DNA of 64,000 bases, from contig JANSWY010000004.1 of assembly GCA_024743255.1 (NCBI GenBank), positions 1-64,000 of the forward strand, written 5' to 3'. Position 1 is the stretch's first letter; each line of letters starts with the position of its first letter. Below the pieces are notes generated by a model. That model worked only from the letters and a program-made list of their open reading frames with translations, made no database searches and was not told the origin of the DNA. The position numbers were made by a program, and so were the translations under genes. This DNA is from a bacterium. Its GTDB lineage: Bacteria; Bacteroidota; Bacteroidia; Cytophagales; Cyclobacteriaceae. Below, piece after piece: positions 1 to 64,000 of this stretch.

Positions 1-2
1 GG

Positions 3-401
3 TCCTATACTTTCAGGACTTTTAAAAAGGTGAACCCTGATGCAAAGCCTGGTGATGTAGTACTTTCTCAAGAAGCGAATTCTAAAGGTCCTGTGCTGGT
101 ACAAACATTGGGTCTTACTCTGCAGCAATTTGATGTTAAAATTTCCAAATCAACAGATACTGACCTATCTGATAGCTTAAGTCTTGAGTTTCTAGACTCT
201 CAAAAAATTGTTGAAGCAGCTTTCAAAGAATTAAATCCCCAAAGTAATGTTTCTAATGAAGATATGGCCAGCATTTTATGTATAGCAACAGCAATTGCAA
301 TCGAAGACAAAAAAGAAACTCTGGACCCGACAGCCGCCTTTGGATTGGCGGTTATGGGATTTATTGAGGGGACCAAGACTATGCCAGCGGTAATTGAGTA
401 A
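3..401 (+). CDS. C-terminal part of a hypothetical protein (5' end outside window)
   Basis: The reading frame is open back to the left edge, so the GTG at 30 is probably not the true start and the gene begins before the window. About 132 residues are visible; they are acidic, without a membrane segment or signal peptide, and the second half (residues from about SNEDMASILC on) looks helical. I recognise no domain. It ends about 120 bases before a DUF4157 gene on the same strand, which might make it part of the same locus, but nothing in the sequence proves this. Confidence 0.5.
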   Translation, partial: SYTFRTFKKVNPDAKPGDVVLSQEANSKGPVLVQTLGLTLQQFDVKISKSTDTDLSDSLSLEFLDSQKIVEAAFKELNPQSNVSNEDMASILCIATAIAIEDKKETLDPTAAFGLAVMGFIEGTKTMPAVIE

Positions 402-520
402 TTGTTATTTAAATCAATCAGTATTTCCGAGGTTATTAATAGTGAATCTGAATACTAATGAACCAAATAATTAGTAACTTTTCGTTAATTAGGCCAGTAA
501 TCAACTCATAGAATAGTCAA

Positions 521-1006
521 ATGAACACCTTTCAAGAAAAAAATAATCAGCCCAAAAACCAATCAGCATCTTCCTCTGATAAGGCATCAAATTCCAAATC
601 AACATTTACGGATAATCGAACTGAAGCATCTCAGGCCGCTCAGTTAAAGGCAATGGCTGAAGAAAGCGCTGTTCAGAGAGTAGAAAATAATACAGGTCTC
701 CCTGATAATTTGAAGTCTGGAATGGAAAACCTTTCAGGGATGAGTCTTGAAAATGTGAAGGTGCATTACAATTCATCGAAACCAGCTGCAGTACAAGCTC
801 ATGCATATGCGCAGGGGACCGACATACACCTGGCCCAGGGACAAGAAAAACACTTACCACATGAGTTAGGGCATGTTGTTCAGCAAGCTCAGGGAAGAGT
901 GCAGCCAACTACGAGTGTGAATGGATTGCCGGTAAATGATAACCCCGCACTTGAGAGTGAAGCAGATGCACTTGGTGCAAAAGCAGTGTCAAAAGGCCAG
1001 GCTTAA
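521..1006 (+). CDS. Stand-alone DUF4157 (HExxH) protein
   Basis: A 161-residue soluble protein. Residues 1-55 are polar and probably disordered (rich in Ser, Asn, Gln); residues 59-130 match the DUF4157 pattern: LPDNLKSGMENLSGMSLENV, a VHY/AHAYAQGTDIHLA stretch and the zincin-like motif HELGH at 114-118 followed by VVQQ. In this family the domain usually sits at the head of large polymorphic or contractile-injection-system toxins. Here the protein stops about 30 residues after the motif, with no toxin domain. No signal peptide is seen. Zinc binding is expected from the HExxH motif; peptidase activity is not established for the family. Confidence 0.85.
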   Translation: MNTFQEKNNQPKNQSASSSDKASNSKSTFTDNRTEASQAAQLKAMAEESAVQRVENNTGLPDNLKSGMENLSGMSLENVKVHYNSSKPAAVQAHAYAQGTDIHLAQGQEKHLPHELGHVVQQAQGRVQPTTSVNGLPVNDNPALESEADALGAKAVSKGQA

Positions 1007-1065
1007 GTTGCAATCAGACAAAACTTACAATACGAATCATCCCAACCTCTAATGAAGCAAGCAAA

Positions 1066-1731
1066 ATGAAATACGTTCTGTTTACAGTAGCCGCAGTACT
1101 ACTATTGGCGGTTACGATATTTTTTATTCAGATTTCTTATGTTGGAGATTTTTCAATGAAAGAAATTGTATCCGATATTGAGTACGAGAGAATGGAGGTA
1201 GGTAGGCTGGTTGACTCAACATTTACGCGCAAGACCAATTTAGATTCTCTTGTAACCTATAAGACAATTGATTCATATGGGAATGTGAAAACTGTAAGAT
1301 TCGGTGGAGCACTATCTTTGGACAGAATGCATATTAATAAGCAGGAGAATTCAGAATACCCCATATATGAAATAAATAATACGAATAAAGTCATTCTCTC
1401 AGTTTTTGGTGAAGGACAGTGGGACTGGATAGCTGCTAAGGTTGTTGTTGACAAGACAACCTTAAAATTATTAGAAATTCAATTTGATCATAAACAGGAA
1501 ACTCCCGGACTGGGGGGTGTTATCACCACACGTAAATTCAGGTCACAGTTTGTTGGGAGCAAACTTGATCTTACTGGGAACTCATATTCATTGCAATACT
1601 CAGACTCAGTTTTAATCGCAGGTAACTATAAAATAGATGGGATATCAGGCGCTACAATTACCAGCAAAGGTGTAATCAATATGCTAAACGATGGATTAAG
1701 AGTTTACAAGGAGTATCTTGTAGAAGATTAA
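1066..1731 (+). CDS. Orphan NqrC-like FMN-binding protein
   Basis: A 221-residue protein with one N-terminal membrane anchor (about residues 4-24) and a periplasmic FMN-binding domain. It shares with NqrC/RnfG the ETPGLGG stretch (145-151) and the flavinylation motif DGISGAT (191-197), where ApbE would attach FMN to Thr197 through a phosphoester. Length is somewhat short for NqrC (about 250). None of the other five Nqr subunits is nearby, so this is a paralogue working outside the sodium pump, perhaps carrying electrons across the inner membrane to the periplasm. The role is inferred; the FMN-binding fold is well supported. Confidence 0.8.
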   Translation: MKYVLFTVAAVLLLAVTIFFIQISYVGDFSMKEIVSDIEYERMEVGRLVDSTFTRKTNLDSLVTYKTIDSYGNVKTVRFGGALSLDRMHINKQENSEYPIYEINNTNKVILSVFGEGQWDWIAAKVVVDKTTLKLLEIQFDHKQETPGLGGVITTRKFRSQFVGSKLDLTGNSYSLQYSDSVLIAGNYKIDGISGATITSKGVINMLNDGLRVYKEYLVED

Positions 1732-1753
1732 TTACACCTTATCGCATCAAGAG

Positions 1754-2383
1754 ATGATCAATAAAATAGTATTCCTGATATCATTCTTAATGATTTCAGT
1801 TGGCTCTTTCGGCCAATCAAATGAGACGGATGAAAACAACTTCTGGAAAAGAGTATTCCTGCCTTCCATCGATGTTGGGTATCAAATACCCAATTCAAGC
1901 CTTCTGGAAGGTTCAGTGAGGTTTGGTACTTCAATTGAATACAGAGTCAAGAACAACAATGATTTCTTCATTCGACTTAATTATGATACTTACGGAGCTC
2001 GATATAATCTTTCTACAATCGGGAATGCTAACAATAGTATTACCAACAGTATTCAGGGTACAGTCCAATTCACTGATTTTCTGATCGCTCCAGGCTATCG
2101 TCTGGGTGATAACACCTGGAGAATTATGTTTTCAGTAATGCCAGGAATTAAACTTTATGAATTCCCTACTGCTACCATTGATGGTCAGCAAGTTGTTGTA
2201 AGCCAGGAAGGTAAATCGGTATTTACGACCTCAGCATTAACCACACTGGAATACTATTTTGATGAGAAATCTGCTTTCACAATAAGCTTATTCCAAAATC
2301 AGGTTTGGAAGGAAGTCGATTTCTGGGGAGATGGCGGATCGGCGGTTGGTTTTTCTATTGGGTTTATTACTTCGTTGATGTAG
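1754..2383 (+). CDS. Probable outer-membrane beta-barrel protein
   Basis: A 209-residue protein with an N-terminal signal peptide (MINKIVFLISFLMISVGSFG, cleavage after about residue 20). The mature part consists of alternating polar/hydrophobic strands with many aromatic residues and ends near a hydrophobic strand (AVGFSIGFITSLM), as in small porin-like barrels of Bacteroidota. It starts 22 bases after the NqrC-like gene on the same strand, so the two may be cotranscribed. No specific family is recognised and the function is unknown. Confidence 0.6.
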   Translation: MINKIVFLISFLMISVGSFGQSNETDENNFWKRVFLPSIDVGYQIPNSSLLEGSVRFGTSIEYRVKNNNDFFIRLNYDTYGARYNLSTIGNANNSITNSIQGTVQFTDFLIAPGYRLGDNTWRIMFSVMPGIKLYEFPTATIDGQQVVVSQEGKSVFTTSALTTLEYYFDEKSAFTISLFQNQVWKEVDFWGDGGSAVGFSIGFITSLM

Positions 2384-2409
2384 CAGTTTATTTGGTTAAG
2401 TAAGTACAA

Positions 2410-2820
2410 ATGGCAAATAAAGTATTATGGTATCATCATTGGGACTGGAAAACGATAGCTTTAACAAGCATTATCTTAATTGCAGCACTCCTCCTTTTTA
2501 CATTATTTTTTCTGCCCGACATTACTCGAGAATGGAAGCTCTCAAGATTTAAAGGTGAGAACATAGGTTTTATTACCAACGTCAAAGAAAATGACATGAT
2601 AAGGCAGAGCCAATATGGTAGTTATAATGCTATAGACTCTTATGAGGTATCTTATCAATATTATGTAAACGGAGCTTCGTATTTTGGGCGAGAAAAGATT
2701 CAGGGATCCAGGCAGAATTCTCTTCGTCTAAAAAAAATTATGAGTAACGAGCGCAAAGTTGTAGTCAAATATTACATAAGCAGGCCTAAAAGATCCATGT
2801 TAGACTTAGATGGCAAATAA
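2410..2820 (+). CDS. Small membrane protein, DUF3592-like
   Basis: A 136-residue protein with one strong membrane segment at about residues 16-35 and a basic-aromatic extramembrane domain. The pattern 'SYEVSYQYYVNGASYFG', followed by a basic region and 'VVVKYYISRPKRSML', is reminiscent of DUF3592, in which a beta domain follows the membrane helix. It lies 26 bases downstream of the barrel-like gene. Function is unknown and the family assignment is a pattern-level guess. Confidence 0.55.
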   Translation: MANKVLWYHHWDWKTIALTSIILIAALLLFTLFFLPDITREWKLSRFKGENIGFITNVKENDMIRQSQYGSYNAIDSYEVSYQYYVNGASYFGREKIQGSRQNSLRLKKIMSNERKVVVKYYISRPKRSMLDLDGK

Positions 2821-2846
2821 TTATAAACTCTTTAACTCGAGGCTTC

Positions 2847-3701
2847 TTATTGCGTATTTATATCACTCTTACCATGCCTCACCATCAAAAGTCCTGAAGC
2901 TATTATCAGTGTTAGAATAATATTAACCCCATAAATAATTAACCTCTGTTCAACATTTTCTGACACCTCCGGAAATGCGGTAAGAATGATATTTGTTGAA
3001 GCATTAAAAGAGGCATGAAGAAGAATGGCAATAATCAGACTTCCATTTGTTCGTAAGAAGATGAAGGAAAAGATAAATGTCTGAGCTGTGATGTTCAAAA
3101 CGTATAACCCAATGGTTAATGCACTTACTTCGAAAACCGAGGGAATTGCAGCTCCTGGGAAGGTGAAAGAAGCGGTGTGCCAAAACGCCCAAACCAGTCC
3201 TAAAATCAAGCTGCTGGTGTAAATGTTATATTTCTTTAAAAGTTCTGGTAGCATAAAACCTCTCCATCCCAATTCTTCCATTAATGGACCAAATGGTAAT
3301 GCAACTAGCAGATATAGTGGAATCATTTTTAAGCTCTCTTTCAATTCGATTTGCCCCAATTCCAAGCCGAATAGTGTTGAGCTAAAAACAGAAATGAGAT
3401 ACAAGGAAGACGGTAAAATTAGGATGATCAAATACCACTTGAAATGAACCTTAAAAGATCTGAATTTTCTGAGAAGTTCATAGACAGCTTGCTTGCCATC
3501 TGTAAAACCAACAATGATGATGGCAGTAATAGATGGACCAAATCCTCCTGGAATTCCTATTAAGGCAAGCACTGGGAAAGTACCTTCCTCAGCATTTAGA
3601 ATGGCTTGATAACATGGGTATAAAAAGCACCATGAAATCAGATAGTTTAGAAAGACATAAAAAATTAGCTTATTGTTCGCTACGGTTTGGGTTAGTGACA
3701 T
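2847..3701 (-). CDS. CPBP family intramembrane glutamic protease
   Basis: A 284-residue protein with about eight hydrophobic segments. The Abi/CPBP (CAAX-protease-like, Rce1) motifs are present: EELGWRGF at 142-149 (tandem Glu plus Arg147), WHTASF with His175, and HASFNAS near residue 229. These residues form the membrane-embedded catalytic site in Rce1-like enzymes. Substrate is unknown. It is convergent with the DUF3592-like gene and divergent from the thioredoxin-fold gene. A second, unrelated-in-detail CPBP gene lies at 10.3-11.1 kb. Confidence 0.88.
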   Translation of the reverse strand: MSLTQTVANNKLIFYVFLNYLISWCFLYPCYQAILNAEEGTFPVLALIGIPGGFGPSITAIIIVGFTDGKQAVYELLRKFRSFKVHFKWYLIILILPSSLYLISVFSSTLFGLELGQIELKESLKMIPLYLLVALPFGPLMEELGWRGFMLPELLKKYNIYTSSLILGLVWAFWHTASFTFPGAAIPSVFEVSALTIGLYVLNITAQTFIFSFIFLRTNGSLIIAILLHASFNASTNIILTAFPEVSENVEQRLIIYGVNIILTLIIASGLLMVRHGKSDINTQ

Positions 3702-3844
3702 GAAGTTTATTTTTAGAGATGCAGCAAATCCTTGATAGTTGCAATAGTTCTGAACATTTGGATTAATGAGATCAGAATTGGTCTTTCCGAGATATTGATT
3801 AATTTAAACATCGTTTTATAAGCACACCAGTCAAGAATTTATAT

Positions 3845-5269
3845 ATGACCAAGTCCTTCAAAGTTTCCATATTGACAATAGCTATATTGTTATGTTCCAT
3901 AAGTATTTCATTAAGCCAATCCAATCAAGACGGGTATAGAATAGATATAACCCTCGAGGGCTGGGAGGAAAAAGAAGCCTTTTTGGGTTACTATGTTGGG
4001 AGTAAGACCTATGTTGAGGATACTGCGGCAGTAAATAACGGCCGAGTCATATTTGAAGGTAACCAAAACCTTACATCAGGAATGTACTTTCTTTATGCAC
4101 CAAATGGTATTTTCATGGAATTCCTGATAAGTAATCAAAGGAAGTTTAGTCTATACACGAGGCAGGACGATCTGATCAAAAGTATGATAGTAACTGGCTC
4201 TTTGGACAATGACTTATTCTTTAATTACCAAAAGACATTGAGCGAATACCGGGAAGAAGCCCAAAAGTATTCAGATACATATAAAAACTCGACTGGCCGG
4301 GATAGCATTCAGGCTGGGGAAAAGTTAATAGAGATCAATGCAGCAGTAAAGGATTTTCAAAGAAGTGAGCAAACAAAAAATGCCGGGACTTTCTATTCAC
4401 AGGTATTGGCACAAATTATTAGACCTGAAGTGGAAGAGGCTCCCGCAAACTATTCGGAGGAACGAAAAAAGGATTACCAATACAGAATTTACAAAAGTAG
4501 GTTTTGGGAAGGCACGGACTTTACCAATCCGGGCACAGTCAAGACGCCAATGTTCGATCCAAAACTCAATGAGTATTTCGATAAATTGGTTTATCAGCAA
4601 GCAGACTCACTTAGTCTTGAACTTGATAAAATGCTTTCGATGGAAATGGATACTGCTGTCTTCAGATACTTAGTAGTGACACTCACTAATAAGTATGCGA
4701 CTTCCAAAATGATGGGAGTAGATGCTGTTTATGTTTATATGATTGACAATTACTACAGCACTGGGAAAGCATATTGGATTGATGACGCAACTTTAACCCG
4801 AATGGAACAAAATAGTGAGCGTCTTAAGCCTTTACTCCTTGGGCAAGTAGCTCCAGTTTTTAGAGCTGAAAATCTTCAAGGCGAAACGGTGATGAATGCT
4901 TTAACACTTACCGATAAAGATTACAAAATTTTGTTTTTCTATGATAGTGATTGCGGACATTGCAAGAAGGCCATTCCTAAATTGATGGCTGCATTTGATG
5001 AATTAAAGAAGAAAAATGTTTCTGCTGATGTGATTACAATGAATCTTTCAGAAGATCGAGATGATTGGACAAATTTCTTAGCAACATACAATGTAACTGG
5101 CCAGAATTTGAGTGATCTCAAAGGGGTATCCAACGCGGGATATTACTATTACGTAGACTCAACGCCTCAGATTTACATACTGGATAAAGACAATAAAATC
5201 ATTGCTAAGAAGCTGTCTGCAGAATATGTAGATGATTTTATAATGGATTACATCAAAGCAAATGAATAA
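3845..5269 (+). CDS. Secreted thioredoxin-fold protein (TlpA-like)
   Basis: A 474-residue exported protein. A signal peptide (about residues 1-24) is followed by a DUF4369-like beta domain (about 28-125: DGYRIDITLEGWEEKEAFLGY...), a long helical middle region (about 130-330, DUF5106-like) and a C-terminal thioredoxin domain (about 335-474) with active site CGHC at 370-373 and the cis-proline region DSTPQIYILD. Such proteins act as thiol-disulfide oxidoreductases in the periplasm of Bacteroidota; substrate unknown. It is a single gene followed by a hairpin, and is convergent with the NTF2-like gene. Confidence 0.85.
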   Translation: MTKSFKVSILTIAILLCSISISLSQSNQDGYRIDITLEGWEEKEAFLGYYVGSKTYVEDTAAVNNGRVIFEGNQNLTSGMYFLYAPNGIFMEFLISNQRKFSLYTRQDDLIKSMIVTGSLDNDLFFNYQKTLSEYREEAQKYSDTYKNSTGRDSIQAGEKLIEINAAVKDFQRSEQTKNAGTFYSQVLAQIIRPEVEEAPANYSEERKKDYQYRIYKSRFWEGTDFTNPGTVKTPMFDPKLNEYFDKLVYQQADSLSLELDKMLSMEMDTAVFRYLVVTLTNKYATSKMMGVDAVYVYMIDNYYSTGKAYWIDDATLTRMEQNSERLKPLLLGQVAPVFRAENLQGETVMNALTLTDKDYKILFFYDSDCGHCKKAIPKLMAAFDELKKKNVSADVITMNLSEDRDDWTNFLATYNVTGQNLSDLKGVSNAGYYYYVDSTPQIYILDKDNKIIAKKLSAEYVDDFIMDYIKANE

Positions 5270-5274
5270 TAAAC

Positions 5275-5308
5275 GGGAATCTTCGAATGAGTACTCTCAA
5301 AGATTCCC
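5275..5308. terminator. Hairpin between convergent genes
   Basis: A perfect 9-bp inverted repeat, GGGAATCTT (5275-5283) and AAGATTCCC (5300-5308), with a 16-nt loop that itself contains the palindrome GAGTACTC. It sits just after the stop codon of the thioredoxin-fold gene. There is no good T tract, so termination in either direction is likely but not certain. Confidence 0.5.
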
Positions 5309-5359
5309 TGATAGTTGTCCTGATATTTGAGTTTGGATAAGTTTAACTAGCCAGTAAGG

Positions 5360-5749
5360 TTATTCTAAAAGATGCTCCAGGTGCCAAATCTTGGAAACGA
5401 TCTTCCAACCACTTTCACCGTGTACAAAACCGAGATGATCAACAAACACATTTTTATGTGCTCGGATTCTAATTTTTACCGTAGCACAATATGTTGAGAG
5501 CCAATCGACCATTAAGATTTCATATTCAGGTTCTTGTCCAACACTGGCAGGAGAGACCCTACCACCAACGTCTTTACTGAAACTGGCAATTGTCTCCACA
5601 AAAACTTTACCCTCGTCCACATCAAATAGACTTGAGCTTTCGTGAAATACTTCGTTTAGTAATTTGGTGTCACAGTAATGCAGGGCATCAAAATATGTTT
5701 GGACTGCCTTCAATAAGCCATTAACTGGATCAGCTTGTTGTTTTTGCAT
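5360..5749 (-). CDS. NTF2-like (lumazine-binding-like) protein
   Basis: A 129-residue soluble protein matching the SnoaL/NTF2-like 'putative lumazine-binding' pattern: an N-terminal helix VQTYFDALHYCDTKLLNEVF, an SSLFD strand, and the closing 'HGESGWKIVSKIWH' strands. The family has a cone-shaped alpha+beta fold and includes many uncharacterised enzymes of small-molecule metabolism. It lies 46 bases downstream of the NIPSNAP gene, forming a two-gene operon divergent from a LysR regulator, so it is probably part of that regulator's target set. Confidence 0.75.
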   Translation of the reverse strand: MQKQQADPVNGLLKAVQTYFDALHYCDTKLLNEVFHESSSLFDVDEGKVFVETIASFSKDVGGRVSPASVGQEPEYEILMVDWLSTYCATVKIRIRAHKNVFVDHLGFVHGESGWKIVSKIWHLEHLLE

Positions 5750-5795
5750 AATATTTAGAGTTTAGAAATTATGATTTAGGATTTTTAACATTACG

Positions 5796-6125
5796 TCAGG
5801 TTCTTGCTTTTTCAGTAAAACCTTCAAATAGTGGTTTCATAAAGCTTCTTTCATAGCTGATGATACATCGGTTATTTTTTGCTTCGTTCATAACTTTCTG
5901 ACAGTGGTCATTCTTCAGAAATTCCATCCGATAAACCCCATAGTCAGCCAACGATGGAAAGGAAAAAGAAGCATAGGCAATGTTGTTTGGCCCTTCATGT
6001 GGAAGTAAGTAACCGTGGTGATCTCCACCTATTTTGTTGACCAGGTCAATCCATTCTTTAGCATACTTTTCAAATTCTTTTAGCTTATATGGATCGATCT
6101 GATATTTTAAGAAGCATGTTATCAT
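5796..6125 (-). CDS. NIPSNAP family protein
   Basis: A 109-residue protein with the ferredoxin-like NIPSNAP fold: first strand ITCFLKYQIDPYKLKEFEKY, a middle GGDHHGYLLPHEGPNNIAYA segment and a Y-R-MEFLKND helix. Bacterial NIPSNAP proteins are small dimeric alpha+beta barrel proteins of unclear enzymatic role, often in regulated stress or catabolic operons. It is the first gene of a leftward two-gene operon; the divergent LysR gene about 150 bases away probably controls it. Confidence 0.8.
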   Translation of the reverse strand: MITCFLKYQIDPYKLKEFEKYAKEWIDLVNKIGGDHHGYLLPHEGPNNIAYASFSFPSLADYGVYRMEFLKNDHCQKVMNEAKNNRCIISYERSFMKPLFEGFTEKART

Positions 6126-6165
6126 TTTGTTGAGTTTTAATTCATATGTGTAGTTCTCCTCAAAC

Positions 6166-6238
6166 TTGACTCTTCGAATTCACTATAATTACTTTTGAAA
6201 TTGAATTTTATTGATGGTCTTGATGAAATAATTTCAAA
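6166..6238 (+). promoter_or_regulatory. LysR promoter with overlapping inverted repeat
   Basis: A Bacteroidota-type promoter can be read: TTG at 6166-6168, a 21-bp spacer, and TACTTTTG (TAnnTTTG) at 6190-6197. A perfect 9-bp inverted repeat, TTTGAAATT (6194-6202) and AATTTCAAA (6230-6238), begins inside the -7 element. This is a plausible binding site for the LysR protein encoded downstream, giving autoregulation and control of the divergent NIPSNAP operon. The promoter follows the published consensus; the operator role is inference. Confidence 0.5.
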
Positions 6239-6272
6239 TTAGAATGCCAGAATATTTCTTAATTTCAAGGTG

Positions 6273-7187
6273 ATGGAATTGAAGTATTTAAAACTGGTAA
6301 AGACAATTGCCGATGAAGGCAATATCTCTAAATCTGCTGGCAGGCTTTTTTTAACACAATCTGCTCTCAGTCATCAATTGAAAGACTTTGAAGAACGAAT
6401 TGGAATCAAGGTATTTATTAGATCCAGAAACGATTGGAAACTCACCAAGGAAGGTCAGGAGGTTTATGAAATGGCTTGTCAGGTAATCGATAGAATCGAT
6501 GAGGGGATGTCCAGGATAACCAAGATTCAAACAGGATCAAGAGGTATGATCAAATTAGGAACAGAGTGTTACTCTTTTTACCACGGCTTGCCTGCTTTCA
6601 TCCAAAAAATGAATGTATTGTATCCGGAAATTGATATCAACTTAAATATAGAATCTGGTCAACCTGTAAGCCTTCAACTACTCAACAAAGAATTGGATAT
6701 GTGCATTGTTACCACACCTCTGAGTAATGATCAAATCACTAATTATGAACTGTTTAGTGATGAACTATTTGCATTAATGAGTTCTGAAAATGAATTAGCA
6801 GACAAAGAATATCTGGAACCGACTGACTTTTTGGATCAACATTTAATCATCCATTCCTATCCCATTGAAACTGTTTCTGTTCACAAGCATTTTCTAAAAA
6901 TGAATCAGGTGAATCCAATGAAAATAACAGCTGTACCCATGACTGAAGTAGCCATTGAATTGATTGAAGCGAATATGGGAATAGCCTGTTATTCTAAGTG
7001 GGCTCTAAAGAATTTCAAACTTTCGGAATCTCTCAAATTTGTGCCTTTGGGAAAAAATGGATTAAGGAGAACACATAATTTATCTATCAGAACCGAAGAT
7101 CAAAACAAACAATACATTCAGGATTTTATTGAGAATATCAGAGAGGATACTTTGTTGACTTCATTTAACACAGGTGCTCGTATTTAA
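6273..7187 (+). CDS. LysR family transcriptional regulator
   Basis: 304 residues with the classical N-terminal winged helix-turn-helix (MELKYLKLVKTIADEGNISKS... with the helix 'SAGRLFLTQSALSHQLKDFE') and a C-terminal periplasmic-binding-protein-like effector domain (about 90-295). The ATG at 6273 is preferred over the adjacent GTG at 6270 because LysR proteins typically begin MEL. It is divergent from the NIPSNAP/NTF2-like operon, the usual arrangement for a LysR regulator and its targets. The effector is not predictable from the sequence. Confidence 0.92.
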   Translation: MELKYLKLVKTIADEGNISKSAGRLFLTQSALSHQLKDFEERIGIKVFIRSRNDWKLTKEGQEVYEMACQVIDRIDEGMSRITKIQTGSRGMIKLGTECYSFYHGLPAFIQKMNVLYPEIDINLNIESGQPVSLQLLNKELDMCIVTTPLSNDQITNYELFSDELFALMSSENELADKEYLEPTDFLDQHLIIHSYPIETVSVHKHFLKMNQVNPMKITAVPMTEVAIELIEANMGIACYSKWALKNFKLSESLKFVPLGKNGLRRTHNLSIRTEDQNKQYIQDFIENIREDTLLTSFNTGARI

Positions 7188-7208
7188 TCACCGAATTGCA
7201 ATTCACTT

Positions 7209-7889
7209 TTATCCAAAATGTGTTAATAGTCTACCTCTAAAAGTATTACTAATCGGTAAACACTCACCATTATCAAGTGTTACACTTTCTCTGTCCATAG
7301 ATTGGATGAATTGTCTCGAGATCAAATATGATTTGTGAATTTGAATTAGGTAATCATCAAGGTCGTTTAGAATGTTGTGAAGTGTGATTCTTACCACCAG
7401 GGTGTTGGTTTTGGTATGAACCTTTAGATAATTTCCATATGCCTGTACATATCTTATTTCATTAATGAGGACTTTATGTGTTGTTTGTCCTTCCTTCAAG
7501 AAAATGTAATGGTCTTTGTCTTCATCAGACTCCTTCGAGTTTGGTCGTTCCAATTTTTGAATGGCTTTTAGAAATCGCTCAAATGGTATCGGTTTCAACA
7601 AATAATCCACGACATCATAATTATAGCTTTCTGCCCCGTGTTGTGAATATGCTGTGGTGATTATCACTTTTGGTGGATTAAGAAGCGATTTTAACAAATC
7701 GATTCCAGTCATCTCCGGCATATTGATATCCAGAAAGATTAAATCGACCTGATTGTTTTTGACGAATTGAACAACGTCCAGAGCATTGTCCAACTGCCCG
7801 GAAACTGATAACCCCGGAGTTTTAAGAATGTATTTCTCAATAATTCCTCTGGCAATTGGTTCATCATCAACAATCAAACATTTGATCAT
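7209..7889 (-). CDS. LytTR family response regulator
   Basis: 226 residues. An N-terminal receiver domain has the acidic pair D8-D9, phospho-acceptor Asp54 (IFLDINMPEMTG) and Lys99 (LLKPIPFERF). A C-terminal LytTR DNA-binding domain (about 125-226) has the typical 'DHYIFLKEGQTTHKVLINEI' start and 'IHKSYLIS' strand. The start codon overlaps the stop of the upstream LytS-type kinase by 4 bases, so the two are translationally coupled and form a two-component pair. The gene is last in a leftward operon with a serine hydrolase and a CPBP protease. Confidence 0.93.
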   Translation of the reverse strand: MIKCLIVDDEPIARGIIEKYILKTPGLSVSGQLDNALDVVQFVKNNQVDLIFLDINMPEMTGIDLLKSLLNPPKVIITTAYSQHGAESYNYDVVDYLLKPIPFERFLKAIQKLERPNSKESDEDKDHYIFLKEGQTTHKVLINEIRYVQAYGNYLKVHTKTNTLVVRITLHNILNDLDDYLIQIHKSYLISRQFIQSMDRESVTLDNGECLPISNTFRGRLLTHFG

Positions 7890-8878
7890 AGTTGCAGCTT
7901 GAGTTTTATTCTAAAAAAATGCTTATCCTCCTCCACGTCTAAAGAGTAACGTTTACCTAATAGATCAAGTCGTTTTTTTACATTTTGAATGCCTATTTGA
8001 TGTCCGCTAATACTTTTCTCGGATCTGGTGTTTTTAACCTCCAGATTTAGGGTATTTGACTCAACAGAAATAGTAATGCGTACATAGCTGTCTTTCCCAT
8101 TAAGCTTTCCATGCTTAAACGCATTTTCCACAAAAGGGATCATAAGGAATGGAGCTATTTCATGGCTAAGCAAAGAGCCATTTTTTGACAAGCTTACTTC
8201 ACATCCGTTAAGTCTTAAACGTTCCATGGCGATGTAATCTTCTATAAACTGTATTTCATCACTTAACTTCACCATATTCTTATCAGTGGAATCCAGCATA
8301 TAGCGCAACAAAGAAGATAGCTTCAATAATGCCTGTGCAGAAGCACTATCATCTTCCATCAGACCATAAATATTATTGAGAGAATTGAAGAGAAAATGAG
8401 GGTTTAACTGCATCTTCAAGGAATCCAACTCGGCCTTAGTTTTTTGGGCTTCTGACTCTGAAAGCTGACTCTTTGCTTGAAGGCCAGAGATGAAATAATG
8501 TAAACCACTAGCCATGAGTAGAAATACGGCTAATATGAACTCACCTACAATATAGGTGCCCGAGTCATTAGGGAAAACCCAAGTCTCAAATACATAGTTT
8601 ATGAGCCTGCCATACAAGACAAGAAGAGCAACCATTGATAAGGCATACCAAATTATTTTCTTTCGCCTCAATAACTTTTCAACTAGATAAAAGTGGAGGT
8701 AAACTGCGGGAAGGCTAAACCCCATGATGGTTGATACCAACACTATGCTTTTCTCTAACGGCTGCACTCCGCTAAAACTTACTAGAAACAGTAAGGCAAA
8801 TAGTAGCCACATCAAGCCATGAGCTACTATTCTGTTTTTATTGATTTTTGATATTATACTATTTTCTGTTTGTGACAC
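7886..8878 (-). CDS. LytS-type membrane sensor histidine kinase
   Basis: 330 residues. Four hydrophobic segments (about 18-36, 45-64, 76-97, 110-132) and a short coiled coil lead into a His_kinase domain (PF06580 type) with phospho-acceptor His161 in 'LQMNPHFLFNSLNNIY', followed by a GHKL ATPase region with the N box FVENAFKHGK and the G box IGIQNVKKRL. No periplasmic sensor domain is present; sensing is probably within the membrane. It overlaps the LytTR gene by 4 bases and follows the serine hydrolase by only 2 bases. Confidence 0.92.
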   Translation of the reverse strand: MSQTENSIISKINKNRIVAHGLMWLLFALLFLVSFSGVQPLEKSIVLVSTIMGFSLPAVYLHFYLVEKLLRRKKIIWYALSMVALLVLYGRLINYVFETWVFPNDSGTYIVGEFILAVFLLMASGLHYFISGLQAKSQLSESEAQKTKAELDSLKMQLNPHFLFNSLNNIYGLMEDDSASAQALLKLSSLLRYMLDSTDKNMVKLSDEIQFIEDYIAMERLRLNGCEVSLSKNGSLLSHEIAPFLMIPFVENAFKHGKLNGKDSYVRITISVESNTLNLEVKNTRSEKSISGHQIGIQNVKKRLDLLGKRYSLDVEEDKHFFRIKLKLQL

Positions 8879-8880
8879 TC

Positions 8881-10293
8881 TTACAGGTTGGATATATCTC
8901 TAAAAATACCTAATAATCGTGGATTACCACTGTTTGCGGCAATTACAAATGCACTGTTGCTTTTAGGGTCTATTGCTATATAACAAAAATAAGTGCCTGC
9001 ACTTCCGGGGTGGAAATATATTACTTTACCTCCCTTTTCTTCGGACATCCAGCCACCTCCATAATTATTGGTTTTAGTGTATTTATGAATTTGCTTAATA
9101 GCGTTTGATGAGATAAAAGTGTCCTCTCCGTTTAGCCCTTTTAGATGTGCTACAGCATATTTAGCCAGGTCTCTCATTGAGCAATGTATATCTCCAGCTG
9201 GTTGAATATAAGACCCCAAAAAATACTCTTTCGTGTCTTGAATTTTTCCATTTTCATAATGACCTTCCGGAAAAGATGGATTCACATTGGTAGGCCAACC
9301 AATACCCGCTGACTTCATTTTTAGCGGCTTGAAAATCACTTCCTGCAACTGACTTTCCCATGATTTATTAGCCACTATTTCGCAGATTGAAGCCAATATT
9401 GAATAACCTGCATTAGAATAGTTCATATTTGAATTTGGCTCGTATGCTGGTTCTTGATTCAGTATTTCTTTAGCAAAGGCAAGACGCTGTTCACTTGCTG
9501 ATCCTGGAAGCATAAGGAGTCTTTTTTCTTCTTCGTCTTCAATCACTAAGTAACCTGGAAATCCACCTTCATGAGACAGGACACTCTGTATTGTGACTTC
9601 ATGGTATTGTGCATTAATTTCAAATGGAAAAATGTCTTTTATCGGAGTATCCATTTTGAGTTTTCCTTCGTCAATCAACTTACCAATTAGGCAGGCAGTA
9701 AACGATTTGCTTACCGATCCCAGGTGAAAAGGATCTTTAATCCTAATAGGTTTATTGGTGGTTGAGTTTCCAACTCCATGAATAATCGTTTTCTCAATTT
9801 TTCCGTTCCTAACTACAGCCATCGCAACACCTGGAGCAAGTTTGTCAGTGACAATGCTTTCTGCTTGTTGGTCCAAACTGACTTCATTGCTTCCTTTATT
9901 AGGGTTCCTGGTGGGCATCATTGACAGGCTTTCTAACTTGTCCTTATCTCCTAATTTGAACCCCATTTTGAACCAGGTGTCTTTGGAAGTCGCATAAACA
10001 AACACTTTAATGTTACCTTGCTCAACTTTATCAATAGGTCCAAACTCCAGAAAACCTAGTTTGTCCTTGAGTTCCTGATAGCTTTTTAGGCGGTCTTCAA
10101 TAGAGGTTCTTGCTAGTGCCTTATCTGTTCGGTAATTGAGTGTGAACTCTCGCATTGCTTCAATATCTTCATCATTCATAGAAGTGATAAAAGCTTTGGC
10201 AATCTTGAATTCTACCGATGTTGAATCATAATTTGTTTGACATAATGCACTTGTGGTAAGAGCCACAAAAAGCATCCATAATAATTTTTTCAT
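8881..10293 (-). CDS. Secreted beta-lactamase-fold serine hydrolase
   Basis: 470 residues with a signal peptide (about 1-19), an NTF2/DUF3887-like N-terminal domain (about 25-130) and a class C beta-lactamase/esterase domain (about 140-460). Catalytic motifs are SVSK at 193-196, YSN at 292-294 and HPG at 428-430 (in place of the KTG box). Such enzymes act as D-aminopeptidases, esterases or peptide hydrolases rather than true beta-lactamases. It is sandwiched between a CPBP protease gene (6-base gap) and the LytS kinase gene (2-base gap), so it is certainly in their operon. Confidence 0.88.
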   Translation of the reverse strand: MKKLLWMLFVALTTSALCQTNYDSTSVEFKIAKAFITSMNDEDIEAMREFTLNYRTDKALARTSIEDRLKSYQELKDKLGFLEFGPIDKVEQGNIKVFVYATSKDTWFKMGFKLGDKDKLESLSMMPTRNPNKGSNEVSLDQQAESIVTDKLAPGVAMAVVRNGKIEKTIIHGVGNSTTNKPIRIKDPFHLGSVSKSFTACLIGKLIDEGKLKMDTPIKDIFPFEINAQYHEVTIQSVLSHEGGFPGYLVIEDEEEKRLLMLPGSASEQRLAFAKEILNQEPAYEPNSNMNYSNAGYSILASICEIVANKSWESQLQEVIFKPLKMKSAGIGWPTNVNPSFPEGHYENGKIQDTKEYFLGSYIQPAGDIHCSMRDLAKYAVAHLKGLNGEDTFISSNAIKQIHKYTKTNNYGGGWMSEEKGGKVIYFHPGSAGTYFCYIAIDPKSNSAFVIAANSGNPRLLGIFRDISNL

Positions 10294-10299
10294 GAGAAT

Positions 10300-11091
10300 T
10301 TATTTTGAGTTTGACTTTTGTTTTTGATCTATTGGCCAGTGCTTCCTGAGAAATAGATAGAAGAGGCCATTTAATATGATACCCAGATATCCTACCTCGG
10401 GCCCAAGAATTGCTGTTTGTTGAAACCCTAGTGCACCAACCTTCTCACCAAATCCAAAAAATCCGTAGATAACGGCATTCCAGGTTGAATGACAGACTGT
10501 GGGTACAATGACCGACTTAGCAGATGCCCGAAGGTGCCCCCAGACAAGTCCCATTAAAACCACATTAATCAGATATACAGGAACCTGGTGAATAGGAAGT
10601 CCATAAGATCCACCCGTGGTGACCGCTGAGATATGCCAGATTGTAAAAGCTATGGTTGTTATGATTAAAATTCTGTGGTCGTTGAACCCAGCCTTTTTCA
10701 ATGTCGCCCACAGCCAACCTCTAAAAAAACCTTCCTCCGTAAGGAGCACCATTATTGGCCCAATTAAGGTGCCTGCAATGAGGTTTATATAAACTTTATT
10801 GTCACTGGATAAATTAATAGTTTCACCAAACACAGTTAGGGCAAGAATAATCGTAAGGACCGTGATGGTTATGGGGTATAGAAAAGCAATTAAGTAACCA
10901 GACCCTTTTCCCCATTTTAATCCCAATTCTGACTTATTGGGCTTATTGAAGAAGTAAAATACCAGAGAGATTAAAATCAATGGAAATGCACTAAATGGTC
11001 CAAGACCATTTAAGTCCATCAACGTGGTGATTGCAATGGATATAATTACCGCTATTGATGCAAGTAATTTGTGTTTGTTTGAGTTTTCCAT
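10300..11091 (-). CDS. CPBP family intramembrane protease
   Basis: 263 residues with about seven hydrophobic segments and the CPBP motifs EEGFFRG (Glu119, Glu120, Arg124), IWHISAV (His153) and a third 'CHSTWNAVIYG' motif with the conserved His/Asn. It is the first gene of a leftward four-gene operon: protease, serine hydrolase, LytS kinase, LytTR regulator. In Gram-positive bacteria CPBP proteins are often linked to LytTR quorum-sensing or bacteriocin systems; whether that holds here is inference. Confidence 0.88.
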   Translation of the reverse strand: MENSNKHKLLASIAVIISIAITTLMDLNGLGPFSAFPLILISLVFYFFNKPNKSELGLKWGKGSGYLIAFLYPITITVLTIILALTVFGETINLSSDNKVYINLIAGTLIGPIMVLLTEEGFFRGWLWATLKKAGFNDHRILIITTIAFTIWHISAVTTGGSYGLPIHQVPVYLINVVLMGLVWGHLRASAKSVIVPTVCHSTWNAVIYGFFGFGEKVGALGFQQTAILGPEVGYLGIILNGLFYLFLRKHWPIDQKQKSNSK

Positions 11092-11235
11092 AATATGCTA
11101 TTGTTCCTCGAAATTGAAGAACCATATGCATAAATGAGAAAGCTCTGTGATATGTATCAGTCTTTTGTGACGACTGATATTAAATTTGTGATGAAATGTG
11201 TTAATGCAATAAACATCAACCGTGAAGTTTCCTAA

Positions 11236-11733
11236 TTACATCTCTGCCTTTGAAGCCACCGGTCTGTAAAACTTCATTTTACCACCTGTAACTCTATCCA
11301 AACGGAAGTTACTAACTCCAACTTTTTTACCCCACGCACCTGTATTTTGATGGGCAAGTTCAAAATCACCTGTACCATTGACCTCATAAACTATTGCAGT
11401 ATGATTAGGCACACCAAGAGTTGATTGAAAAACTCTGTTACCTTCTCTCCATTTCATCTGAACTTCCTTGAATTGGATGATGTCTCCAGGGAGAATCTCA
11501 TCTTTTTTAGGGTTCAATTCCTTACCAAAGATGATTGCCGTTTTCTTAGTGCTTCTATCAAAATAGGCATTGGAGTAAGCCATAGCACCTGCTGCCAGAT
11601 CCCAACATTCACCTCTACCTACTTTCTTATCCATGTTCTGATTGACGTATTCAATTACTTTGGCGTTTAGCTCTGGGAGGTCTGTTGTCGGTTGAAAAAG
11701 TAAAACAGTGAGGAATGTTATCAGGATTTTCAT
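11236..11733 (-). CDS. Secreted papain-like (CHAP/NlpC-like) cysteine-fold protein
   Basis: 165 residues with a signal peptide (about 1-18). Candidate catalytic residues are Cys43 in GRGECWDLA, His111 in VPNHTAIV and Asn130 in LAHQN, in the order expected for a papain-like fold. 'LPGDIIQF' (81-88) is the typical strand before the His of CHAP and NlpC/P60 domains. A peptidoglycan peptidase/amidase role is possible, but the protein resembles the wider BBC1/AIM3-type cysteine-proteinase-fold group whose substrates are unknown. Confidence 0.6.
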   Translation of the reverse strand: MKILITFLTVLLFQPTTDLPELNAKVIEYVNQNMDKKVGRGECWDLAAGAMAYSNAYFDRSTKKTAIIFGKELNPKKDEILPGDIIQFKEVQMKWREGNRVFQSTLGVPNHTAIVYEVNGTGDFELAHQNTGAWGKKVGVSNFRLDRVTGGKMKFYRPVASKAEM

Positions 11734-11811
11734 CTAAGTATTGATTGGAATTGTGATTAATGGATACTACAGAAATAACGAAGCTTCCAATTTCTAGGTT
11801 GCAACAAAAAA

Positions 11812-12480
11812 TTAAACCTTCTTCTTAGACGCCAACTCCTCCAATATCTTAACACCTATTTTCTGAAAGTCAGAATTAAACCGTTTGCCAAGTGCCTGGA
11901 TTGCCTCTTTTTGCTCCTTGATTTCAATTTTGGAAGCCTCATGAGCTTTTAACTCATCAGCGTGGGATCGTTCAAGCTCTTCGAATTTAGTAGAATTCTC
12001 CTGAAGTTTCTTTTCCAGGATTTCCAATTTCTTATACAGCCTTATGTTTTCTTCTTCTAAGTTCCTTTTTTTGTTTTCCAACTTAGATTTCTCCTGAGAT
12101 AATTCCGAGACTTGTCTGTTTAGCTCTTCCTGTTGTGCGCTGCTGCTTACTGTTGGTACTTCTGCAGTAACCAGAGCAACTTCAGTTGCTGGCAATTGTT
12201 GCTGTACTTCAGCTTCAGGCTTTTCTTTTTCTTCCGTGAATTCTGTTTCCAGCTTAGGAAGGTCGATTTCTTTGTTGGCAAGGGCTTCTTTTGTGAAATT
12301 CAAATCATCCTCCAGTTGCTGATATTTCTCCTCAACAGAGGTTATTCGTTTATTCAGGGATTGGTCCCATTGCTTGAGTTTATCCAGTTCCTCTTTATCC
12401 GCAATTGGATTGTTTTGCATTCGCTGATAGGTGATAATGGCTCCAATGGCTATACCTAATAATATGTAAAGAATTCCCAT
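11812..12480 (-). CDS. Membrane-anchored coiled-coil protein
   Basis: 222 residues: one N-terminal membrane segment (about 2-18, GILYILLGIAIGAIITY) followed by a polar, Glu/Lys/Gln-rich region. Residues about 28-75 and 105-205 have heptad spacing of Leu/Ile and should form long coiled coils. The middle (about 75-105) is a Pro/Val/Ala-rich linker. The ending resembles YtxH/RmuC-like anchored rods only in general shape. No family is recognised. It is followed leftward by a short gap and lies downstream of the PAS-GAF kinase gene. Confidence 0.6.
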   Translation of the reverse strand: MGILYILLGIAIGAIITYQRMQNNPIADKEELDKLKQWDQSLNKRITSVEEKYQQLEDDLNFTKEALANKEIDLPKLETEFTEEKEKPEAEVQQQLPATEVALVTAEVPTVSSSAQQEELNRQVSELSQEKSKLENKKRNLEEENIRLYKKLEILEKKLQENSTKFEELERSHADELKAHEASKIEIKEQKEAIQALGKRFNSDFQKIGVKILEELASKKKV

Positions 12481-12568
12481 GGGTGGTTCTTTTATAGATG
12501 ATGGTATTAATTGAATTACAAACTAGAGAAAATCTATCAAAAAATTGGAATGCCCATCTACAATTCAC

Positions 12569-14161
12569 TCAATCGGCAGGGATTGTTACAATAAAGGAGC
12601 TTCCTTCATTCAATTTGGACTCAATTTTCAAATTACCTCCAATTTTATTCAATGCATCCATACACAATTTCAATCCAAGTCCTGTTCCTTCTTCCTGATC
12701 TGTTCCTTTCATACTAATTCTGGAATCCATTTGTAGCAATTGATTGGCGGTTTCTTCGGTCATACCGGTACCTGTGTCCTTTACAGTAATTTGATAAGAG
12801 TTCTCCAGGTTAACTGCCTCAATTGTAATTTGTCCATGCACATCTGTGAACTTGATGGCATTAGAAATAAAGTTTCTAATAAGTAACTCCAAAACAAACT
12901 TACTGGAATTTACAAATTGATATTCTTCATCAATCAGGATCTCAACATGGATCTTCTTTTTCTCAATATTTAATTGAAAAACCTCTGTGATCTTCTTAAC
13001 AAGACTCAAAATATCGACCTTTTCAATTTTGCTTGCGGAAGTAGTGACCATGCCCCAATCAATAATTTCTTCGATTAAGTTGAGACCCCGCATTGCAGCG
13101 GTATTCATTGTTGTGCTCATCTCAATGATATCGTCCTTGTCCATTTCATGACCTGATTCGGAGATTAGCTCGCTCAAGTTTTTTAATGCACTTAGCGGGT
13201 TTCTCAGATCATGGCCAACGATTGCTATGAGCTTGTCTTTTTCAGCATTGATGACTTGAAGCTGATTGTTGCTTTTCGCCAGCTCCTGCATAACTGCTAA
13301 CCTCTCCAAAGTAACCCCAACCCATTTGGTAAGTAGAGAAACGAACTCCATTTCATATTGAGTAAAATCGCTTTTTCGCTTTTTTGAACTGGAGAAGTTT
13401 ACCGTTCCTGCCACTTGATCATGAATATAATAGGCCTCACCAACATAGACCTCTAAATTGAAATTATCATAGCATGGGTGGTTTCTATACTCTGACGTAC
13501 TCATCTCATCGATGACTACCATTGAACCTACTTTCATAGTGATGTCACAATATGTTCCTTTAGTATGAAGTTCTCGTGCTAGCTTTAGATCAGGATCTTT
13601 GGAGTGATAATAGTCAATTAGATATTCATCGCCATTAATTGTACTTATTATTCCCAATTCAAGATCCAGAAAATTGGTGCAGGCTTGCAGGGCATTTTTC
13701 AACCTACCTTTAATTGAAAGATCAACATTTGTTTGAATATTGTTCAACAACCTTAAACCATCAATGTATTGATCTTTTAAGATTTCACGCTTCTTGGCTT
13801 GAGTAATATTTTTGGCGATAGCATAGGCTCTATAGGCAGTACTATCATCATACCTGAAATGTACACTTTGACTCATCCAAAGCTCGGTATTTTGCTTGGT
13901 TAATATTGGGAATTCCAGATAGTACGAGGAGGTCTGCTTTCGTAAAATGGATTTGTAATGTCCTTGTATTTGGTTTCTGTATTCAAGAGGAACCAGATCC
14001 CAGCAGGTTAGTTCTTTAAGCTCCTGGAAGGAGTATCCAGTTTGCTCTTCAACTGCTTTATTTACCCTTAGATACCTACCATGTTGATCTAACTCGTAAA
14101 TAAGATCACTGGTATTCTGAAATAGCAATTCGTAATATTCATCGTCACTAAATTGTACCAT
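12569..14161 (-). CDS. Soluble PAS-GAF sensor histidine kinase
   Basis: 530 residues without membrane segments. Order of domains: PAS (about 6-125, LIYELDQHGRYLRVN and the closing AYAIAKNITQAK), GAF (about 135-290), HisKA with phospho-acceptor His317 in IVGHDLRNPLSALK, and a HATPase_c domain with N box 'RNFISNAIKF' and G boxes 'DTGTGMT' and 'EGTGLGL'. It is a cytoplasmic orphan kinase: no response regulator is adjacent, so its partner must be elsewhere. The Cys205/Cys230 pair in the GAF domain might bind a cofactor, but this is speculative. Confidence 0.92.
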   Translation of the reverse strand: MVQFSDDEYYELLFQNTSDLIYELDQHGRYLRVNKAVEEQTGYSFQELKELTCWDLVPLEYRNQIQGHYKSILRKQTSSYYLEFPILTKQNTELWMSQSVHFRYDDSTAYRAYAIAKNITQAKKREILKDQYIDGLRLLNNIQTNVDLSIKGRLKNALQACTNFLDLELGIISTINGDEYLIDYYHSKDPDLKLARELHTKGTYCDITMKVGSMVVIDEMSTSEYRNHPCYDNFNLEVYVGEAYYIHDQVAGTVNFSSSKKRKSDFTQYEMEFVSLLTKWVGVTLERLAVMQELAKSNNQLQVINAEKDKLIAIVGHDLRNPLSALKNLSELISESGHEMDKDDIIEMSTTMNTAAMRGLNLIEEIIDWGMVTTSASKIEKVDILSLVKKITEVFQLNIEKKKIHVEILIDEEYQFVNSSKFVLELLIRNFISNAIKFTDVHGQITIEAVNLENSYQITVKDTGTGMTEETANQLLQMDSRISMKGTDQEEGTGLGLKLCMDALNKIGGNLKIESKLNEGSSFIVTIPAD

Positions 14162-14337
14162 TGTTCCACTTAAGCCCCAAAAAATGTCCTATATAAAGCT
14201 ACAGAAAATAGTCTGGATGAATACTACGGGATATCGAAATTACGATGATTGAACTATTATCAGCGATGAGGGGTCATATACAGCTGGTGGAACAAAGCAA
14301 ATTTTCTTTGTTTGAGCAAAATATGTCTTTTAGTGTC

Positions 14338-14364
14338 CGAGTGACCATATCGGATGACCACTCG
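14338..14364 (-). terminator. Hairpin downstream of the alpha/beta hydrolase gene
   Basis: On the minus strand an 11-bp stem with two G-U pairs forms from CGAGTGGTCAT and ATGGTCACTCG around a 5-nt loop. It lies just after the stop codon of the leftward hydrolase gene. The T tract is weak, so this is a probable but imperfect terminator. Confidence 0.4.
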
Positions 14365-14381
14365 AATCATCCTTTTTAGTA

Positions 14382-15188
14382 TCAATCCAAAGCAATCTCC
14401 AAAAACAACCTAACCAATTCCTCTGGTCGACTAAAGAATGGAGAGTGGCTGGAATGCATCTTATACACTTTCTTGCATGGAGTCTCTTCGTACATTTTTC
14501 TTTGAATGAATGGGGTTACAGCTCTGTCGTCTGTGCACTCAATGTAATACCTTGGCACACTTCCAAAGTTTTGATCAGACAACTGGAGTTTTGCAATGCC
14601 AGATTCAATTGGTTCATGACTTAAGATCACTTTTGCCATTTCTGTGATGTCATCCGGACAGTCGTGATATAACCCTTCTTTGTAGATTTCTGGTCGCAAA
14701 GTATGCGATTGGGATTCTTCAAAAATATCAACATTACCTTTCAACCATCCTGCTGTATCCAGAGCGGAATACTCCTTTTGTGTTTTTCCATTAGGAATTA
14801 AGTAGGCCGCCAGGTATATGAGCTTCTCTATTTTTTCCGGTCGATATTCTGCTGCCTGTGAAATCATGATTCCATTTTTGCTATGACCGACCAGGATTAC
14901 TTTGCCTTCAATACTATCGATTAGCTCACATATAATTTGGACTGTTTTGCTGAATTTTACTTCACGCATGGGGGTTTTGTCTCTACCCATTCCAGGGAGG
15001 TCAATGGCATATACAGTATGTCCTTGTTTCTCCAGAAGAGGTGTTACTTTATGCCAGTTCCATGCACTGTGCCATGATCCATGAATAAGGATGAATGTTT
15101 TCTTTTCCATTGAGTTGTTTGCTTTAATTTGGAATTGTGTGAGCAGTAGTAATGTGATAATTATTAACTGCTTTGTTCTATTAATCAT
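14382..15188 (-). CDS. Secreted or anchored alpha/beta hydrolase
   Basis: 268 residues of the alpha/beta hydrolase fold, close in pattern to the salicylate/methyl-ester esterase group: oxyanion region ILIHGSWHSAWNW (33-45), nucleophile elbow LVGHSKNG with Ser103, acid in ECTDDRAV and His in HSSHSPFF. The elbow reads G-H-S-K-N instead of the usual GxSxG, so the second glycine is displaced by one. An N-terminal hydrophobic segment (about 8-23) suggests export; a second Met at residue 27 would give a cytoplasmic form. Substrate unknown. Confidence 0.85.
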   Translation of the reverse strand: MINRTKQLIIITLLLLTQFQIKANNSMEKKTFILIHGSWHSAWNWHKVTPLLEKQGHTVYAIDLPGMGRDKTPMREVKFSKTVQIICELIDSIEGKVILVGHSKNGIMISQAAEYRPEKIEKLIYLAAYLIPNGKTQKEYSALDTAGWLKGNVDIFEESQSHTLRPEIYKEGLYHDCPDDITEMAKVILSHEPIESGIAKLQLSDQNFGSVPRYYIECTDDRAVTPFIQRKMYEETPCKKVYKMHSSHSPFFSRPEELVRLFLEIALD

Positions 15189-15281
15189 GTCTCAAAAGTA
15201 GAGTGCTGTTGGAGCCTGTAACACCCGAATCTTGCTGACTTGCTTTTATGGAAAGCCTGAAATTTTCATTAATTTGAAAAC

Positions 15282-16445
15282 ATGAAAACACTAACCTTAC
15301 AAATTCTCATAGCACTTTTAATTTTTGGGTGCTCCAGCAAAACGTCCAATGAATCAGACCAAAATGAAGAGGCCCGTGAAATATATGAGGGTGAAGAGGA
15401 GGTAATTGAAGAAACCGAAGAATATGGTGAGGAAGTGGAAGAAGCTGATGCTAATGCTGATGAGAACAATGAAGTTGTCGAAAATGAAAGTGTTGTGGTT
15501 GAGGATTATAGCTTTGATTTGGATTTGGATGGGTTTGGTCAGGTAAGGTTTGTAGCAAAGGTGGGTAATTGGGTAGAGTTTTCTTTGTCAAGGGAGGGAA
15601 ATGCCTTTTACAAATTTCAAACCATTCCCAGAAATGAGATGGTAGAGCCCGCTATTAAAGGTGTCGAAATTTATGATGCTGACAAAGATGGAAGACAGGA
15701 TGTTTTAATTATGCTTAGTGTAAGACATCCGGAATCCCTATCCGATCAGATTATGAGTATTCTTTACCTCAATATGGGAAACCAAAGCTTCAAAATAGAA
15801 CCTGGAATTACCACTCTGGCCACTGAGTCACTAGCCAATACAGTTGAGAAATTTAAGAATGTGGCAGAGCGTTACTTCACTTATCAAACTGTAAAGATTG
15901 GGCCTGATGAAACGTGGAAGACATTGAACCTATATTTTGAAGATGCTGAAACTAAGAAGACTAATATTCACTTTGTCCTGGATGACTTGGTTTTCTATGA
16001 TGAGAAAGGAATTTGGATTGAGGGAAAAAACCTGATTATAGAAGGAGGGGAGAATACAAGGCTTTATTGTGAAAGTGAGTCAGACAATGTGATGCAGCTA
16101 TCCTGGGCAACAAATGTTACTTTGAAAAACCTCAAAATGATGCACAAAGCGGAAAATTTGTCAGCTGATTACAGCAATTGCACGGGAAGAGTTCTTGCTT
16201 TTGATGGATCCACAGATATAGTGGTAGACGGATGTGATTTAAACGGTTGTGGGTTGGCTGGATTACATGATAATACAGGAAACAAGAATATTCTGGTAAA
16301 GAATACTAAAATTCATAATTGTTCATTAGGTGCGTACACCGATATAAATGAAAATGTCTGGCAAGAACCAACTGATCATGAAGTATTCACTTTCGAGAAC
16401 ACTGAGATGTATAATAATGGGCCTGATAGGGTACGGGAGGAGTGA
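15282..16445 (+). CDS. Lipoprotein with acidic linker and parallel beta-helix domain
   Basis: 387 residues. A signal peptide ends in a lipobox (LIFGC, Cys17), so the mature protein is lipid-anchored. Residues about 22-75 are extremely acidic (Glu/Asp runs, about half of all residues), followed by a beta domain with an FG-GAP/EF-like 'DADKDGRQDV' loop (about 127-136) and a right-handed parallel beta-helix (about 240-375: 'NLIIEGGEN', 'NVTLKNLKM', 'DIVVDGCDL', 'NILVKNTKI'). Beta-helix lipoproteins bind or cleave polysaccharides in other systems; no catalytic residues are identifiable. Single gene. Confidence 0.7.
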   Translation: MKTLTLQILIALLIFGCSSKTSNESDQNEEAREIYEGEEEVIEETEEYGEEVEEADANADENNEVVENESVVVEDYSFDLDLDGFGQVRFVAKVGNWVEFSLSREGNAFYKFQTIPRNEMVEPAIKGVEIYDADKDGRQDVLIMLSVRHPESLSDQIMSILYLNMGNQSFKIEPGITTLATESLANTVEKFKNVAERYFTYQTVKIGPDETWKTLNLYFEDAETKKTNIHFVLDDLVFYDEKGIWIEGKNLIIEGGENTRLYCESESDNVMQLSWATNVTLKNLKMMHKAENLSADYSNCTGRVLAFDGSTDIVVDGCDLNGCGLAGLHDNTGNKNILVKNTKIHNCSLGAYTDINENVWQEPTDHEVFTFENTEMYNNGPDRVREE

Positions 16446-16458
16446 TGTTATTTATAAT

Positions 16459-16502
16459 GGGCCAGGAGGCCCAGTGATATTTGTCACTCGGTGATAACCG
16501 AG
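16459..16502. other. Three adjacent hairpins between convergent genes
   Basis: Three short perfect inverted repeats follow each other: GGGCC-AGGA-GGCCC (16459-16472), GTGA-TATTTG-TCAC (16474-16487) and CTCGGT-GATA-ACCGAG (16487-16502). They lie between the beta-helix lipoprotein gene and the leftward gene cluster. No T tract follows in either direction. They may be a Rho-type or structural 3' end, or a folded RNA element. Confidence 0.4.
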
Positions 16503-16563
16503 CGACTGATAGGAATTTGTTAATAAATTTCCTAAGATCAACAGCAGGATATTCTTCCATCAC

Positions 16564-17223
16564 TCATTTCGATTTTATCAAAGGGGAAATATCAATAACT
16601 CCACAGTAAAACGGTCCCATATTTTCCAGATTCTTGTTTATTTGATCCAGGGAATTATTCTTCTCAATTGCTACATCATCATAAATATGTCTCCCCAAAA
16701 AGCCTCCAGGTCCTGCTTCAAAGTTTTGCTCTGATTTGCACACAGCTTGTCCTTTTGCTACAATAACCTGACCCATTGCATAATCAAACTCCCTTGTTAC
16801 CTGACCATTTTTCGCAAAAAACCAACTATAGGAATCACAGTATGAATCAATGTAATAATAGTTTACTTCATTTGATGTAAGGATTGATAGTGAGGTAATA
16901 AGTATTGATACTTGATCAAAAGGTATAAATCTAGTCTTCACCAAATTCCAGTCGCCAAACTTTGGACTAATTATAGTCTTGAATTCCTGATAATTCCGGT
17001 CTTTGAGCCAGTCCTCTTGTGGAAATAAAAAATCGATTGCTTCTGGAGCTTTCTTAGAATCCTGATATCTGAAATTAAGAACCTCAGATATCTTCTTCTG
17101 GGAAACTCCTTTAAATAGAATAATAGAACTCCCTTCCTCTGGAATTGAAAATGATCGATGTTTTTTGTAATCGTTTTGCGACTTTTCCTCGCGCTTTTTG
17201 AATAGTTTTCTAAATCCCCACAT
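16564..17223 (-). CDS. Hypothetical protein
   Basis: 219 residues, no signal peptide or membrane segment. The N terminus is basic (FRKLFKKREEK). The middle has an aromatic-rich stretch, NYYYIDSYCDSYSWFFAKNG (about 140-159), and the C-terminal part has 'EAGPGGFLGRHIYDD'. Single-domain immunity-type or SMI1-like proteins have a similar feel, but I cannot assign a family. It is the last gene of a leftward group of small uncharacterised genes, with short gaps (44 and 29 bases) to the next two. Confidence 0.5.
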   Translation of the reverse strand: MWGFRKLFKKREEKSQNDYKKHRSFSIPEEGSSIILFKGVSQKKISEVLNFRYQDSKKAPEAIDFLFPQEDWLKDRNYQEFKTIISPKFGDWNLVKTRFIPFDQVSILITSLSILTSNEVNYYYIDSYCDSYSWFFAKNGQVTREFDYAMGQVIVAKGQAVCKSEQNFEAGPGGFLGRHIYDDVAIEKNNSLDQINKNLENMGPFYCGVIDISPLIKSK

Positions 17224-17267
17224 TATATAGCTAAATGAATTGGTTCTGGATTAACTCATATAAATTC

Positions 17268-17687
17268 TCAACTTAAAATATTATCAAATATCTCTTTGAA
17301 ATCTATCCAATCTATATACCCTGAATCTGGGATCGAACTGAATTCTGGATTATCATCTATTTTGCTTAGCCCAAACTTGTTGTCATACATTTGGATGCAA
17401 TAAAATTCTGATCCAAGAGAGAAGTCTATCATTAGGCCACCTGAATCAAATTCATGGACTTGATATTTTGAATTAGCCAGTTCTAGCGCTTCAATAATGG
17501 TCTTTGTGCGTGATCTAAGGTCTTCATCTAACTTTGATCTTTCATCTAAAATGAATCGTTGTTGCTCCAACCTTCTTTGTTTTTTAGAAATAACTTTTTC
17601 CTCATCATGGTATCCCCAGCCATCTCTGTTTGAGTGTCCAAGCTTACCACCTTGACCCTTTTCAGTTTTTCCTTTTCCCCAACCCAT
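17268..17687 (-). CDS. Hypothetical protein with basic KLGHSN N-terminal motif
   Basis: 139 residues. The N terminus is Gly/Lys-rich, with 'KGQGGKLGHSNRDGW' (residues about 11-25) followed by a charged segment SKKQRRLEQQR; this KLGHSN..W...KKxRR arrangement recurs in small uncharacterised bacterial proteins. The rest (about 55-139) is an acidic alpha+beta domain. No signal peptide. It lies 29 bases downstream of the DUF4272 lipoprotein gene and 44 bases upstream of another hypothetical gene, so the three are likely one operon. Confidence 0.5.
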   Translation of the reverse strand: MGWGKGKTEKGQGGKLGHSNRDGWGYHDEEKVISKKQRRLEQQRFILDERSKLDEDLRSRTKTIIEALELANSKYQVHEFDSGGLMIDFSLGSEFYCIQMYDNKFGLSKIDDNPEFSSIPDSGYIDWIDFKEIFDNILS

Positions 17688-17716
17688 TTTTTACTATTAA
17701 TTGTAGAACCGACTGA

Positions 17717-18475
17717 TCAAGTATCTGTACTCACATCATCCCAATCCTGATTCATATAATTGATTATCCAGTTTAAAGCGTAATGACGTTCGTAAACTAC
17801 GCTTCCGTCTAAATTAGAAGGTGCTTGCTTGTTTTTTATTCTTGCATCCGTCACTGACCAGTCGATTCGATATATAAGATCTGCGGCATCTAAAATCTCA
17901 GACTTTGATCTGAGCTTTGCGTCATTCATCAACTCCTCTCTGCTTCGAGTAAATACCAATTTAACATCATCAGCAACATTGCATAATTCACTGGGGTATT
18001 TGAGTGAATCGATAAAGCCAACAGACCATAGTAGTACGTGCATGCTTTCATATCTCCAATTAGCATTTATTGTTTGCTGCTGAGTTGGGTTTGTGGTATC
18101 AACGTATGCAAGTTCCGATGGAGAAAAATGCTCTCTAATGCCGTATTTTGCTTCAAAATCAGCTAAATGATTTTCTTCTAAACCTTCACTCTTTAGTCCT
18201 ATATAACAAATGGCTAGGATTCTGTTTATTACTTCCTCTTTAGATCTTATTTCAACATCTTTCTCCGGAGCTGTTGTTAGTTGTTCCAGAGTTGGGATAT
18301 CATGAAGCTTACAATACTCCATGGATTTCTTTTTTCTTTCGATTTGGTCGTCGGTTAGAGCGGCATTTTCTATGGCATTAATTTTCTTTTTCCGTTCGTC
18401 CAGGTTGGAATTTGAACCAGAACTACAGGCGCTTAAATAGATTAGTAATAAAACAATATAGATAGAATTTTTCAT
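17717..18475 (-). CDS. DUF4272 lipoprotein
   Basis: 252 residues. I use the ATG at 18475 because it places a lipoprotein signal at the N terminus (MKNSIYIVLLLIYLSAC, lipobox LSAC); the frame is open 39 bases further upstream. After a charged segment the protein matches DUF4272: a 'RSKEEVINRILAICYIGL' helix, 'WRYESMHVLLWSVGFID' (YEsmxxLLWxlG), 'LRSKSEILDAADLIYRIDWSVTDAR' and the ending 'VYERHYALNWIINYMNQDWDDVSTDT'. DUF4272 proteins are widespread but uncharacterised; a lipid-anchored form is less usual. Confidence 0.8.
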   Translation of the reverse strand: MKNSIYIVLLLIYLSACSSGSNSNLDERKKKINAIENAALTDDQIERKKKSMEYCKLHDIPTLEQLTTAPEKDVEIRSKEEVINRILAICYIGLKSEGLEENHLADFEAKYGIREHFSPSELAYVDTTNPTQQQTINANWRYESMHVLLWSVGFIDSLKYPSELCNVADDVKLVFTRSREELMNDAKLRSKSEILDAADLIYRIDWSVTDARIKNKQAPSNLDGSVVYERHYALNWIINYMNQDWDDVSTDT

Positions 18476-18700
18476 GTAAAAGTTTAGTTTTGGTTGAAGA
18501 TTATTCATGGTCAATGATTTTATTTAGGGTCAATTTAATGATCTAATCTAGTTGATTGTCAAAAGGTATCCAAGCAAGTCTAAATATGCATCCGTTTTTC
18601 AACTCCAGGTTTTAACATTTTTAGGCTGATTAGTTGATCTAAACAATGGAAAGGCTCAGGCATAAGGAAATAATAAGAAAAATTTGCCGCTTAATCAATT

Positions 18701-19345
18701 CTATTTATCCACCACCACACGTGCCGCTAAATAGCCATTATAAAAATTGGAATCCACATGTTGGAATAGCCTGATCATACGATCCAGTTTGTCCACAAGA
18801 ATGGAATTGGCCTGCAAAAATAATTCCTCCAGAGCTTTTGTTGCCTGAGAGGAAGCTACCCGGTACAACCTGGGCTCAACACTGATTTTGACATAATCGT
18901 TAAATGAAGCTTTAAGATCCTCAATGTGCTCGGCGGATATTCCATAATCCGATAATGATTCAACCTTTTCTTGTAGTAATTCAATGGTCTCATTAATTAC
19001 TGTTTGAAAATCCTGATTAGATAATTTGAGTAGGTTAGTGTAAGATTTTTTAGCCTTTTGCTCCAGGACTGGATCGTTTTCAATCAGCGCAAAAGTGACC
19101 AGGGCATCATTTAGAATATTGGCTTTGGCAGAAACAGTTTTTTTTAAAGCGATCTTATCCTTCCCAAGAAAAGTTTGAGCTGCTTCCTGAGCACCTTGAT
19201 AATGTGAAATTTTCTGGATTGTAGAATCCAATTCATTTTTAATTATTCCAATAACCGGAATGACATTCCATGTGGTCACATTTGCTTCCAGATAAGAACG
19301 GGTAGTAGCGAACATTTCAGCTCGGTTCTTTTGGTTACGAGTCAT
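18701..19345 (-). CDS. Hypothetical helical protein
   Basis: 214 residues, almost entirely predicted alpha-helix with regular hydrophobic spacing; no signal peptide or membrane span. Its start is basic (MTRNQKNRAEMF). The form (Thr/Ser-rich start, 'NVIPVIGIIKNELDSTIQKI', 'YRVASSQATKALEELF') is that of a recurrent Bacteroidota protein of unknown function. Its upstream region is taken up by the 21-bp repeat array, which begins about 120 bases before the start codon. Confidence 0.6.
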   Translation of the reverse strand: MTRNQKNRAEMFATTRSYLEANVTTWNVIPVIGIIKNELDSTIQKISHYQGAQEAAQTFLGKDKIALKKTVSAKANILNDALVTFALIENDPVLEQKAKKSYTNLLKLSNQDFQTVINETIELLQEKVESLSDYGISAEHIEDLKASFNDYVKISVEPRLYRVASSQATKALEELFLQANSILVDKLDRMIRLFQHVDSNFYNGYLAARVVVDK

Positions 19346-19462
19346 AAGAAATTAAAGTATTATATGTGAATAGATGTCAAAAATGGCTTATGTGCGTCGG
19401 ACAGATGATTAAATATACATATAATACGTTATTTATACCGTTGTGTGTAAAATAAATTTAAT

Positions 19463-19816
19463 GGGAAAGAATAATTCTTTGTTTTAAGAATATTATTCTT
19501 AGTGCAAAATGTGAGTTTCTTTAGAAGTTGTTTGAAGTTTTACTTTAACTGGAGCAGCACTCGGTTCCAGATAATATTTCTCTTTTGATAATCAATAATT
19601 AGATAAAATGAGTATCTAATTCTGTAAACAAGAATAGATTTCTTTAGAAATAGTAGTTAATTCCGTAGTAACAGCATTTAATTCTTAATAGGAGGATAAG
19701 TATTCTTTAAAAAAAGTAGGTAATTCCTTGAAAAAAGTAAGTAGTTCTTCAGAAAAAGTAAGTAATTCTTAGTTAACAGTAAGTAGTGCTTTTCTGAAAG
19801 TACGTATTTCTTCTTT
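19463..19816. repeat. Array of about 17 degenerate 21-bp tandem repeats
   Basis: The core TTC of each unit recurs at 19475, 19496, 19517, 19538(TTT), then with a 2-bp slip 19578, 19599(TTA), 19620, 19640, 19661, 19682, 19703, 19724, 19745, 19766, 19787(TGC) and 19808; nearly all steps are exactly 21 bp. The consensus of the best units (19712-19774) is roughly AAAAGTAAGTAATTCTTNN. 21 bp is both two DNA helical turns and seven codons: on the minus strand the units read as a heptad like x-K-E-L-L-T-F, on the plus strand as L-K-K-V-S-N-S, but stop codons interrupt both. The rest of this 517-base intergenic region has no gene. Confidence 0.85.
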
Positions 19817-19862
19817 TGTTTTGGAGGCTGTCACACTGAATTATCGGGAAGAGAGTTGGCGG

Positions 19863-20435
19863 TCATTCAGAAAATAAATTCTCCATGGGTTCATACTTTG
19901 GGATTTGCAAGGACCGAATGATTTTGTGAATGTCGTCATCTTTATATTCTTCAGGGTAGGTAGCAAACAAAAAAACATATTGATCCAGGTGCTTGAAATA
20001 AACACGGGTTTGATGCTGATTAACTACTCCACGATGTAGTAGTATTTGCGTATAGGCATCAGATCCATTTATTTCCACATGGTTCAGATCTTTTATCAAT
20101 TGCCATTCTGGATTGTTAACATGATGATTTTTTACGGCATTTAGATAAGCTTCAAAATCTGGTATTTCGTAGTACTCTGCGTAAATGGCAGAGTCACTTG
20201 ATGCTATTATGATGTTGGGGTTTCCAGCATCAATAATCGCCTTAACGGGATCATATCTTTTGATAGATAAATGAGTATCTTCTTTATCAAGTTTTACCCA
20301 GGTATCCGGATATTGGATGTGAAAATGTTTGTGATCGTATGCTATCCATTCTGTGTCATCCACTTTGCACGAGCTTAATGCCAATATGATACATGCAATA
20401 ATTTTGAATTGATTAAATGAGCTGTGTATTTCCAC
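19863..20435 (-). CDS. Lipoprotein of unknown function
   Basis: 190 residues with a lipoprotein signal peptide (hydrophobic segment IIACIILALSSC, lipobox LSSC at about residues 20-23). The mature part has the PsbP/Mog1-like or DUF1795-like pattern: 'HFHIQYPDTWVKLDKED', 'NPEWQLIKDLNHVEINGSDAY' and a closing 'QYVFLFATYPEEYKDD' with a final short helix. This fold is common in small lipoproteins that bind larger partners. The assignment is pattern-level. It lies at the repeat-array end of the leftward gene group. Confidence 0.55.
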   Translation of the reverse strand: MEIHSSFNQFKIIACIILALSSCKVDDTEWIAYDHKHFHIQYPDTWVKLDKEDTHLSIKRYDPVKAIIDAGNPNIIIASSDSAIYAEYYEIPDFEAYLNAVKNHHVNNPEWQLIKDLNHVEINGSDAYTQILLHRGVVNQHQTRVYFKHLDQYVFLFATYPEEYKDDDIHKIIRSLQIPKYEPMENLFSE

Positions 20436-20475
20436 TTTAGGTGATTGGGTTTAGTTTATCAAAGATTTTGTATGA

Positions 20476-21156
20476 CTATGTTTTCTTTTTCTTATGTCTA
20501 TAGGCCTCAGTTATTGTCAAAACTGCTCTGGAACCTAATGTCTTGTCAATCAATAGTTTTATTGGATCAGGAGAACTTAAAACTTCAAGCAGAAGGTAAC
20601 TATGATCAAGGTCTCGCATAATGTAGACTATTGTGACATCATTCCATGGGAGTAGTTCATTCCCTCCAATATTTATTCCAACGTCACTTAGTTCTGCCAG
20701 TTCCTCAGCATCCCTTATAAATGCGCTGTAGTTTTTTTTAGTAATCAGTACTCCAAGCAGCACAAAAATGAAGATTGCAGAAATTTGAATGATTGGATTG
20801 GTAACAAAAACTCCCACCAAAATTGTAGTGACAATTAAGACTACTGGCTCTATGAGTAATAACCTAAAGTCAAAACGCCTTATTTTGAACTTTTGAGGAA
20901 GATACTTTTGAGCTTTGGTAATCAGGAACTTTTCGGTAGGGTATGAATTAAACTCAAATAAGCCGGTAGGCCTTGTTCTTTCGTATAGCAATTGATCTTC
21001 AAAGGCTTTACGTTCATATTTATTTTCTGAATAGTCAGGACAATAATTATCAAATGCGGGTTTCCTATTGGTAAGTTTACACAACAACCCTGTTTCAAGA
21101 TTCAGGCTTTTGTTATCGCAAAGCTTACAGTACTTAAGTCTATCTTCCAGGTTCAT
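20476..21156 (-). CDS. Membrane protein with N-terminal cysteine knuckle
   Basis: 226 residues. The N terminus has a four-cysteine pattern (C-x2-C at about residues 10-13, then GLLCKLT and NYCPDY), a zinc-knuckle-like motif that recurs at the head of small Bacteroidota membrane proteins. Two adjacent membrane segments follow (about residues 99-120 and 124-143), and a cytoplasmic alpha+beta domain ends the protein. Function unknown; a sensor or membrane-stress role is only a guess. It lies 31 bases downstream of the macro-like gene, in the same orientation. Confidence 0.6.
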   Translation of the reverse strand: MNLEDRLKYCKLCDNKSLNLETGLLCKLTNRKPAFDNYCPDYSENKYERKAFEDQLLYERTRPTGLFEFNSYPTEKFLITKAQKYLPQKFKIRRFDFRLLLIEPVVLIVTTILVGVFVTNPIIQISAIFIFVLLGVLITKKNYSAFIRDAEELAELSDVGINIGGNELLPWNDVTIVYIMRDLDHSYLLLEVLSSPDPIKLLIDKTLGSRAVLTITEAYRHKKKKT

Positions 21157-21186
21157 AAATGGGGTAAATATAATATTAGATTGTGC

Positions 21187-22176
21187 TTAAATCTCATCCA
21201 GGCATCTAACCAGATTTGCATTGGACCGACCATAAGACACCACTTTTATGCTAAGCGGGGTGCTTTTAAACTTGATAAGGGCTTTTTGTAATGAATCCAG
21301 AATCCAGTCCTGGTCATTGCCAAAGACTCCACCACCTACCAAAGTCAAATAAACCTGGTTTGAGCCTGTTTTTTCATAGTTAATCAAGGAAGCATATAAT
21401 GTAGCTTCATAGGTAGCCTCGAGAATAAGTCTGGAAAAGTATTCCCAATAAATAGTTTCAGCTTCGCAATAAGCTACGGGTAAAGCAGAGCAATATACCT
21501 GGGTCACTCTATGCCGGGAGCTGGATATAGTTACTTCCGTATCCCATTGTATTCCTACTTTTAATTTTTCTTTAAGCAACTCTCTTTGGGTTTTGTTGAG
21601 TGATGCAATTGTTTTGTTTATTGACAATAGACCTTGTTGGTTCACCATTGCATAACCATTTTGCATTTCCCACAACTTCAATTCATCATTTCGTAATTCC
21701 CCTCCAATCAAGTCCAGGCAATCAATTTGTTTCTGATTAGTTTGACCAATTTGACTTCCCAGGTCAACGAAATAATTTCTGTATATAGTACCAGCGCCAC
21801 AGGCAATAGCACATGCCGGACCTTGAGTGCGATCCAACTCATAGCCATCAATTCCCTGGTCAGGAGATACATGAGGGCCAACCATTTCAAGCAGGTTAAA
21901 TTGCGAAGCTGCCTGAAAAACAGCGTTCCTATTAAATTCCTGACGATGAAGTTGTTGTACATCAGCAATGATTTCCTGAGCCTGGATTTGTTCGTTGTAA
22001 TCATCAGGAGATGGACTTGTCTTTTTTAATTCTCCCAAAGTGGGTACCTGCAGTGAACCAAAAGCAAACCTTGAGTCATTTGCTTTGGAAACAAATGAAT
22101 CTCCTTCTATTTTGAGATTATCTCTTACGAATTCTGCTGATAGCTCGTTGAATCCCGTTAATTTTTTAAACCACAT
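21187..22176 (-). CDS. Macro/PARG-like protein (tentative)
   Basis: 329 residues, soluble. Characteristic stretches are 'QAASQFNLLEMVGPHVSPDQ', 'TQGPACAIACGAGTIYRNYF', 'QVYCSALPVAYC' and, near the end, 'VYLTLVGGGVFGNDQDWI' followed by a beta-alpha-beta ending (KVVSYGRSN). The glycine-rich GGGVFGN loop and the order of strands recall the ADP-ribose-binding macro/PARG-like fold, but I cannot confirm it by eye. This family is found in both bacteria and eukaryotes. If correct, the protein would bind or cleave ADP-ribose or a related nucleotide. First gene of a leftward group. Confidence 0.5.
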   Translation of the reverse strand: MWFKKLTGFNELSAEFVRDNLKIEGDSFVSKANDSRFAFGSLQVPTLGELKKTSPSPDDYNEQIQAQEIIADVQQLHRQEFNRNAVFQAASQFNLLEMVGPHVSPDQGIDGYELDRTQGPACAIACGAGTIYRNYFVDLGSQIGQTNQKQIDCLDLIGGELRNDELKLWEMQNGYAMVNQQGLLSINKTIASLNKTQRELLKEKLKVGIQWDTEVTISSSRHRVTQVYCSALPVAYCEAETIYWEYFSRLILEATYEATLYASLINYEKTGSNQVYLTLVGGGVFGNDQDWILDSLQKALIKFKSTPLSIKVVSYGRSNANLVRCLDEI

Positions 22177-22611
22177 TTTGTCGACTATTAATGGTTGTGT
22201 TCATCTTTAAAATCATGGAATGATAGGTATTTTGGAATTCTTGACCAAATGGAATATTCATTGATTTTCAGTTTGACTTCAGAATTGCGGACACTCGAAA
22301 GTAAATCCTTTTGAAAAAGGTATGACTAATCAATTTTTAACATATAACGGTTCTGTATTGATAAAACCGCGACAATTTCACCCAGAAATACCCATTTCTG
22401 GGTATTGATAATGCTTGATCAAATCACTTAATTCATTGGTTCATAGTCAAAGAAATCACACAAGTCACCGCCAGGTGACAATTAAATGGTTGATGGGTTA
22501 AGCGAATTGATTTTCAATTCGCTTTCTTTTTAAAACGCCTATACTTTGAGTGCTTAGATTTTGTTTGGTAACTCTCAGTTAGCTATCATTATACCTTCAA
22601 TCAACAATCTT
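22177..22611. other. Divergent intergenic region with three hairpins
   Basis: Between the macro-like gene (leftward) and the TonB/LRR gene (rightward). It holds ACCCAGAAAT-ACCC-ATTTCTGGGT (22380-22403), GTCACC-GCCA-GGTGAC (22464-22479) and a strong intrinsic terminator (listed separately). The order hairpin, hairpin, terminator on the plus strand, ending about 80 bases before a start codon, fits a transcription-attenuation leader or a small RNA. A possible -7 element (TATACTTTG) lies at about 22541-22549, after the terminator. Confidence 0.55.
22500..22531 (+). terminator. Rho-independent terminator upstream of the TonB/LRR gene
   Basis: A perfect 10-bp stem AAGCGAATTG (22500-22509) and CAATTCGCTT (22515-22524) with loop ATTTT, followed by TCTTTTT. 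It is oriented rightward, but the only gene to its left points leftward, so it must end a non-coding transcript or leader that starts within the intergenic region. Confidence 0.75.
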
Positions 22612-24555
22612 ATGATTAACCTTCACCATCCTAAATCTATCGGACTACTTATCCTGATTTCGTTATTTAGTACAGCAATCGGATTTGCCCAGGACAATGT
22701 TTTACTAAAAATAGTAGATATCCAATCTGGTGAGCCTATTGAAAATGTAAAGGCTCGGGTAAAGGGATATCCGGGTGAGTATATGACGAACCATCTTGGT
22801 TATCTTGAATTGAAGAATCTTCAACAAGCTGGTAATACCGTAACTGTTTCTCATGGGGCCTACTTATCTGGTCAGATAGCTATTCCGGAAAGTACTTCAA
22901 AGCTGGTGATTCAAATGGAACGCAACTATCTAAACCTTGGGGATATTGTGGTATTAGATTCTCCAGGGATTCATCTGAGCCAGGTCAGGCATACTAATCG
23001 AACAGAATTACCTCTTCACTTAAAGTATTGGGTAAAAGAACAGTCAAAGATTAATGATATCATTCTTCAGAATCTTGGTGAGACATTGCAGGACCTCCAA
23101 CTTCAGGTGAAATTTAAGTCTACAAGGGCCGGTGAAATTATAGATATTCAATCAACAGATACTATCGTCAGTCAGTCAGATGCTTTTATGACAATGATGA
23201 CTCAATTACAGCCTTTCTTATCTAAGATCAATGCTGAAATGGGTTTTGATAGCTATTTCACTTTCAATATTGGAAACCAGGTGCTGAGTAATTTATGGTT
23301 TCAGGTGGATGAGGAACCAATGCCTCCTGGAGGTTATTACGAATATCAGAAACAGCTTCAAAAAGAATTAATATACCCACAGGCAGCCAGAGATAAAAAA
23401 TTTGAAGGCCGAATTAGTGTGGGTTTTACAGTCAATACGGATGGGTCCTTGTCGGATTTTGATATTGTGGAGCCACGTGGTTATGGAACTTCGGAGGAGG
23501 CTATAAGATTGGTTAAGTCCCTGGGGAATTGGGCACCTGGAAAGATCAGAGGTGTTCCTGTAAAAGTTAGAAAGTTTGTAGCTGTTAATTTCAGACTAGC
23601 TAATGAAGTCTCTGACTATGACTTGAAGAATTGGCTTCAATCAAGAATTTATTACCCGCAAGAGGCTATTCAGAATAAAATACATGGTAAAATCTACTTG
23701 TCGTTCAATTATGATTTTAATTCTAAGGCTATAACAGATGTTAAACTTCATGATGACATTGGATTTGGTTGTGGCCGTACTGCTTTGAACGTATTTAATC
23801 AAATGCCTACAAAGTTTCTAAACGACGTTACTGGCAAAAGTGGGCAATATCTCCTTCCTGTTAGGTTTATGTTTGCGAATACAAAAAGTAAGGAGAAGGG
23901 TAAGGTGCTGCCTGTAAAAGGAGCTTCACTTCTGGAGGAGATAACCGTTATGGGATACCCTGTCGACTTTAATATGAAGCAAAATGGATTTGTTGTGGAT
24001 GTTGGGTTTACATCGGTTAGAGATTTACTGGAGAAGTACCCCAGAACCAGGGATTTGAATTTCAAAGACAGAAACCTATTGGAGCTGGACCCCAAAATTG
24101 GTAAACTCCAACAATTGAAAACTCTGAACCTTGAGGGCAATTTCCTAAGCACAATACCAAAGGAAATCTACGATATAAAAGGTCTCTGGGAATTGTACTT
24201 AAATGATAATGAAATCGACTATTTACCAGAAGGAATATCCAGACTTAAGCAATTGTATGCACTAGGCCTGGGATTCAATAATTTCAAAAGTGTTCCTGAA
24301 GAAATATGGGAATTGAATTACCTGCAAGTATTGGATTTAAGAGGACTTGGTTTAACAGAATTAGATAGCAAGATCGGAGGACTGAAGAATCTGGAAGTGC
24401 TGGTATTGGATGACAATCCTATCTCGGAATTACCAGTAGAGATATTCAAACTAAAAAAGCTCAGAGAATTACATTTGGTGAGAACCTCATTTCTTTCAAG
24501 CGAGGTAGAGTTGTTGAAGAAGAAATTTAAGGATGTGGAGATTGTGTTTTATTAA
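22612..24555 (+). CDS. Exported TonB-C / leucine-rich-repeat protein
   Basis: 647 residues. The ATG at 22612 is chosen because it directly precedes a clean signal peptide (cleavage after IGFAQ, about residue 26); an upstream TTG in frame is unlikely. Order: a CarboxypepD_reg-like domain (about 28-100), a TonB C-terminal-like domain (about 250-330: YPQAARDKKFEGRISVGFTV) and a second, degenerate copy (about 335-415), then about six LRR units (about 470-640: 'LKTLNLEGNFLSTIP', 'LYLNDNEIDYLPEG', 'LQVLDLRGLGLTELD'). It lacks the membrane anchor and proline-rich arm of a real TonB. Confidence 0.8.
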   Translation: MINLHHPKSIGLLILISLFSTAIGFAQDNVLLKIVDIQSGEPIENVKARVKGYPGEYMTNHLGYLELKNLQQAGNTVTVSHGAYLSGQIAIPESTSKLVIQMERNYLNLGDIVVLDSPGIHLSQVRHTNRTELPLHLKYWVKEQSKINDIILQNLGETLQDLQLQVKFKSTRAGEIIDIQSTDTIVSQSDAFMTMMTQLQPFLSKINAEMGFDSYFTFNIGNQVLSNLWFQVDEEPMPPGGYYEYQKQLQKELIYPQAARDKKFEGRISVGFTVNTDGSLSDFDIVEPRGYGTSEEAIRLVKSLGNWAPGKIRGVPVKVRKFVAVNFRLANEVSDYDLKNWLQSRIYYPQEAIQNKIHGKIYLSFNYDFNSKAITDVKLHDDIGFGCGRTALNVFNQMPTKFLNDVTGKSGQYLLPVRFMFANTKSKEKGKVLPVKGASLLEEITVMGYPVDFNMKQNGFVVDVGFTSVRDLLEKYPRTRDLNFKDRNLLELDPKIGKLQQLKTLNLEGNFLSTIPKEIYDIKGLWELYLNDNEIDYLPEGISRLKQLYALGLGFNNFKSVPEEIWELNYLQVLDLRGLGLTELDSKIGGLKNLEVLVLDDNPISELPVEIFKLKKLRELHLVRTSFLSSEVELLKKKFKDVEIVFY

Positions 24556-24680
24556 CAGCAGAGTTAGATGCGATTTGGTTTGAAGTTGTAATACTTTAGC
24601 TTGTATTTCAAAACTTTTCAGTTTGTTTTAGACAAAGAATCAAGTTAAATTTAGTAGAACCACACGAACTAAATCTAACT

Positions 24681-27600
24681 ATGATCTCCAACATCACTCC
24701 ACGCATAAGTGTTCAGGCTGTCTTTTTGCTTGCACTTCTATTAATAACAACACATTTCATTTCAGCCCAAACAGGTCCATGGAGAGGAGACTACATCTTT
24801 TCAAGTGAAGCTGATTTGTTTTATGTAAAAATAGGTGAGGATATCTACTCCCAAGATGGTCCAAACTGGACCCGGCACGGCACCATACCTTCTGGATTGT
24901 TTAATCCCGGTATCAATAGTTTCGAAGCAGATGCAAATGGTAACCTCTACTATATCTCATCTCAAAAGATTCATAAATCAGAAGATAAGGGGGTTACATG
25001 GACAGTTGAAGATACAGAGTTTTGGTCATCACGAATGAAAGTATTTAATGATACCATATATGCCTCAAGTTTTGAAAATAGTGCGTATGCTTTTTATAAG
25101 AGAGCTGTTAATTCCACAGATGAATGGATTAGGATTCCAACTTCTTTCACCGCAATGGAGGATTATCTGGTTGCTCCTGACGGTGAATTATATGTATCTG
25201 AGTACCTTTTTAAAATTCACGCAACTACAGATAATGGACAAACCTGGAGAGTCCTTGGGGGAGATGATTTTTCCTTTCCAAACACAGCTCAAGTTCTGGC
25301 ATTGAATGATGGCGAATTGATGGCGGGGCTTTATTTCAAAGGGGTGTGGCTCTATGATGAAGGAACTGATAGCTGGAGTCAAAGCGCAGACGGATTGCCA
25401 ACCAATGAGGTAGGGGAAGTAAAAGGAGTAAAAAGTATAGAGATAAATTCAGCTGGTGATATTTATGTATTAGTCAGTGACCAGATTTACTGCGCAGGAA
25501 TTTACAAAAGCAGTGATGATGGTGCAACCTATTCAGAAGTACCAATTCCAGCTACTCACTGGTATGTTCATATGTTATCCACTACATCTGTTGGTAGAGG
25601 AAATCATATTGGTCTGGCAATTGACGATGATAATGTCTACATCAACTCAAGATATTACGGATTCATGTCACAACAACATGGATCAGGAACTTGGGAAATT
25701 GCTAATAATGGAAGAAATCAGAAGGTTCCACATCATGTCTCCAGAGCTAGGGAAGATTCAGAAGGAAATGTCTGGGTATTGATGGAATCACCAGGTTTAG
25801 GTCCACATGATAGCTGGGGAGTAATGAAATCCAGTGATAATGGAGATACGTGGGATCACGTGGATTCTTTGTTGAATGATTATTATTACACACTGGAAGA
25901 CATGATGGTGACACCAAATGGTACCGCCTTTGTATCGGGTTATTTTCCTGGTACAGTACATAAAAGCACCGATGGAGGTGCGACATGGGTTACTCTTGAT
26001 ACAATCGATATTGACGGAGGTAACAGATCAACTATTTCAGTTTTGGAATCAGGAGGTTCTGATGAGGTCATTTTTGCAGGTACTTACATTAGTGGAAACT
26101 TCAGATCCACAGATGCTGGTGAAACTTGGACTTCACTGTCTATGGATGGAGATAGTGAGGTGGATGTAGGTGCTTTAGCGATAATAGTGGAGGATAGCTC
26201 TGTGTGGGTTTTGGATGCATCCAATGATATCTGGAGTTCAGAGGATTTAGGAGACACCTGGACACTAGTTTATGAAGGTGAATTATTTCTTAGAGATTTA
26301 GTAAAAGCTGGCGATACACTATTTGCCAGAGACTTTAGTAATGTCTACAGGTCAGATGACGGAGGAGTTAACTGGACGCTTATATCGGAAGCCACAGATA
26401 TGGGAGCAATTACAGGTTTAACGGTCATAACAGAATCAACCACAGGTTCCAGATCAAGTGATGTATCGTATAGCTTGATTGTGAGCTCTAATAGAGGGAT
26501 TTTCACTGCCGGTACAACGGATACTGAAGTTTCGCTGGAAGTAGAGGGAGATTACACAGGAGCCTTTGCACTCTCTTCAGGCCAATTGATGGTGTCTCAA
26601 ACAGAAGGTGTGACTACTACCGATGTTACTAATGGTTTGGATCTCGTACCACCAACAATCTCAGATTTTGAAGTTTCTCATACTCATACAAATGGCACGA
26701 ACCCTATGACCGTAGCTTTTTATGTAGGAGAAACACTTAATGAAAACCCCACCGCTAACCTTGGTGAGTATGCAATGACATTAGATAATGTGGCTGACAA
26801 CACGTACACATTTACTTATACCTTTAGTGATGAGCCAGAAGGCGAGTATGATATTGTAATGACAGCTACAGATGATGCTGGAAACAAAGCAATTGAGACC
26901 TATGAAACATCCTTAGTTTTAGATAAAACAAGTCCAGTCGCTTCTAATTATGCAAATTCACCTGGATCAATCTCAGAAGTTACTTTGGTTGAAGTATCCT
27001 TCACAGTTGATGAAGAATTATTGGAATATCCAACAGTTGAGATAAATGGGAATACACTTACTCATATATCCAATGACGATTATACTTTCAATTATGAGTA
27101 TGAATTCCAACCAGGTATTGAGGGATATGCAGATGCCATCATTACAATGATTGACCTTGCGGAAAATGAAGGAGAAACAGTTATTACAGATGCATTATAC
27201 TTTGAAAATGTCTTGCCTGGTTTTACCTCTGGAAGTGAATTTAGCGTAGCTGAAAATAGTACGAACGAAATAGTGAATGTAGAAGCCAACAGCCCTGGAA
27301 GTAACGCTGATGATGGAATAACCTATTCTCTATCTGGCGATGATGCTAGTTTATTTAACATTGATGCTTCGGGGAGCTTAACTTTTGTATCATCACCCGA
27401 TTACGAGAATCCGCAAGACGCAGACTCTGATAATGTATACCTGGTTGTAGTGAATGCTGCTAACTCGATTGGTACAAGCACTCAGGAATTGACAATCACG
27501 GTATTAAACCTAAATGATAATGCACCTTCAATTACATCATCAAATAGTATTTCCATTGATGAGAATACAACATTTGTAATGATTTTGACCGCTACAGATA

Positions 27601-28355
27601 TTGATGGGTCTGAGGTCTCATTTGGTTTATCGGGCGGTATGGATATTGATAACTTCTCACTGGATGGTAGTGATCTTTCCCTGGTTTCAGGCGAAGATTT
27701 TGAATCTCCATCAGATCAGGATTCTGATAATGTATATGTTGTTGAAATTGAAGCTTCTGATGGTGAGAATGCATCCACACAAACAATTTCTGTGACAGTA
27801 AATAATGTTAATGATAACGCTCCGGAAATAACTTCTCAAACTGAAGTGAATGTAGAATCAGGATCAACGGATGTGATGGTGTTGGAGGCTTCAGACGCAG
27901 ATGGCTCTCAGGTTTCATTTAGTTTGGTTGGAGGTGACGATATTGGCTTACTCCAAATTTCTGGAGAGCAATTGCAATTCATCAATGCTCCTGATTTTGA
28001 GAACCCTTCAGATGCAAATGGTGACAACATTTATGAGGTAGAGATTATGGTTTCAGATGGAGATTTTGAGTCCGCAGTATCTATTAATATCACGGTTTCA
28101 GCCATTCTTTCGACTGATTATTGGACTAGTCTCAAATTATTCCCAAATCCAGCTTCAGAAGTTTTAAGGGTTTCAGGACTTCAAGAGAAGGTTGTTGATT
28201 TCTTGATTCTGGATATCTCCGGTAAAGAAATTATGAACAATGTGCTGATTGGAGAAACAGCTGATATCGATATTTCTCGATTGGATAATGGAATTTATAT
28301 CATTCAATTAAGGTTCGATCAAATTCTATACGAAACTAAATTTATAAAGGAGTAG
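24681..28355 (+). CDS. Large T9SS-secreted Asp-box and cadherin-repeat protein
   Basis: 1224 residues with a signal peptide (about 1-29, ending FISAQ). About eight sialidase-type Asp boxes (SxDxGxTW; e.g. SEDKGVTW, TTDNGQTW, SSDNGDTW, STDAGETW) suggest one or two beta-propellers in residues 50-600. Two Ig/Big-like domains follow (about 660-850), then three cadherin-like repeats (about 850-1145, each with 'D-x-D-N-V-Y-x-V' and an 'N-x-N-D-N-A-P' linker). The end (about 1155-1224, LKLFPNPASEVLRVSG...) is a type A T9SS sorting domain. Role probably surface adhesion or polysaccharide binding; no catalytic site seen. Confidence 0.85.
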   Translation: MISNITPRISVQAVFLLALLLITTHFISAQTGPWRGDYIFSSEADLFYVKIGEDIYSQDGPNWTRHGTIPSGLFNPGINSFEADANGNLYYISSQKIHKSEDKGVTWTVEDTEFWSSRMKVFNDTIYASSFENSAYAFYKRAVNSTDEWIRIPTSFTAMEDYLVAPDGELYVSEYLFKIHATTDNGQTWRVLGGDDFSFPNTAQVLALNDGELMAGLYFKGVWLYDEGTDSWSQSADGLPTNEVGEVKGVKSIEINSAGDIYVLVSDQIYCAGIYKSSDDGATYSEVPIPATHWYVHMLSTTSVGRGNHIGLAIDDDNVYINSRYYGFMSQQHGSGTWEIANNGRNQKVPHHVSRAREDSEGNVWVLMESPGLGPHDSWGVMKSSDNGDTWDHVDSLLNDYYYTLEDMMVTPNGTAFVSGYFPGTVHKSTDGGATWVTLDTIDIDGGNRSTISVLESGGSDEVIFAGTYISGNFRSTDAGETWTSLSMDGDSEVDVGALAIIVEDSSVWVLDASNDIWSSEDLGDTWTLVYEGELFLRDLVKAGDTLFARDFSNVYRSDDGGVNWTLISEATDMGAITGLTVITESTTGSRSSDVSYSLIVSSNRGIFTAGTTDTEVSLEVEGDYTGAFALSSGQLMVSQTEGVTTTDVTNGLDLVPPTISDFEVSHTHTNGTNPMTVAFYVGETLNENPTANLGEYAMTLDNVADNTYTFTYTFSDEPEGEYDIVMTATDDAGNKAIETYETSLVLDKTSPVASNYANSPGSISEVTLVEVSFTVDEELLEYPTVEINGNTLTHISNDDYTFNYEYEFQPGIEGYADAIITMIDLAENEGETVITDALYFENVLPGFTSGSEFSVAENSTNEIVNVEANSPGSNADDGITYSLSGDDASLFNIDASGSLTFVSSPDYENPQDADSDNVYLVVVNAANSIGTSTQELTITVLNLNDNAPSITSSNSISIDENTTFVMILTATDIDGSEVSFGLSGGMDIDNFSLDGSDLSLVSGEDFESPSDQDSDNVYVVEIEASDGENASTQTISVTVNNVNDNAPEITSQTEVNVESGSTDVMVLEASDADGSQVSFSLVGGDDIGLLQISGEQLQFINAPDFENPSDANGDNIYEVEIMVSDGDFESAVSINITVSAILSTDYWTSLKLFPNPASEVLRVSGLQEKVVDFLILDISGKEIMNNVLIGETADIDISRLDNGIYIIQLRFDQILYETKFIKE

Positions 28356-28379
28356 ACCTCAGCTTATTTACTGAGGTCT
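28354..28379. terminator. Bidirectional terminator hairpin
   Basis: A perfect 9-bp stem AGACCTCAG (28354-28362) and CTGAGGTCT (28371-28379) with loop CTTATTTA, starting inside the stop codon of the T9SS protein gene and ending 12 bases before the convergent permease gene. GTTTATT follows on the plus strand. Confidence 0.65.
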
Positions 28380-28391
28380 GTTTATTATCGA

Positions 28392-31028
28392 TTATTCATC
28401 TTTCAAATACCTAACAGGATTAGACCCAGCAGCTTTCAGAGATTGGTAACCTACTGTTAGGATAACAAGTCCTAACACTGCGATCAATGTAATTCCGAAA
28501 GTAATCCATGAAAGTCCAATTCTGTAGTGGAAGGATTCCAGCCAATCATTGGTGAAATAAATTACAAAAGGTATTGATAAAGCAAATGCGATTAATACCC
28601 ATTTGGCAAAGTCTTTAATGATGAGTCTTAAGACTTCATTGATTTCAGCACCCAATACCTTCCTGATACTGATTTCTTTTCTTCTCTTCTCAATAATGAA
28701 AAGGGTCAACCCGTAAAGCCCCAGGCATGCTACAATGATTGATAGTACGGAAAATAATGAAACCATTCCGAGGTATCTGTTCTCTGCTTCATACATGTCT
28801 TTGATTTCATCATCCATAAATTGGAAACTAAAGTCAGCAGTAGATCCCAGGTCATTCCATAGTGTTTCTATTTCACCCAGTTTAGTTTTGAGATCTGTCA
28901 TATCCATCTTCAGTGTGATGAAACGGTGGACCGGATTGGTTGCTCGTCTGTGGAATACAATGATTGGTGCAATTTCCTGTTCCAGAGACTCATAGTTAAA
29001 GTCTTCAACCACTCCAACAACATTCACCGCAAAATCTCCAAACATCAGGACATTCTGATTGGCAGGATCAAAATCAAATGCTTTCATTGCCGCCTCATTC
29101 AATACTGCTGAAGTTCTCTGATCACCTTGAGTATCATCCAGGAAGTTCTGTCCGTATTTGAATGGGATATTAAAGGTGTTGAAGAAATTCCCATCAACAA
29201 ATGTGTATCTCATCCTCATTGGATCACCAGTCCAGCCTTCGGGCTCAACAAAAGTAAATGATCTGGCCCAGGAGGTAGGTATCGATCTACTTGCTGTAAC
29301 CTCCTTGACATATGAAAGTTCCTTCAATTCATTCTTCAAAGTATTCAACCGCACAAGCCCGGCTTCCTGATCAACAAAATCACTTCTTGATCCAATTACG
29401 GTTACAATTCCTTCACTATTGAATCCCATCCCTTTTGTAGACATATATTGGATTTGATTCCGAATGAAAATAGTAGTTGTGATCAGGAATAAAGCGATTG
29501 CAAACTGTAAAACGACCAGGGCATTTCGAAATGAAATTGAACCACCAAACCCCATTTTATGACGGATTGCATCAATGGCTTTTATAGAAGATAAATAGAA
29601 CGCAGGGTAGCTACCACTCAGGAATCCCATAATCACTGTGAGTCCAATGATTCCTGATAACAATTCAAGCCATGAATAATGTTGTAACGAAAGCTCCAGA
29701 TCAAAGAATGTATTAAAGTAGGGGAGTGCTAGTACAACTAAGGCTGCTCCCAAAATTGCGGCGATGAATGATGAGACAAAGGCTTCAGTAATGAATTGAG
29801 AACGAAGTTGACCCTTAAAAGCTCCCAGCACCTTTCTAAGTCCAATTTCCTTGGTTCTTTGTGAGGCCTGAGCAGTCGATAGGTTCATGAAGTTGATTGT
29901 CGCAATGATCAAGATTCCAATTCCTATCATCAACAATGTCTTGGCATCCTGTTTCCTTCCCAGGAAAGTATCATAGTAATCATCAAGAGGGAGAAGCCTG
30001 AAAGTAGTATTGTTTTTTACATCGGCATCCCAAATGCTTTCAATAAGATCAGGAAACGAAGCTTCTAGCTCTCTCGCGTGTTGCGGAGATTGAAGGAGCA
30101 CATAAGTTTCTATAAACGAACTTCCCCATTCATTTGCCAATTCTTCAAATGCAGGAATAGCCTGAGGTTGCACAATCATTTCTGGTCTCAGGGAAACATT
30201 GATGTTGTAATCATCCAGAATAGCACTTACCTGAAAACGTAATGTAGTATCCTCTTCAGGAATATATATTTCCATCGATTCACCAATGGCATTATCGGTT
30301 CGAAAGTACTTTTCTGAAAGTTCAGCACTAATTACTATAGAATTAACTGATTCGAACATTCTATTTTCATTTCCATACTTCAGGGGATAGGTAAAAATGT
30401 TAAAGAAGTCCTGATCTGTGTAGGTTATAGTTTCTTCCAGGTATCTATTATTTTGAATGACCATTGCCCCGGTCTCATAGAACCTTGCCGAACTTTTAAC
30501 TTGAGTATAGTCCGTTTTGAGGCGGTCAGCTAAAGGCACCCAGGTGTCATATGTTGGTTGTACGCCATTTGGAGTGATTCTCTCTTTATACACCAGGTAT
30601 ATATTATCCTTGTTGATGTGCTGATTGTCGTGATTTAGGATGAAGAAAGAATATAAGGCTATCAGTAGAAAAGCAGCAGCTCCCAGAGAAAGTCCGAAGA
30701 TGTTTATAAAAGAAACAGACTTTCTTTTGAGCATACTTCTAAACGCGATTTTGATGTAATTCCTGTAGATCATAGTATTCAACGAAAAATGGTGAATTGA
30801 TTTCAGGTTTCCTGGTCTCAACGATTTCAAAGTCTCCCATAAGAACCACCTCTTAGCTTTTGGTACTGACTTGGTATCTACACGCCAGTAATAAGCCTCA
30901 TGAAGGTCTCCAATAATCTCATCAACATAATCCGTTCTGCACAAATAAGTTAGGATCTTATCAGGCCATTTTGGAGGTTGTGGAGGATCACTTTTTGAAA
31001 CATTAAGATCAGAGTTTTCTGATATCAT
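28392..31028 (-). CDS. MacB/FtsX-like ABC transporter permease with N-terminal prefix domain
   Basis: 878 residues from the ATG at 31028; a second ATG 33 bases further upstream is also in frame, and both directly follow an operator-like repeat. A cytoplasmic prefix (about 1-80: 'CRTDYVDEIIGDLHEAYYWR') precedes a MacB-type array: TM, a periplasmic MacB_PCD domain, three FtsX-type membrane helices, a second periplasmic domain and three more helices ending with GSNPVRYLK. The paired 'KRTKEIGLRKVLGA' and 'RRKEISIRKVLGA' motifs mark the two halves. The ATPase subunit is not nearby. Such permeases move peptides, lipoproteins or antibiotics in a mechanotransmission mode. Confidence 0.9.
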   Translation of the reverse strand: MISENSDLNVSKSDPPQPPKWPDKILTYLCRTDYVDEIIGDLHEAYYWRVDTKSVPKAKRWFLWETLKSLRPGNLKSIHHFSLNTMIYRNYIKIAFRSMLKRKSVSFINIFGLSLGAAAFLLIALYSFFILNHDNQHINKDNIYLVYKERITPNGVQPTYDTWVPLADRLKTDYTQVKSSARFYETGAMVIQNNRYLEETITYTDQDFFNIFTYPLKYGNENRMFESVNSIVISAELSEKYFRTDNAIGESMEIYIPEEDTTLRFQVSAILDDYNINVSLRPEMIVQPQAIPAFEELANEWGSSFIETYVLLQSPQHARELEASFPDLIESIWDADVKNNTTFRLLPLDDYYDTFLGRKQDAKTLLMIGIGILIIATINFMNLSTAQASQRTKEIGLRKVLGAFKGQLRSQFITEAFVSSFIAAILGAALVVLALPYFNTFFDLELSLQHYSWLELLSGIIGLTVIMGFLSGSYPAFYLSSIKAIDAIRHKMGFGGSISFRNALVVLQFAIALFLITTTIFIRNQIQYMSTKGMGFNSEGIVTVIGSRSDFVDQEAGLVRLNTLKNELKELSYVKEVTASRSIPTSWARSFTFVEPEGWTGDPMRMRYTFVDGNFFNTFNIPFKYGQNFLDDTQGDQRTSAVLNEAAMKAFDFDPANQNVLMFGDFAVNVVGVVEDFNYESLEQEIAPIIVFHRRATNPVHRFITLKMDMTDLKTKLGEIETLWNDLGSTADFSFQFMDDEIKDMYEAENRYLGMVSLFSVLSIIVACLGLYGLTLFIIEKRRKEISIRKVLGAEINEVLRLIIKDFAKWVLIAFALSIPFVIYFTNDWLESFHYRIGLSWITFGITLIAVLGLVILTVGYQSLKAAGSNPVRYLKDE

Positions 31029-31114
31029 TAATTTTTGTTTAACTAATCTACGGTATATCATTAGTTTTTGTTTAACTAATCAAAAATAATATGATTAATT
31101 TTTGTTTAACTAAT
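31027..31114 (-). promoter_or_regulatory. Promoter with three palindromic operator-like repeats
   Basis: Three 21-bp copies of ATTA(A/G)TTTTTGTTTAACTAAT lie at 31027-31047, 31060-31080 and 31094-31114. The second copy is a perfect palindrome with 7-bp arms ATTAGTT/AACTAAT around a 7-bp spacer; spacing is 33 and 34 bp, three helical turns. On the minus strand TATTTTTG (TAnnTTTG -7 element, 31088-31081) lies between copies two and three. A repressor binding all three would cover the promoter and the start codons of the permease gene. Confidence 0.65.
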
Positions 31115-31630
31115 GCTGAACTTGCTTTTAAAGGAGAATCTATAAATATGTTTTCAGGAAATCAAGAATTGTGAATAGGGAAGAGTTAAAATAAAAAAAC
31201 ACCACGATAGACGTGATGTTTTTTGCTTGGCTTTGTGTTAGATAGTTTCAGTTAAAGCGGAAGTTGGGGGTAAATTAATTAAAATTTCAGTATCCAGTGA
31301 CTGTCAAACTCCTGCATTTGACGAGTCACTTTCAACTTTAATTGATTCTTAATTTCCAACTAATCTAAATCTTTCATTTCCAGTAAATCAACTGGAATTC
31401 ATTATCAAAAACTACAGCTATAATAAAAATACAATAATGAAGAAATCAGATAGATTTTAGTCGCATAACTTAGATTAATATTTTGATATATAATAAAACA
31501 GATGAACAATGGTAATTCCTATACAAATTCTATTAAGAATTGTGGTTTTTTGAGTTTGGTTTTTTACATACTAGGAATTGATTGGAGTATCTGGTAAATT
31601 TCTCTTATCTATCATTAATCAAATAATAGC
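31115..31630. other. Intergenic region upstream of the VOC gene
   Basis: About 500 AT-rich bases between the permease operator and a rightward VOC gene. Apart from one terminator-like hairpin (listed separately) I see no gene, no repeat and no clear promoter. Confidence 0.5.
31194..31224. terminator. Orphan terminator-like hairpin
   Basis: AAAAAACACCACG (31194-31206) and CGTGATGTTTTTT (31212-31224) form a 13-bp stem with one C-A mismatch on the plus strand (G-U on the minus strand) and a 5-nt loop, with A and T tracts on its two sides. It works as a terminator in either direction, but no annotated gene is transcribed into it at close range. Confidence 0.55.
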
Positions 31631-32002
31631 ATGAAATTAGGAGCTTTTTCAGTTAGTTTGAATGTAAAGGATTTATCAGCATCTAAGGCTTTTTATGAGC
31701 ATCTGGGGTTCAGTGTATTTGGAGGAGATATGGAGCAGAATTACCTGATTATGAAGAATGGAGAAACCATCATAGGTCTGTTTCAGGGTATGTTTGAAAA
31801 TAATATTCTGACCTTCAATCCCGGTTGGGACCAAAATGCTCAAAACGTGGAAGGTTTTACAGATGTACGAGAAATTCAAAAACATATTAAGAGCAAAGGA
31901 ATATCAGTGGATCCTGAAGCAGATGAGTCTGGATCTGGCCCTGCAAGTATCATGATTACTGATCCGGATGGGAATACCATATTGATTGATCAGCACGTTT
32001 AG
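31631..32002 (+). CDS. VOC (glyoxalase/bleomycin-resistance fold) protein
   Basis: 123 residues. Pattern of the vicinal oxygen chelate fold: '[26 protein letters not shown]' at the start, and at the end a '[18 protein letters not shown]' strand with the metal-ligand Glu position of glyoxalases replaced by Asp (ILID). A small lyase/dioxygenase-like or binding protein; substrate unknown. It precedes a lipoprotein gene by 5 bases on the same strand. Confidence 0.85.
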
Positions 32003-32007
32003 TTATC

Positions 32008-32526
32008 ATGCGATATCATAAATCATTTGTCTTAATATGGGTGGCATATATGTCGTCATGTGTACCATATAAGCCACAATCAGTCAGCCAGGAACGTATC
32101 GATGTAGCTGTTAAGGGTTCAGTCATTATCAATAAGGATAATTATGAAGCTTTAAGGAAGAACGAACTTTATCTACAGTGTCAATCAATGAATACTAATA
32201 ATACGTTGGAAGAGATTTTAATTGATAATGCAGATGTCGAAATTGTAGGAGATCAAATGATTATAGCCACTCAGCATGATCGTAGGTGGGAGTATGTTTA
32301 TTTTCTTAATTGGGATGGGGAATTTGTAATAGATAAGAAAGGAAGACACATTGCAAATGTGATTGTTTCGAAGGAATTAATTAAGAAACCGGAGGGTGCT
32401 CATTCCAAAGTTTATCACCAGATCAACTATGATATTAAATTTGATCTTTCAGTTTTAAGGAGTACTCGTACAACTGAAGTTTTCCTGAAGTTTTTTAGTA
32501 GGAAGATTAGAGTCTATCGGTATTAG
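32008..32526 (+). CDS. Lipoprotein of unknown function
   Basis: 172 residues with a lipoprotein signal (hydrophobic SFVLIWVAYMSSC, lipobox MSSC at about residues 15-18). The mature protein is a compact, mostly beta domain with many basic and aromatic residues. No family recognised. It begins 5 bases after the VOC gene and its 3' end overlaps the convergent RES toxin gene by 4 bases. Confidence 0.5.
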   Translation: MRYHKSFVLIWVAYMSSCVPYKPQSVSQERIDVAVKGSVIINKDNYEALRKNELYLQCQSMNTNNTLEEILIDNADVEIVGDQMIIATQHDRRWEYVYFLNWDGEFVIDKKGRHIANVIVSKELIKKPEGAHSKVYHQINYDIKFDLSVLRSTRTTEVFLKFFSRKIRVYRY

Positions 32527-32987
32527 TTACCTTTCAACCTCCTATCAAAGTAAGCCACATCAACTTCAACCTCCTTTACATATTTATCAAAATCCTTAAA
32601 ATCAGGAAATAGCAGAAAGTTCTTCTCTCTCCAGGATTGAACAGATGGCACAATTGCACCAACAAATAATTTTGAGTCAATCAAATTCTGTGTCATTTGT
32701 GCTAAGTAGGAGGGGGCTGGGTAATTGAACCAATCTTCTTTGAGGTCTGTAACTTCAATTCTAGCCATTGGTGCATCCTCAGCTATGTCAATAACTTTAA
32801 GAATACAGTCCTCAGGCAAATACTGTCCAGAGTTTGCTAAGACCTCAAGTTTTGCCAATGCTATATTTTCAGAGCAATAGACTACCCACGTACCTTTTGC
32901 GTGCCATCTTCCAGACACATAAAGCGATCCACGAGGAGGAAATACATCTTTGTATTTTGACTTCTCTATCCGGTAAACCTGCATCAA
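32523..32987 (-). CDS. RES-domain toxin (NAD+ phosphorylase family)
   Basis: 154 residues. The RES core is present: SGRWHAKGTWVVYCSE with Arg27, ALAKLEVLAN with Glu48, and GAIVPSVQSW with Ser115, the three residues that name the family. Characterised RES toxins deplete NAD+ by phosphorolysis or hydrolysis. The gene starts 4 bases inside the end of the Xre-type antitoxin gene (ATGA overlap), so the two are translationally coupled as a type II toxin-antitoxin module. Confidence 0.9.
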   Translation of the reverse strand: MMQVYRIEKSKYKDVFPPRGSLYVSGRWHAKGTWVVYCSENIALAKLEVLANSGQYLPEDCILKVIDIAEDAPMARIEVTDLKEDWFNYPAPSYLAQMTQNLIDSKLFVGAIVPSVQSWREKNFLLFPDFKDFDKYVKEVEVDVAYFDRRLKGN

Positions 32988-33469
32988 CCGTAAACATTGT
33001 ATTCTATCCTGGAAATAGCTTCATCTACTGCGTGTCTGCCAGTTTCGGTTTTGAGTAACTCGATAGGTTTTTGATCACCAAGATTAATCACTCTCGAATC
33101 CAGCCAATCGTCAAAGTCCTCTTTGTTACCTCCAAATGCTTCTACACCCTTTTCGTAGATTTTTAGGATAGTTGCTAATCTGTCAGAAGTGGAAGGTTCT
33201 AATGTTTTCTGCTCCTTGGTTCTGTAAAATGTAGACTTGCTGATATTGAGTAAATCGAGCAAAGTAGGAATTGTGAGACCTGTGAGTCCTGGGATCACGG
33301 TTAAAATTGATCCACTAATGGTAAGCTCTCCAACACCATCATATTCGATTAGACTTTTAAATTCACTTTTCATCTTCCGGGACTTTGCAATTGATTGAAA
33401 AGAGAATTTTTCCCTTGTTCTTTCAAACGAAAGGTCCTGATAACTTTGGATATTTTTGAGTGGTTCCAT
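32984..33469 (-). CDS. Xre/MbcA/ParS-type antitoxin
   Basis: 161 residues. An N-terminal helical region with a helix-turn-helix ('PGLTGLTIPTLLDLLNISKSTFYRTKEQ') is followed by the DUF2384/MbcA-ParS toxin-binding helices (about 90-160: 'TSDRLATILKIYEKGVEAFGGNKEDFDDWLDS'). It is the antitoxin of the RES toxin encoded next and overlaps it by 4 bases. Autorepression is the usual regulation of such modules. Confidence 0.9.
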   Translation of the reverse strand: MEPLKNIQSYQDLSFERTREKFSFQSIAKSRKMKSEFKSLIEYDGVGELTISGSILTVIPGLTGLTIPTLLDLLNISKSTFYRTKEQKTLEPSTSDRLATILKIYEKGVEAFGGNKEDFDDWLDSRVINLGDQKPIELLKTETGRHAVDEAISRIEYNVYG

Positions 33470-33651
33470 TTGGGATTTAATTTTTCCTATTTGACACTAA
33501 ATATATAACGAATAGCTGAAACAAAGGGTTCAATAAGGAGAAAAATTTTTAGATTGACAGTGTCATTTTTTAGGTAGTTAAAAAAGGTTAATAATATGTC
33601 TGTAATGTTAAAAAGCTCTAAATTGGGCCAGATTAATAAATACTTACAGAC

Positions 33652-34191
33652 ATGTTCCACAGACATATATTTTGCCTTGCGGTTTTACTTGTAACATCGG
33701 TTTCTGCTTTTTCTCAGAATCTCAAGATTGGTTATGCTAATCTTGAATTAGTATTGGCTTATATGCCTGAAACAAAAGCGATGAACGAAACTTTAAAAAC
33801 ATTTGAAAAGCAATTAACTGAGAAACTCAAGATAAAAGAGCGGTACATGGAAGCTAAATTCGCTGAATACTCAGCAGCAGTGGAAACCAACCCAAATGAC
33901 CCACAAAGAGCAGCAATGGAATCTGAACTTACAAAGCTTCAATCTGAAGTGCAGGCATTTGGCGGCAAGGCACAGGAGGATTTGGTCATTAAAAGACAAG
34001 AATTACTTCAACCAATCATCAACAAAGTAGATAATGCTCTCTCAGCTATTCAAAAAGAGCAGGGTTATGACTATATATTAAATACGGTGGATGGAAATGG
34101 TGTATCCATTGTTCTCAAAGGTCCGGATGAGCACGATTTGACTAAAGCATTAATGACAAAACTTGGTATTCAACTTCCATCAGGGCAATAG
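33652..34191 (+). CDS. OmpH/Skp-family periplasmic chaperone
   Basis: 179 residues: signal peptide (about 1-22), then 'KIGYANLELVLAYMPETKAM' and a long coiled coil (about 45-130) that forms the tentacle of Skp, ending with 'EQGYDYILNTVDGNG' as in OmpH. Skp holds unfolded outer-membrane proteins in the periplasm. Unlike the classic bamA-skp-lpx arrangement it stands alone here, next to a small secreted protein gene. Confidence 0.88.
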   Translation: MFHRHIFCLAVLLVTSVSAFSQNLKIGYANLELVLAYMPETKAMNETLKTFEKQLTEKLKIKERYMEAKFAEYSAAVETNPNDPQRAAMESELTKLQSEVQAFGGKAQEDLVIKRQELLQPIINKVDNALSAIQKEQGYDYILNTVDGNGVSIVLKGPDEHDLTKALMTKLGIQLPSGQ

Positions 34192-34281
34192 TTCATCTGA
34201 ATTTGGATTTGAAGAATTAAGTTGAGAATTAGCATGAGCAGAGAAAATTCTATAGATTAAGTGTAGAATAAAACTCATGTT

Positions 34282-34722
34282 ATGTTAAGACCAATTTTAC
34301 TTTTGATTGTATTGTCATTTTCGGTTCATCAGGTAGATGCACAGAAGAAAATGAAGAAGGCGGCTAAAAAAGCAGCATCAGATATGTGTGATTGTTTTGG
34401 TGCCATTATGGATGAATTGGATTTACACCCTGAATTAATAAAAATGGTCTACGATATGGACCAATACGGTCAGGAAGAAGCTCAAAACAGACTTACCCAA
34501 ACATTATTAAAAGCGGATCAGGAATTAGTAGACCGGATTGTTGCTGATACTGAAAAGATGCAAAGTATCGGAGGTAGGCTGGAAACTGATTGTAACTACA
34601 TCAAAGAGAAATATACCAAATATGACAGTGATCCTGATTTTGAGAAGTATTTGATAGAAAGTATGTCGAAGTTAGAATCCTGTAAGCTTGTATATACTTT
34701 CATGAAAATAGGGACCAAGTAA
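34282..34722 (+). CDS. Small secreted helical protein
   Basis: 146 residues with a signal peptide (about 1-20, ending VDAQ). The mature form is basic at first (KKMKKAAKKAA), then contains 'SDMCDCFGAIMDEL' and 'LETDCNYIKEKY' and a C-terminal Cys (KLESCKLVYTF); four cysteines may form disulfides. It follows the Skp-like gene by 90 bases and is convergent with the radical SAM gene (6 bases apart). No family known. Confidence 0.55.
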   Translation: MLRPILLLIVLSFSVHQVDAQKKMKKAAKKAASDMCDCFGAIMDELDLHPELIKMVYDMDQYGQEEAQNRLTQTLLKADQELVDRIVADTEKMQSIGGRLETDCNYIKEKYTKYDSDPDFEKYLIESMSKLESCKLVYTFMKIGTK

Positions 34723-34727
34723 ATAGT

Positions 34728-36581
34728 TTAAAGGTAGTCTGAAATCATATGTTCATGATGTGTTGTTTCCGGCACATCAAATCCAAACCATTCTTGTAGA
34801 GGAATATCAAATCCAACTCCATTGAGGTAGTTCTGAAGTGCAAGGTTTAATCCTTCACTATATTTTTGGTGTTCCGCTCCAGCAGGGTCTACATGTGTCA
34901 AATCGTTTTGAGCAAAACCAAGAAACGCAGGTCCGGTAATCTCAATATTAAATTCCTCAGGATTCTTACCAACCGGACTATGGGCTGTAGTAGTAAACAA
35001 GTGCCAGAAAGCTGAGTGTATGCACCCGTTCTCAAATAGTTGCCGAACTACTTCCAATGAATCTATAGTTTCCTGCTCAGTTTGAGTTGGGAACCCGTAC
35101 ATCAGGTAGGCGTGCACCATAATATTGTTATCGGCAAATGCCTGAGTAACACGAGCCACCTGACCTATATCTACACCCTTTTTCATTTTGGCTAATAGCC
35201 TGTCTGAGGCCACTTCCAGACCACCTGTAACAGCTATACATCCCGATTTGGCGAGCAATTCACATAACTCAGGGGTGAATGTTTTTTCGAACCGAATATT
35301 TGTCCACCATGTAATATAAACTTCTCGAGCAATCAGTGTTTCAGCCAGAGCCTTCAACATTTTAGGGGGTGCAGCCTCATCAACAAAATGGAAACCAGTT
35401 ACACCTGTCTCGTCAATCAGTTTCTCAATTTTGTTCACCAGATCATCTGCTGTGGTATTTTGGTAATTACCAATGTAATCCAAAGTAACATCACAAAACG
35501 AACATTGCATCCAGTAGCATCCATGCGAAACGGTCAGTTTATTCCATCTTCCGTCACTCCATAGACGGTGCATAGGATTTTTCACATCTAAGAATGATAG
35601 ATAACTATTAAGCGGTAACCCTTGGTAACTGGGAGCGGGAAGTTTGCTGTGATGAAATATAGTGTTGGGTGTCTTGTTTTGGTAAACTACCTCACCCAAT
35701 TTACCTTTCATAAAAGTCCTTTCCAGCTCCTGTACGGTGGTTTTATTATCGATGTATTCTATAATTCGAAGTAGGGGAGATTCACCGTCATCCAATGATA
35801 TGAAGTCTACAAATTCAAAAACTCTTGAATCTGACAATGACCTAAGCTCTGTATTACAGTAGCCACCACCCATGGCCACTTTAATATTGGGATAATTGAA
35901 TTTTATATGCTGACCACACCTAAGTGCAGCAAATAAATTGCCAGGAAATGGGACGGTGAAACAAACAAGATCTGGTTTGTGAGCCTTTAGCATTTGATCG
36001 AGCAAATCGAGTAGAACATCTTCTATCTGATTCGGTTCATAACTTAGGAATTCCTCAATAGTATCAAAGCTACTTGCTGATGACCCTATTTGCTCAGCAT
36101 ATTTGGTAAATGCGAAAAACTCATCAATATTACCCCGAATGAAATCTCCTAACTCTTCAATGAATATAGTTGCTCTGTACTTAGCTCTATCCAGAATGCC
36201 GAGTTGTCCAAAAGACCAATCATCAAAATGCTCTTCCATATTATATCGATGAGCTTTTGGAAGATACTCTGGGTGATTAATAAGATGAGCTAAGGTAACC
36301 TCGTGGTTTTGAAGGTATTTGACAACTGTGTCAACTTTATCTGAATACGCTTTTCTTTGTTCCCAAACTTCGAGGAATGCAAGGTCCTCCAGGTGACTGG
36401 CTTCTTCTAAAATCTGATGAATAAAATCCTTATTAAATATGCTATTGAAAAGTTCTATGCTTAGATCGCATTGGGATGTTTTAATCCCTTTGCTTTCCAA
36501 AAAACCTTTCAGATAAGCAGTAGCAGGATAAGGAGTATTTAACTGCGTGAAGGGAGGGGTTACTAATAGCACATTCGCCAT
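34728..36581 (-). CDS. B12-binding radical SAM protein
   Basis: 617 residues. The N terminus (about 1-60) and residues about 190-270 fit a cobalamin-binding Rossmann domain (MANVLLVTPP; KPDLVCFTVPFPGNLFAAL; VAMGGGY). The radical SAM core (about 345-560) has its cluster cysteines at C355-x4-C360-x2-C363 (GCYWMQCSFC). Other conserved features are 'TGGLEVASDRLL' and 'VHAYLMYGFPTQTEQET'. The C-terminal tail (about 560-617) has no cysteine-rich SPASM region. Probably a methyltransferase or ring-modifying enzyme; the substrate is unknown. It may be cotranscribed with the upstream stress protein gene. Confidence 0.88.
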   Translation of the reverse strand: MANVLLVTPPFTQLNTPYPATAYLKGFLESKGIKTSQCDLSIELFNSIFNKDFIHQILEEASHLEDLAFLEVWEQRKAYSDKVDTVVKYLQNHEVTLAHLINHPEYLPKAHRYNMEEHFDDWSFGQLGILDRAKYRATIFIEELGDFIRGNIDEFFAFTKYAEQIGSSASSFDTIEEFLSYEPNQIEDVLLDLLDQMLKAHKPDLVCFTVPFPGNLFAALRCGQHIKFNYPNIKVAMGGGYCNTELRSLSDSRVFEFVDFISLDDGESPLLRIIEYIDNKTTVQELERTFMKGKLGEVVYQNKTPNTIFHHSKLPAPSYQGLPLNSYLSFLDVKNPMHRLWSDGRWNKLTVSHGCYWMQCSFCDVTLDYIGNYQNTTADDLVNKIEKLIDETGVTGFHFVDEAAPPKMLKALAETLIAREVYITWWTNIRFEKTFTPELCELLAKSGCIAVTGGLEVASDRLLAKMKKGVDIGQVARVTQAFADNNIMVHAYLMYGFPTQTEQETIDSLEVVRQLFENGCIHSAFWHLFTTTAHSPVGKNPEEFNIEITGPAFLGFAQNDLTHVDPAGAEHQKYSEGLNLALQNYLNGVGFDIPLQEWFGFDVPETTHHEHMISDYL

Positions 36582-36630
36582 CTTGCGAAGTTAGTAAAGA
36601 TTAATGATTGCGATACGTACTTCTTAGGAA

Positions 36631-37545
36631 CTATAATTCCCTCAATAGGTCAATAATACCAGCGTTTTTCCCTTTTGGTCTTACCACCAACAAAGGAATT
36701 TTTTCATTGATTTGAACAAGCTTTTCAGATTTGCTACCAATGAAAAGGGCAGTGGCTGCAGTTCTTCCTTTAGCACCAACTATCATGATATCAGCCTCTA
36801 CATCTATTGCAGTCTTGTAAACATCAATCATGATATTGTCCTCTTCTTTCACGAGAGTATACATCTGTTCAATGTCTGCGTCAGCAAGTTTTATTTTCTT
36901 CACAAACTTCTTGAAATCATCACGGGCGTTGTTTTCCATGACTTTAGAAAATTCATCAAATGACTTGCCAGAATAGTGATATCCTACAGGTACTTGATAA
37001 ACATTCTGAGTAATGATTTTAGCGTCAGTGAAATTGGCAATATCAACAGCCTTCTCTAGTGCCATTTGTGAATTGTCTGAAAAATCAATTGGTACCAGTA
37101 TTTTGTCAGACTGGATTTTAGCATCCTGAGGCACAATTAGCAGTGAACATGTAGCACGTCTCGCTAGTCTTGTGTTGAGGATTCCACCATCTTTTTTATT
37201 CTTTCTTCCTACCACGATTAAGTCAATTCCTTCCTTCTCAGCAAACAACAGCAGGTCTTTTAAAATATGACCTTTCTTAACGTTGATATGAGTTTTAGCC
37301 GTTTCAGGGATAAAGAATTCCTTTACTTTTTTTGCCATTTCCTCTTTGCGGTCTTTAAGCGCGTTTTCCAGAAGCTCCGGAAACTGCTTTTCCAATTGAG
37401 ATGGCACTTCAAAGTCTTTTATGATATTAGTGAAGAAGACATCAGTTGAATCAGATCTCTCACAGATATACGAAGCTGCGCTTATCAGCTTTTCATCCAT
37501 CGAACTGTTGTCTAGAGCTACTAAAATCTTTTTGAACTTATACAT
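36631..37545 (-). CDS. Tandem universal stress protein
   Basis: 304 residues: two UspA domains (about 1-140 and 145-280) plus a short tail. The second domain keeps the ATP-binding motif G-x2-G-x9-G-S (VGAKGRTAATALFIGSKS); in the first (VVGRKNKKDGG) it is degenerate. Such tandem proteins typically respond to stress and growth arrest. A TACCTTTG -7 element lies about 29 bases before the start. The radical SAM gene follows after 49 bases. Confidence 0.92.
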   Translation of the reverse strand: MYKFKKILVALDNSSMDEKLISAASYICERSDSTDVFFTNIIKDFEVPSQLEKQFPELLENALKDRKEEMAKKVKEFFIPETAKTHINVKKGHILKDLLLFAEKEGIDLIVVGRKNKKDGGILNTRLARRATCSLLIVPQDAKIQSDKILVPIDFSDNSQMALEKAVDIANFTDAKIITQNVYQVPVGYHYSGKSFDEFSKVMENNARDDFKKFVKKIKLADADIEQMYTLVKEEDNIMIDVYKTAIDVEADIMIVGAKGRTAATALFIGSKSEKLVQINEKIPLLVVRPKGKNAGIIDLLREL

Positions 37546-37573
37546 AATAGGGTACCCTTTAGTAATTAAGCTG

Positions 37574-37581
37574 CAAAGGTA
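37574..37581 (-). promoter_or_regulatory. -7 promoter element of the stress protein gene
   Basis: TACCTTTG on the minus strand matches the Bacteroidota -7 consensus TAnnTTTG and lies 29 bases from the start codon. No clear -33 TTG is found at the usual distance. Confidence 0.4.
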
Positions 37582-37635
37582 ACAGGGAAACTGTTAGACT
37601 TCTGAAATTATTCAATAATTTTCAACCTATTTCAT

Positions 37636-38712
37636 TCACTGAAATTTGGCTAAGTAATCCACCAACATTTCAATCTGCTCTTTGCTATGTGTGGGGAAAT
37701 TAGCTATTCGTACGTGACTCTCTTTAAATGGTCCGTATCCTGAACCAATAACCATTGACTTCTCTAAACCATAATTGATCAAATCAGCGGGCTTTACGCC
37801 CTCCAATTCACCAACAGCTACAGTATGAGAGCGAAATTTAGAATCCTGGATGAAAGGTTTAATCCAGCCGGCACTTTCCATAAATTGATACAATATTGTT
37901 GATTTATAGATCGTGTCATTCTGGATTTGTTTTAGACCTCTTTGGATCATGTCTTCAGCCACTTTTCCAAGTAGATAGATATTCAGAACATTAGGTGTCT
38001 CAGGAGTCTGGTTTTTCTCAGCGTATTTCAGCAGTTGCGATATTGTATGGTAAGAGCCAGTTATATGTCCTTTCTCTTCCAGTTTACTAGCCTTTTTAAT
38101 ACACCTTTCATTTAGAATCCACACACCTAGACCAGCCGGTAAACCAAAGCTCTTTTGAACAGAGAAGTATGCCATATCAATTTTAGTGAAATCAATTGGC
38201 ACTGCAGGTGTACAACTAACAAGATCAGCCGCAAGCAAAGCATCTGGATTTGCTTCTCTGATTTTATAAATTTCATTCTGCGGAAACCCAAACCCAATAC
38301 TGGTTTCATTTTGAGTAACAGCAATCAATTCTGGAGACCCAGGTATTTCCAATGAAAAAGGACTTCCAAATCCGTTATCCTCTATTGAAGCATTGATTTT
38401 GTAAGACTTAGCAATATCATAAAACCGCTTGGAAAAAGAACCATTTACAAAGTGGTGAGAGCTCTCTTCAACCAAATTCTGAACAGACCTTTCCCATATT
38501 TCAGTAGCGGAAGCTGTGAAAACTATTTTGAAGTTATCAGGCACATTCAATAAGGTTTTCAAGTTCTCGACGGTAGAAGCGAAAATGTTTTGAAACTGCT
38601 TACTTCTGTGAGAAATTGACGCAACATCTTCCTTCAGAGCATTTTTAATATGCTGCTCTACGGTATAAAATAATTGCGCTGGTCCCGGAGTGAAAAATAG
38701 TTTTTTGCTCAT
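37636..38712 (-). CDS. SerC-like class V aminotransferase
   Basis: 358 residues, type I fold, class V. It begins FFTPGPAQL, has the phosphate-binding region 'FTASATEIWE', the PLP-contacting 'LAADLVSCTPAV' (Asp163) and the Schiff-base Lys187 in YFSVQKSFGLPAG. The N-terminal TPGP and the size fit phosphoserine aminotransferase or an alanine/serine-glyoxylate aminotransferase. Because a SerB-SerA fusion gene lies 2.8 kb away, phosphoserine aminotransferase (serine biosynthesis, with 3-phosphohydroxypyruvate as substrate) is the favoured role. Confidence 0.8.
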   Translation of the reverse strand: MSKKLFFTPGPAQLFYTVEQHIKNALKEDVASISHRSKQFQNIFASTVENLKTLLNVPDNFKIVFTASATEIWERSVQNLVEESSHHFVNGSFSKRFYDIAKSYKINASIEDNGFGSPFSLEIPGSPELIAVTQNETSIGFGFPQNEIYKIREANPDALLAADLVSCTPAVPIDFTKIDMAYFSVQKSFGLPAGLGVWILNERCIKKASKLEEKGHITGSYHTISQLLKYAEKNQTPETPNVLNIYLLGKVAEDMIQRGLKQIQNDTIYKSTILYQFMESAGWIKPFIQDSKFRSHTVAVGELEGVKPADLINYGLEKSMVIGSGYGPFKESHVRIANFPTHSKEQIEMLVDYLAKFQ

Positions 38713-39126
38713 GTCGTTTTGAATAGCAATCGTGGTTATCTAAATTTGTCTCGAAAATAGGGACAGCACCAACCAATTAAAAGAATCTAATGGTTCTTTT
38801 ACTCCCAAAAAAGCATTAAAGATATACCCACGGGTTATTGGATAGTTTTTAAACCTAACAATTTAATACTACCGAGTGAAGTCTGCTTTTAAAACAAGGC
38901 CTCATCCCGATTTACTTCGGGACCTCATTCTGCTTGCAGTTTAGGTTAACAGTGGACTGTTGAGATTGTGTGATAGCTCAAATCCTTTTATTATAGGGGT
39001 TTAAATAACGCGACCCGTGGGTTTTTTTGTTCTTGATTTATAGTCACACCGTTTAAAATTTTGCGTTCGATGTTTTTTGCTATAAATTCAATTAAAGATT
39101 AATTTTTATCCAACCAAACTTCATTA
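38713..39126. other. Intergenic region with REP-like hairpin and distant inverted repeat
   Basis: 414 bases between two divergent genes. It holds a TCCCGA-TTTACT-TCGGGA hairpin (38905-38922), of the type found as dispersed REP-like elements in Bacteroidota, and a 10-bp inverted pair ACCCACGGGT (38826-38835) and ACCCGTGGGT (39013-39022), the second followed by a T run. No gene, and no clear promoter, is seen. Confidence 0.4.
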
Positions 39127-41211
39127 ATGAAATTCGCCTCATTTCTTGTTCTTATGGTCATGTCCTACTGGACATCCGCGCAATCAAATGTGCTGTTCCA
39201 TGACAAATTTGATGATAACTCAAATGAGTGGATCGTTAAGAGTGATGATAATTATGATTCCTACATCGAGGGTGGGGAATATTTCATGGAAACCAGACAA
39301 GGGGCAAGAAGTTTCACGAAGAGCATTTATCTGGATCCAGAAAAAGACTACTATATCGAATGCAGTATCAGATTAGTTTCTCAGGGACCTGATAACTACG
39401 GTTTTGGGTTAATATGGGCGTCTTCCGGAAGAAGGAAATACTACTTTGATGTGTCTAAAATTGGATCATATCTCATTTATGGATTTCCTAAAGGTGAGAA
39501 AACCTATTTTGTAAATTGGACAAGCTCAGAAATTGTCAACAAGACTGGATCTAATGTTTTTGCAGTTCAGAAGAATGGAAACACCTCAATATTCTATTTA
39601 AACGGCACTGAAATCCATCGGCAGGAAAATATGCAAATGATGGGTAAGTCAATTGGATTTACGCTAGGTAGCAATACGAAGATTGCAGTTGATTACCTCC
39701 TAGTGAAACATCCACCAACCAAAATCAACTTAGTCCCAGATGTTGTAAAAGGATATGTCAAAGAAAACCTTGGACCTAATGTGAATTCACAAGTAGACGA
39801 ACTTCACCCTTTAGTGTCCCATGATGGAAAGACTCTTTATGTAACAAGAGACGAACATCCAGATAATCTCGGTGAGAAAAAGCTACAGGATATTTGGGTC
39901 TCTACGTTGCAGGAAGACAACACCTGGGGACCAGCTGTTCAAATGCCATCACCGGTAAATAGTGCCTGGCACAATAGTATTACTTCTGTATCTCCTGATA
40001 ATAATTCACTATTCATGGATATGGATGAGGGTGATGAAATAGGAGACAAGCAAGGTTTATATGTTTCTCATCGATTGGCTGATGGCTGGAGTGAGCCTGA
40101 AGAAATCATGATCGATGATTACTACAATAACAATAGATACGAAAGCTATCACATTTCAGCGAACAGAAAAACCATGATAACATCACTGGAAAGAGATGAT
40201 ACTTTTGGTGAGAAGGATTTATATGTATGCTTCCGGAAAAGTGATGGCTCCTGGACAGCACCAAAGAACCTGGGGAGTGATGTCAATACTTTTGCTGAGG
40301 AGATGACTCCTTTTATGGCAGCTGATAACAGGACTTTGTACTTCGCCAGCTACGGTTATAAAGGCTATGGTAGTGCAGACGTTTATATATCCAGAAGATT
40401 GGACGAATCCTGGACTAAATGGAGCAAGCCCCAAAACCTTGGGCCAGAGATCAACAGCTCCGGATGGGATGCATATTTTACTTTGTCCGCATATGGTGAT
40501 TACGCATATATGGTATCGTATGATGATGGAGGACAAGGCGGAGGAGATGCTTTCAGAATAAAACTTGCTGAGTCTGCAAAACCTTATCCTGTCACCTGGA
40601 TCCATGGCTATGTATATGATCAATTTAGTAACAAGCCAATGCGGGCTGAGATCAGATATGAAGTATTGGGCAGACCAGATGATTCTGGTGTAGCTCTCTC
40701 AGATCCCGAAACAGGCTACTATCAAATAGTAGTGCCATATGGTGATTCTTATGATTTACGTGCTAATGCCACTGGCCATGTATCGCTAAGTGAGCATATT
40801 GAAATTTCTGAAAATGCCACTTCTGAAGATATTGAAAAGGATCTTTTCCTTGAACCAATAGTAGTGGGGAAAGTATTTAACCTGCAAAACGTTCTCTTCA
40901 AAAGAGGATCTTCAGATTTAATTGAAAGCAGTTACCAGGAATTAGATAAGCTTGTAATTCTTATGATCGAAAACCCAACATTGGAAATCGAACTTGGTGG
41001 ACATACAGATAACAGGGGAGATAGAAATGAATTGATGAAACTTTCAACAAGCAGGGTAGAGGCTGTAAAAGCTTATCTTGTCAGAAAAGGAATAGTTGAG
41101 AATAGAATCACAGGAAAAGGTTACGGCAGATCAAAACCAATTACCAAAAACCGAACAGAGGAAGAACGAAAACAAAACCGAAGGGTGGAATTTAAGGTGT
41201 TGAGTTTTTAA
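39127..41211 (+). CDS. PD40-OmpA outer-membrane protein
   Basis: 694 residues. Signal peptide (about 1-19), a lectin-like N-terminal beta domain (about 22-200: 'FHDKFDDNSNEWIVKSDDNY'), PD40/WD40-like beta-propeller blades (about 220-480: 'SHDGKTLYVTRDEHPD', 'SPDNNSLFMDMDEG', 'AADNRTLYFASYG'), a CarboxypepD_reg-like domain (about 490-575) and a C-terminal OmpA peptidoglycan-binding domain (about 590-694: 'ELGGHTDNRGDRNE', 'NRRVEFKVLSF'). It anchors the envelope to the cell wall; such proteins often join gliding or T9SS accessory complexes. Single gene. Confidence 0.9.
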   Translation: MKFASFLVLMVMSYWTSAQSNVLFHDKFDDNSNEWIVKSDDNYDSYIEGGEYFMETRQGARSFTKSIYLDPEKDYYIECSIRLVSQGPDNYGFGLIWASSGRRKYYFDVSKIGSYLIYGFPKGEKTYFVNWTSSEIVNKTGSNVFAVQKNGNTSIFYLNGTEIHRQENMQMMGKSIGFTLGSNTKIAVDYLLVKHPPTKINLVPDVVKGYVKENLGPNVNSQVDELHPLVSHDGKTLYVTRDEHPDNLGEKKLQDIWVSTLQEDNTWGPAVQMPSPVNSAWHNSITSVSPDNNSLFMDMDEGDEIGDKQGLYVSHRLADGWSEPEEIMIDDYYNNNRYESYHISANRKTMITSLERDDTFGEKDLYVCFRKSDGSWTAPKNLGSDVNTFAEEMTPFMAADNRTLYFASYGYKGYGSADVYISRRLDESWTKWSKPQNLGPEINSSGWDAYFTLSAYGDYAYMVSYDDGGQGGGDAFRIKLAESAKPYPVTWIHGYVYDQFSNKPMRAEIRYEVLGRPDDSGVALSDPETGYYQIVVPYGDSYDLRANATGHVSLSEHIEISENATSEDIEKDLFLEPIVVGKVFNLQNVLFKRGSSDLIESSYQELDKLVILMIENPTLEIELGGHTDNRGDRNELMKLSTSRVEAVKAYLVRKGIVENRITGKGYGRSKPITKNRTEEERKQNRRVEFKVLSF

Positions 41212-41213
41212 CA

Positions 41214-41339
41214 CTAATCTTCCTTCTCATCAGATTGATTATTAGAATTTCGTTTAAGAATGCGGAATCCTGGTAATACCAACATAATGATCACAAACAA
41301 ATACCAGTAGTCCTGCCAAAAATCAACTGCTACATCCAT
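41214..41339 (-). CDS. 41-residue small membrane protein
   Basis: A 41-codon open frame: MDVAVDFWQDYWYLFVIIML is followed by VLPGFRILKRNS and an acidic tail ending DEKED. One membrane helix (about 12-24) with a positive flank on one side. It is convergent with the PD40-OmpA gene (2-base gap). Amino acid content is typical of a real single-pass small protein rather than of random translation. No family is recognised. Confidence 0.55.
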   Translation of the reverse strand: MDVAVDFWQDYWYLFVIIMLVLPGFRILKRNSNNQSDEKED

Positions 41340-41445
41340 TACATTTATTGATTAATTCTCGAGTAATCTAATCAATACAAAATCAAAATCATCTGAGATA
41401 AATCAGTAATTATTGATCACAAAAAAATGTTGAAAGCTGGAAGTT

Positions 41446-41470
41446 GGAAGCTCAAGGTTATCGAGCTTCC
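41446..41470 (-). terminator. Hairpin downstream of the SerB-SerA gene
   Basis: A perfect 8-bp stem GGAAGCTC (41446-41453) and GAGCTTCC (41463-41470) with a 9-nt loop, 65 bases beyond the stop of the leftward serine biosynthesis gene. A T tract (TTTTTTT) follows only about 20 bases later, so it is a weak or partial terminator. Confidence 0.4.
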
Positions 41471-41534
41471 TATGTCTTAAGCCTTTTATCTTTTAATCAA
41501 ATTGTAATAAAAGATAGATTAAATGTATAGAGTC

Positions 41535-43430
41535 TTAATAAAGCACTCTAAATCTAATCGTCCCTTCAATTTTCTTAAGATCTGAAATTACTTCCTTGTT
41601 ATAGTCTTTATTGATATCGGTGATTACATAGCCAATCGTCTCATTGGTCTTCAGATATTGCCCAACAATGTTAAGTTGATGATCAGCTAGCACATTGTTA
41701 ATTTTAGCCAATACTCCAGGTTCATTGAGGTGAATATGAATGAATCTGTGAGCGTTAACCAACATTGGTAATACCAAATTCGGGAAATTGACACTGTTGG
41801 CTGTAGAACCGGTATTGATATAGTTCATGATCTTGTTTGGAACAAAATCAGCAATGTTTTCCTGAGCCTCAAGAGTACTTCCACCTATATGAGGTGTAAG
41901 TATTGTGTTTTTCATTCCTCTCAATTCAGAAACGAATTCATCTTTGTTGCTTAATGGTTCTTCAGGAAATACATCAACAGCAGTTCCTCTGATCTTACCA
42001 CTTTCTATATTCTCTTTTAATGCCTGGATATCCACAACGTGACCTCTACTTAAGTTGAGGAACACAACTCCATCCTTCATCTTTTCAAATTCAGCAGCAC
42101 CAATCATGTTCTTATTGCTACCTCGGCCATCTACATGAAGTGTAATGATATCAGCTACTTCCAATAGTTCATCCAGTGAATCAAGTTTTGTAGCATTACC
42201 CAGAGCAAGTCTTTCCTCTATATCATAATAGTAGACGTCTATCCCCAAAGCTTCAGCAACAATAGATAGCTGAGCCCCGATATTTCCATATCCGATTATT
42301 CCCAGACGCTTACCTCTTACTTCAAAACTACCAGTTGCCGACTTATCCCATTTACCAACATGCATAGAGCTCACCTTGTCTGGAAGGTTTCTCATTAGCA
42401 AAATAATCTCAGCAATTGCAAGTTCAACAACAGACCTGGTATTACTAAAAGGAGCATTGAATACTGCAATTCCTCTTTTCTGACACTCTACAAGATCAAT
42501 TTGGTTTGTTCCTATACAGAAAGCACCTACTGCTAGTAGCCTCTTAGCATTTGCCAGTACTTTTTTCGTGATCTGAGTCTTTGATCTAATTCCAATAATG
42601 GAGACATCTTTAATTTTCTCTGCTAATTCTTCTTCAGAGAGTCCTGCAGGATAGACTTCTACATCGTATCCTTCTTTGATCATTTTCTGCACACCATAGT
42701 CGTGTACATTTTCCAACAATAGAACCTTTATCCTGTTTTTTGGATAAGATAATGCTCTGTCTTCCATCTTGTTCTTAAATAATATTTCGTCAAAAGAAGG
42801 TGCAATATGGTCAGCTTTTTCCACAACGCTTTCTCTTTTGATGTTTTCTGTAAATAAATAGAATTCTTTAGCTAATCCAGCTGCCTTCACTTCATAATCG
42901 TTGTAACCATCACCAATCACAAATACTTCTCCTTCCAATTCCAGGGACTCAATTTGTCTTGGCTTTCCTCCATTACTGGAAAGTAGATTCTCTTCATTGA
43001 AGCCTATTATATTGTCTTCATCATCATAGATAAAATCATTAGCATAAACATTTTCAGGTTTAACACCATAGTTCTCTACAATTGGTACAATGAAGTCTTT
43101 AAAGCCATTAGAAAGAATGAATATGTTGTTTCTATTCTTTGTGATGAATTCTTTATTCCTTTTGAAGGACTCAGAGACCTTAGTGCTTAGTCTGTCAATT
43201 AGTTCGGGAAGGTCTTTTTTGTTTGCATGAAGTACATCAATCCTCCTTTTTAAGGACTCACGGAATGAGATTTTACCTTCCATTCCAAGGTCGGTAATTT
43301 CCTTAATCTCCTGAATGACAGCATCCTTATCACTCGACTTCTCCAACGAGATCTCTGCCAACACATCTAGTGCCTCTACTTGAGTGAAAGTACTATCAAA
43401 ATCAATTACAAAATTTTTGCTATTTTCCAT
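41535..43430 (-). CDS. SerB-SerA fusion (phosphoserine phosphatase + phosphoglycerate dehydrogenase)
   Basis: 631 residues. Residues about 1-215 are a HAD phosphatase: DFDST (Asp10, Asp12), ILSNGFKDFI and GDGYNDYEV (motif IV). Residues about 235-555 are a D-3-phosphoglycerate dehydrogenase: 'IGIRSKTQITKKVL', NAD-binding 'LGIIGYGNIGAQLS', the catalytic Arg/Glu/His set with His in TPHIGGSTLEAQ. Residues about 560-631 are an ACT domain, the serine feedback site in SerA. The fusion would carry the first and last steps of serine synthesis; the middle step may be the SerC-like enzyme at 37.6 kb. Confidence 0.92.
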   Translation of the reverse strand: MENSKNFVIDFDSTFTQVEALDVLAEISLEKSSDKDAVIQEIKEITDLGMEGKISFRESLKRRIDVLHANKKDLPELIDRLSTKVSESFKRNKEFITKNRNNIFILSNGFKDFIVPIVENYGVKPENVYANDFIYDDEDNIIGFNEENLLSSNGGKPRQIESLELEGEVFVIGDGYNDYEVKAAGLAKEFYLFTENIKRESVVEKADHIAPSFDEILFKNKMEDRALSYPKNRIKVLLLENVHDYGVQKMIKEGYDVEVYPAGLSEEELAEKIKDVSIIGIRSKTQITKKVLANAKRLLAVGAFCIGTNQIDLVECQKRGIAVFNAPFSNTRSVVELAIAEIILLMRNLPDKVSSMHVGKWDKSATGSFEVRGKRLGIIGYGNIGAQLSIVAEALGIDVYYYDIEERLALGNATKLDSLDELLEVADIITLHVDGRGSNKNMIGAAEFEKMKDGVVFLNLSRGHVVDIQALKENIESGKIRGTAVDVFPEEPLSNKDEFVSELRGMKNTILTPHIGGSTLEAQENIADFVPNKIMNYINTGSTANSVNFPNLVLPMLVNAHRFIHIHLNEPGVLAKINNVLADHQLNIVGQYLKTNETIGYVITDINKDYNKEVISDLKKIEGTIRFRVLY

Positions 43431-43492
43431 TCGATTTAGTCCTAAATTCGGGGATTACTTAAATCATTGTAAAAATACGAGTCTGCCCAAAT

Positions 43493-45283
43493 ATGAGGGA
43501 TATTATTGTAGGATTTTTTTGTTTTTTATTTGGAAATTTAGCGTTTTCGCAAAATTCTTCTGAATTATTGAAAATTACGCAAATCAAAGATTCGATTTTT
43601 CTGATAAGTAACGAGTCAAACAGATTGCCAATCACAGATCTTAAGGAATCGAAGATCGCAGTGCTTCATTTAGGTAATGATTCAACCCAAATTTTCCAAA
43701 CAAGAATAAAAGATTACAGTATTGCTGATCATTACTTCCTGAAACATGAAAATGATATTCAAAAGTTTCATAATAATGTGCTGAGCTATAATGTGGTAAT
43801 TGTAGCTTACTATCAGGAGGGTGTATATCAATCATTATTAGAATATCTGAACGATTGGCAGGACCAAATGGCCATCATTCACGTGGTTATGCAAACCTCT
43901 GAGTTTTTTAACAACAACAATCAATTCGATCAATCCGAAACTGTAATTCATGTGAATGGTTCGTCCAGTCTACATCAGGACCTTGCAGCTCAGGCTGTAT
44001 TTGGAGGTATAACTTTAAAAAGTAGAAAGCAGGAGGTGCTACTTGCTAGGAATAGATTGGGTTTTGTAATACCAGAGCAACTTGGGTTAAATGGTGATTC
44101 TCTTGAAATCAAAATTGATTCGGTGGTTTACGAAGGATTAATGAAAAAAGCATTTCCTGGTTGCCAAATTTTGGTAGCCAAGGATGGTAATGTGTTTTTT
44201 CATAAGACTTACGGATATCATACATATGACAGTATCAGGGAAGTACAAAAACAGAATATTTATGACCTTGCCTCAGTAACCAAGGTGACAGGAGCAACAG
44301 CTGGTATTATGAAATTGCATGATGCAGGACTGTTTGATTTGGATGCTCCAGCAAAGACCTACTGGCCACATTTTAAATTATCTAATAAGGCTAACCTCAC
44401 ATTCAGATCCATTTTAGCACATAATGCAAGATTGAAATCATGGATTCCTTATTGGAAGTCCACTATTAGAAAGAATGGAAGTTACAAGTGGAATACCTTG
44501 TCCAATCAACAATCAGAAAGGTTTCCAATTCAATTAACTGAGGATTTATACTTACATAAGAATTACAAGAAGAAAATCTATTGGAAAATCCGGAAGTCAA
44601 ATCTCAATATGAATCCTGGATACGTATACTCTGGCTTATCATTTTATTTGTACCCCGAAATTATTAAAAGAATATCTGGGATTGAATATGAGAGTTTTTT
44701 GAAATCCATGTTCTATGAGCCACTTGGTGCCAACACACTGACATTTAATGCAGGCAAGCAATATTCACTTGAAGAAATCATTCCTACAGAAATTGATACA
44801 TTCTTCAGGAAAACTCAATTACATGGTGTAGTTCATGACGAGGGTGCTGCAATGATGGATGGGGTTTCTGGTAATGCTGGATTATTTGGTACAGCAATAG
44901 ACCTTGCGAAAATGTGGCAAATGTTTCTCAACATGGGAGAGTATGGAGGTAAACGGTATTTGTCCAATCAGACAGTACGGAAGTTTACCACATGTCAATA
45001 CTGTGAAGAAGGTAATAGGAGAGGGCTTGGATTTGATAAGCCATTAATTGAATATCATCCTGATAAAAGTAGTGTAGCTGAAGGGACAAGCCCTGAAAGT
45101 TTTGGTCATAGTGGATACACTGGCACATTTGTATGGGCAGATCCGGAGAATAATGTGCTATTCATTTTTTTATCCAATAGGGTCTATCCATCAAGAGACA
45201 ATAGATTGATCTATCAATTGAGTATTCGTCCAAGAATTCATAGTATCATATACAATGAGCTAGAGAAGGCCACTCAGGAATAA
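43493..45283 (+). CDS. Serine hydrolase with a remnant GH3 C-terminal domain
   Basis: 596 residues. A signal peptide (about 1-19) is followed by about 180 residues resembling the GH3 C-terminal sandwich of Bacteroidota GH3-beta-lactamase fusions ('LPITDLKESKIAVLHLG', 'YNVVIVAYYQ', 'AAQAVFGGITLK'). The C-terminal beta-lactamase fold (about 205-590) has SVTK at 261-264, YSG at 379-381 and FGHSGYTGT. The catalytic GH3 N-terminal domain of full-length fusions (about 970 residues) is absent. Serine hydrolase activity looks intact; the GH3 part probably only assists folding. Confidence 0.75.
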   Translation: MRDIIVGFFCFLFGNLAFSQNSSELLKITQIKDSIFLISNESNRLPITDLKESKIAVLHLGNDSTQIFQTRIKDYSIADHYFLKHENDIQKFHNNVLSYNVVIVAYYQEGVYQSLLEYLNDWQDQMAIIHVVMQTSEFFNNNNQFDQSETVIHVNGSSSLHQDLAAQAVFGGITLKSRKQEVLLARNRLGFVIPEQLGLNGDSLEIKIDSVVYEGLMKKAFPGCQILVAKDGNVFFHKTYGYHTYDSIREVQKQNIYDLASVTKVTGATAGIMKLHDAGLFDLDAPAKTYWPHFKLSNKANLTFRSILAHNARLKSWIPYWKSTIRKNGSYKWNTLSNQQSERFPIQLTEDLYLHKNYKKKIYWKIRKSNLNMNPGYVYSGLSFYLYPEIIKRISGIEYESFLKSMFYEPLGANTLTFNAGKQYSLEEIIPTEIDTFFRKTQLHGVVHDEGAAMMDGVSGNAGLFGTAIDLAKMWQMFLNMGEYGGKRYLSNQTVRKFTTCQYCEEGNRRGLGFDKPLIEYHPDKSSVAEGTSPESFGHSGYTGTFVWADPENNVLFIFLSNRVYPSRDNRLIYQLSIRPRIHSIIYNELEKATQE

Positions 45284-45421
45284 TGGGGAAAACCCAAATT
45301 TACTTGTAACAGCATTTTTCGGTTTTACCATTAAAAATTCCGGTTCATCTAACATACTTAGTGTATTAATAGTTATGTGAGTAATTTCAAACCAAGTTTT
45401 AATTATTAAACACACTCAGCT

Positions 45422-45598
45422 ATGAAAAATTTATTGCAAACCCTAAAGTTCGGTATCATCTATACTTTTAAAACTACATTCCAGGGATGGAAGGTTGTTT
45501 ACCAGGAAGCTCATGATGCTTGGGCAATTATTAAAGACAACAAAGTATATTGCTTAGATACCAAAGAAAGTTGTTACGAATACGTTTGTTTGGCATAA
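45422..45598 (+). CDS. 58-residue small protein
   Basis: A 58-codon open frame starting MKNLLQTLKFGIIYTFKTTF and ending KESCYEYVCLA, with a 'GWKVVYQEAHDAWAII' middle. Basic and aromatic; three Cys in the second half. Located between the serine hydrolase gene and the respiratory operon. It could be a real small protein; I recognise no family. Confidence 0.45.
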   Translation: MKNLLQTLKFGIIYTFKTTFQGWKVVYQEAHDAWAIIKDNKVYCLDTKESCYEYVCLA

Positions 45599-46045
45599 TG
45601 AATTGCCGAAATATTTCACTTACCAACAACTTACTTTTCCCTGATCAATCTTATTGCTAACCTAACCTTTTTACCCGGTTACCCAGTTTCCCATTGAGGT
45701 ATACCAGTCACTCCCCAATTTTTCCTACTAACAGGCAATAATTGCCTTCCAACATTGCTTCATGGCCTTTTTGAATAATTAGCCAAATTTTATTTGGTCA
45801 ATTACCAATTGTTATATATGGTGAATTAACCATCCATAAAAAGTTCCGACAAGTCATTATTTAAAGCGATTCTAAATAAGAATATTTCCCCTCGTTTGCA
45901 CCCTGTAAACCATTGATTTGTAGTTGGTTAACTTTTTCCTTAATATTAACGTAAGGGCCGAACGAATTTCATGTCAAAAATCACCTTTGAAAAACAGTAA
46001 CCCCATATTACATTTGTGCTGTTCTGATTCGGACGGAGATCGATA
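45599..46045. other. Long leader region of the respiratory operon
   Basis: 447 AT-rich bases before actA. A short inverted repeat (GGCAAT/ATTGCC, about 45735-45747) and a clear promoter near its right end (separate entry) are present. Otherwise no gene or repeat is seen. Confidence 0.5.
45986..46016 (+). promoter_or_regulatory. Promoter of the ACIII-cox operon
   Basis: TTTG at 45986-45989 and TACATTTG at 46009-46016, 19 bases apart, match the Bacteroidota consensus TTG-(17-23)-TAnnTTTG. The predicted transcription start (about 46023) is 23 bases from the ActA ATG at 46046 and 44 from the alternative ATG at 46067. Confidence 0.65.
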
Positions 46046-47350
46046 ATGGATATAAAAACAACTTCAATGTTTAAAAGAGTCAATTTTACTCACCTTTCAC
46101 TTCTTATATTTTTCTTCACTTTAACGGCATTAAACCCTTCAATCGCACAGGACGATGATGGTATTCCTACTGATCCAGCTGTGATCAGCGCCGGGGAGAA
46201 ACTTTTCAATGGTAACTGTAAGACATGTCACCAGGTTCACAAGAAGGTAATTGGTCCAGCACTTAAAGATGTTTGGACAAGAGTTCCACAACCAGCAGTT
46301 CCCTGGATTACTGCTTTTGTTAAAAACTCATCAGCAGTAATTGCTAGTGGAGATGAGTACGCTGTTAATCTTTATGAGGAGTATAATAAGACTCAAATGA
46401 CGTCTTTTGCTTTCAAGGATGATCAGATACTATCCATTATAGCTTATGTGAAAGCTGAAAGTGCAAACGTTCCTGAGGAAAAAGTAGTTGACAATGGTGG
46501 AAATCAAGGTGGTGGAGATCAGACTGCTAATGCAAGTGTAGACTCTGGATATCTTACAGCAATCCTTGTTATACTTATAGTGGTTCTTGTACTTATACTA
46601 ATAGTATTAGGAATTATCGTAAACGTACTTACGAAATACTTAAAAGATAAGAAAGACTTAGAGGAGGATGACGCTGAGGTTGTTAACCAAACATTCGATC
46701 TGGGTAAGCTTGCTAAGAGCAATGGTGTTATCGGATTGGTAATTTTCCTTTTCGTAGCAATCATGATGAAAGCAGGTATTGATGGTTTGTTCACTGTTGG
46801 TGTTCAACAAAACTATCAGCCAAGTCAGCCAATTGCATTCTCTCACAAGATCCACGCGGGTCAATATGAGATTGATTGTAACTATTGTCATACAGGAGTA
46901 AGAAAAGCGAAATCTGCTAACATCCCTTCTGCAAACATCTGTATGAACTGCCACACTGCAATCAAAACTGATTCTGAGCAAATTCAAAAAATATATGCGG
47001 CGATAGACTACAATCCTGAAACTCAGGAATATGGTCCAAACACTAAACCAATCGAGTGGGTTAGAATTCATAACCTTCCTGATCTGGCTTATTTTAACCA
47101 CTCACAACACGTGAAGGTTGGTGGTCTTGAGTGTGAAACTTGCCACGGTGAGATCAAGGAAATGGATGTTGTTTATCAATACGCTCCATTAACTATGGGA
47201 TGGTGTATCAATTGCCATAGAGAAACTGAGGTCAACTCTAAAGGAAATGCTTACTATGATAATCTTGTAGAGATTCATGAGGCTAAGAGTAAAGACCCAA
47301 TGACAGTAGAGGACATTGGAGGTTTAGAATGTTCTAAGTGTCACTATTAA
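46046..47350 (+). CDS. actA: ActA: fused monoheme and pentaheme cytochrome c of alternative complex III
   Basis: 434 residues. Signal peptide (about 1-35), then a monoheme cytochrome c domain with CKTCH (58-62), a membrane helix (about 169-193), a second helix (about 227-243), and a pentaheme domain with five more sites: CNYCH 278-282, CMNCH 299-303, CETCH 363-367, CINCH 387-391, CSKCH 429-433. In the model ACIII the monoheme and pentaheme proteins are separate. ActA takes electrons from the quinol-oxidising core and passes them towards the oxidase. The alternative start at 46067 (Met8) is also plausible. First gene of a long rightward operon. Confidence 0.93.
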   Translation: MDIKTTSMFKRVNFTHLSLLIFFFTLTALNPSIAQDDDGIPTDPAVISAGEKLFNGNCKTCHQVHKKVIGPALKDVWTRVPQPAVPWITAFVKNSSAVIASGDEYAVNLYEEYNKTQMTSFAFKDDQILSIIAYVKAESANVPEEKVVDNGGNQGGGDQTANASVDSGYLTAILVILIVVLVLILIVLGIIVNVLTKYLKDKKDLEEDDAEVVNQTFDLGKLAKSNGVIGLVIFLFVAIMMKAGIDGLFTVGVQQNYQPSQPIAFSHKIHAGQYEIDCNYCHTGVRKAKSANIPSANICMNCHTAIKTDSEQIQKIYAAIDYNPETQEYGPNTKPIEWVRIHNLPDLAYFNHSQHVKVGGLECETCHGEIKEMDVVYQYAPLTMGWCINCHRETEVNSKGNAYYDNLVEIHEAKSKDPMTVEDIGGLECSKCHY

Positions 47351-47411
47351 TATTATAATCGGATTTTCAAAATACATCAGTTAACGGACTGATTCTGAAG
47401 CAATAAACTAA

Positions 47412-50400
47412 ATGAAAGAAACGAAGAAAGTATACTGGAAAGGGCTTGAGCAACTGACCAATAACGTTGAATTCGTTAAAAATGCCGATAAAGAATTTCC
47501 TGAATATTTACCCATCAATGAAAATGAAGAGGAGGGACCTAATAGAAGAGACTTCCTTAAAATGATGGGATTTGGGATCGCGGCGGTCTCACTTGCTGCC
47601 TGCGAGGCACCTGTTAGAAAAGCAATTCCTTATGTAAAGAAACCAGTAGATGTGGATCCTAGTGTTCCTAACTACTACGCTTCTACCTACTTTGTTGGAA
47701 ATGACTACAATTCAGTAGTAGTTAAAACAAGAGAAGGTCGACCTATTAAAATTGATGGAAACAAATACTCTGAAGTAACTGGAGGTGGTTCATCAACTCA
47801 GGCTGAAGCGTCAGTTCTTTCATTATACGATAAGCAAAGATATACTGACCCTCAAATAGCTGGTAAAAAAGCAACTTGGGAAGATGTAGATAGCCAGGTA
47901 GGTGCTGCTCTTGGTGCTGCTAACAAAATCACAATTGTTAGTTACACTAATTTCAGTCCATCAACTCAGGCTGCAATCGCTGCTTTCACTGAGAGATACG
48001 GAAATGTAGATCACGTAATGTACGATCCGAATTCTTCTCATGGAGTATTGGAAGCTAACCTTGCTTCTTTCGGGAAAAGAACTTTAGCAACTTATGATTA
48101 TTCTAAAGCAAAGACTATCGTAAGTGTTAATGCTGATTTCCTCGGAGCTTCATTAAATCACTCAATGAATAACAAGCAGTTTGCTCAGTCAAGAAAGCTT
48201 GGAGATAATAAGAAAGACATGTCAAGGTTATACACCTTCGAGTCTAACTTCTCTCTAACTGGAGCAAACTCTGATTATAGAACACCTATCAAACCTTCTC
48301 AGGAAGGTAAAACTGTAGTAGCGCTTTACAACTTAGTTGCTAAGGGGTTAGGTCAGGCTGGTCTTGGATCTACAAGTGAAGAGAAACTTCCTAACATACA
48401 GAAAGCTGCTAAAGACCTAGTTGCTGCAAAAGGTGCTTCAGTAGTAGTAGCTGGATCAAATGATGTAAATGTTCAAATCGTTGTAAATGGTTTGAATAGC
48501 TTACTTGGAAGCTACGGTACTACAATAGATCTTGATAAAGAATCTTACCTAAGACAAGGTGATGACAAGAAAATGAGCCAATTCGTTGCTGACGCTAAGT
48601 CTGGAACTGCTGGTGCACTTGTCTTCTTTAACTGTAATCCAGTTTATGATCACCCTAAAGGAGCTGAATTAGCTACTGCGATAGGTAAAGCTTCTATTTC
48701 AATTTCTACTTCTGATAGAATAGACGAAACGTCAAAGGCTTGTAAAGTTGTTGCTCCGGATCATCACTATTTGGAGTCTTGGAATGACTTCCGACCTGTA
48801 AAAGGACATTACAGCTTATCACAGCCTACAATTCAAAATATTTTTAACACCAGACAAGCACAAGTATCATTCTTGACTTGGGCAGGTGCTGAAAACACTG
48901 ACTACTACACTTACATCCAGGACAACTGGAAAGCTCAGGGAATGGGAGAAGGTAACTTCCAAACGTTCTTTGATAAGTGTTTATTAGAAGGTGTTTATAA
49001 AAACTTCACTGCTGGTGAGCAACCTGCTTTCGCTGGTGATGTAAATGCTGCTGGTTCAGCTGTAGCATCTGGTAAAGCTGGAAGTGGTTTAGAGTTGTTA
49101 GTATATGAAAATGCAGCATTAAGTGCTGGTTTCCAGGCTAATAACCCTTGGTTACAAGAAATGCCGGACCCAATTACAAAAGCATGTTGGGAAAACTATG
49201 TAACTGTATCGCCTAAACATTGGGATGATCTAGGCCTAAAATTAGGTGACATGGATACTCAGTTGGCAGATGTTTCTGTTAACGGCGTAACAATGAAATT
49301 ACCTGTATTGTCTCAACCAGGTCAAGCTGATGGTACTGTAGGTATCGCACTTGGTTACGGTAGAACATCAGGAGGTAAAGTAGCAGACGGAGTTGGAGCT
49401 AATGTTTACCCTGTTCTTGCAACAAAGAGTGGTGTTAACTCACTGGCTGCAAGCGGAGTATCAATCACTTTAACTGGTGAGGCTTACAAAGTAGCACAAA
49501 CACAAACTGCACAGACTTATTCTGGTAGAGAGTTTGTAGTTCAGGAAAGTGTTCTTAAAAACTATCAGGAAGATCCTTCTGCTGGAAGACATACTTTACC
49601 AATTACAGACGCAAGCGGTAATAAGAACCACCCATACGCAATTACGCTTTGGAATGGTCACGAATATAACAACCACCATTGGGGTATGGCAATTGATCTT
49701 AACTCTTGTACGGGTTGTGGATCTTGTACGGTTGCTTGCCAGGTTGAGAACAACATTCCTGTAGTAGGAAAGACAGAAGTTCTTAACAGAAGAGAAATGA
49801 GTTGGTTAAGAATTGATAGATACTATAGCTATGATGCTGATCAAATCACTGATGAGACTGGTATCAAAGATGAGTTGAATATCAAAGAAACTGCCGCTGC
49901 TAACCCTGAGGTTGTATTCCAGCCAATGATGTGTCAGCAGTGTAACAACGCTCCTTGTGAGACTGTATGTCCAGTTGCTGCAACTACACACAGTTCGGAA
50001 GGACTTAACCAAATGACTTACAACAGATGTATTGGTACTAGATACTGTGCTAACAACTGTCCATATAAAGTAAGAAGATTCAACTGGTTTAAATACCACG
50101 ATAATAAGCAGTTCGATAAGAACCTTGCAATGAACAATGACCTGGGTAAAATGGTATTGAACCCGGATGTTACTGTTAGAGCAAGAGGTGTTATGGAAAA
50201 ATGTACATTCTGTGTACAAAGAATCCAGGCTGGAAAACTTGAAGCAAGAAAAGAGAGCAGAAGACCAGAAGATGGTGAAATCAACACTGCTTGTGCTTCT
50301 TCTTGTCCAAGTGAAGCGCTTGTATTTGGAGACATGAAAGATCCAAATAGTAGAATTTCTCAACTATTGAAAATAGAGAGAAAAGACAAGATGGCGATGG

Positions 50401-50513
50401 CTAAAGAGCCAAGAGCATTCCACGCATTGGAAGAATTGAGAGTTATGCCAAATGTTTGGTACTTAACTAAGATTAGAAATAAAGACGAATCTAAAAACGA
50501 GGCACACGCTTAA
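47412..50513 (+). CDS. actB: ActB: iron-sulfur and molybdopterin-oxidoreductase-like subunit of ACIII
   Basis: 1033 residues. The N terminus has a twin-arginine motif RRDFLK (about 44-49) with a lipobox-like SLAAC just after, indicating Tat export and possibly lipid anchoring. Residues about 80-720 are related to molybdopterin oxidoreductases (ACIII homologues lack the cofactor). The C-terminal ferredoxin-like part has CTGCGSC-x3-C from Cys766, CQQCNNAPC, CIGTRYCANNC and CTFCVQR/CASSCP, giving binding sites for one [3Fe-4S] and three [4Fe-4S] clusters in the family. It carries electrons from the quinol site in ActC to ActA. Confidence 0.92.
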   Translation: MKETKKVYWKGLEQLTNNVEFVKNADKEFPEYLPINENEEEGPNRRDFLKMMGFGIAAVSLAACEAPVRKAIPYVKKPVDVDPSVPNYYASTYFVGNDYNSVVVKTREGRPIKIDGNKYSEVTGGGSSTQAEASVLSLYDKQRYTDPQIAGKKATWEDVDSQVGAALGAANKITIVSYTNFSPSTQAAIAAFTERYGNVDHVMYDPNSSHGVLEANLASFGKRTLATYDYSKAKTIVSVNADFLGASLNHSMNNKQFAQSRKLGDNKKDMSRLYTFESNFSLTGANSDYRTPIKPSQEGKTVVALYNLVAKGLGQAGLGSTSEEKLPNIQKAAKDLVAAKGASVVVAGSNDVNVQIVVNGLNSLLGSYGTTIDLDKESYLRQGDDKKMSQFVADAKSGTAGALVFFNCNPVYDHPKGAELATAIGKASISISTSDRIDETSKACKVVAPDHHYLESWNDFRPVKGHYSLSQPTIQNIFNTRQAQVSFLTWAGAENTDYYTYIQDNWKAQGMGEGNFQTFFDKCLLEGVYKNFTAGEQPAFAGDVNAAGSAVASGKAGSGLELLVYENAALSAGFQANNPWLQEMPDPITKACWENYVTVSPKHWDDLGLKLGDMDTQLADVSVNGVTMKLPVLSQPGQADGTVGIALGYGRTSGGKVADGVGANVYPVLATKSGVNSLAASGVSITLTGEAYKVAQTQTAQTYSGREFVVQESVLKNYQEDPSAGRHTLPITDASGNKNHPYAITLWNGHEYNNHHWGMAIDLNSCTGCGSCTVACQVENNIPVVGKTEVLNRREMSWLRIDRYYSYDADQITDETGIKDELNIKETAAANPEVVFQPMMCQQCNNAPCETVCPVAATTHSSEGLNQMTYNRCIGTRYCANNCPYKVRRFNWFKYHDNKQFDKNLAMNNDLGKMVLNPDVTVRARGVMEKCTFCVQRIQAGKLEARKESRRPEDGEINTACASSCPSEALVFGDMKDPNSRISQLLKIERKDKMAMAKEPRAFHALEELRVMPNVWYLTKIRNKDESKNEAHA

Positions 50514-50523
50514 TTAATAAATT

Positions 50524-51930
50524 ATGATTGCAGAATCCGCAATTCGCGAACCTTTAGTTACCGGTGGGAAAACCGCCCACGACGTTACCAACGATATCGC
50601 TGGTAGGGTAGAAGATAAACCTGCACCATCATGGCTTTTAGCCATGGCTATTTCATTGGGCTGTCTGGCTGTTGGAGGCTATGCAGTTGCTATGACCCTT
50701 TGGGATGGAATAGGAATGTGGGGATTAAATAAAACTGTAGGATGGGCCTGGGATATCACCAACTTCGTATGGTGGGTAGGTATCGGTCATGCCGGAACTT
50801 TGATTTCAGCGATTCTCCTACTATTCAGACAAAGATGGAGAATGTCCATCAACAGAGCTGCTGAGGCGATGACTATCTTCGCTGTAATATGCGCGGCAAT
50901 GTTCCCGGTACTTCACATGGGTAGACCATGGTTGGGATTCTACTGGGCGTTACCTCTGCCAAACACATTTGGATCCCTTTGGGTGAACTTCAACTCACCA
51001 CTTCTTTGGGACGTGTTTGCAATCTCGACTTATTTCTCAGTTTCTCTTGTTTTCTGGTACATCGGACTTATCCCTGATTTCGCAACAATTAGAGACAGAG
51101 CAAAGAATAAGATTTCAGCAGCCGTTTACGGAGCATTAAGTTTCGGGTGGGATGGAGCTGCTAAGACTTGGAGTAGATATGAAACAGTTGCATTGGTACT
51201 TGCAGGACTTGCAACACCACTGGTACTTTCAGTACATACAATTGTATCATTTGATTTTGCAACTTCAGTAATACCAGGATGGCACACCACGATTTTCCCT
51301 CCATACTTCGTAGCAGGAGCGATTTTCTCTGGATTTGCAATGGTATTAACACTTCTTATCGTAACTAGAAAAGTTTATAAGTTAGAAGACTACATTACAA
51401 TTCAGCACATTGAAATGATGAACATTGTAATCATCATAACTGGTTCAATTGTAGGTATAGCATATATAACTGAGTTTTTTATCGCAGCTTATTCAGGAGT
51501 TGAAGCTGAGCAGTATGCTTTCATTAACAGAGCATCAGGTCCTTACTGGTGGGCATATTGGTCAATGATGACTTGTAATGTGATTTCTCCTCAGTTATTC
51601 TGGTTCAAGAAAATTAGAACAAACATTGCTTCCACATTCATTCTTTCGATTATTGTAAACATCGGAATGTGGTTTGAAAGATTTGTAATTATTGTTACTT
51701 CACTTCATAGAGACTTCTTACCATCAAGTTGGGCTATGTTCTACCCAACTAAGTATGACATGGGAGTTTACCTATTCACTTTCGGATTATTCTTTACTGC
51801 ATTTTTCTTATTCGCCAAGTTCTTCCCAGTGATCAACATGGCTGAGGTTAAGAGTATTCTTAAAGCAACAGGTGAAGGTGCTGGTTCAAGTTCTCAAGTG
51901 GCTCAAGAAGCTGAAAAAATAGAAAATTAA
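50524..51930 (+). CDS. actC: ActC: NrfD-like quinol-oxidising membrane subunit of ACIII
   Basis: 468 residues with about ten membrane helices. Typical NrfD/PsrC features are the N-terminal '[10 protein letters not shown]', '[20 protein letters not shown]' (about 80-99) and the conserved '[12 protein letters not shown]'. This subunit holds the quinol-binding site and, by homology, a proton-conducting half-channel. It lies 10 bases after actB. Confidence 0.92.
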
Positions 51931-51931
51931 T

Positions 51932-52459
51932 ATGGAAGGCGGAAAGAACTATATATTAGGAGTTTTTGACGATGAGGATGTACTTCTGAAAGGCATCAAG
52001 GACGTCAGACAATCTGGAATTAAAATTCAGGAAGTGTATTCACCATTTCCAGTTCACGGAATTGACGATGCACTAGGATATAGAAGATCGAGACTTTCAA
52101 TCGCTGCTTTCATATTTGGAATGTGCGGTACTTCACTGGCATTGATCATGCAAATTGGAATGCTGGGAGTTGATTGGCCAATGATCATCGGTGGTAAAGA
52201 TCACGTAGCGTTACCTGACTTTATTCCTGTGACATTTGAGTTAACAGTACTATTAGCAGCATTTGGTATGGTAGGTACATTCATGGTGATAAGTAATTTG
52301 AAACCATGGGGTAAGCCAAGAATATATGATTTAAGAATTACTGATGACAAGCACGTAATGGCAGTCGATATTGCAGCTAATGATGCAACTGAAGACGACA
52401 TTAAGAAAGTACTACAAAGTGCAGGTGCTGTTGAAGTGAATAACAAAGATTTTGAATAA
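51932..52459 (+). CDS. actD: ActD: DUF3341 membrane subunit of ACIII
   Basis: 175 residues of the DUF3341 family: a cytoplasmic N-terminal ferredoxin-like domain ('ILGVFDDEDVLLKGIKDVRQ'), 'YSPFPVHGIDDALGYRRSRL', then two membrane helices (about 58-80 and 97-119) and an acidic C-terminal tail. A small two-helix subunit in ACIII structures, helping to anchor the complex. Its start is 1 base after the actC stop. Confidence 0.92.
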   Translation: MEGGKNYILGVFDDEDVLLKGIKDVRQSGIKIQEVYSPFPVHGIDDALGYRRSRLSIAAFIFGMCGTSLALIMQIGMLGVDWPMIIGGKDHVALPDFIPVTFELTVLLAAFGMVGTFMVISNLKPWGKPRIYDLRITDDKHVMAVDIAANDATEDDIKKVLQSAGAVEVNNKDFE

Positions 52460-52475
52460 GAGAACAACTCATAAA

Positions 52476-53096
52476 ATGAAAAGAAACCTAACACGATTTT
52501 CAGGATTTGTTCTAGCAGTTTACATGCTTGCGGGATGTGCTGCAAAGGACGATTATCCTGGTTTGGAATATGCACCTCAGATGTATCATTCTACACCTTA
52601 TGAGCCATTGTCTCAAATTCAAAACGAAGAAATTGGATCATGGTTAGATTCTAACCCTGAGGATGAGCACGGTGAGTTTTATAACTCTAACCCTTACAAT
52701 GCTCACGGTATGACCATGAGAGAACCTGTTGCCAATACTGTAAGAAGGGGAGAAGATCTTCCTTACAGATATGCAAAAGATGATTTAGAACTAGCAGCAG
52801 CTGAATTAACTAGCCCGCTAGAGGATTCTAAATCAGTGGTTAAAGAAGGTAAAGCACTTTACGATAGATTCTGTGAGCACTGCCATGGTAAAACTGGTCA
52901 GGGTGACGGACTTGTAGGAGAAGTATTCTTAGGAGTTCCTGTTTATAACTCTGCAGCTCTTAAAGATGTATCTGAAGGTCATATCTTTCATGTTATCACA
53001 ATGGGTAAAGGAAGAATGGGTGCACACGCATCTCAACTTAGTGTTGAGGAGAGATGGAAGGTTGTGAAATATGTTCAAACATTACAAAAGCAATAA
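52476..53096 (+). CDS. actE: ActE: monoheme cytochrome c lipoprotein of ACIII
   Basis: 206 residues. The ATG at 52476 is taken as the start because a TTG further upstream would overlap actD and precede the signal peptide by eight residues. Lipoprotein signal (lipobox LAGC, about residues 18-21) and a C-terminal monoheme cytochrome c domain with CEHCHGKTGQGDG and the axial Met in 'MGKGRMGAH'. It is the second c-type cytochrome next to fused ActA and probably hands electrons to the oxidase. Confidence 0.92.
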   Translation: MKRNLTRFSGFVLAVYMLAGCAAKDDYPGLEYAPQMYHSTPYEPLSQIQNEEIGSWLDSNPEDEHGEFYNSNPYNAHGMTMREPVANTVRRGEDLPYRYAKDDLELAAAELTSPLEDSKSVVKEGKALYDRFCEHCHGKTGQGDGLVGEVFLGVPVYNSAALKDVSEGHIFHVITMGKGRMGAHASQLSVEERWKVVKYVQTLQKQ

Positions 53097-53108
53097 TTGA
53101 TTCAGACA

Positions 53109-54374
53109 ATGGTTGAAGAAAAATACGAATTTACGTCAGGAGCGAAGAAGAATTTAATGATCACATTTGTGGTTGGATTAGTTCTTACTGCTCTGGGATT
53201 TTTAATCCTGAACATGCTTGGCGGTGATCACGGACATGGAGCTGAAGCTGCAGCTGCACATGATGGTCATGGATTTGCATGGTACAAGAGATTATTCAGT
53301 AACCTGTGGATCAATAATGTTTTCTTTGTTGGTTTAGGATTAATTGGAGTATTCTTTTTTGCAATTCAATATGCTGCCCAGGCTGGATGGTCTGCTGGTA
53401 TTCTAAGAATTCCTCTTTCATTCGGTAACTGGATCATTATTGGAATGGTTTTGATGGCAATCACTTTTGCTGCTGCATACCCTTCTCATTCTTTATTTCA
53501 CTGGCTAGATTCATCTCTATATGACCCTGCAAGTGAAAACTTTGATAAGATCATTGCTGGTAAATCATGGTACTTAAATAAAGCATTTTACATCGGAAGA
53601 TTCATTGTATTCTTTGGAGGATGGTGGTTATTCTTCGGTAAGTTGAAAAAACTAGCATTCAAAGAAGATTTAGAAGGTGGAACTGAGATTTGGAGAAAAA
53701 TCAGATCTACAGCGGCATACTTCCTTGTATTCTTTGCAGTATCTTCCTCAATGTCTGCTTGGGACTGGATCATGTCAATTGACACTCACTGGTTCAGTAC
53801 AATGTTCGGATGGTATGTATTTGCAAGTTGGTGGGTATCTGGATTAGCATTGATCACTTTTATTGTGATCATGTTAAAAGACAAAGGTTACTTGTCAGTT
53901 GTGAACTCAAACCACATCCACGACTTAGGGAAGTTTGTTTTCGCTTTCAGTATTTTCTGGACATACATCTGGTTTTCACAATTCTTATTAATCTATTACG
54001 CGGGTATTCCAGAGGAAACTATCTACTTCGTGGAGAGATGGAAAAACGATCACTATGCTCCGGTATTTTTTATTAATCTGATAGTTAACTTTTTCTTTCC
54101 ATTCTTAGTTCTAATGACAAGAGATGCGAAGAGACATACAAGAATATTAAAAGTAGTTTGTCCAGCGATTGTTTTCGGACACTGGTTAGACTTCTATTTA
54201 ATGGTTACTCCAGGTACACTTCAGGAAAACGGAGGTTTTGGTTTAATCGAAGTAGGACTACTAGCAATGTATGCATCAGCATTCATTTATGTAGCATTAA
54301 GTAATCTGGCAAAAGCTCCATTGGTTGCGAAAAATCACCCAATGTTGAAAGAGAGTTTGCATCATCATATTTAA
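53109..54374 (+). CDS. actF: ActF: membrane subunit of ACIII
   Basis: 421 residues starting at the ATG at 53109 (an upstream TTG in frame is immediately next to the actE stop and less likely). About ten membrane helices related to ActC but without its quinol-site pattern; conserved stretches include 'PLSFGNWIIIGMVLMAITFA', 'SSSMSAWDWIMSIDTHWFST' and 'RHTRILKVVCPAIVFGHWLD'. In ACIII it pairs with ActC as a second membrane arm. It ends 25 bases before coxB. Confidence 0.9.
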   Translation: MVEEKYEFTSGAKKNLMITFVVGLVLTALGFLILNMLGGDHGHGAEAAAAHDGHGFAWYKRLFSNLWINNVFFVGLGLIGVFFFAIQYAAQAGWSAGILRIPLSFGNWIIIGMVLMAITFAAAYPSHSLFHWLDSSLYDPASENFDKIIAGKSWYLNKAFYIGRFIVFFGGWWLFFGKLKKLAFKEDLEGGTEIWRKIRSTAAYFLVFFAVSSSMSAWDWIMSIDTHWFSTMFGWYVFASWWVSGLALITFIVIMLKDKGYLSVVNSNHIHDLGKFVFAFSIFWTYIWFSQFLLIYYAGIPEETIYFVERWKNDHYAPVFFINLIVNFFFPFLVLMTRDAKRHTRILKVVCPAIVFGHWLDFYLMVTPGTLQENGGFGLIEVGLLAMYASAFIYVALSNLAKAPLVAKNHPMLKESLHHHI

Positions 54375-54399
54375 TTAAAAGACTAATAAGTAAATAAAT

Positions 54400-55494
54400 A
54401 TGTTTAATCTAATAATAGTTGTAGCGATTGTTCTGATCCTGGCCATTGGATACACCATATTCAGGGTTACAACACTTGTTGGGATAGCGAAAGGTGATAC
54501 TCAAAAGAGAGTTACTGGAGCCAATAAAGTTCAGGCTGCTTTATGTGTGGTCTTCCTCGTTGCGGGTTTATTTGGTTTCTTCTATTACTCTTTTGGAGGA
54601 TTAGATGATTCATTTATCCAACCAATAGCGAGTGAGCATGGTGTAGAGACAGATAAGTGGTTTTGGATTACAATGGGTGTAACATGTTTTGTGTTCATCC
54701 TTACTCAAATTTTACTTTTTGGTTTTTCATTTAAGTATCAGTACAAAGAAGGAAATCAAGCGAAGTTTTATCCTCACAATGATAAACTTGAGATAGTATG
54801 GACAGCTATTCCAGCTGTAGTTCTTGCGATTCTTGTTATCTCTGGATGGAAAATATGGGTGGATATCACTGGTCCTGCTCCTGAAGAGTCAGAAGTGATT
54901 GAAGTATATGGATATCAGTATGCATTTGCATTCAGATACCCTGGTGCAGACAAGCAACTTGGAGATTATGACTACAGAAAAATTGATCCAATCAATAACA
55001 ATCAAGTAGGGATTGATTATTCTGATAAAGCTGCTTTAGATGACTTCATGGGTAGAGAATTACACGTTCCAAAAGGAAAACCTGTTCACTTGAAGATTAG
55101 AGCTAGAGATGTAATTCACAGTGTATACCAGCCAAACTTCAGACTTCAGATGAATGCTGTTCCTGGACTTCCAACTAGATTCTGGTTCGTTCCTACCAAA
55201 ACAACGGCAGAGATGAGAGCTGAAACTGGTAATCCTGATTTCAACTACGAATTGGTATGTAACAAGATTTGTGGTAAAGCACACTTCTCAATGAAAGCAA
55301 TTATCGTAGTTGATGAGCCAGAAGATTATGAGAAATGGTATAACGAGCAGGAAGCTTTATTGAAGCAGAACCCTGGGTTGATGGCACAAGTGCCGGATAA
55401 TTTGAGAGAAGTTGCCATTATTTCGGCAGATCTAGAAAACAATGATAGTAATCAAGGTGTTGCAAATTCCGAATCTGAGAATTCATCACTTTAA
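54400..55494 (+). CDS. coxB: Cytochrome c oxidase subunit II (CuA)
   Basis: 364 residues with about four membrane helices near the start (about 3-23, 43-65, 84-110, 128-150), more than the usual two. The periplasmic domain has the CuA set Cys287-x3-Cys291-x3-His295-x2-Met298 (VCNKICGKAHFSM) and the first His in 'DVIHSVYQPNFRLQ'. Residues about 320-364 form an acidic, Asn/Ser-rich tail without a fused heme domain. It receives electrons from the ActA/ActE cytochromes. Confidence 0.93.
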   Translation: MFNLIIVVAIVLILAIGYTIFRVTTLVGIAKGDTQKRVTGANKVQAALCVVFLVAGLFGFFYYSFGGLDDSFIQPIASEHGVETDKWFWITMGVTCFVFILTQILLFGFSFKYQYKEGNQAKFYPHNDKLEIVWTAIPAVVLAILVISGWKIWVDITGPAPEESEVIEVYGYQYAFAFRYPGADKQLGDYDYRKIDPINNNQVGIDYSDKAALDDFMGRELHVPKGKPVHLKIRARDVIHSVYQPNFRLQMNAVPGLPTRFWFVPTKTTAEMRAETGNPDFNYELVCNKICGKAHFSMKAIIVVDEPEDYEKWYNEQEALLKQNPGLMAQVPDNLREVAIISADLENNDSNQGVANSESENSSL

Positions 55495-55505
55495 ACTAAG
55501 ATATT

Positions 55506-57377
55506 ATGTCAGTTACCGATATTCAATTACAAGAAAATACAGCACATGACGATCACCACGATGATCACCATGAGCAAAGCTTCATAGAGAAGTACATATT
55601 TTCAACTGATCACAAGACTATCGCTAAGCAGTTCCTTATAACTGGTATCTTCTGGGCGATAATTGGTGGAGCGTTTAGTGTAATCTTCAGATTACAATTA
55701 GGTTTCCCTGATATGACTTTGGAGTGGTTGAAACCAATCTTAGGTAAGTGGATTGATGAAGGAGGAAAGTTAGATCAGGAATTCTACCTTGCTCTTGTTA
55801 CAATGCACGGTACTATCATGGTATTCTTTGTACTAACAGCAGGTTTAAGTGGTACTTTCAGTAACTTCTTAATTCCATTGCAGATTGGTGCAAGAGATAT
55901 GGCCTCTGGTTTTATGAATATGTTATCATACTGGTTCTTCTTCTTATCTAGTGTGATCATGTTTATATCTCTGTTTTTAGAAACAGGTCCTGCAGCAGGT
56001 GGTTGGACTATTTATCCGCCGCTAAGTGCATTACCGCAAGCTATTCAGGGATCAGCAGGAGGTATGACTCTATGGTTAGTTTCGATGGTATTCTTTATTG
56101 CCTCAACATTACTAGGAGGTATTAACTATATCACTACTGTAATTAACATGAGAACTGAGGGGATGTCTTTCTCTAGACTACCTTTAACGATTTGGGCATT
56201 CTTTATTACTGCAGTAATTGGATTGTTATCGTTTCCTGTTTTATTCTCAGCAGCCTTATTATTAGTATTTGATAGATCGTTAGGGACAAGTTTCTACTTA
56301 TCTGAGATCTTTATTGGTGGAGAAGCATTACCAAATATTGGTGGTAGCCCAATTCTTTACCAGCATTTATTCTGGTTCCTGGGTCACCCTGAAGTATACA
56401 TCGTATTACTTCCTGCACTTGGTATTACATCAGAAATCATTTCAACAAACTCAAGAAAGCCAATTTTCGGATACAGAGCTATGATTGGTTCAATGTTGGC
56501 AATTGCTTTCTTATCATTTATAGTATGGGCACACCACATGTTCGTTTCAGGATTGAACCCTTTCTTAGGATCTATATTCATGTTCCTGACGCTGATCATT
56601 GCGGTACCATCAGCAGTAAAAGCATTTAACTACATCACAACATTATGGAAAGGAAACATTGTGTTTACTCCAGCAATGTTGTTCTCAATAGGTTTAGTAT
56701 CATTCTTTATTTCAGGTGGGGTAACCGGTATATTCCTTGGTAACTCAGCGCTTGATATCAACTTACATGATACTTACTTTGTAGTTGCTCACTTCCACCT
56801 TGTAATGGGTAGTGCATCTTTCTTCGGACTTTTAGCTGGTGTTTATCACTGGTTCCCTAAAATGTTTGGAAGAATGATGGACGAGAAACTAGGTTACATC
56901 CACTTCTGGGTAACATTTGTTGGAGTTTACCTTGTATTCTTCCCACTACACTATATTGGAATCGCTGGTTTCCCAAGAAGATACTATGCATTTACAAACT
57001 TTGATGCCTTCAGTGCATTTACAGACTTAAATACGTTTGTTAGTGTTGCAGCAATCTTGACATTTGGTGCTCAGTTTATCTTCATATTTAACTTCTTCTA
57101 CAGTATGTTCAGAGGAAGAAAAGCACCAGCTAACCCTTGGAGATCAAACACATTAGAGTGGACTACTCCAAGAAACCCTGGTCACGGAAACTGGCCTGGA
57201 GCTATTCCGAAAGTTTACAGATGGCCTTATGACTACAGTAAACCAGGAGCGGAAGAGGATTTCATTCCTCAGCATATTCCACTATCTCAAACACCAGAAT
57301 CTAACCTAGAAGAAGAGAATGAATTAGCGAAGACTGAGGAGGTTAGAGAGTCAAAAAATGTCGAGGATAGTCACTAA
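55506..57377 (+). CDS. coxA: Cytochrome c oxidase subunit I (A-type heme-copper oxidase)
   Basis: 623 residues with about twelve membrane helices and a His-rich N terminus (DDHHDDHHE). Heme ligands are in VTMHGTIM (low-spin heme) and HDTYFVVAHFHLVMG (heme a3 and low-spin heme). CuB site: GHPEVY (the GHPE glutamate is the A1-type proton-channel residue; the Tyr would be His-cross-linked) and WAHHMF. The end overlaps the heme A synthase gene by 20 bases. Reduces O2 to water and pumps protons. Confidence 0.96.
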   Translation: MSVTDIQLQENTAHDDHHDDHHEQSFIEKYIFSTDHKTIAKQFLITGIFWAIIGGAFSVIFRLQLGFPDMTLEWLKPILGKWIDEGGKLDQEFYLALVTMHGTIMVFFVLTAGLSGTFSNFLIPLQIGARDMASGFMNMLSYWFFFLSSVIMFISLFLETGPAAGGWTIYPPLSALPQAIQGSAGGMTLWLVSMVFFIASTLLGGINYITTVINMRTEGMSFSRLPLTIWAFFITAVIGLLSFPVLFSAALLLVFDRSLGTSFYLSEIFIGGEALPNIGGSPILYQHLFWFLGHPEVYIVLLPALGITSEIISTNSRKPIFGYRAMIGSMLAIAFLSFIVWAHHMFVSGLNPFLGSIFMFLTLIIAVPSAVKAFNYITTLWKGNIVFTPAMLFSIGLVSFFISGGVTGIFLGNSALDINLHDTYFVVAHFHLVMGSASFFGLLAGVYHWFPKMFGRMMDEKLGYIHFWVTFVGVYLVFFPLHYIGIAGFPRRYYAFTNFDAFSAFTDLNTFVSVAAILTFGAQFIFIFNFFYSMFRGRKAPANPWRSNTLEWTTPRNPGHGNWPGAIPKVYRWPYDYSKPGAEEDFIPQHIPLSQTPESNLEEENELAKTEEVRESKNVEDSH

Positions 57378-58416
57378 GAAGTTTTTTAAGAGACTTAATA
57401 TAATTACAATCATTGCCGTCTACTTGTTAATACTTGTAGGCGGCATTGTTAGAAGTACCGGATCAGGAATGGGTTGTCCCGACTGGCCAAAGTGTTTTGG
57501 GAGTTATGTTCCTCCCACTTCAGAAGACCAGCTTCCACCGGATTACAAAGAAATTTACTTGGCCAAACGTGTTGCCAAGAATGAAAGAGTTGCAAAAATG
57601 ATTGCTGCTCTAGGTTTTGAAAGATTGGCTGATCAAATACAAAATGATCCTAATATATTCGTTGAGCAGGATTTCAATGTGACTGAAACCTGGATTGAAT
57701 ATTTGAATAGACTACTTGGAGTAGTTATTGGGTTATTGATATTTGCCGTTTTAGTAACTGCATTCATTTTAAGAAAACAATCCAAATCAATCTTATTTTA
57801 TGCGTTACTGGCATTTGTGTTAGTCGCATTTCAGGGATGGCTAGGTTCAATTGTGGTTTCCACTAACCTGCTACCAGGAATGATCACGGCACATATGATT
57901 CTGGCAATGATTCTTGTTTGTGTATTAATCTATTTAGCCTTCAAGCTGGAAGATGACCAAACGATTGAATCAAACTACTCTGATTGGGGGAAGTTGTCTC
58001 AATGGTTAATTGTGGCACTTGTTCTGTTTCTTATTCAGATTGCATTAGGAACACAAGTCAGAGAGGCGATTGATAAGGTTGCCTTAACAATCAGCAATCG
58101 ATCAGAATGGATAGAAAGTATGGGGATTTCATTTTATATCCATCGTACTTACTCTTTATTGATATTGATGTTACATGTTTTTCTGGCTTATAAATTATTT
58201 AAGGTAGGAGAAACCGGAAGGATGAGACTTCTTACCTATTCACTTGTTGGGTTAATAGGATTAGAGATCTTAACTGGAGCTGTGCTATCATACTTTGCTG
58301 TGCCAGCAGTTTTGCAACCGGTACATTTGATGCTAGCCACACTCATATTCGGAATTCAGTTTTATGCCTTATTGGTGACCAGAAAAATTAAAACGATACA
58401 AACTGTAAATGTCTAG
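57358..58416 (+). CDS. ctaA: Heme A synthase (COX15/CtaA)
   Basis: 352 residues with about eight membrane helices. Typical features: 'LILVGGIVRSTGSGMGCPDWPKCFGSYVPP' with the Cys pair, 'NRLLGVVIG' , 'FQGWLGSIVVSTNLLPGMIT' and 'HRTYSLLILMLH'. Converts heme O to heme A for subunit I. It overlaps coxA by 20 bases and ctaB by 8, so translation is coupled. Confidence 0.94.
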   Translation: MSRIVTKKFFKRLNIITIIAVYLLILVGGIVRSTGSGMGCPDWPKCFGSYVPPTSEDQLPPDYKEIYLAKRVAKNERVAKMIAALGFERLADQIQNDPNIFVEQDFNVTETWIEYLNRLLGVVIGLLIFAVLVTAFILRKQSKSILFYALLAFVLVAFQGWLGSIVVSTNLLPGMITAHMILAMILVCVLIYLAFKLEDDQTIESNYSDWGKLSQWLIVALVLFLIQIALGTQVREAIDKVALTISNRSEWIESMGISFYIHRTYSLLILMLHVFLAYKLFKVGETGRMRLLTYSLVGLIGLEILTGAVLSYFAVPAVLQPVHLMLATLIFGIQFYALLVTRKIKTIQTVNV

Positions 58417-59293
58417 TGTAAGGACTATAGAAATTGACGTAAGAACCAAGTTGTTAGCTTATTTCGAGCTAATGAAACCGCGCCTATCCTTTTTGGTTGT
58501 GTTTTCATCAACTTTCGGTTATGTGTTGGCTTCAAGTGGCTTTAGTTGGGTAAGTTTTATAGCACTTTCCATTGGTGGTTTTTTGGTGTCTGGAGCATCG
58601 GTTACTATAAACCAGATCAAAGAAAAACATCTTGACGCCATAATGAAAAGGACAATGGATAGACCATTGCCTACAGGGAGAATATCAGATAATGAAGCTT
58701 ATATAGCATCGATCATTTGGTTGATCGCAGGGCTGGTAATTCTTTATATTTTCACGAATCCTTTAACAGTAGTTTTATCATTGATCTCAATGGTACTATA
58801 TGCTTACGTTTATACTCCATTAAAAAGAGTAGGACCTGTAGCTGTTACTGTAGGGGCGGTTCCGGGAGCACTTCCTCCATTAATTGGTTGGGTAGCAGCA
58901 ACTGGACAGATTTCAGTAGAAGCATTAATTATATTCGGTATCCAATTTGTTTGGCAGTTCCCTCATTTCTGGGCGATTGCTTGGGTAGCTGATGAAGATT
59001 ATAAGAAAGCAGGATTTAAACTTCTTCCAGGTGGTGGAAGCAAAAATCTAAATACAGCAATCAATATTATGGCTTATACACTGTTTTTATTGCCATTAGG
59101 TTTATTCCCGACCTATTTGGGAGTAACAGGTATCAACTCAGCAGTAGTGGCTACTATTTGTGGCGCTTTGTTTTTAGGCCAGACATTGATGTTGATGAAA
59201 GATAATTCAAGGAAATCGGCACTGAGGATCATGTTTGGTTCTTTCTTGTATTTGCCGATAGTTCAGATTGCATATATGTTGGATAAAGTATGA
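58409..59293 (+). CDS. ctaB: Heme O synthase (protoheme IX farnesyltransferase, CtaB)
   Basis: 294 residues with about seven membrane helices of the UbiA prenyltransferase family. Motifs: 'NQIKEKHLDAIMKRTMDRPLP' (N/DxxxDxxxxRT-type Mg/prenyl-diphosphate site) and 'FPHFWAIAWVADEDYKKAGFK'. Adds farnesyl to heme B, making heme O for ctaA. It overlaps ctaA by 8 bases and the next subunit III gene by 4. Confidence 0.94.
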   Translation: MSSVRTIEIDVRTKLLAYFELMKPRLSFLVVFSSTFGYVLASSGFSWVSFIALSIGGFLVSGASVTINQIKEKHLDAIMKRTMDRPLPTGRISDNEAYIASIIWLIAGLVILYIFTNPLTVVLSLISMVLYAYVYTPLKRVGPVAVTVGAVPGALPPLIGWVAATGQISVEALIIFGIQFVWQFPHFWAIAWVADEDYKKAGFKLLPGGGSKNLNTAINIMAYTLFLLPLGLFPTYLGVTGINSAVVATICGALFLGQTLMLMKDNSRKSALRIMFGSFLYLPIVQIAYMLDKV

Positions 59294-59874
59294 TGATGGA
59301 AGCACAGATGAACGCACCGATAGGAAAAGTAAGAGCAATGAATCCGAAGATTTTCGGGTTGTGGCTGTTTATTATTTCCATAACAATGATATTTATTTCG
59401 CTATCAAGTGCTTACATTGTGAAGCAGGCTGAGGGTAACTGGAGGATTTTTGAGTTTCCTGATTTATTTAAGGTGACTTCACTGATCATTGTTTTGAGTA
59501 GTGTATCAATGCATTGGTCATATATAGCAGCTAAGCGTAATAACTTGTTGCAAATCAGACTTGGATTAGTTGTTACTGCGATTTTGGGTGCTGCTTTTAT
59601 GATTGGGCAGTTTGTAGCCTGGAATGAGTTGGTTTCAATTGATGTTAATTTTTCAGGAGGAAATCCTGCGGAATCTTTTGTTTATGTATTTACCGGGCTT
59701 CACGTAGCGCATTTAATAGGAGGAGTTATCTTTCTTGCAGTTATGTTGAAAGCTTCATTTAGTTATAAAGTTCATTCAAAAAGCCTTACTAAGATAGAGA
59801 TGTGCACCACTTATTGGCATTTCTTGGGTGGACTTTGGTTGTATTTATACTTATTTTTGGTGCTGAACAATTAA
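59290..59874 (+). CDS. coxC: Cytochrome c oxidase subunit III, short paralogue
   Basis: 194 residues with five membrane helices: 'IFGLWLFIISITMIFISLSSAYI', 'LRLGLVVTAILGAAFMIGQ', 'FTGLHVAHLIGGVIFLAVM' and the closing 'TTYWHFLGGLWLYLYLFLVL'. The HxxHLIGG and YWHFLG motifs are typical of subunit III. Shorter than usual (about 260) by its N-terminal helices. The first of two adjacent subunit III genes; the start overlaps the end of ctaB by 4 bases. Downstream Met codons (59293, 59296) are alternative starts. Confidence 0.9.
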   Translation: MMMEAQMNAPIGKVRAMNPKIFGLWLFIISITMIFISLSSAYIVKQAEGNWRIFEFPDLFKVTSLIIVLSSVSMHWSYIAAKRNNLLQIRLGLVVTAILGAAFMIGQFVAWNELVSIDVNFSGGNPAESFVYVFTGLHVAHLIGGVIFLAVMLKASFSYKVHSKSLTKIEMCTTYWHFLGGLWLYLYLFLVLNN

Positions 59875-59893
59875 ACTTTACTAACCTAATATT

Positions 59894-60652
59894 ATGGCAA
59901 GTACTGCAGTAGTTGTAGAAGATGACAAAAGGAATGTTTGGGGCGGTGGCGTAGAGCCAATGAAAGCTAGTTATGGAAAACTAATGATGTGGTTTTTCTT
60001 ACTATCTGATGCTTTTACTTTTTCAGCTCTTTTGATCACCTACGGACTAATTAGATTCAAGAATCCAGCTTACGAGGGTTCTGTTGAAGATTTTACTTTT
60101 TCTCAAGAATGGTGGCCAATTCCTGAAAAGGTTTTTGAAGCATTCCCAGGTAGCCATGCACTAGGTATAGAAAGTGCACCTCTAGTATTTGTTGGTATCA
60201 TGACATTTATTCTGATCTTGAGTAGTGTTACTATGGTACTAGGAGTAGAGGCAGGTCACAGAATGGACAAGAAAGCAGTTGAAAAGTGGATGCTGTGGAC
60301 AATCCTTGGAGGAATCACTTTCTTAGGATGTCAGGCATGGGAGTGGAGTCACTTCATTCACGGTACAGAAGGTGGCGGAAGATTACTTGATGGATCCATT
60401 TTCCATGGAGCTAATTTATCTACTAACCAATACGGTCCTCCAAACTTCGCAGCGCTATTCTTCTTCATTACAGGTTTCCATGGATTCCACGTATTTAGTG
60501 GAGTTGTACTGAACTTCTTGATATTCTATCAAACAACAGTAGGAATTCTTGAAAGAAGAGGTCACTATGAAATGGTAGAGAAAGTTGGTCTTTACTGGCA
60601 CTTTGTGGACCTTGTTTGGGTCTTTGTGTTCACGTTCTTCTATTTGGTTTAA
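59894..60652 (+). CDS. coxC: Cytochrome c oxidase subunit III
   Basis: 252 residues with about seven membrane helices, including 'KLMMWFFLLSDAFTFSALLI', a loop with a conserved Glu ('WEWSHFIHGTEGG') and the C-terminal 'FFITGFHGFHVFSGVVLNFLIFY' and 'VGLYWHFVDLVWVFVFTFFYLV'. The GFHGxHV and YWHFVDxVW motifs are those of heme-copper oxidase subunit III, which stabilises proton uptake. The second of two adjacent subunit III genes. Confidence 0.93.
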   Translation: MASTAVVVEDDKRNVWGGGVEPMKASYGKLMMWFFLLSDAFTFSALLITYGLIRFKNPAYEGSVEDFTFSQEWWPIPEKVFEAFPGSHALGIESAPLVFVGIMTFILILSSVTMVLGVEAGHRMDKKAVEKWMLWTILGGITFLGCQAWEWSHFIHGTEGGGRLLDGSIFHGANLSTNQYGPPNFAALFFFITGFHGFHVFSGVVLNFLIFYQTTVGILERRGHYEMVEKVGLYWHFVDLVWVFVFTFFYLV

Positions 60653-60672
60653 TTTTTTAAAAGATATTTAAG

Positions 60673-61011
60673 ATGGAACAAGAAACTCCAGAAATTCAGG
60701 TTCAGCCTGCAGACAAAGCTAAGATTTGGGGCATTTGGAAAGTAATGCTAATTCTTGCTGCAGTAACTACTGTGGAATTTATTATTGCATTGGCTATTCC
60801 ACTTTCAGTAATGCCACAACCAGTTAAGGTATATGTGTACATCGCTCTTACGATTGTGAAAGCATTCTATATTGTAGGTGAGTTCATGCACTTGTCTCAT
60901 GAGAGAAAATCATTGATTTGGTCTATTTTGTTACCGACATTATTTATTGTCTTCATGCTTTTTATCTTCCTTTTCCAGGGAGCTAAAATCTATGAAGTGT
61001 TAATGGGATAG
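60673..61011 (+). CDS. Cytochrome c oxidase subunit IV (COX4_pro type)
   Basis: 112 residues with three membrane helices (about 22-44, 54-73, 83-107), including 'VKAFYIVGEFMHLSHERKSL' (FxxxxxFMHL), which marks the prokaryotic subunit IV family. A small structural subunit of the heme-copper oxidase. The operon's internal terminator lies 24 bases after its stop codon. Confidence 0.9.
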   Translation: MEQETPEIQVQPADKAKIWGIWKVMLILAAVTTVEFIIALAIPLSVMPQPVKVYVYIALTIVKAFYIVGEFMHLSHERKSLIWSILLPTLFIVFMLFIFLFQGAKIYEVLMG

Positions 61012-61034
61012 ATTAATCTAACAAAACATAAATG

Positions 61035-61067
61035 AATCATGTTGGGAAACCAGCATGATTTTTTTTT
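61035..61067 (+). terminator. Internal intrinsic terminator between subunit IV and assembly genes
   Basis: An 11-bp stem with one G-U pair, AATCATGTTGG (61035-61045) and CCAGCATGATT (61050-61060), loop GAAA, then TTTTTTT. It ends the structural part of the operon; the following genes continue without a visible new promoter, so read-through at a lower rate is likely. It also contains a false ATG (61039). Confidence 0.85.
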
Positions 61068-61077
61068 GATATTTATT

Positions 61078-61593
61078 ATGGCTTCCAAACTAAAAGTATT
61101 TATCCTGATAATTGTATTTGTAATTCCAGTGCTTCTGTTTTTGTTCCTGAAGTTCTTTGGTTCAAATACTTTTGAAATTCCTGTCATCAGTGAGAGAATT
61201 GACTGTGTTGAAATTTCCAACCTAAAAAGGAATGGTGAACCTATTTTGATTATCAATAATCAAACTGGTAGTTTGCCTGATGCAAAAGAAGATAAGAACC
61301 AGATAAGAAGGGTGTTAGAGAGATTTGGATCAGATGGAGGAATATCATTTGTTATCATCGCTAATGACAGCTCAAAGTATGATTTAGTAGATAAATATGA
61401 TATTGGTTTCAGGAACGAACATGCAATTAACGATTGCATGAAAACGTATGCTGGAGCAGGAAGTAAAATTCTATTAGTGGACAAACAAAATCAATTAAGG
61501 GGGACTTATACAGTAGAGAGAAGTGATATTGACCGCTTGTATATGGAGATTGATATATTAAAGTTAGAGACGAAGGATATTGTAAGAAGATGA
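61078..61593 (+). CDS. SCO/thioredoxin-like protein without copper-binding cysteines
   Basis: 171 residues from the ATG at 61078; an upstream in-frame ATG lies within the terminator stem. One N-terminal helix (about 5-25) and a thioredoxin-like domain ('ILIINNQTGSLPDAKED', 'GISFVIIANDSSKYDLV', 'KILLVDKQNQLRGTY'). In this operon position related bacteria encode a SCO copper chaperone with CxxxC and His. Here the region between first strand and helix (NNQTGSLPDAKEDKN) has no cysteine, so copper delivery by the usual mechanism is not possible. Confidence 0.7.
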   Translation: MASKLKVFILIIVFVIPVLLFLFLKFFGSNTFEIPVISERIDCVEISNLKRNGEPILIINNQTGSLPDAKEDKNQIRRVLERFGSDGGISFVIIANDSSKYDLVDKYDIGFRNEHAINDCMKTYAGAGSKILLVDKQNQLRGTYTVERSDIDRLYMEIDILKLETKDIVRR

Positions 61594-62171
61594 CAACATT
61601 AGCAACAGAAAATAAAGGGTATACAAGATTAATCATTGTACTCTCGGTAGCGATACCTTTGGCAGTCGCGGTATTGTTATTTGCACCGCAGAAGTTTTTG
61701 GAATTTGGGAGTTGGGTTAAGAACCTACCTGCATTAAATGCGATTCTGAATTCACTCACTACAGTACTTTTGATAGCTGCGGTTGTTGCAGTAAAGAAGG
61801 GCAACATAATGGTGCATAAATCACTTATGACTACTGCTTTTATATTGGGTAGCTTGTTTTTAGTTTCCTATGTACTTTACCATTCATCTGTACCGTCAGT
61901 TAAATTTGGTGATATTGATGGAAATGGAATATTGTCAGATCAGGAGCTTGCTGAAGTAGGTGGTACAAGAATGTTTTATTTGGGTGTTTTATTGAGTCAT
62001 ATAGGACTTTCGATTGTTGTAGTGCCATTTGTTTTATTCGCATTCTATTATTCACTTACAGAAAAGATTGAAAAGCACAGAAAGATTGTAAAGTTTACTT
62101 TTCCTATATGGTTGTATGTTTCTGTGACTGGGGTGCTTACTTATTTGTTAATTAGCCCATATTATCAATAA
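61590..62171 (+). CDS. DUF420 membrane protein with an EF-hand-like loop
   Basis: 193 residues, about five membrane helices, typical of the DUF420 family adjacent to cytochrome oxidase genes ('GNIMVHKSLMTTAFILGSLF', 'GVLLSHIGLSIVVVPFVLFA', 'PIWLYVSVTGVLTYLL'). Between the third and fourth helices it carries D108-I-D-G-N-G-I-L-S-D-Q-E119, which satisfies every position of a 12-residue EF-hand calcium loop. Starts 4 bases before the stop of the SCO-like gene. Probably an oxidase assembly factor, by association. Confidence 0.88.
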   Translation: MTTLATENKGYTRLIIVLSVAIPLAVAVLLFAPQKFLEFGSWVKNLPALNAILNSLTTVLLIAAVVAVKKGNIMVHKSLMTTAFILGSLFLVSYVLYHSSVPSVKFGDIDGNGILSDQELAEVGGTRMFYLGVLLSHIGLSIVVVPFVLFAFYYSLTEKIEKHRKIVKFTFPIWLYVSVTGVLTYLLISPYYQ

Positions 62172-62203
62172 TATTTGCCGAGTCTGATGTAAATTTGCAT
62201 GAC

Positions 62204-62464
62204 ATGAAAAAGTATTTACTGACAGGTTTAATTCTTTTGATTTTTCAAGTTTCCTCATTTGCACAATGTGCTATGTGTAGAAGTACGTTGGTCAGTAATG
62301 TCAGTAATGGTGATTCCACAAATTTTGCTGCAGGATTGAATACAGGTATTCTGTATCTATTTTTTACTCCTTACATTTTATTAGGTATAATAGGTTACCT
62401 GTGGTACAGAAACAGCAAATTAAATGTCCCAAAAGTCAGCATTAGAAGCCGCATTGAGGGGTAA
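62204..62464 (+). CDS. Small exported CxxC membrane protein
   Basis: 86 residues from the ATG at 62204. Signal-like first helix (about 4-18, ending FAQ), then CAMC (a CxxC) at the mature start, a polar stretch and a second membrane helix (about 46-64), with a basic tail. Small proteins of this shape follow DUF420 genes in other Bacteroidota respiratory operons; a role in copper or oxidase assembly is inferred only from position. Its end overlaps the DUF983 gene by 41 bases. Confidence 0.65.
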   Translation: MKKYLLTGLILLIFQVSSFAQCAMCRSTLVSNVSNGDSTNFAAGLNTGILYLFFTPYILLGIIGYLWYRNSKLNVPKVSIRSRIEG

Positions 62465-62804
62465 TTGTCCTAGGTGCAGGAACAGTAAAATGTTCAAAGC
62501 AAAGATGTATAATATCAAAAGAGTGAATGATATGTATACTAATTGCGAAAACTGTGGCCTTAGATTTGAAATAGAACCTGGATTCTTCTTTGGTGCAATG
62601 TTTGTTAGTTATGCATTCTCTGTGGGAGTGTTTCTGATGAATTTTGTTGTGCTTACAGTGTTTTTTAACAGCCCTGATATATGGGTTTATATAGTATCAG
62701 TTCTGATTACATCTCTTCTTTTATACCCGGTTATTTTCAGATATTCCAGAATAATTTTCCTATATCTATTTGGTGGCGTGAAATTTGATAGGAGTAAGTC
62801 TTAG
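62424..62804 (+). CDS. DUF983 protein
   Basis: 126 residues. An N-terminal zinc-ribbon-like part (CPRCRNSKMF about 15-24; NCENCGLRF about 40-48) precedes two membrane helices (about 57-80 and 85-104). The DUF983 family is found at the end of oxidase operons in many Bacteroidota and Proteobacteria; function unknown. Begins within the previous gene (41-base overlap). Confidence 0.88.
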   Translation: MSQKSALEAALRGNCPRCRNSKMFKAKMYNIKRVNDMYTNCENCGLRFEIEPGFFFGAMFVSYAFSVGVFLMNFVVLTVFFNSPDIWVYIVSVLITSLLLYPVIFRYSRIIFLYLFGGVKFDRSKS

Positions 62805-62833
62805 AATTATTTCTTAATTTTCACGCAAATCAA

Positions 62834-64000
62834 TTGAACTTGAAAGTATCCAATAAGAAAATCCTGATCGGGATCTTGATATTAATAGGTCTTGGAATCA
62901 TTTCCAGCTGGTTTCAGACATATCTAAAGAGCCATGATAGCTTTCTGGTAGAGGAGATAAGTGAAAGAGTTCAGAAGGAATTATCGGTAATCGATGATGA
63001 TCTAAATCACTTTGTAGAAGATTATGCTACCAGTAGCTTATTATTCGATCACGCTACTACTTATAAATATCCGATTTACGTATTTGATAAAGGCTCAGTT
63101 AAATATTGGAGTGATCATCGGTTTATACCCGAATATGCTGATTTAACCAAAATTGATTCTATTGGATACATAGAGTTGTCGCATGGGAAGTTCATAGCAT
63201 TAAAGAGGCATGTCCCTTACTCTAACCAACAACTTGAAATTTTTACTCTTCTTGATCTTTATAAGCAATACCCAATTGATAATAAATATCTACACTCATC
63301 CTTCAACAAAAGCATTTTCCCTGGTGAACAAACAGATCTTATTTTAAGTGCCGAGAAAGGAGAACATCCTATTAGTTTTAGAGGTAAATATTTATTCAAT
63401 GTGGCTACTAAAGCCAACTATAACTTTGTTCCAGAATTCATTAAATGGATCACTGTCATAAGTTATGCTATTGCGACTTTGCTTTTGATCTTGGTGGTTA
63501 TTAAGCAGGGAAACAATCAAGTAAAGAAGGGAAATTTTGTTGTTGCTTTGTTTTTTGTGTTTGGCACAATTCTGTTGCTTCGGGTTATTATGATTTGGTT
63601 GCAGTATCCATTTTCAATGGTAAATGCTTCTGTATTTAACCCAATTAACTTTACCTCTGGAGGGATAAATACATCATTAGGAGACCTTGTTCTGAACCAA
63701 ATTTCTATCCTGATAATAGTCTTATTTGGATTGCATAGCCTGCGATATTCTTATGCTTTTAAAAAGTGGTTAATCACGAGATCCAATTTAGTTTGGTCCA
63801 TAAGTTTGATAGCATATACTTTACTGTCTCTTGCATCAGGTAGGTACATTTATAAGAATTTGAGGGACATTTTAATTAATTCTCAAATCAATCTTGATAT
63901 AACCTCTGATATTCATTTTGATGCACTTAGGATTGTAGTATTGTTTTCATTTCTGATTACAACTTTAATCTTTTTTGCCTTTCAATACTTTAACCTAAAA
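62834..64000 (+). CDS. N-terminal part of a multi-pass membrane protein, possibly a sensor kinase
   Basis: Open frame to the right edge, start at TTG 62834 or 62840 (no ATG nearby). 389 residues are visible: a membrane helix (about 10-30), a soluble periplasmic part of about 180 residues ('ELSVIDDDLNHFVEDYATSS'), and then several helices (about 205-380: 'WITVISYAIATLLLILVVI' onward). This shape fits a large Bacteroidota sensor histidine kinase, but no kinase motifs lie within the window, so the assignment stays open. Confidence 0.5.
   Translation, partial: MNLKVSNKKILIGILILIGLGIISSWFQTYLKSHDSFLVEEISERVQKELSVIDDDLNHFVEDYATSSLLFDHATTYKYPIYVFDKGSVKYWSDHRFIPEYADLTKIDSIGYIELSHGKFIALKRHVPYSNQQLEIFTLLDLYKQYPIDNKYLHSSFNKSIFPGEQTDLILSAEKGEHPISFRGKYLFNVATKANYNFVPEFIKWITVISYAIATLLLILVVIKQGNNQVKKGNFVVALFFVFGTILLLRVIMIWLQYPFSMVNASVFNPINFTSGGINTSLGDLVLNQISILIIVLFGLHSLRYSYAFKKWLITRSNLVWSISLIAYTLLSLASGRYIYKNLRDILINSQINLDITSDIHFDALRIVVLFSFLITTLIFFAFQYFNLK

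Follow-up and report, generated by a model that had tools for sequence, protein, structure and literature searches.

The window, i.e. the whole 64-kb stretch of DNA analysed here, carries on its minus strand a gene for an FtsX/MacB-like ABC permease (28392..31028, with an alternative start at 31061). The product bears permease prefix domain 2 (NF038404; 30801..30977, minus strand), a domain found together with a neighbouring padR gene, at 54.3 bits against a cut-off of 35. The permease has two stretches each of the MacB_PCD and FtsX domains, in common with MacB/FtsX ABC permeases, but the domain search found no ATPase domain in the protein. It resembles the ADOP-type permeases (TIGR03434) at a score of 235.8, far below the cut-off of 622.3, and the PadR proteins of its relatives (below) resemble padR_acidobact (TIGR03433) at 30.2, far below the cut-off of 101.8; set against the ADOP-type pairing of permease and PadR, the window member has no padR alongside. 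A RES/Xre toxin-antitoxin pair lies at 32523-33469 on the same strand (NCBIfam: 91 versus 90 bits for the antitoxin, 102.6 versus 110 for the toxin).

Three copies of a 21-bp site stand on the minus strand at the permease start, all fitting the pattern ATTARTTTTTGTTTAACTAAT with 0 mismatches. Site 1 (31027..31047) is nearest the permease, has the core TTAAACAAAAATTAATGATAT (31042-31022) and ends on the AT of the permease ATG; site 2 (31060..31080) has the core TTAAACAAAAACTAATGATAT and forms a perfect palindrome whose arms are 7 bp long; site 3 lies at 31094..31114. The start-to-start spacings are 33 and 34 bp, and the repeat unit with its flanks is 27 nt long, its copies being 93-96% identical to the first. 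The palindromes of sites 1 and 3 each have one mismatched pair. Between sites 3 and 2 is TATTTTTG (31081..31088, minus strand), which fits the Bacteroidota -7 box TAnnTTTG at every defined position. The permease ATG at 31028 overlaps the end of site 1, and the alternative ATG at 31061 overlaps the end of site 2. An earlier note on this DNA had described three such sites at 33-34 bp spacing, the middle one a perfect palindrome, with a TAnnTTTG element between sites 2 and 3 and with sites 1 and 2 abutting two candidate starts, and in all of this it was exact. A terminator-like hairpin (31194..31224, minus strand) lies upstream of the operator region; it is intergenic, with no obvious end of a minus-strand gene there.

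The earlier note had named random occurrence of the motif in AT-rich DNA as a refutation, and such occurrence is not seen. The window has three matches to ATTARTTTTTGTTTAACTAAT versus 0.05 expected, and three or more appeared in not one of 100 shuffles. Across the whole 6.6-Mb genome, the 21-bp pattern at 0-2 mismatches is found only at the three window sites (a reversed-pattern control gave 2), and 3 mismatches bring in three more places (3 for the control at up to 3 mismatches). These shuffles, together with conservation in relatives, rule out a chance repeat or satellite.

Orthologs of the permease were sought at E<=1e-170 in 390 family genomes, themselves part of a larger group; 31 genomes gave a match, the window's own included, and none was found at this threshold in the congener G001. 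The ten closest orthologs found are 48-62% identical to the window permease, and all ten have a padR directly upstream, with PadR proteins 71-100% identical to the query PadR of G206; for L076, a prefix-bearing ortholog at greater distance, the PadR stands at 38%. The window keeps two parts of this module, i.e. prefix domain 2 and the paired TTAAACA-type operators (three versus two in relatives), and has no padR directly upstream of the permease. Nor was a PadR-like stretch found anywhere in its 64 kb (open stretches of at least 25 aa, six frames, E<=1), and a search for a padR remnant found none; the residues DLNVS at the permease N-terminus (KLNFS in several relatives) were considered as the last codons of padR and are too short to claim.

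Each of the ten padR genes is preceded by two copies of TTAAACANNNRTTAA, at 53-54 and 19 nt (22 in G206) from its start, and in four of the ten (G182, G221, G201 and G122) at least one copy departs from TTAAACAAAAATTAA. By alignment, the relatives' sites A and B are window sites 2 and 1, and window site 3 is extra. The match to G206 runs to within one base of the padR start codon, and there the window enters the permease directly. Since the operators of the orthologs' padR genes align with the window, and since its 64 kb hold no PadR, this would be the operator region of a vanished padR; judged by sequence comparison, then, the window's is the operator region inherited from a padR-permease operon with padR gone (in one assembly, without reads). 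The earlier note had invoked an unidentified regulator with no PadR gene adjacent. The second part stands locally, and the absence of padR is itself the anomaly; as to the first, the regulator can now be assigned to the PadR class.

Conservation of the core extends across the family. At no more than one mismatch, TTAAACAAAAATTAATNATAT occurs at 26 places in 18 of 295 family genomes: three in the window, 18 before a padR and five without a PadR seen nearby, such that 18 of the 23 places outside the window stand before a padR. Independently of the pattern, 19 foreign PadR genes were picked by protein similarity alone from 20 chosen genomes, and at least one core site was present in 18 of the 19 promoters, the exception (L194) belonging to the most distant PadR (46%). 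Seventeen promoters were aligned (the 19 minus L194 and the near-duplicates L184 and L185, plus L217 from the pattern search), giving 34 sites, of which one, site B of the second PadR of G122, is weak. Pair spacing in these relatives is 28-35 bp, and 34 bp in 14 of the 17; site A is followed by a TTCGTAT-like element, relative to which the ACCGTAG in the window's spacer of sites 2 and 1 (31048..31059, minus strand) is degenerate. The core is kept in relatives and the palindromic arms are not: the palindrome noted earlier is present in site 2, but the conserved element is TTAAACANNNRTTAATNWWAT on the minus strand, and the C at core position 11 (counting from 0) that makes site 2 perfectly palindromic is T in 33 of the relatives' 34 sites. 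All 21 nt of the core found in five relatives, with permeases 58-62% identical to the window's, are retained in sites 1 and 3. Twelve loci with 21-mer matches in relatives were inspected; at four (L005, L010, L011 and L022) the match is inside a long frame filling most of the locus, and at L017 inside a 150-aa frame, the informative locus being that of the ortholog in G036.

Taken as a whole, these comparisons make the three repeats strong candidate operators of the PadR class. The earlier note's prediction of operators controlling the permease is well supported, the same core standing before padR in 10/10 closest orthologs and in further PadR promoters. In the portion available to us, PMC3506622 reports the PadR operator as an ATGT/ACAT repeat with an 8-10 bp spacer, and from this the present operator differs, being TTAAACANNNRTTAATNWWAT, usually paired 34 bp apart; by inspection, ATGT-N8/10-ACAT in that form is absent from the window sites and from the consensus of the relatives' 34 sites. 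The portions of the literature available to us hold no description of these PadR operators or of padR-less permease sets.

The prefix domain tracks the presence of padR. Among 29 family orthologs (the window and G375 left out), padR accompanies all 11 prefix-bearing permeases and none of the 18 prefix-less ones; in loci from named genomes the counts are 11/16 and 1/57, from 73 usable of 80 loci, with one of the 16 (L274) also in the family set. The 80 loci came from a contig search of named genomes with alignment, in which one was close, L274 (62%), which coincides with a known relative; an earlier contig search of named genomes matched 33 stretches, with no relative among them. The window permease has kept its prefix domain with no padR next to it, which is consistent with a regulator encoded at another locus.

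The window sites belong to a large PadR-permease system in this genome. Its prefix-domain permease genes number 44 (in 45 rows, one broken gene taking up two), and we compared them with 38 PadRs by matching coordinates by hand. A padR lies directly upstream of 36 of the permeases, five lie in tandem behind another permease (read at sequence level for two of them), and three are alone, namely the window's, C28:45007 and C20:1668. Conversely, a single PadR of the 38, on contig 96 (C96), was seen without a permease; C20:12488 runs off its contig end. There are 37 full-length PadR paralogs in this one genome (L121-L150, L228-L235), and six more PF03551 proteins, of another type, lie outside the 38.

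Among the 37 padR promoters, 26 have a repeat pair above the 95% shuffle level (six shuffles each), with repeats 22-44 bp apart before the start codon; the C96 promoter is among the other 11. Some close paralogs have a common repeat sequence (L124/L129; L132/L141/L125), and the others mostly differ. Taken over all pairs, PadR similarity and promoter similarity are uncorrelated (Mantel rho 0.003), but between nearest PadRs the promoters are unusually alike, to a degree that 0/2000 permutations equalled. At 50-55% identity, the range of C96 and the lost repressor's ortholog (below), PadRs of this genome have only modest promoter sequence in common, which speaks against the trans link: a promoter score of at least 14 is reached by 17/75 such pairs versus 35/267 at 45-50%. 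Our reading is that operators may diverge fast after duplication and then turn private.

Two PadRs of the genome are nearest to the ortholog of the lost one, both at 54%: C96:799-1125 and C55:18912 (E 2.1e-31 and 2.7e-31). C55:18912 has its own permease. The C96 gene lies beside a probable rsmG and is followed by an unrelated reading frame and by no permease, whereas its relatives in G065 (68%) and in G224, G206, G251 and G273 (59-63%) are each followed by one; nothing close to the partner permease of G065 is present in this genome, the best match being at 30%. The C96 promoter contains TTAAACAAATGTTAATTATATTCG. The operator-class pattern TTAAACAWWWRYTAATNATA has four exact matches in the whole genome, which are the three window sites and C96:1159-1178, in the C96 padR promoter; there are none at 1 mismatch, and the 17 at 2 mismatches are near the control level of 14. 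A large regulon is thus not seen; a looser 19-mer pattern gave 41 matches versus 68 in its control.

TTAAACAWWWRYTAATNATA was chosen after seeing the window and C96 sites, and an operator matrix built on 25 sites from other genomes only serves as the independent test. Over the 38 padR promoters, it ranks C96 first at 28.1 bits, C55 second at 17.9 and C20:12488 third at 12.3; the highest score among 7600 single-base shuffles was 17.2. In the recognition-helix region, compared with that of the lost repressor across the genome's 37 PadRs, C96 matches at 15/17 positions, C55 at 13 and the next at 11, and in a tree C96 is the only one of the 37 to fall inside the clade of the operator's PadRs (support 0.99). 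The C96 promoter has one clear site only and no significant repeat pair. We regard the C96 PadR (G000:C96:799-1125) as the best candidate regulator of the permease. The partial PadR C20:12488 was rejected as the missing regulator despite its third rank, since it is cut off by the contig end and its sites look unlike those of the window (CCTAAACAAATGTTTAC).

The following history would account for these observations. In the ancestor, padR would have lain between the operators and the permease, and PadR, bound to two sites around its own promoter, would have kept the padR-permease operon silent in the absence of a releasing signal. Then padR would have been lost, apparently from about its start codon to the permease start, leaving the permease to be expressed directly from the operator region, with its start codon formed at the end of site 1. 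A third operator would now lie upstream, separated from site 2 by the perfect -7 box. In the part of PMC9723704 available to us, the TAnnTTTG -7 box sits at -12 to -5 relative to the transcription start, and such a position predicts a start near 31076, inside site 2. Sites flanking the promoter on both sides would block polymerase, presumably with one PadR dimer per site, on the model of LmrR and the PadR repressors of Listeria. With a degenerate element between sites 2 and 1, the site-promoter-site layout may be preserved by the third site after a shift of the promoter. The orphan C96 PadR, without a permease of its own, would most likely bind the window sites in trans and repress the permease. 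Control of this family type is described, in the portions of PMC5428041 and PMC6624303 available to us, for LmrR-lmrCD and for LftR, LltR and LstR, PadR proteins that repress a membrane-protein promoter along with their own gene; the window differs from these autorepressors in that padR is absent and the operators remain.

We consider it reasonably probable that these are PadR operators orphaned by padR loss and read in trans by the orphan C96 PadR, and continued use of the sites by this protein would be the best single hypothesis. A broader proposal, to which we give a little short of an even chance, is that two PadR-permease modules were each half-lost and that the leftover repressor and the leftover permease now form a rewired circuit via their common operator, amid about 36 pairs with private operator codes.

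Among the alternatives, an unlikely one, yet the best of them, is that the operators are relics: padR would have been lost recently, the sites would be unbound, the permease constitutive and the third copy a neutral tandem duplication. The lack of a regulator alongside the permease fits this, as does the departure of site 2 from consensus at a near-invariant position, and the near-identity of the 27-nt copies is compatible with recent duplication. However, drift would not keep the core of sites 1 and 3 unless the loss were very recent, and both the perfect -7 box flanked by sites 3 and 2 and the existence of an orphan PadR with a matching operator argue for sites in use.

We think it less probable still that the reader in trans is a PadR other than that of C96 (e.g. 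C92:10233 or C55:18912) or belongs to another regulator family. By crude ungapped similarity to the window, the C92:10233 promoter comes close behind that of C96 over 95 nt (18 versus 19) or ahead of it over 70 nt (18 versus 16, with 2/60 shuffles reaching 18), C55 is equally close in protein (54%) and second in the matrix scan, and the six further PF03551 proteins were compared only via the whole-genome pattern. Yet C92:10233 reaches only 0.3 bits by the operator matrix and 9/17 in the recognition-helix region, and both it and C55 have their own adjacent permease. Hardly credible is an RNA-level element in which the repeats form transcript hairpins masking the permease start: the 111-nt region does fold at -15.1 kcal/mol (z -2.75, with 3/200 shuffles as good), but relatives conserve the core and not the palindromic arms, and a search for known RNA elements in 30500-32000 found no Rfam family at gathering score.

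With control by the orphan C96 PadR as the favoured reading, the repeat, otherwise unexplained, yields one defined regulator and target open to experiment, and the case shows that a regulator now encoded elsewhere can be traced through its operator sequence. The 37 paralogous PadRs would let one ask how repressors stay insulated and how broken modules rewire; were the rewired-circuit proposal true, the genome would be a natural set of mutually insulated repressors, and the PadR set could be a source of such insulated repressor-operator pairs for use in Bacteroidota.

The two other lone permeases suggest that trans control may recur. Stretches at C28:45007 and C20:1668, chosen after seeing the sequence, match PadR promoters elsewhere better than all of 60 shuffles (60/60), with scores of 19 and 20. 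At these loci (L238, G000:C28, and L239, G000:C20) there is no adjacent padR, and the C20 stretch is close to the C97:51784 PadR promoter. At a further locus (L231, G000:C185:118448-118631), a padR is followed by a prefix-domain permease whose gene is broken inside that domain, with a TAG in one of its two rows.
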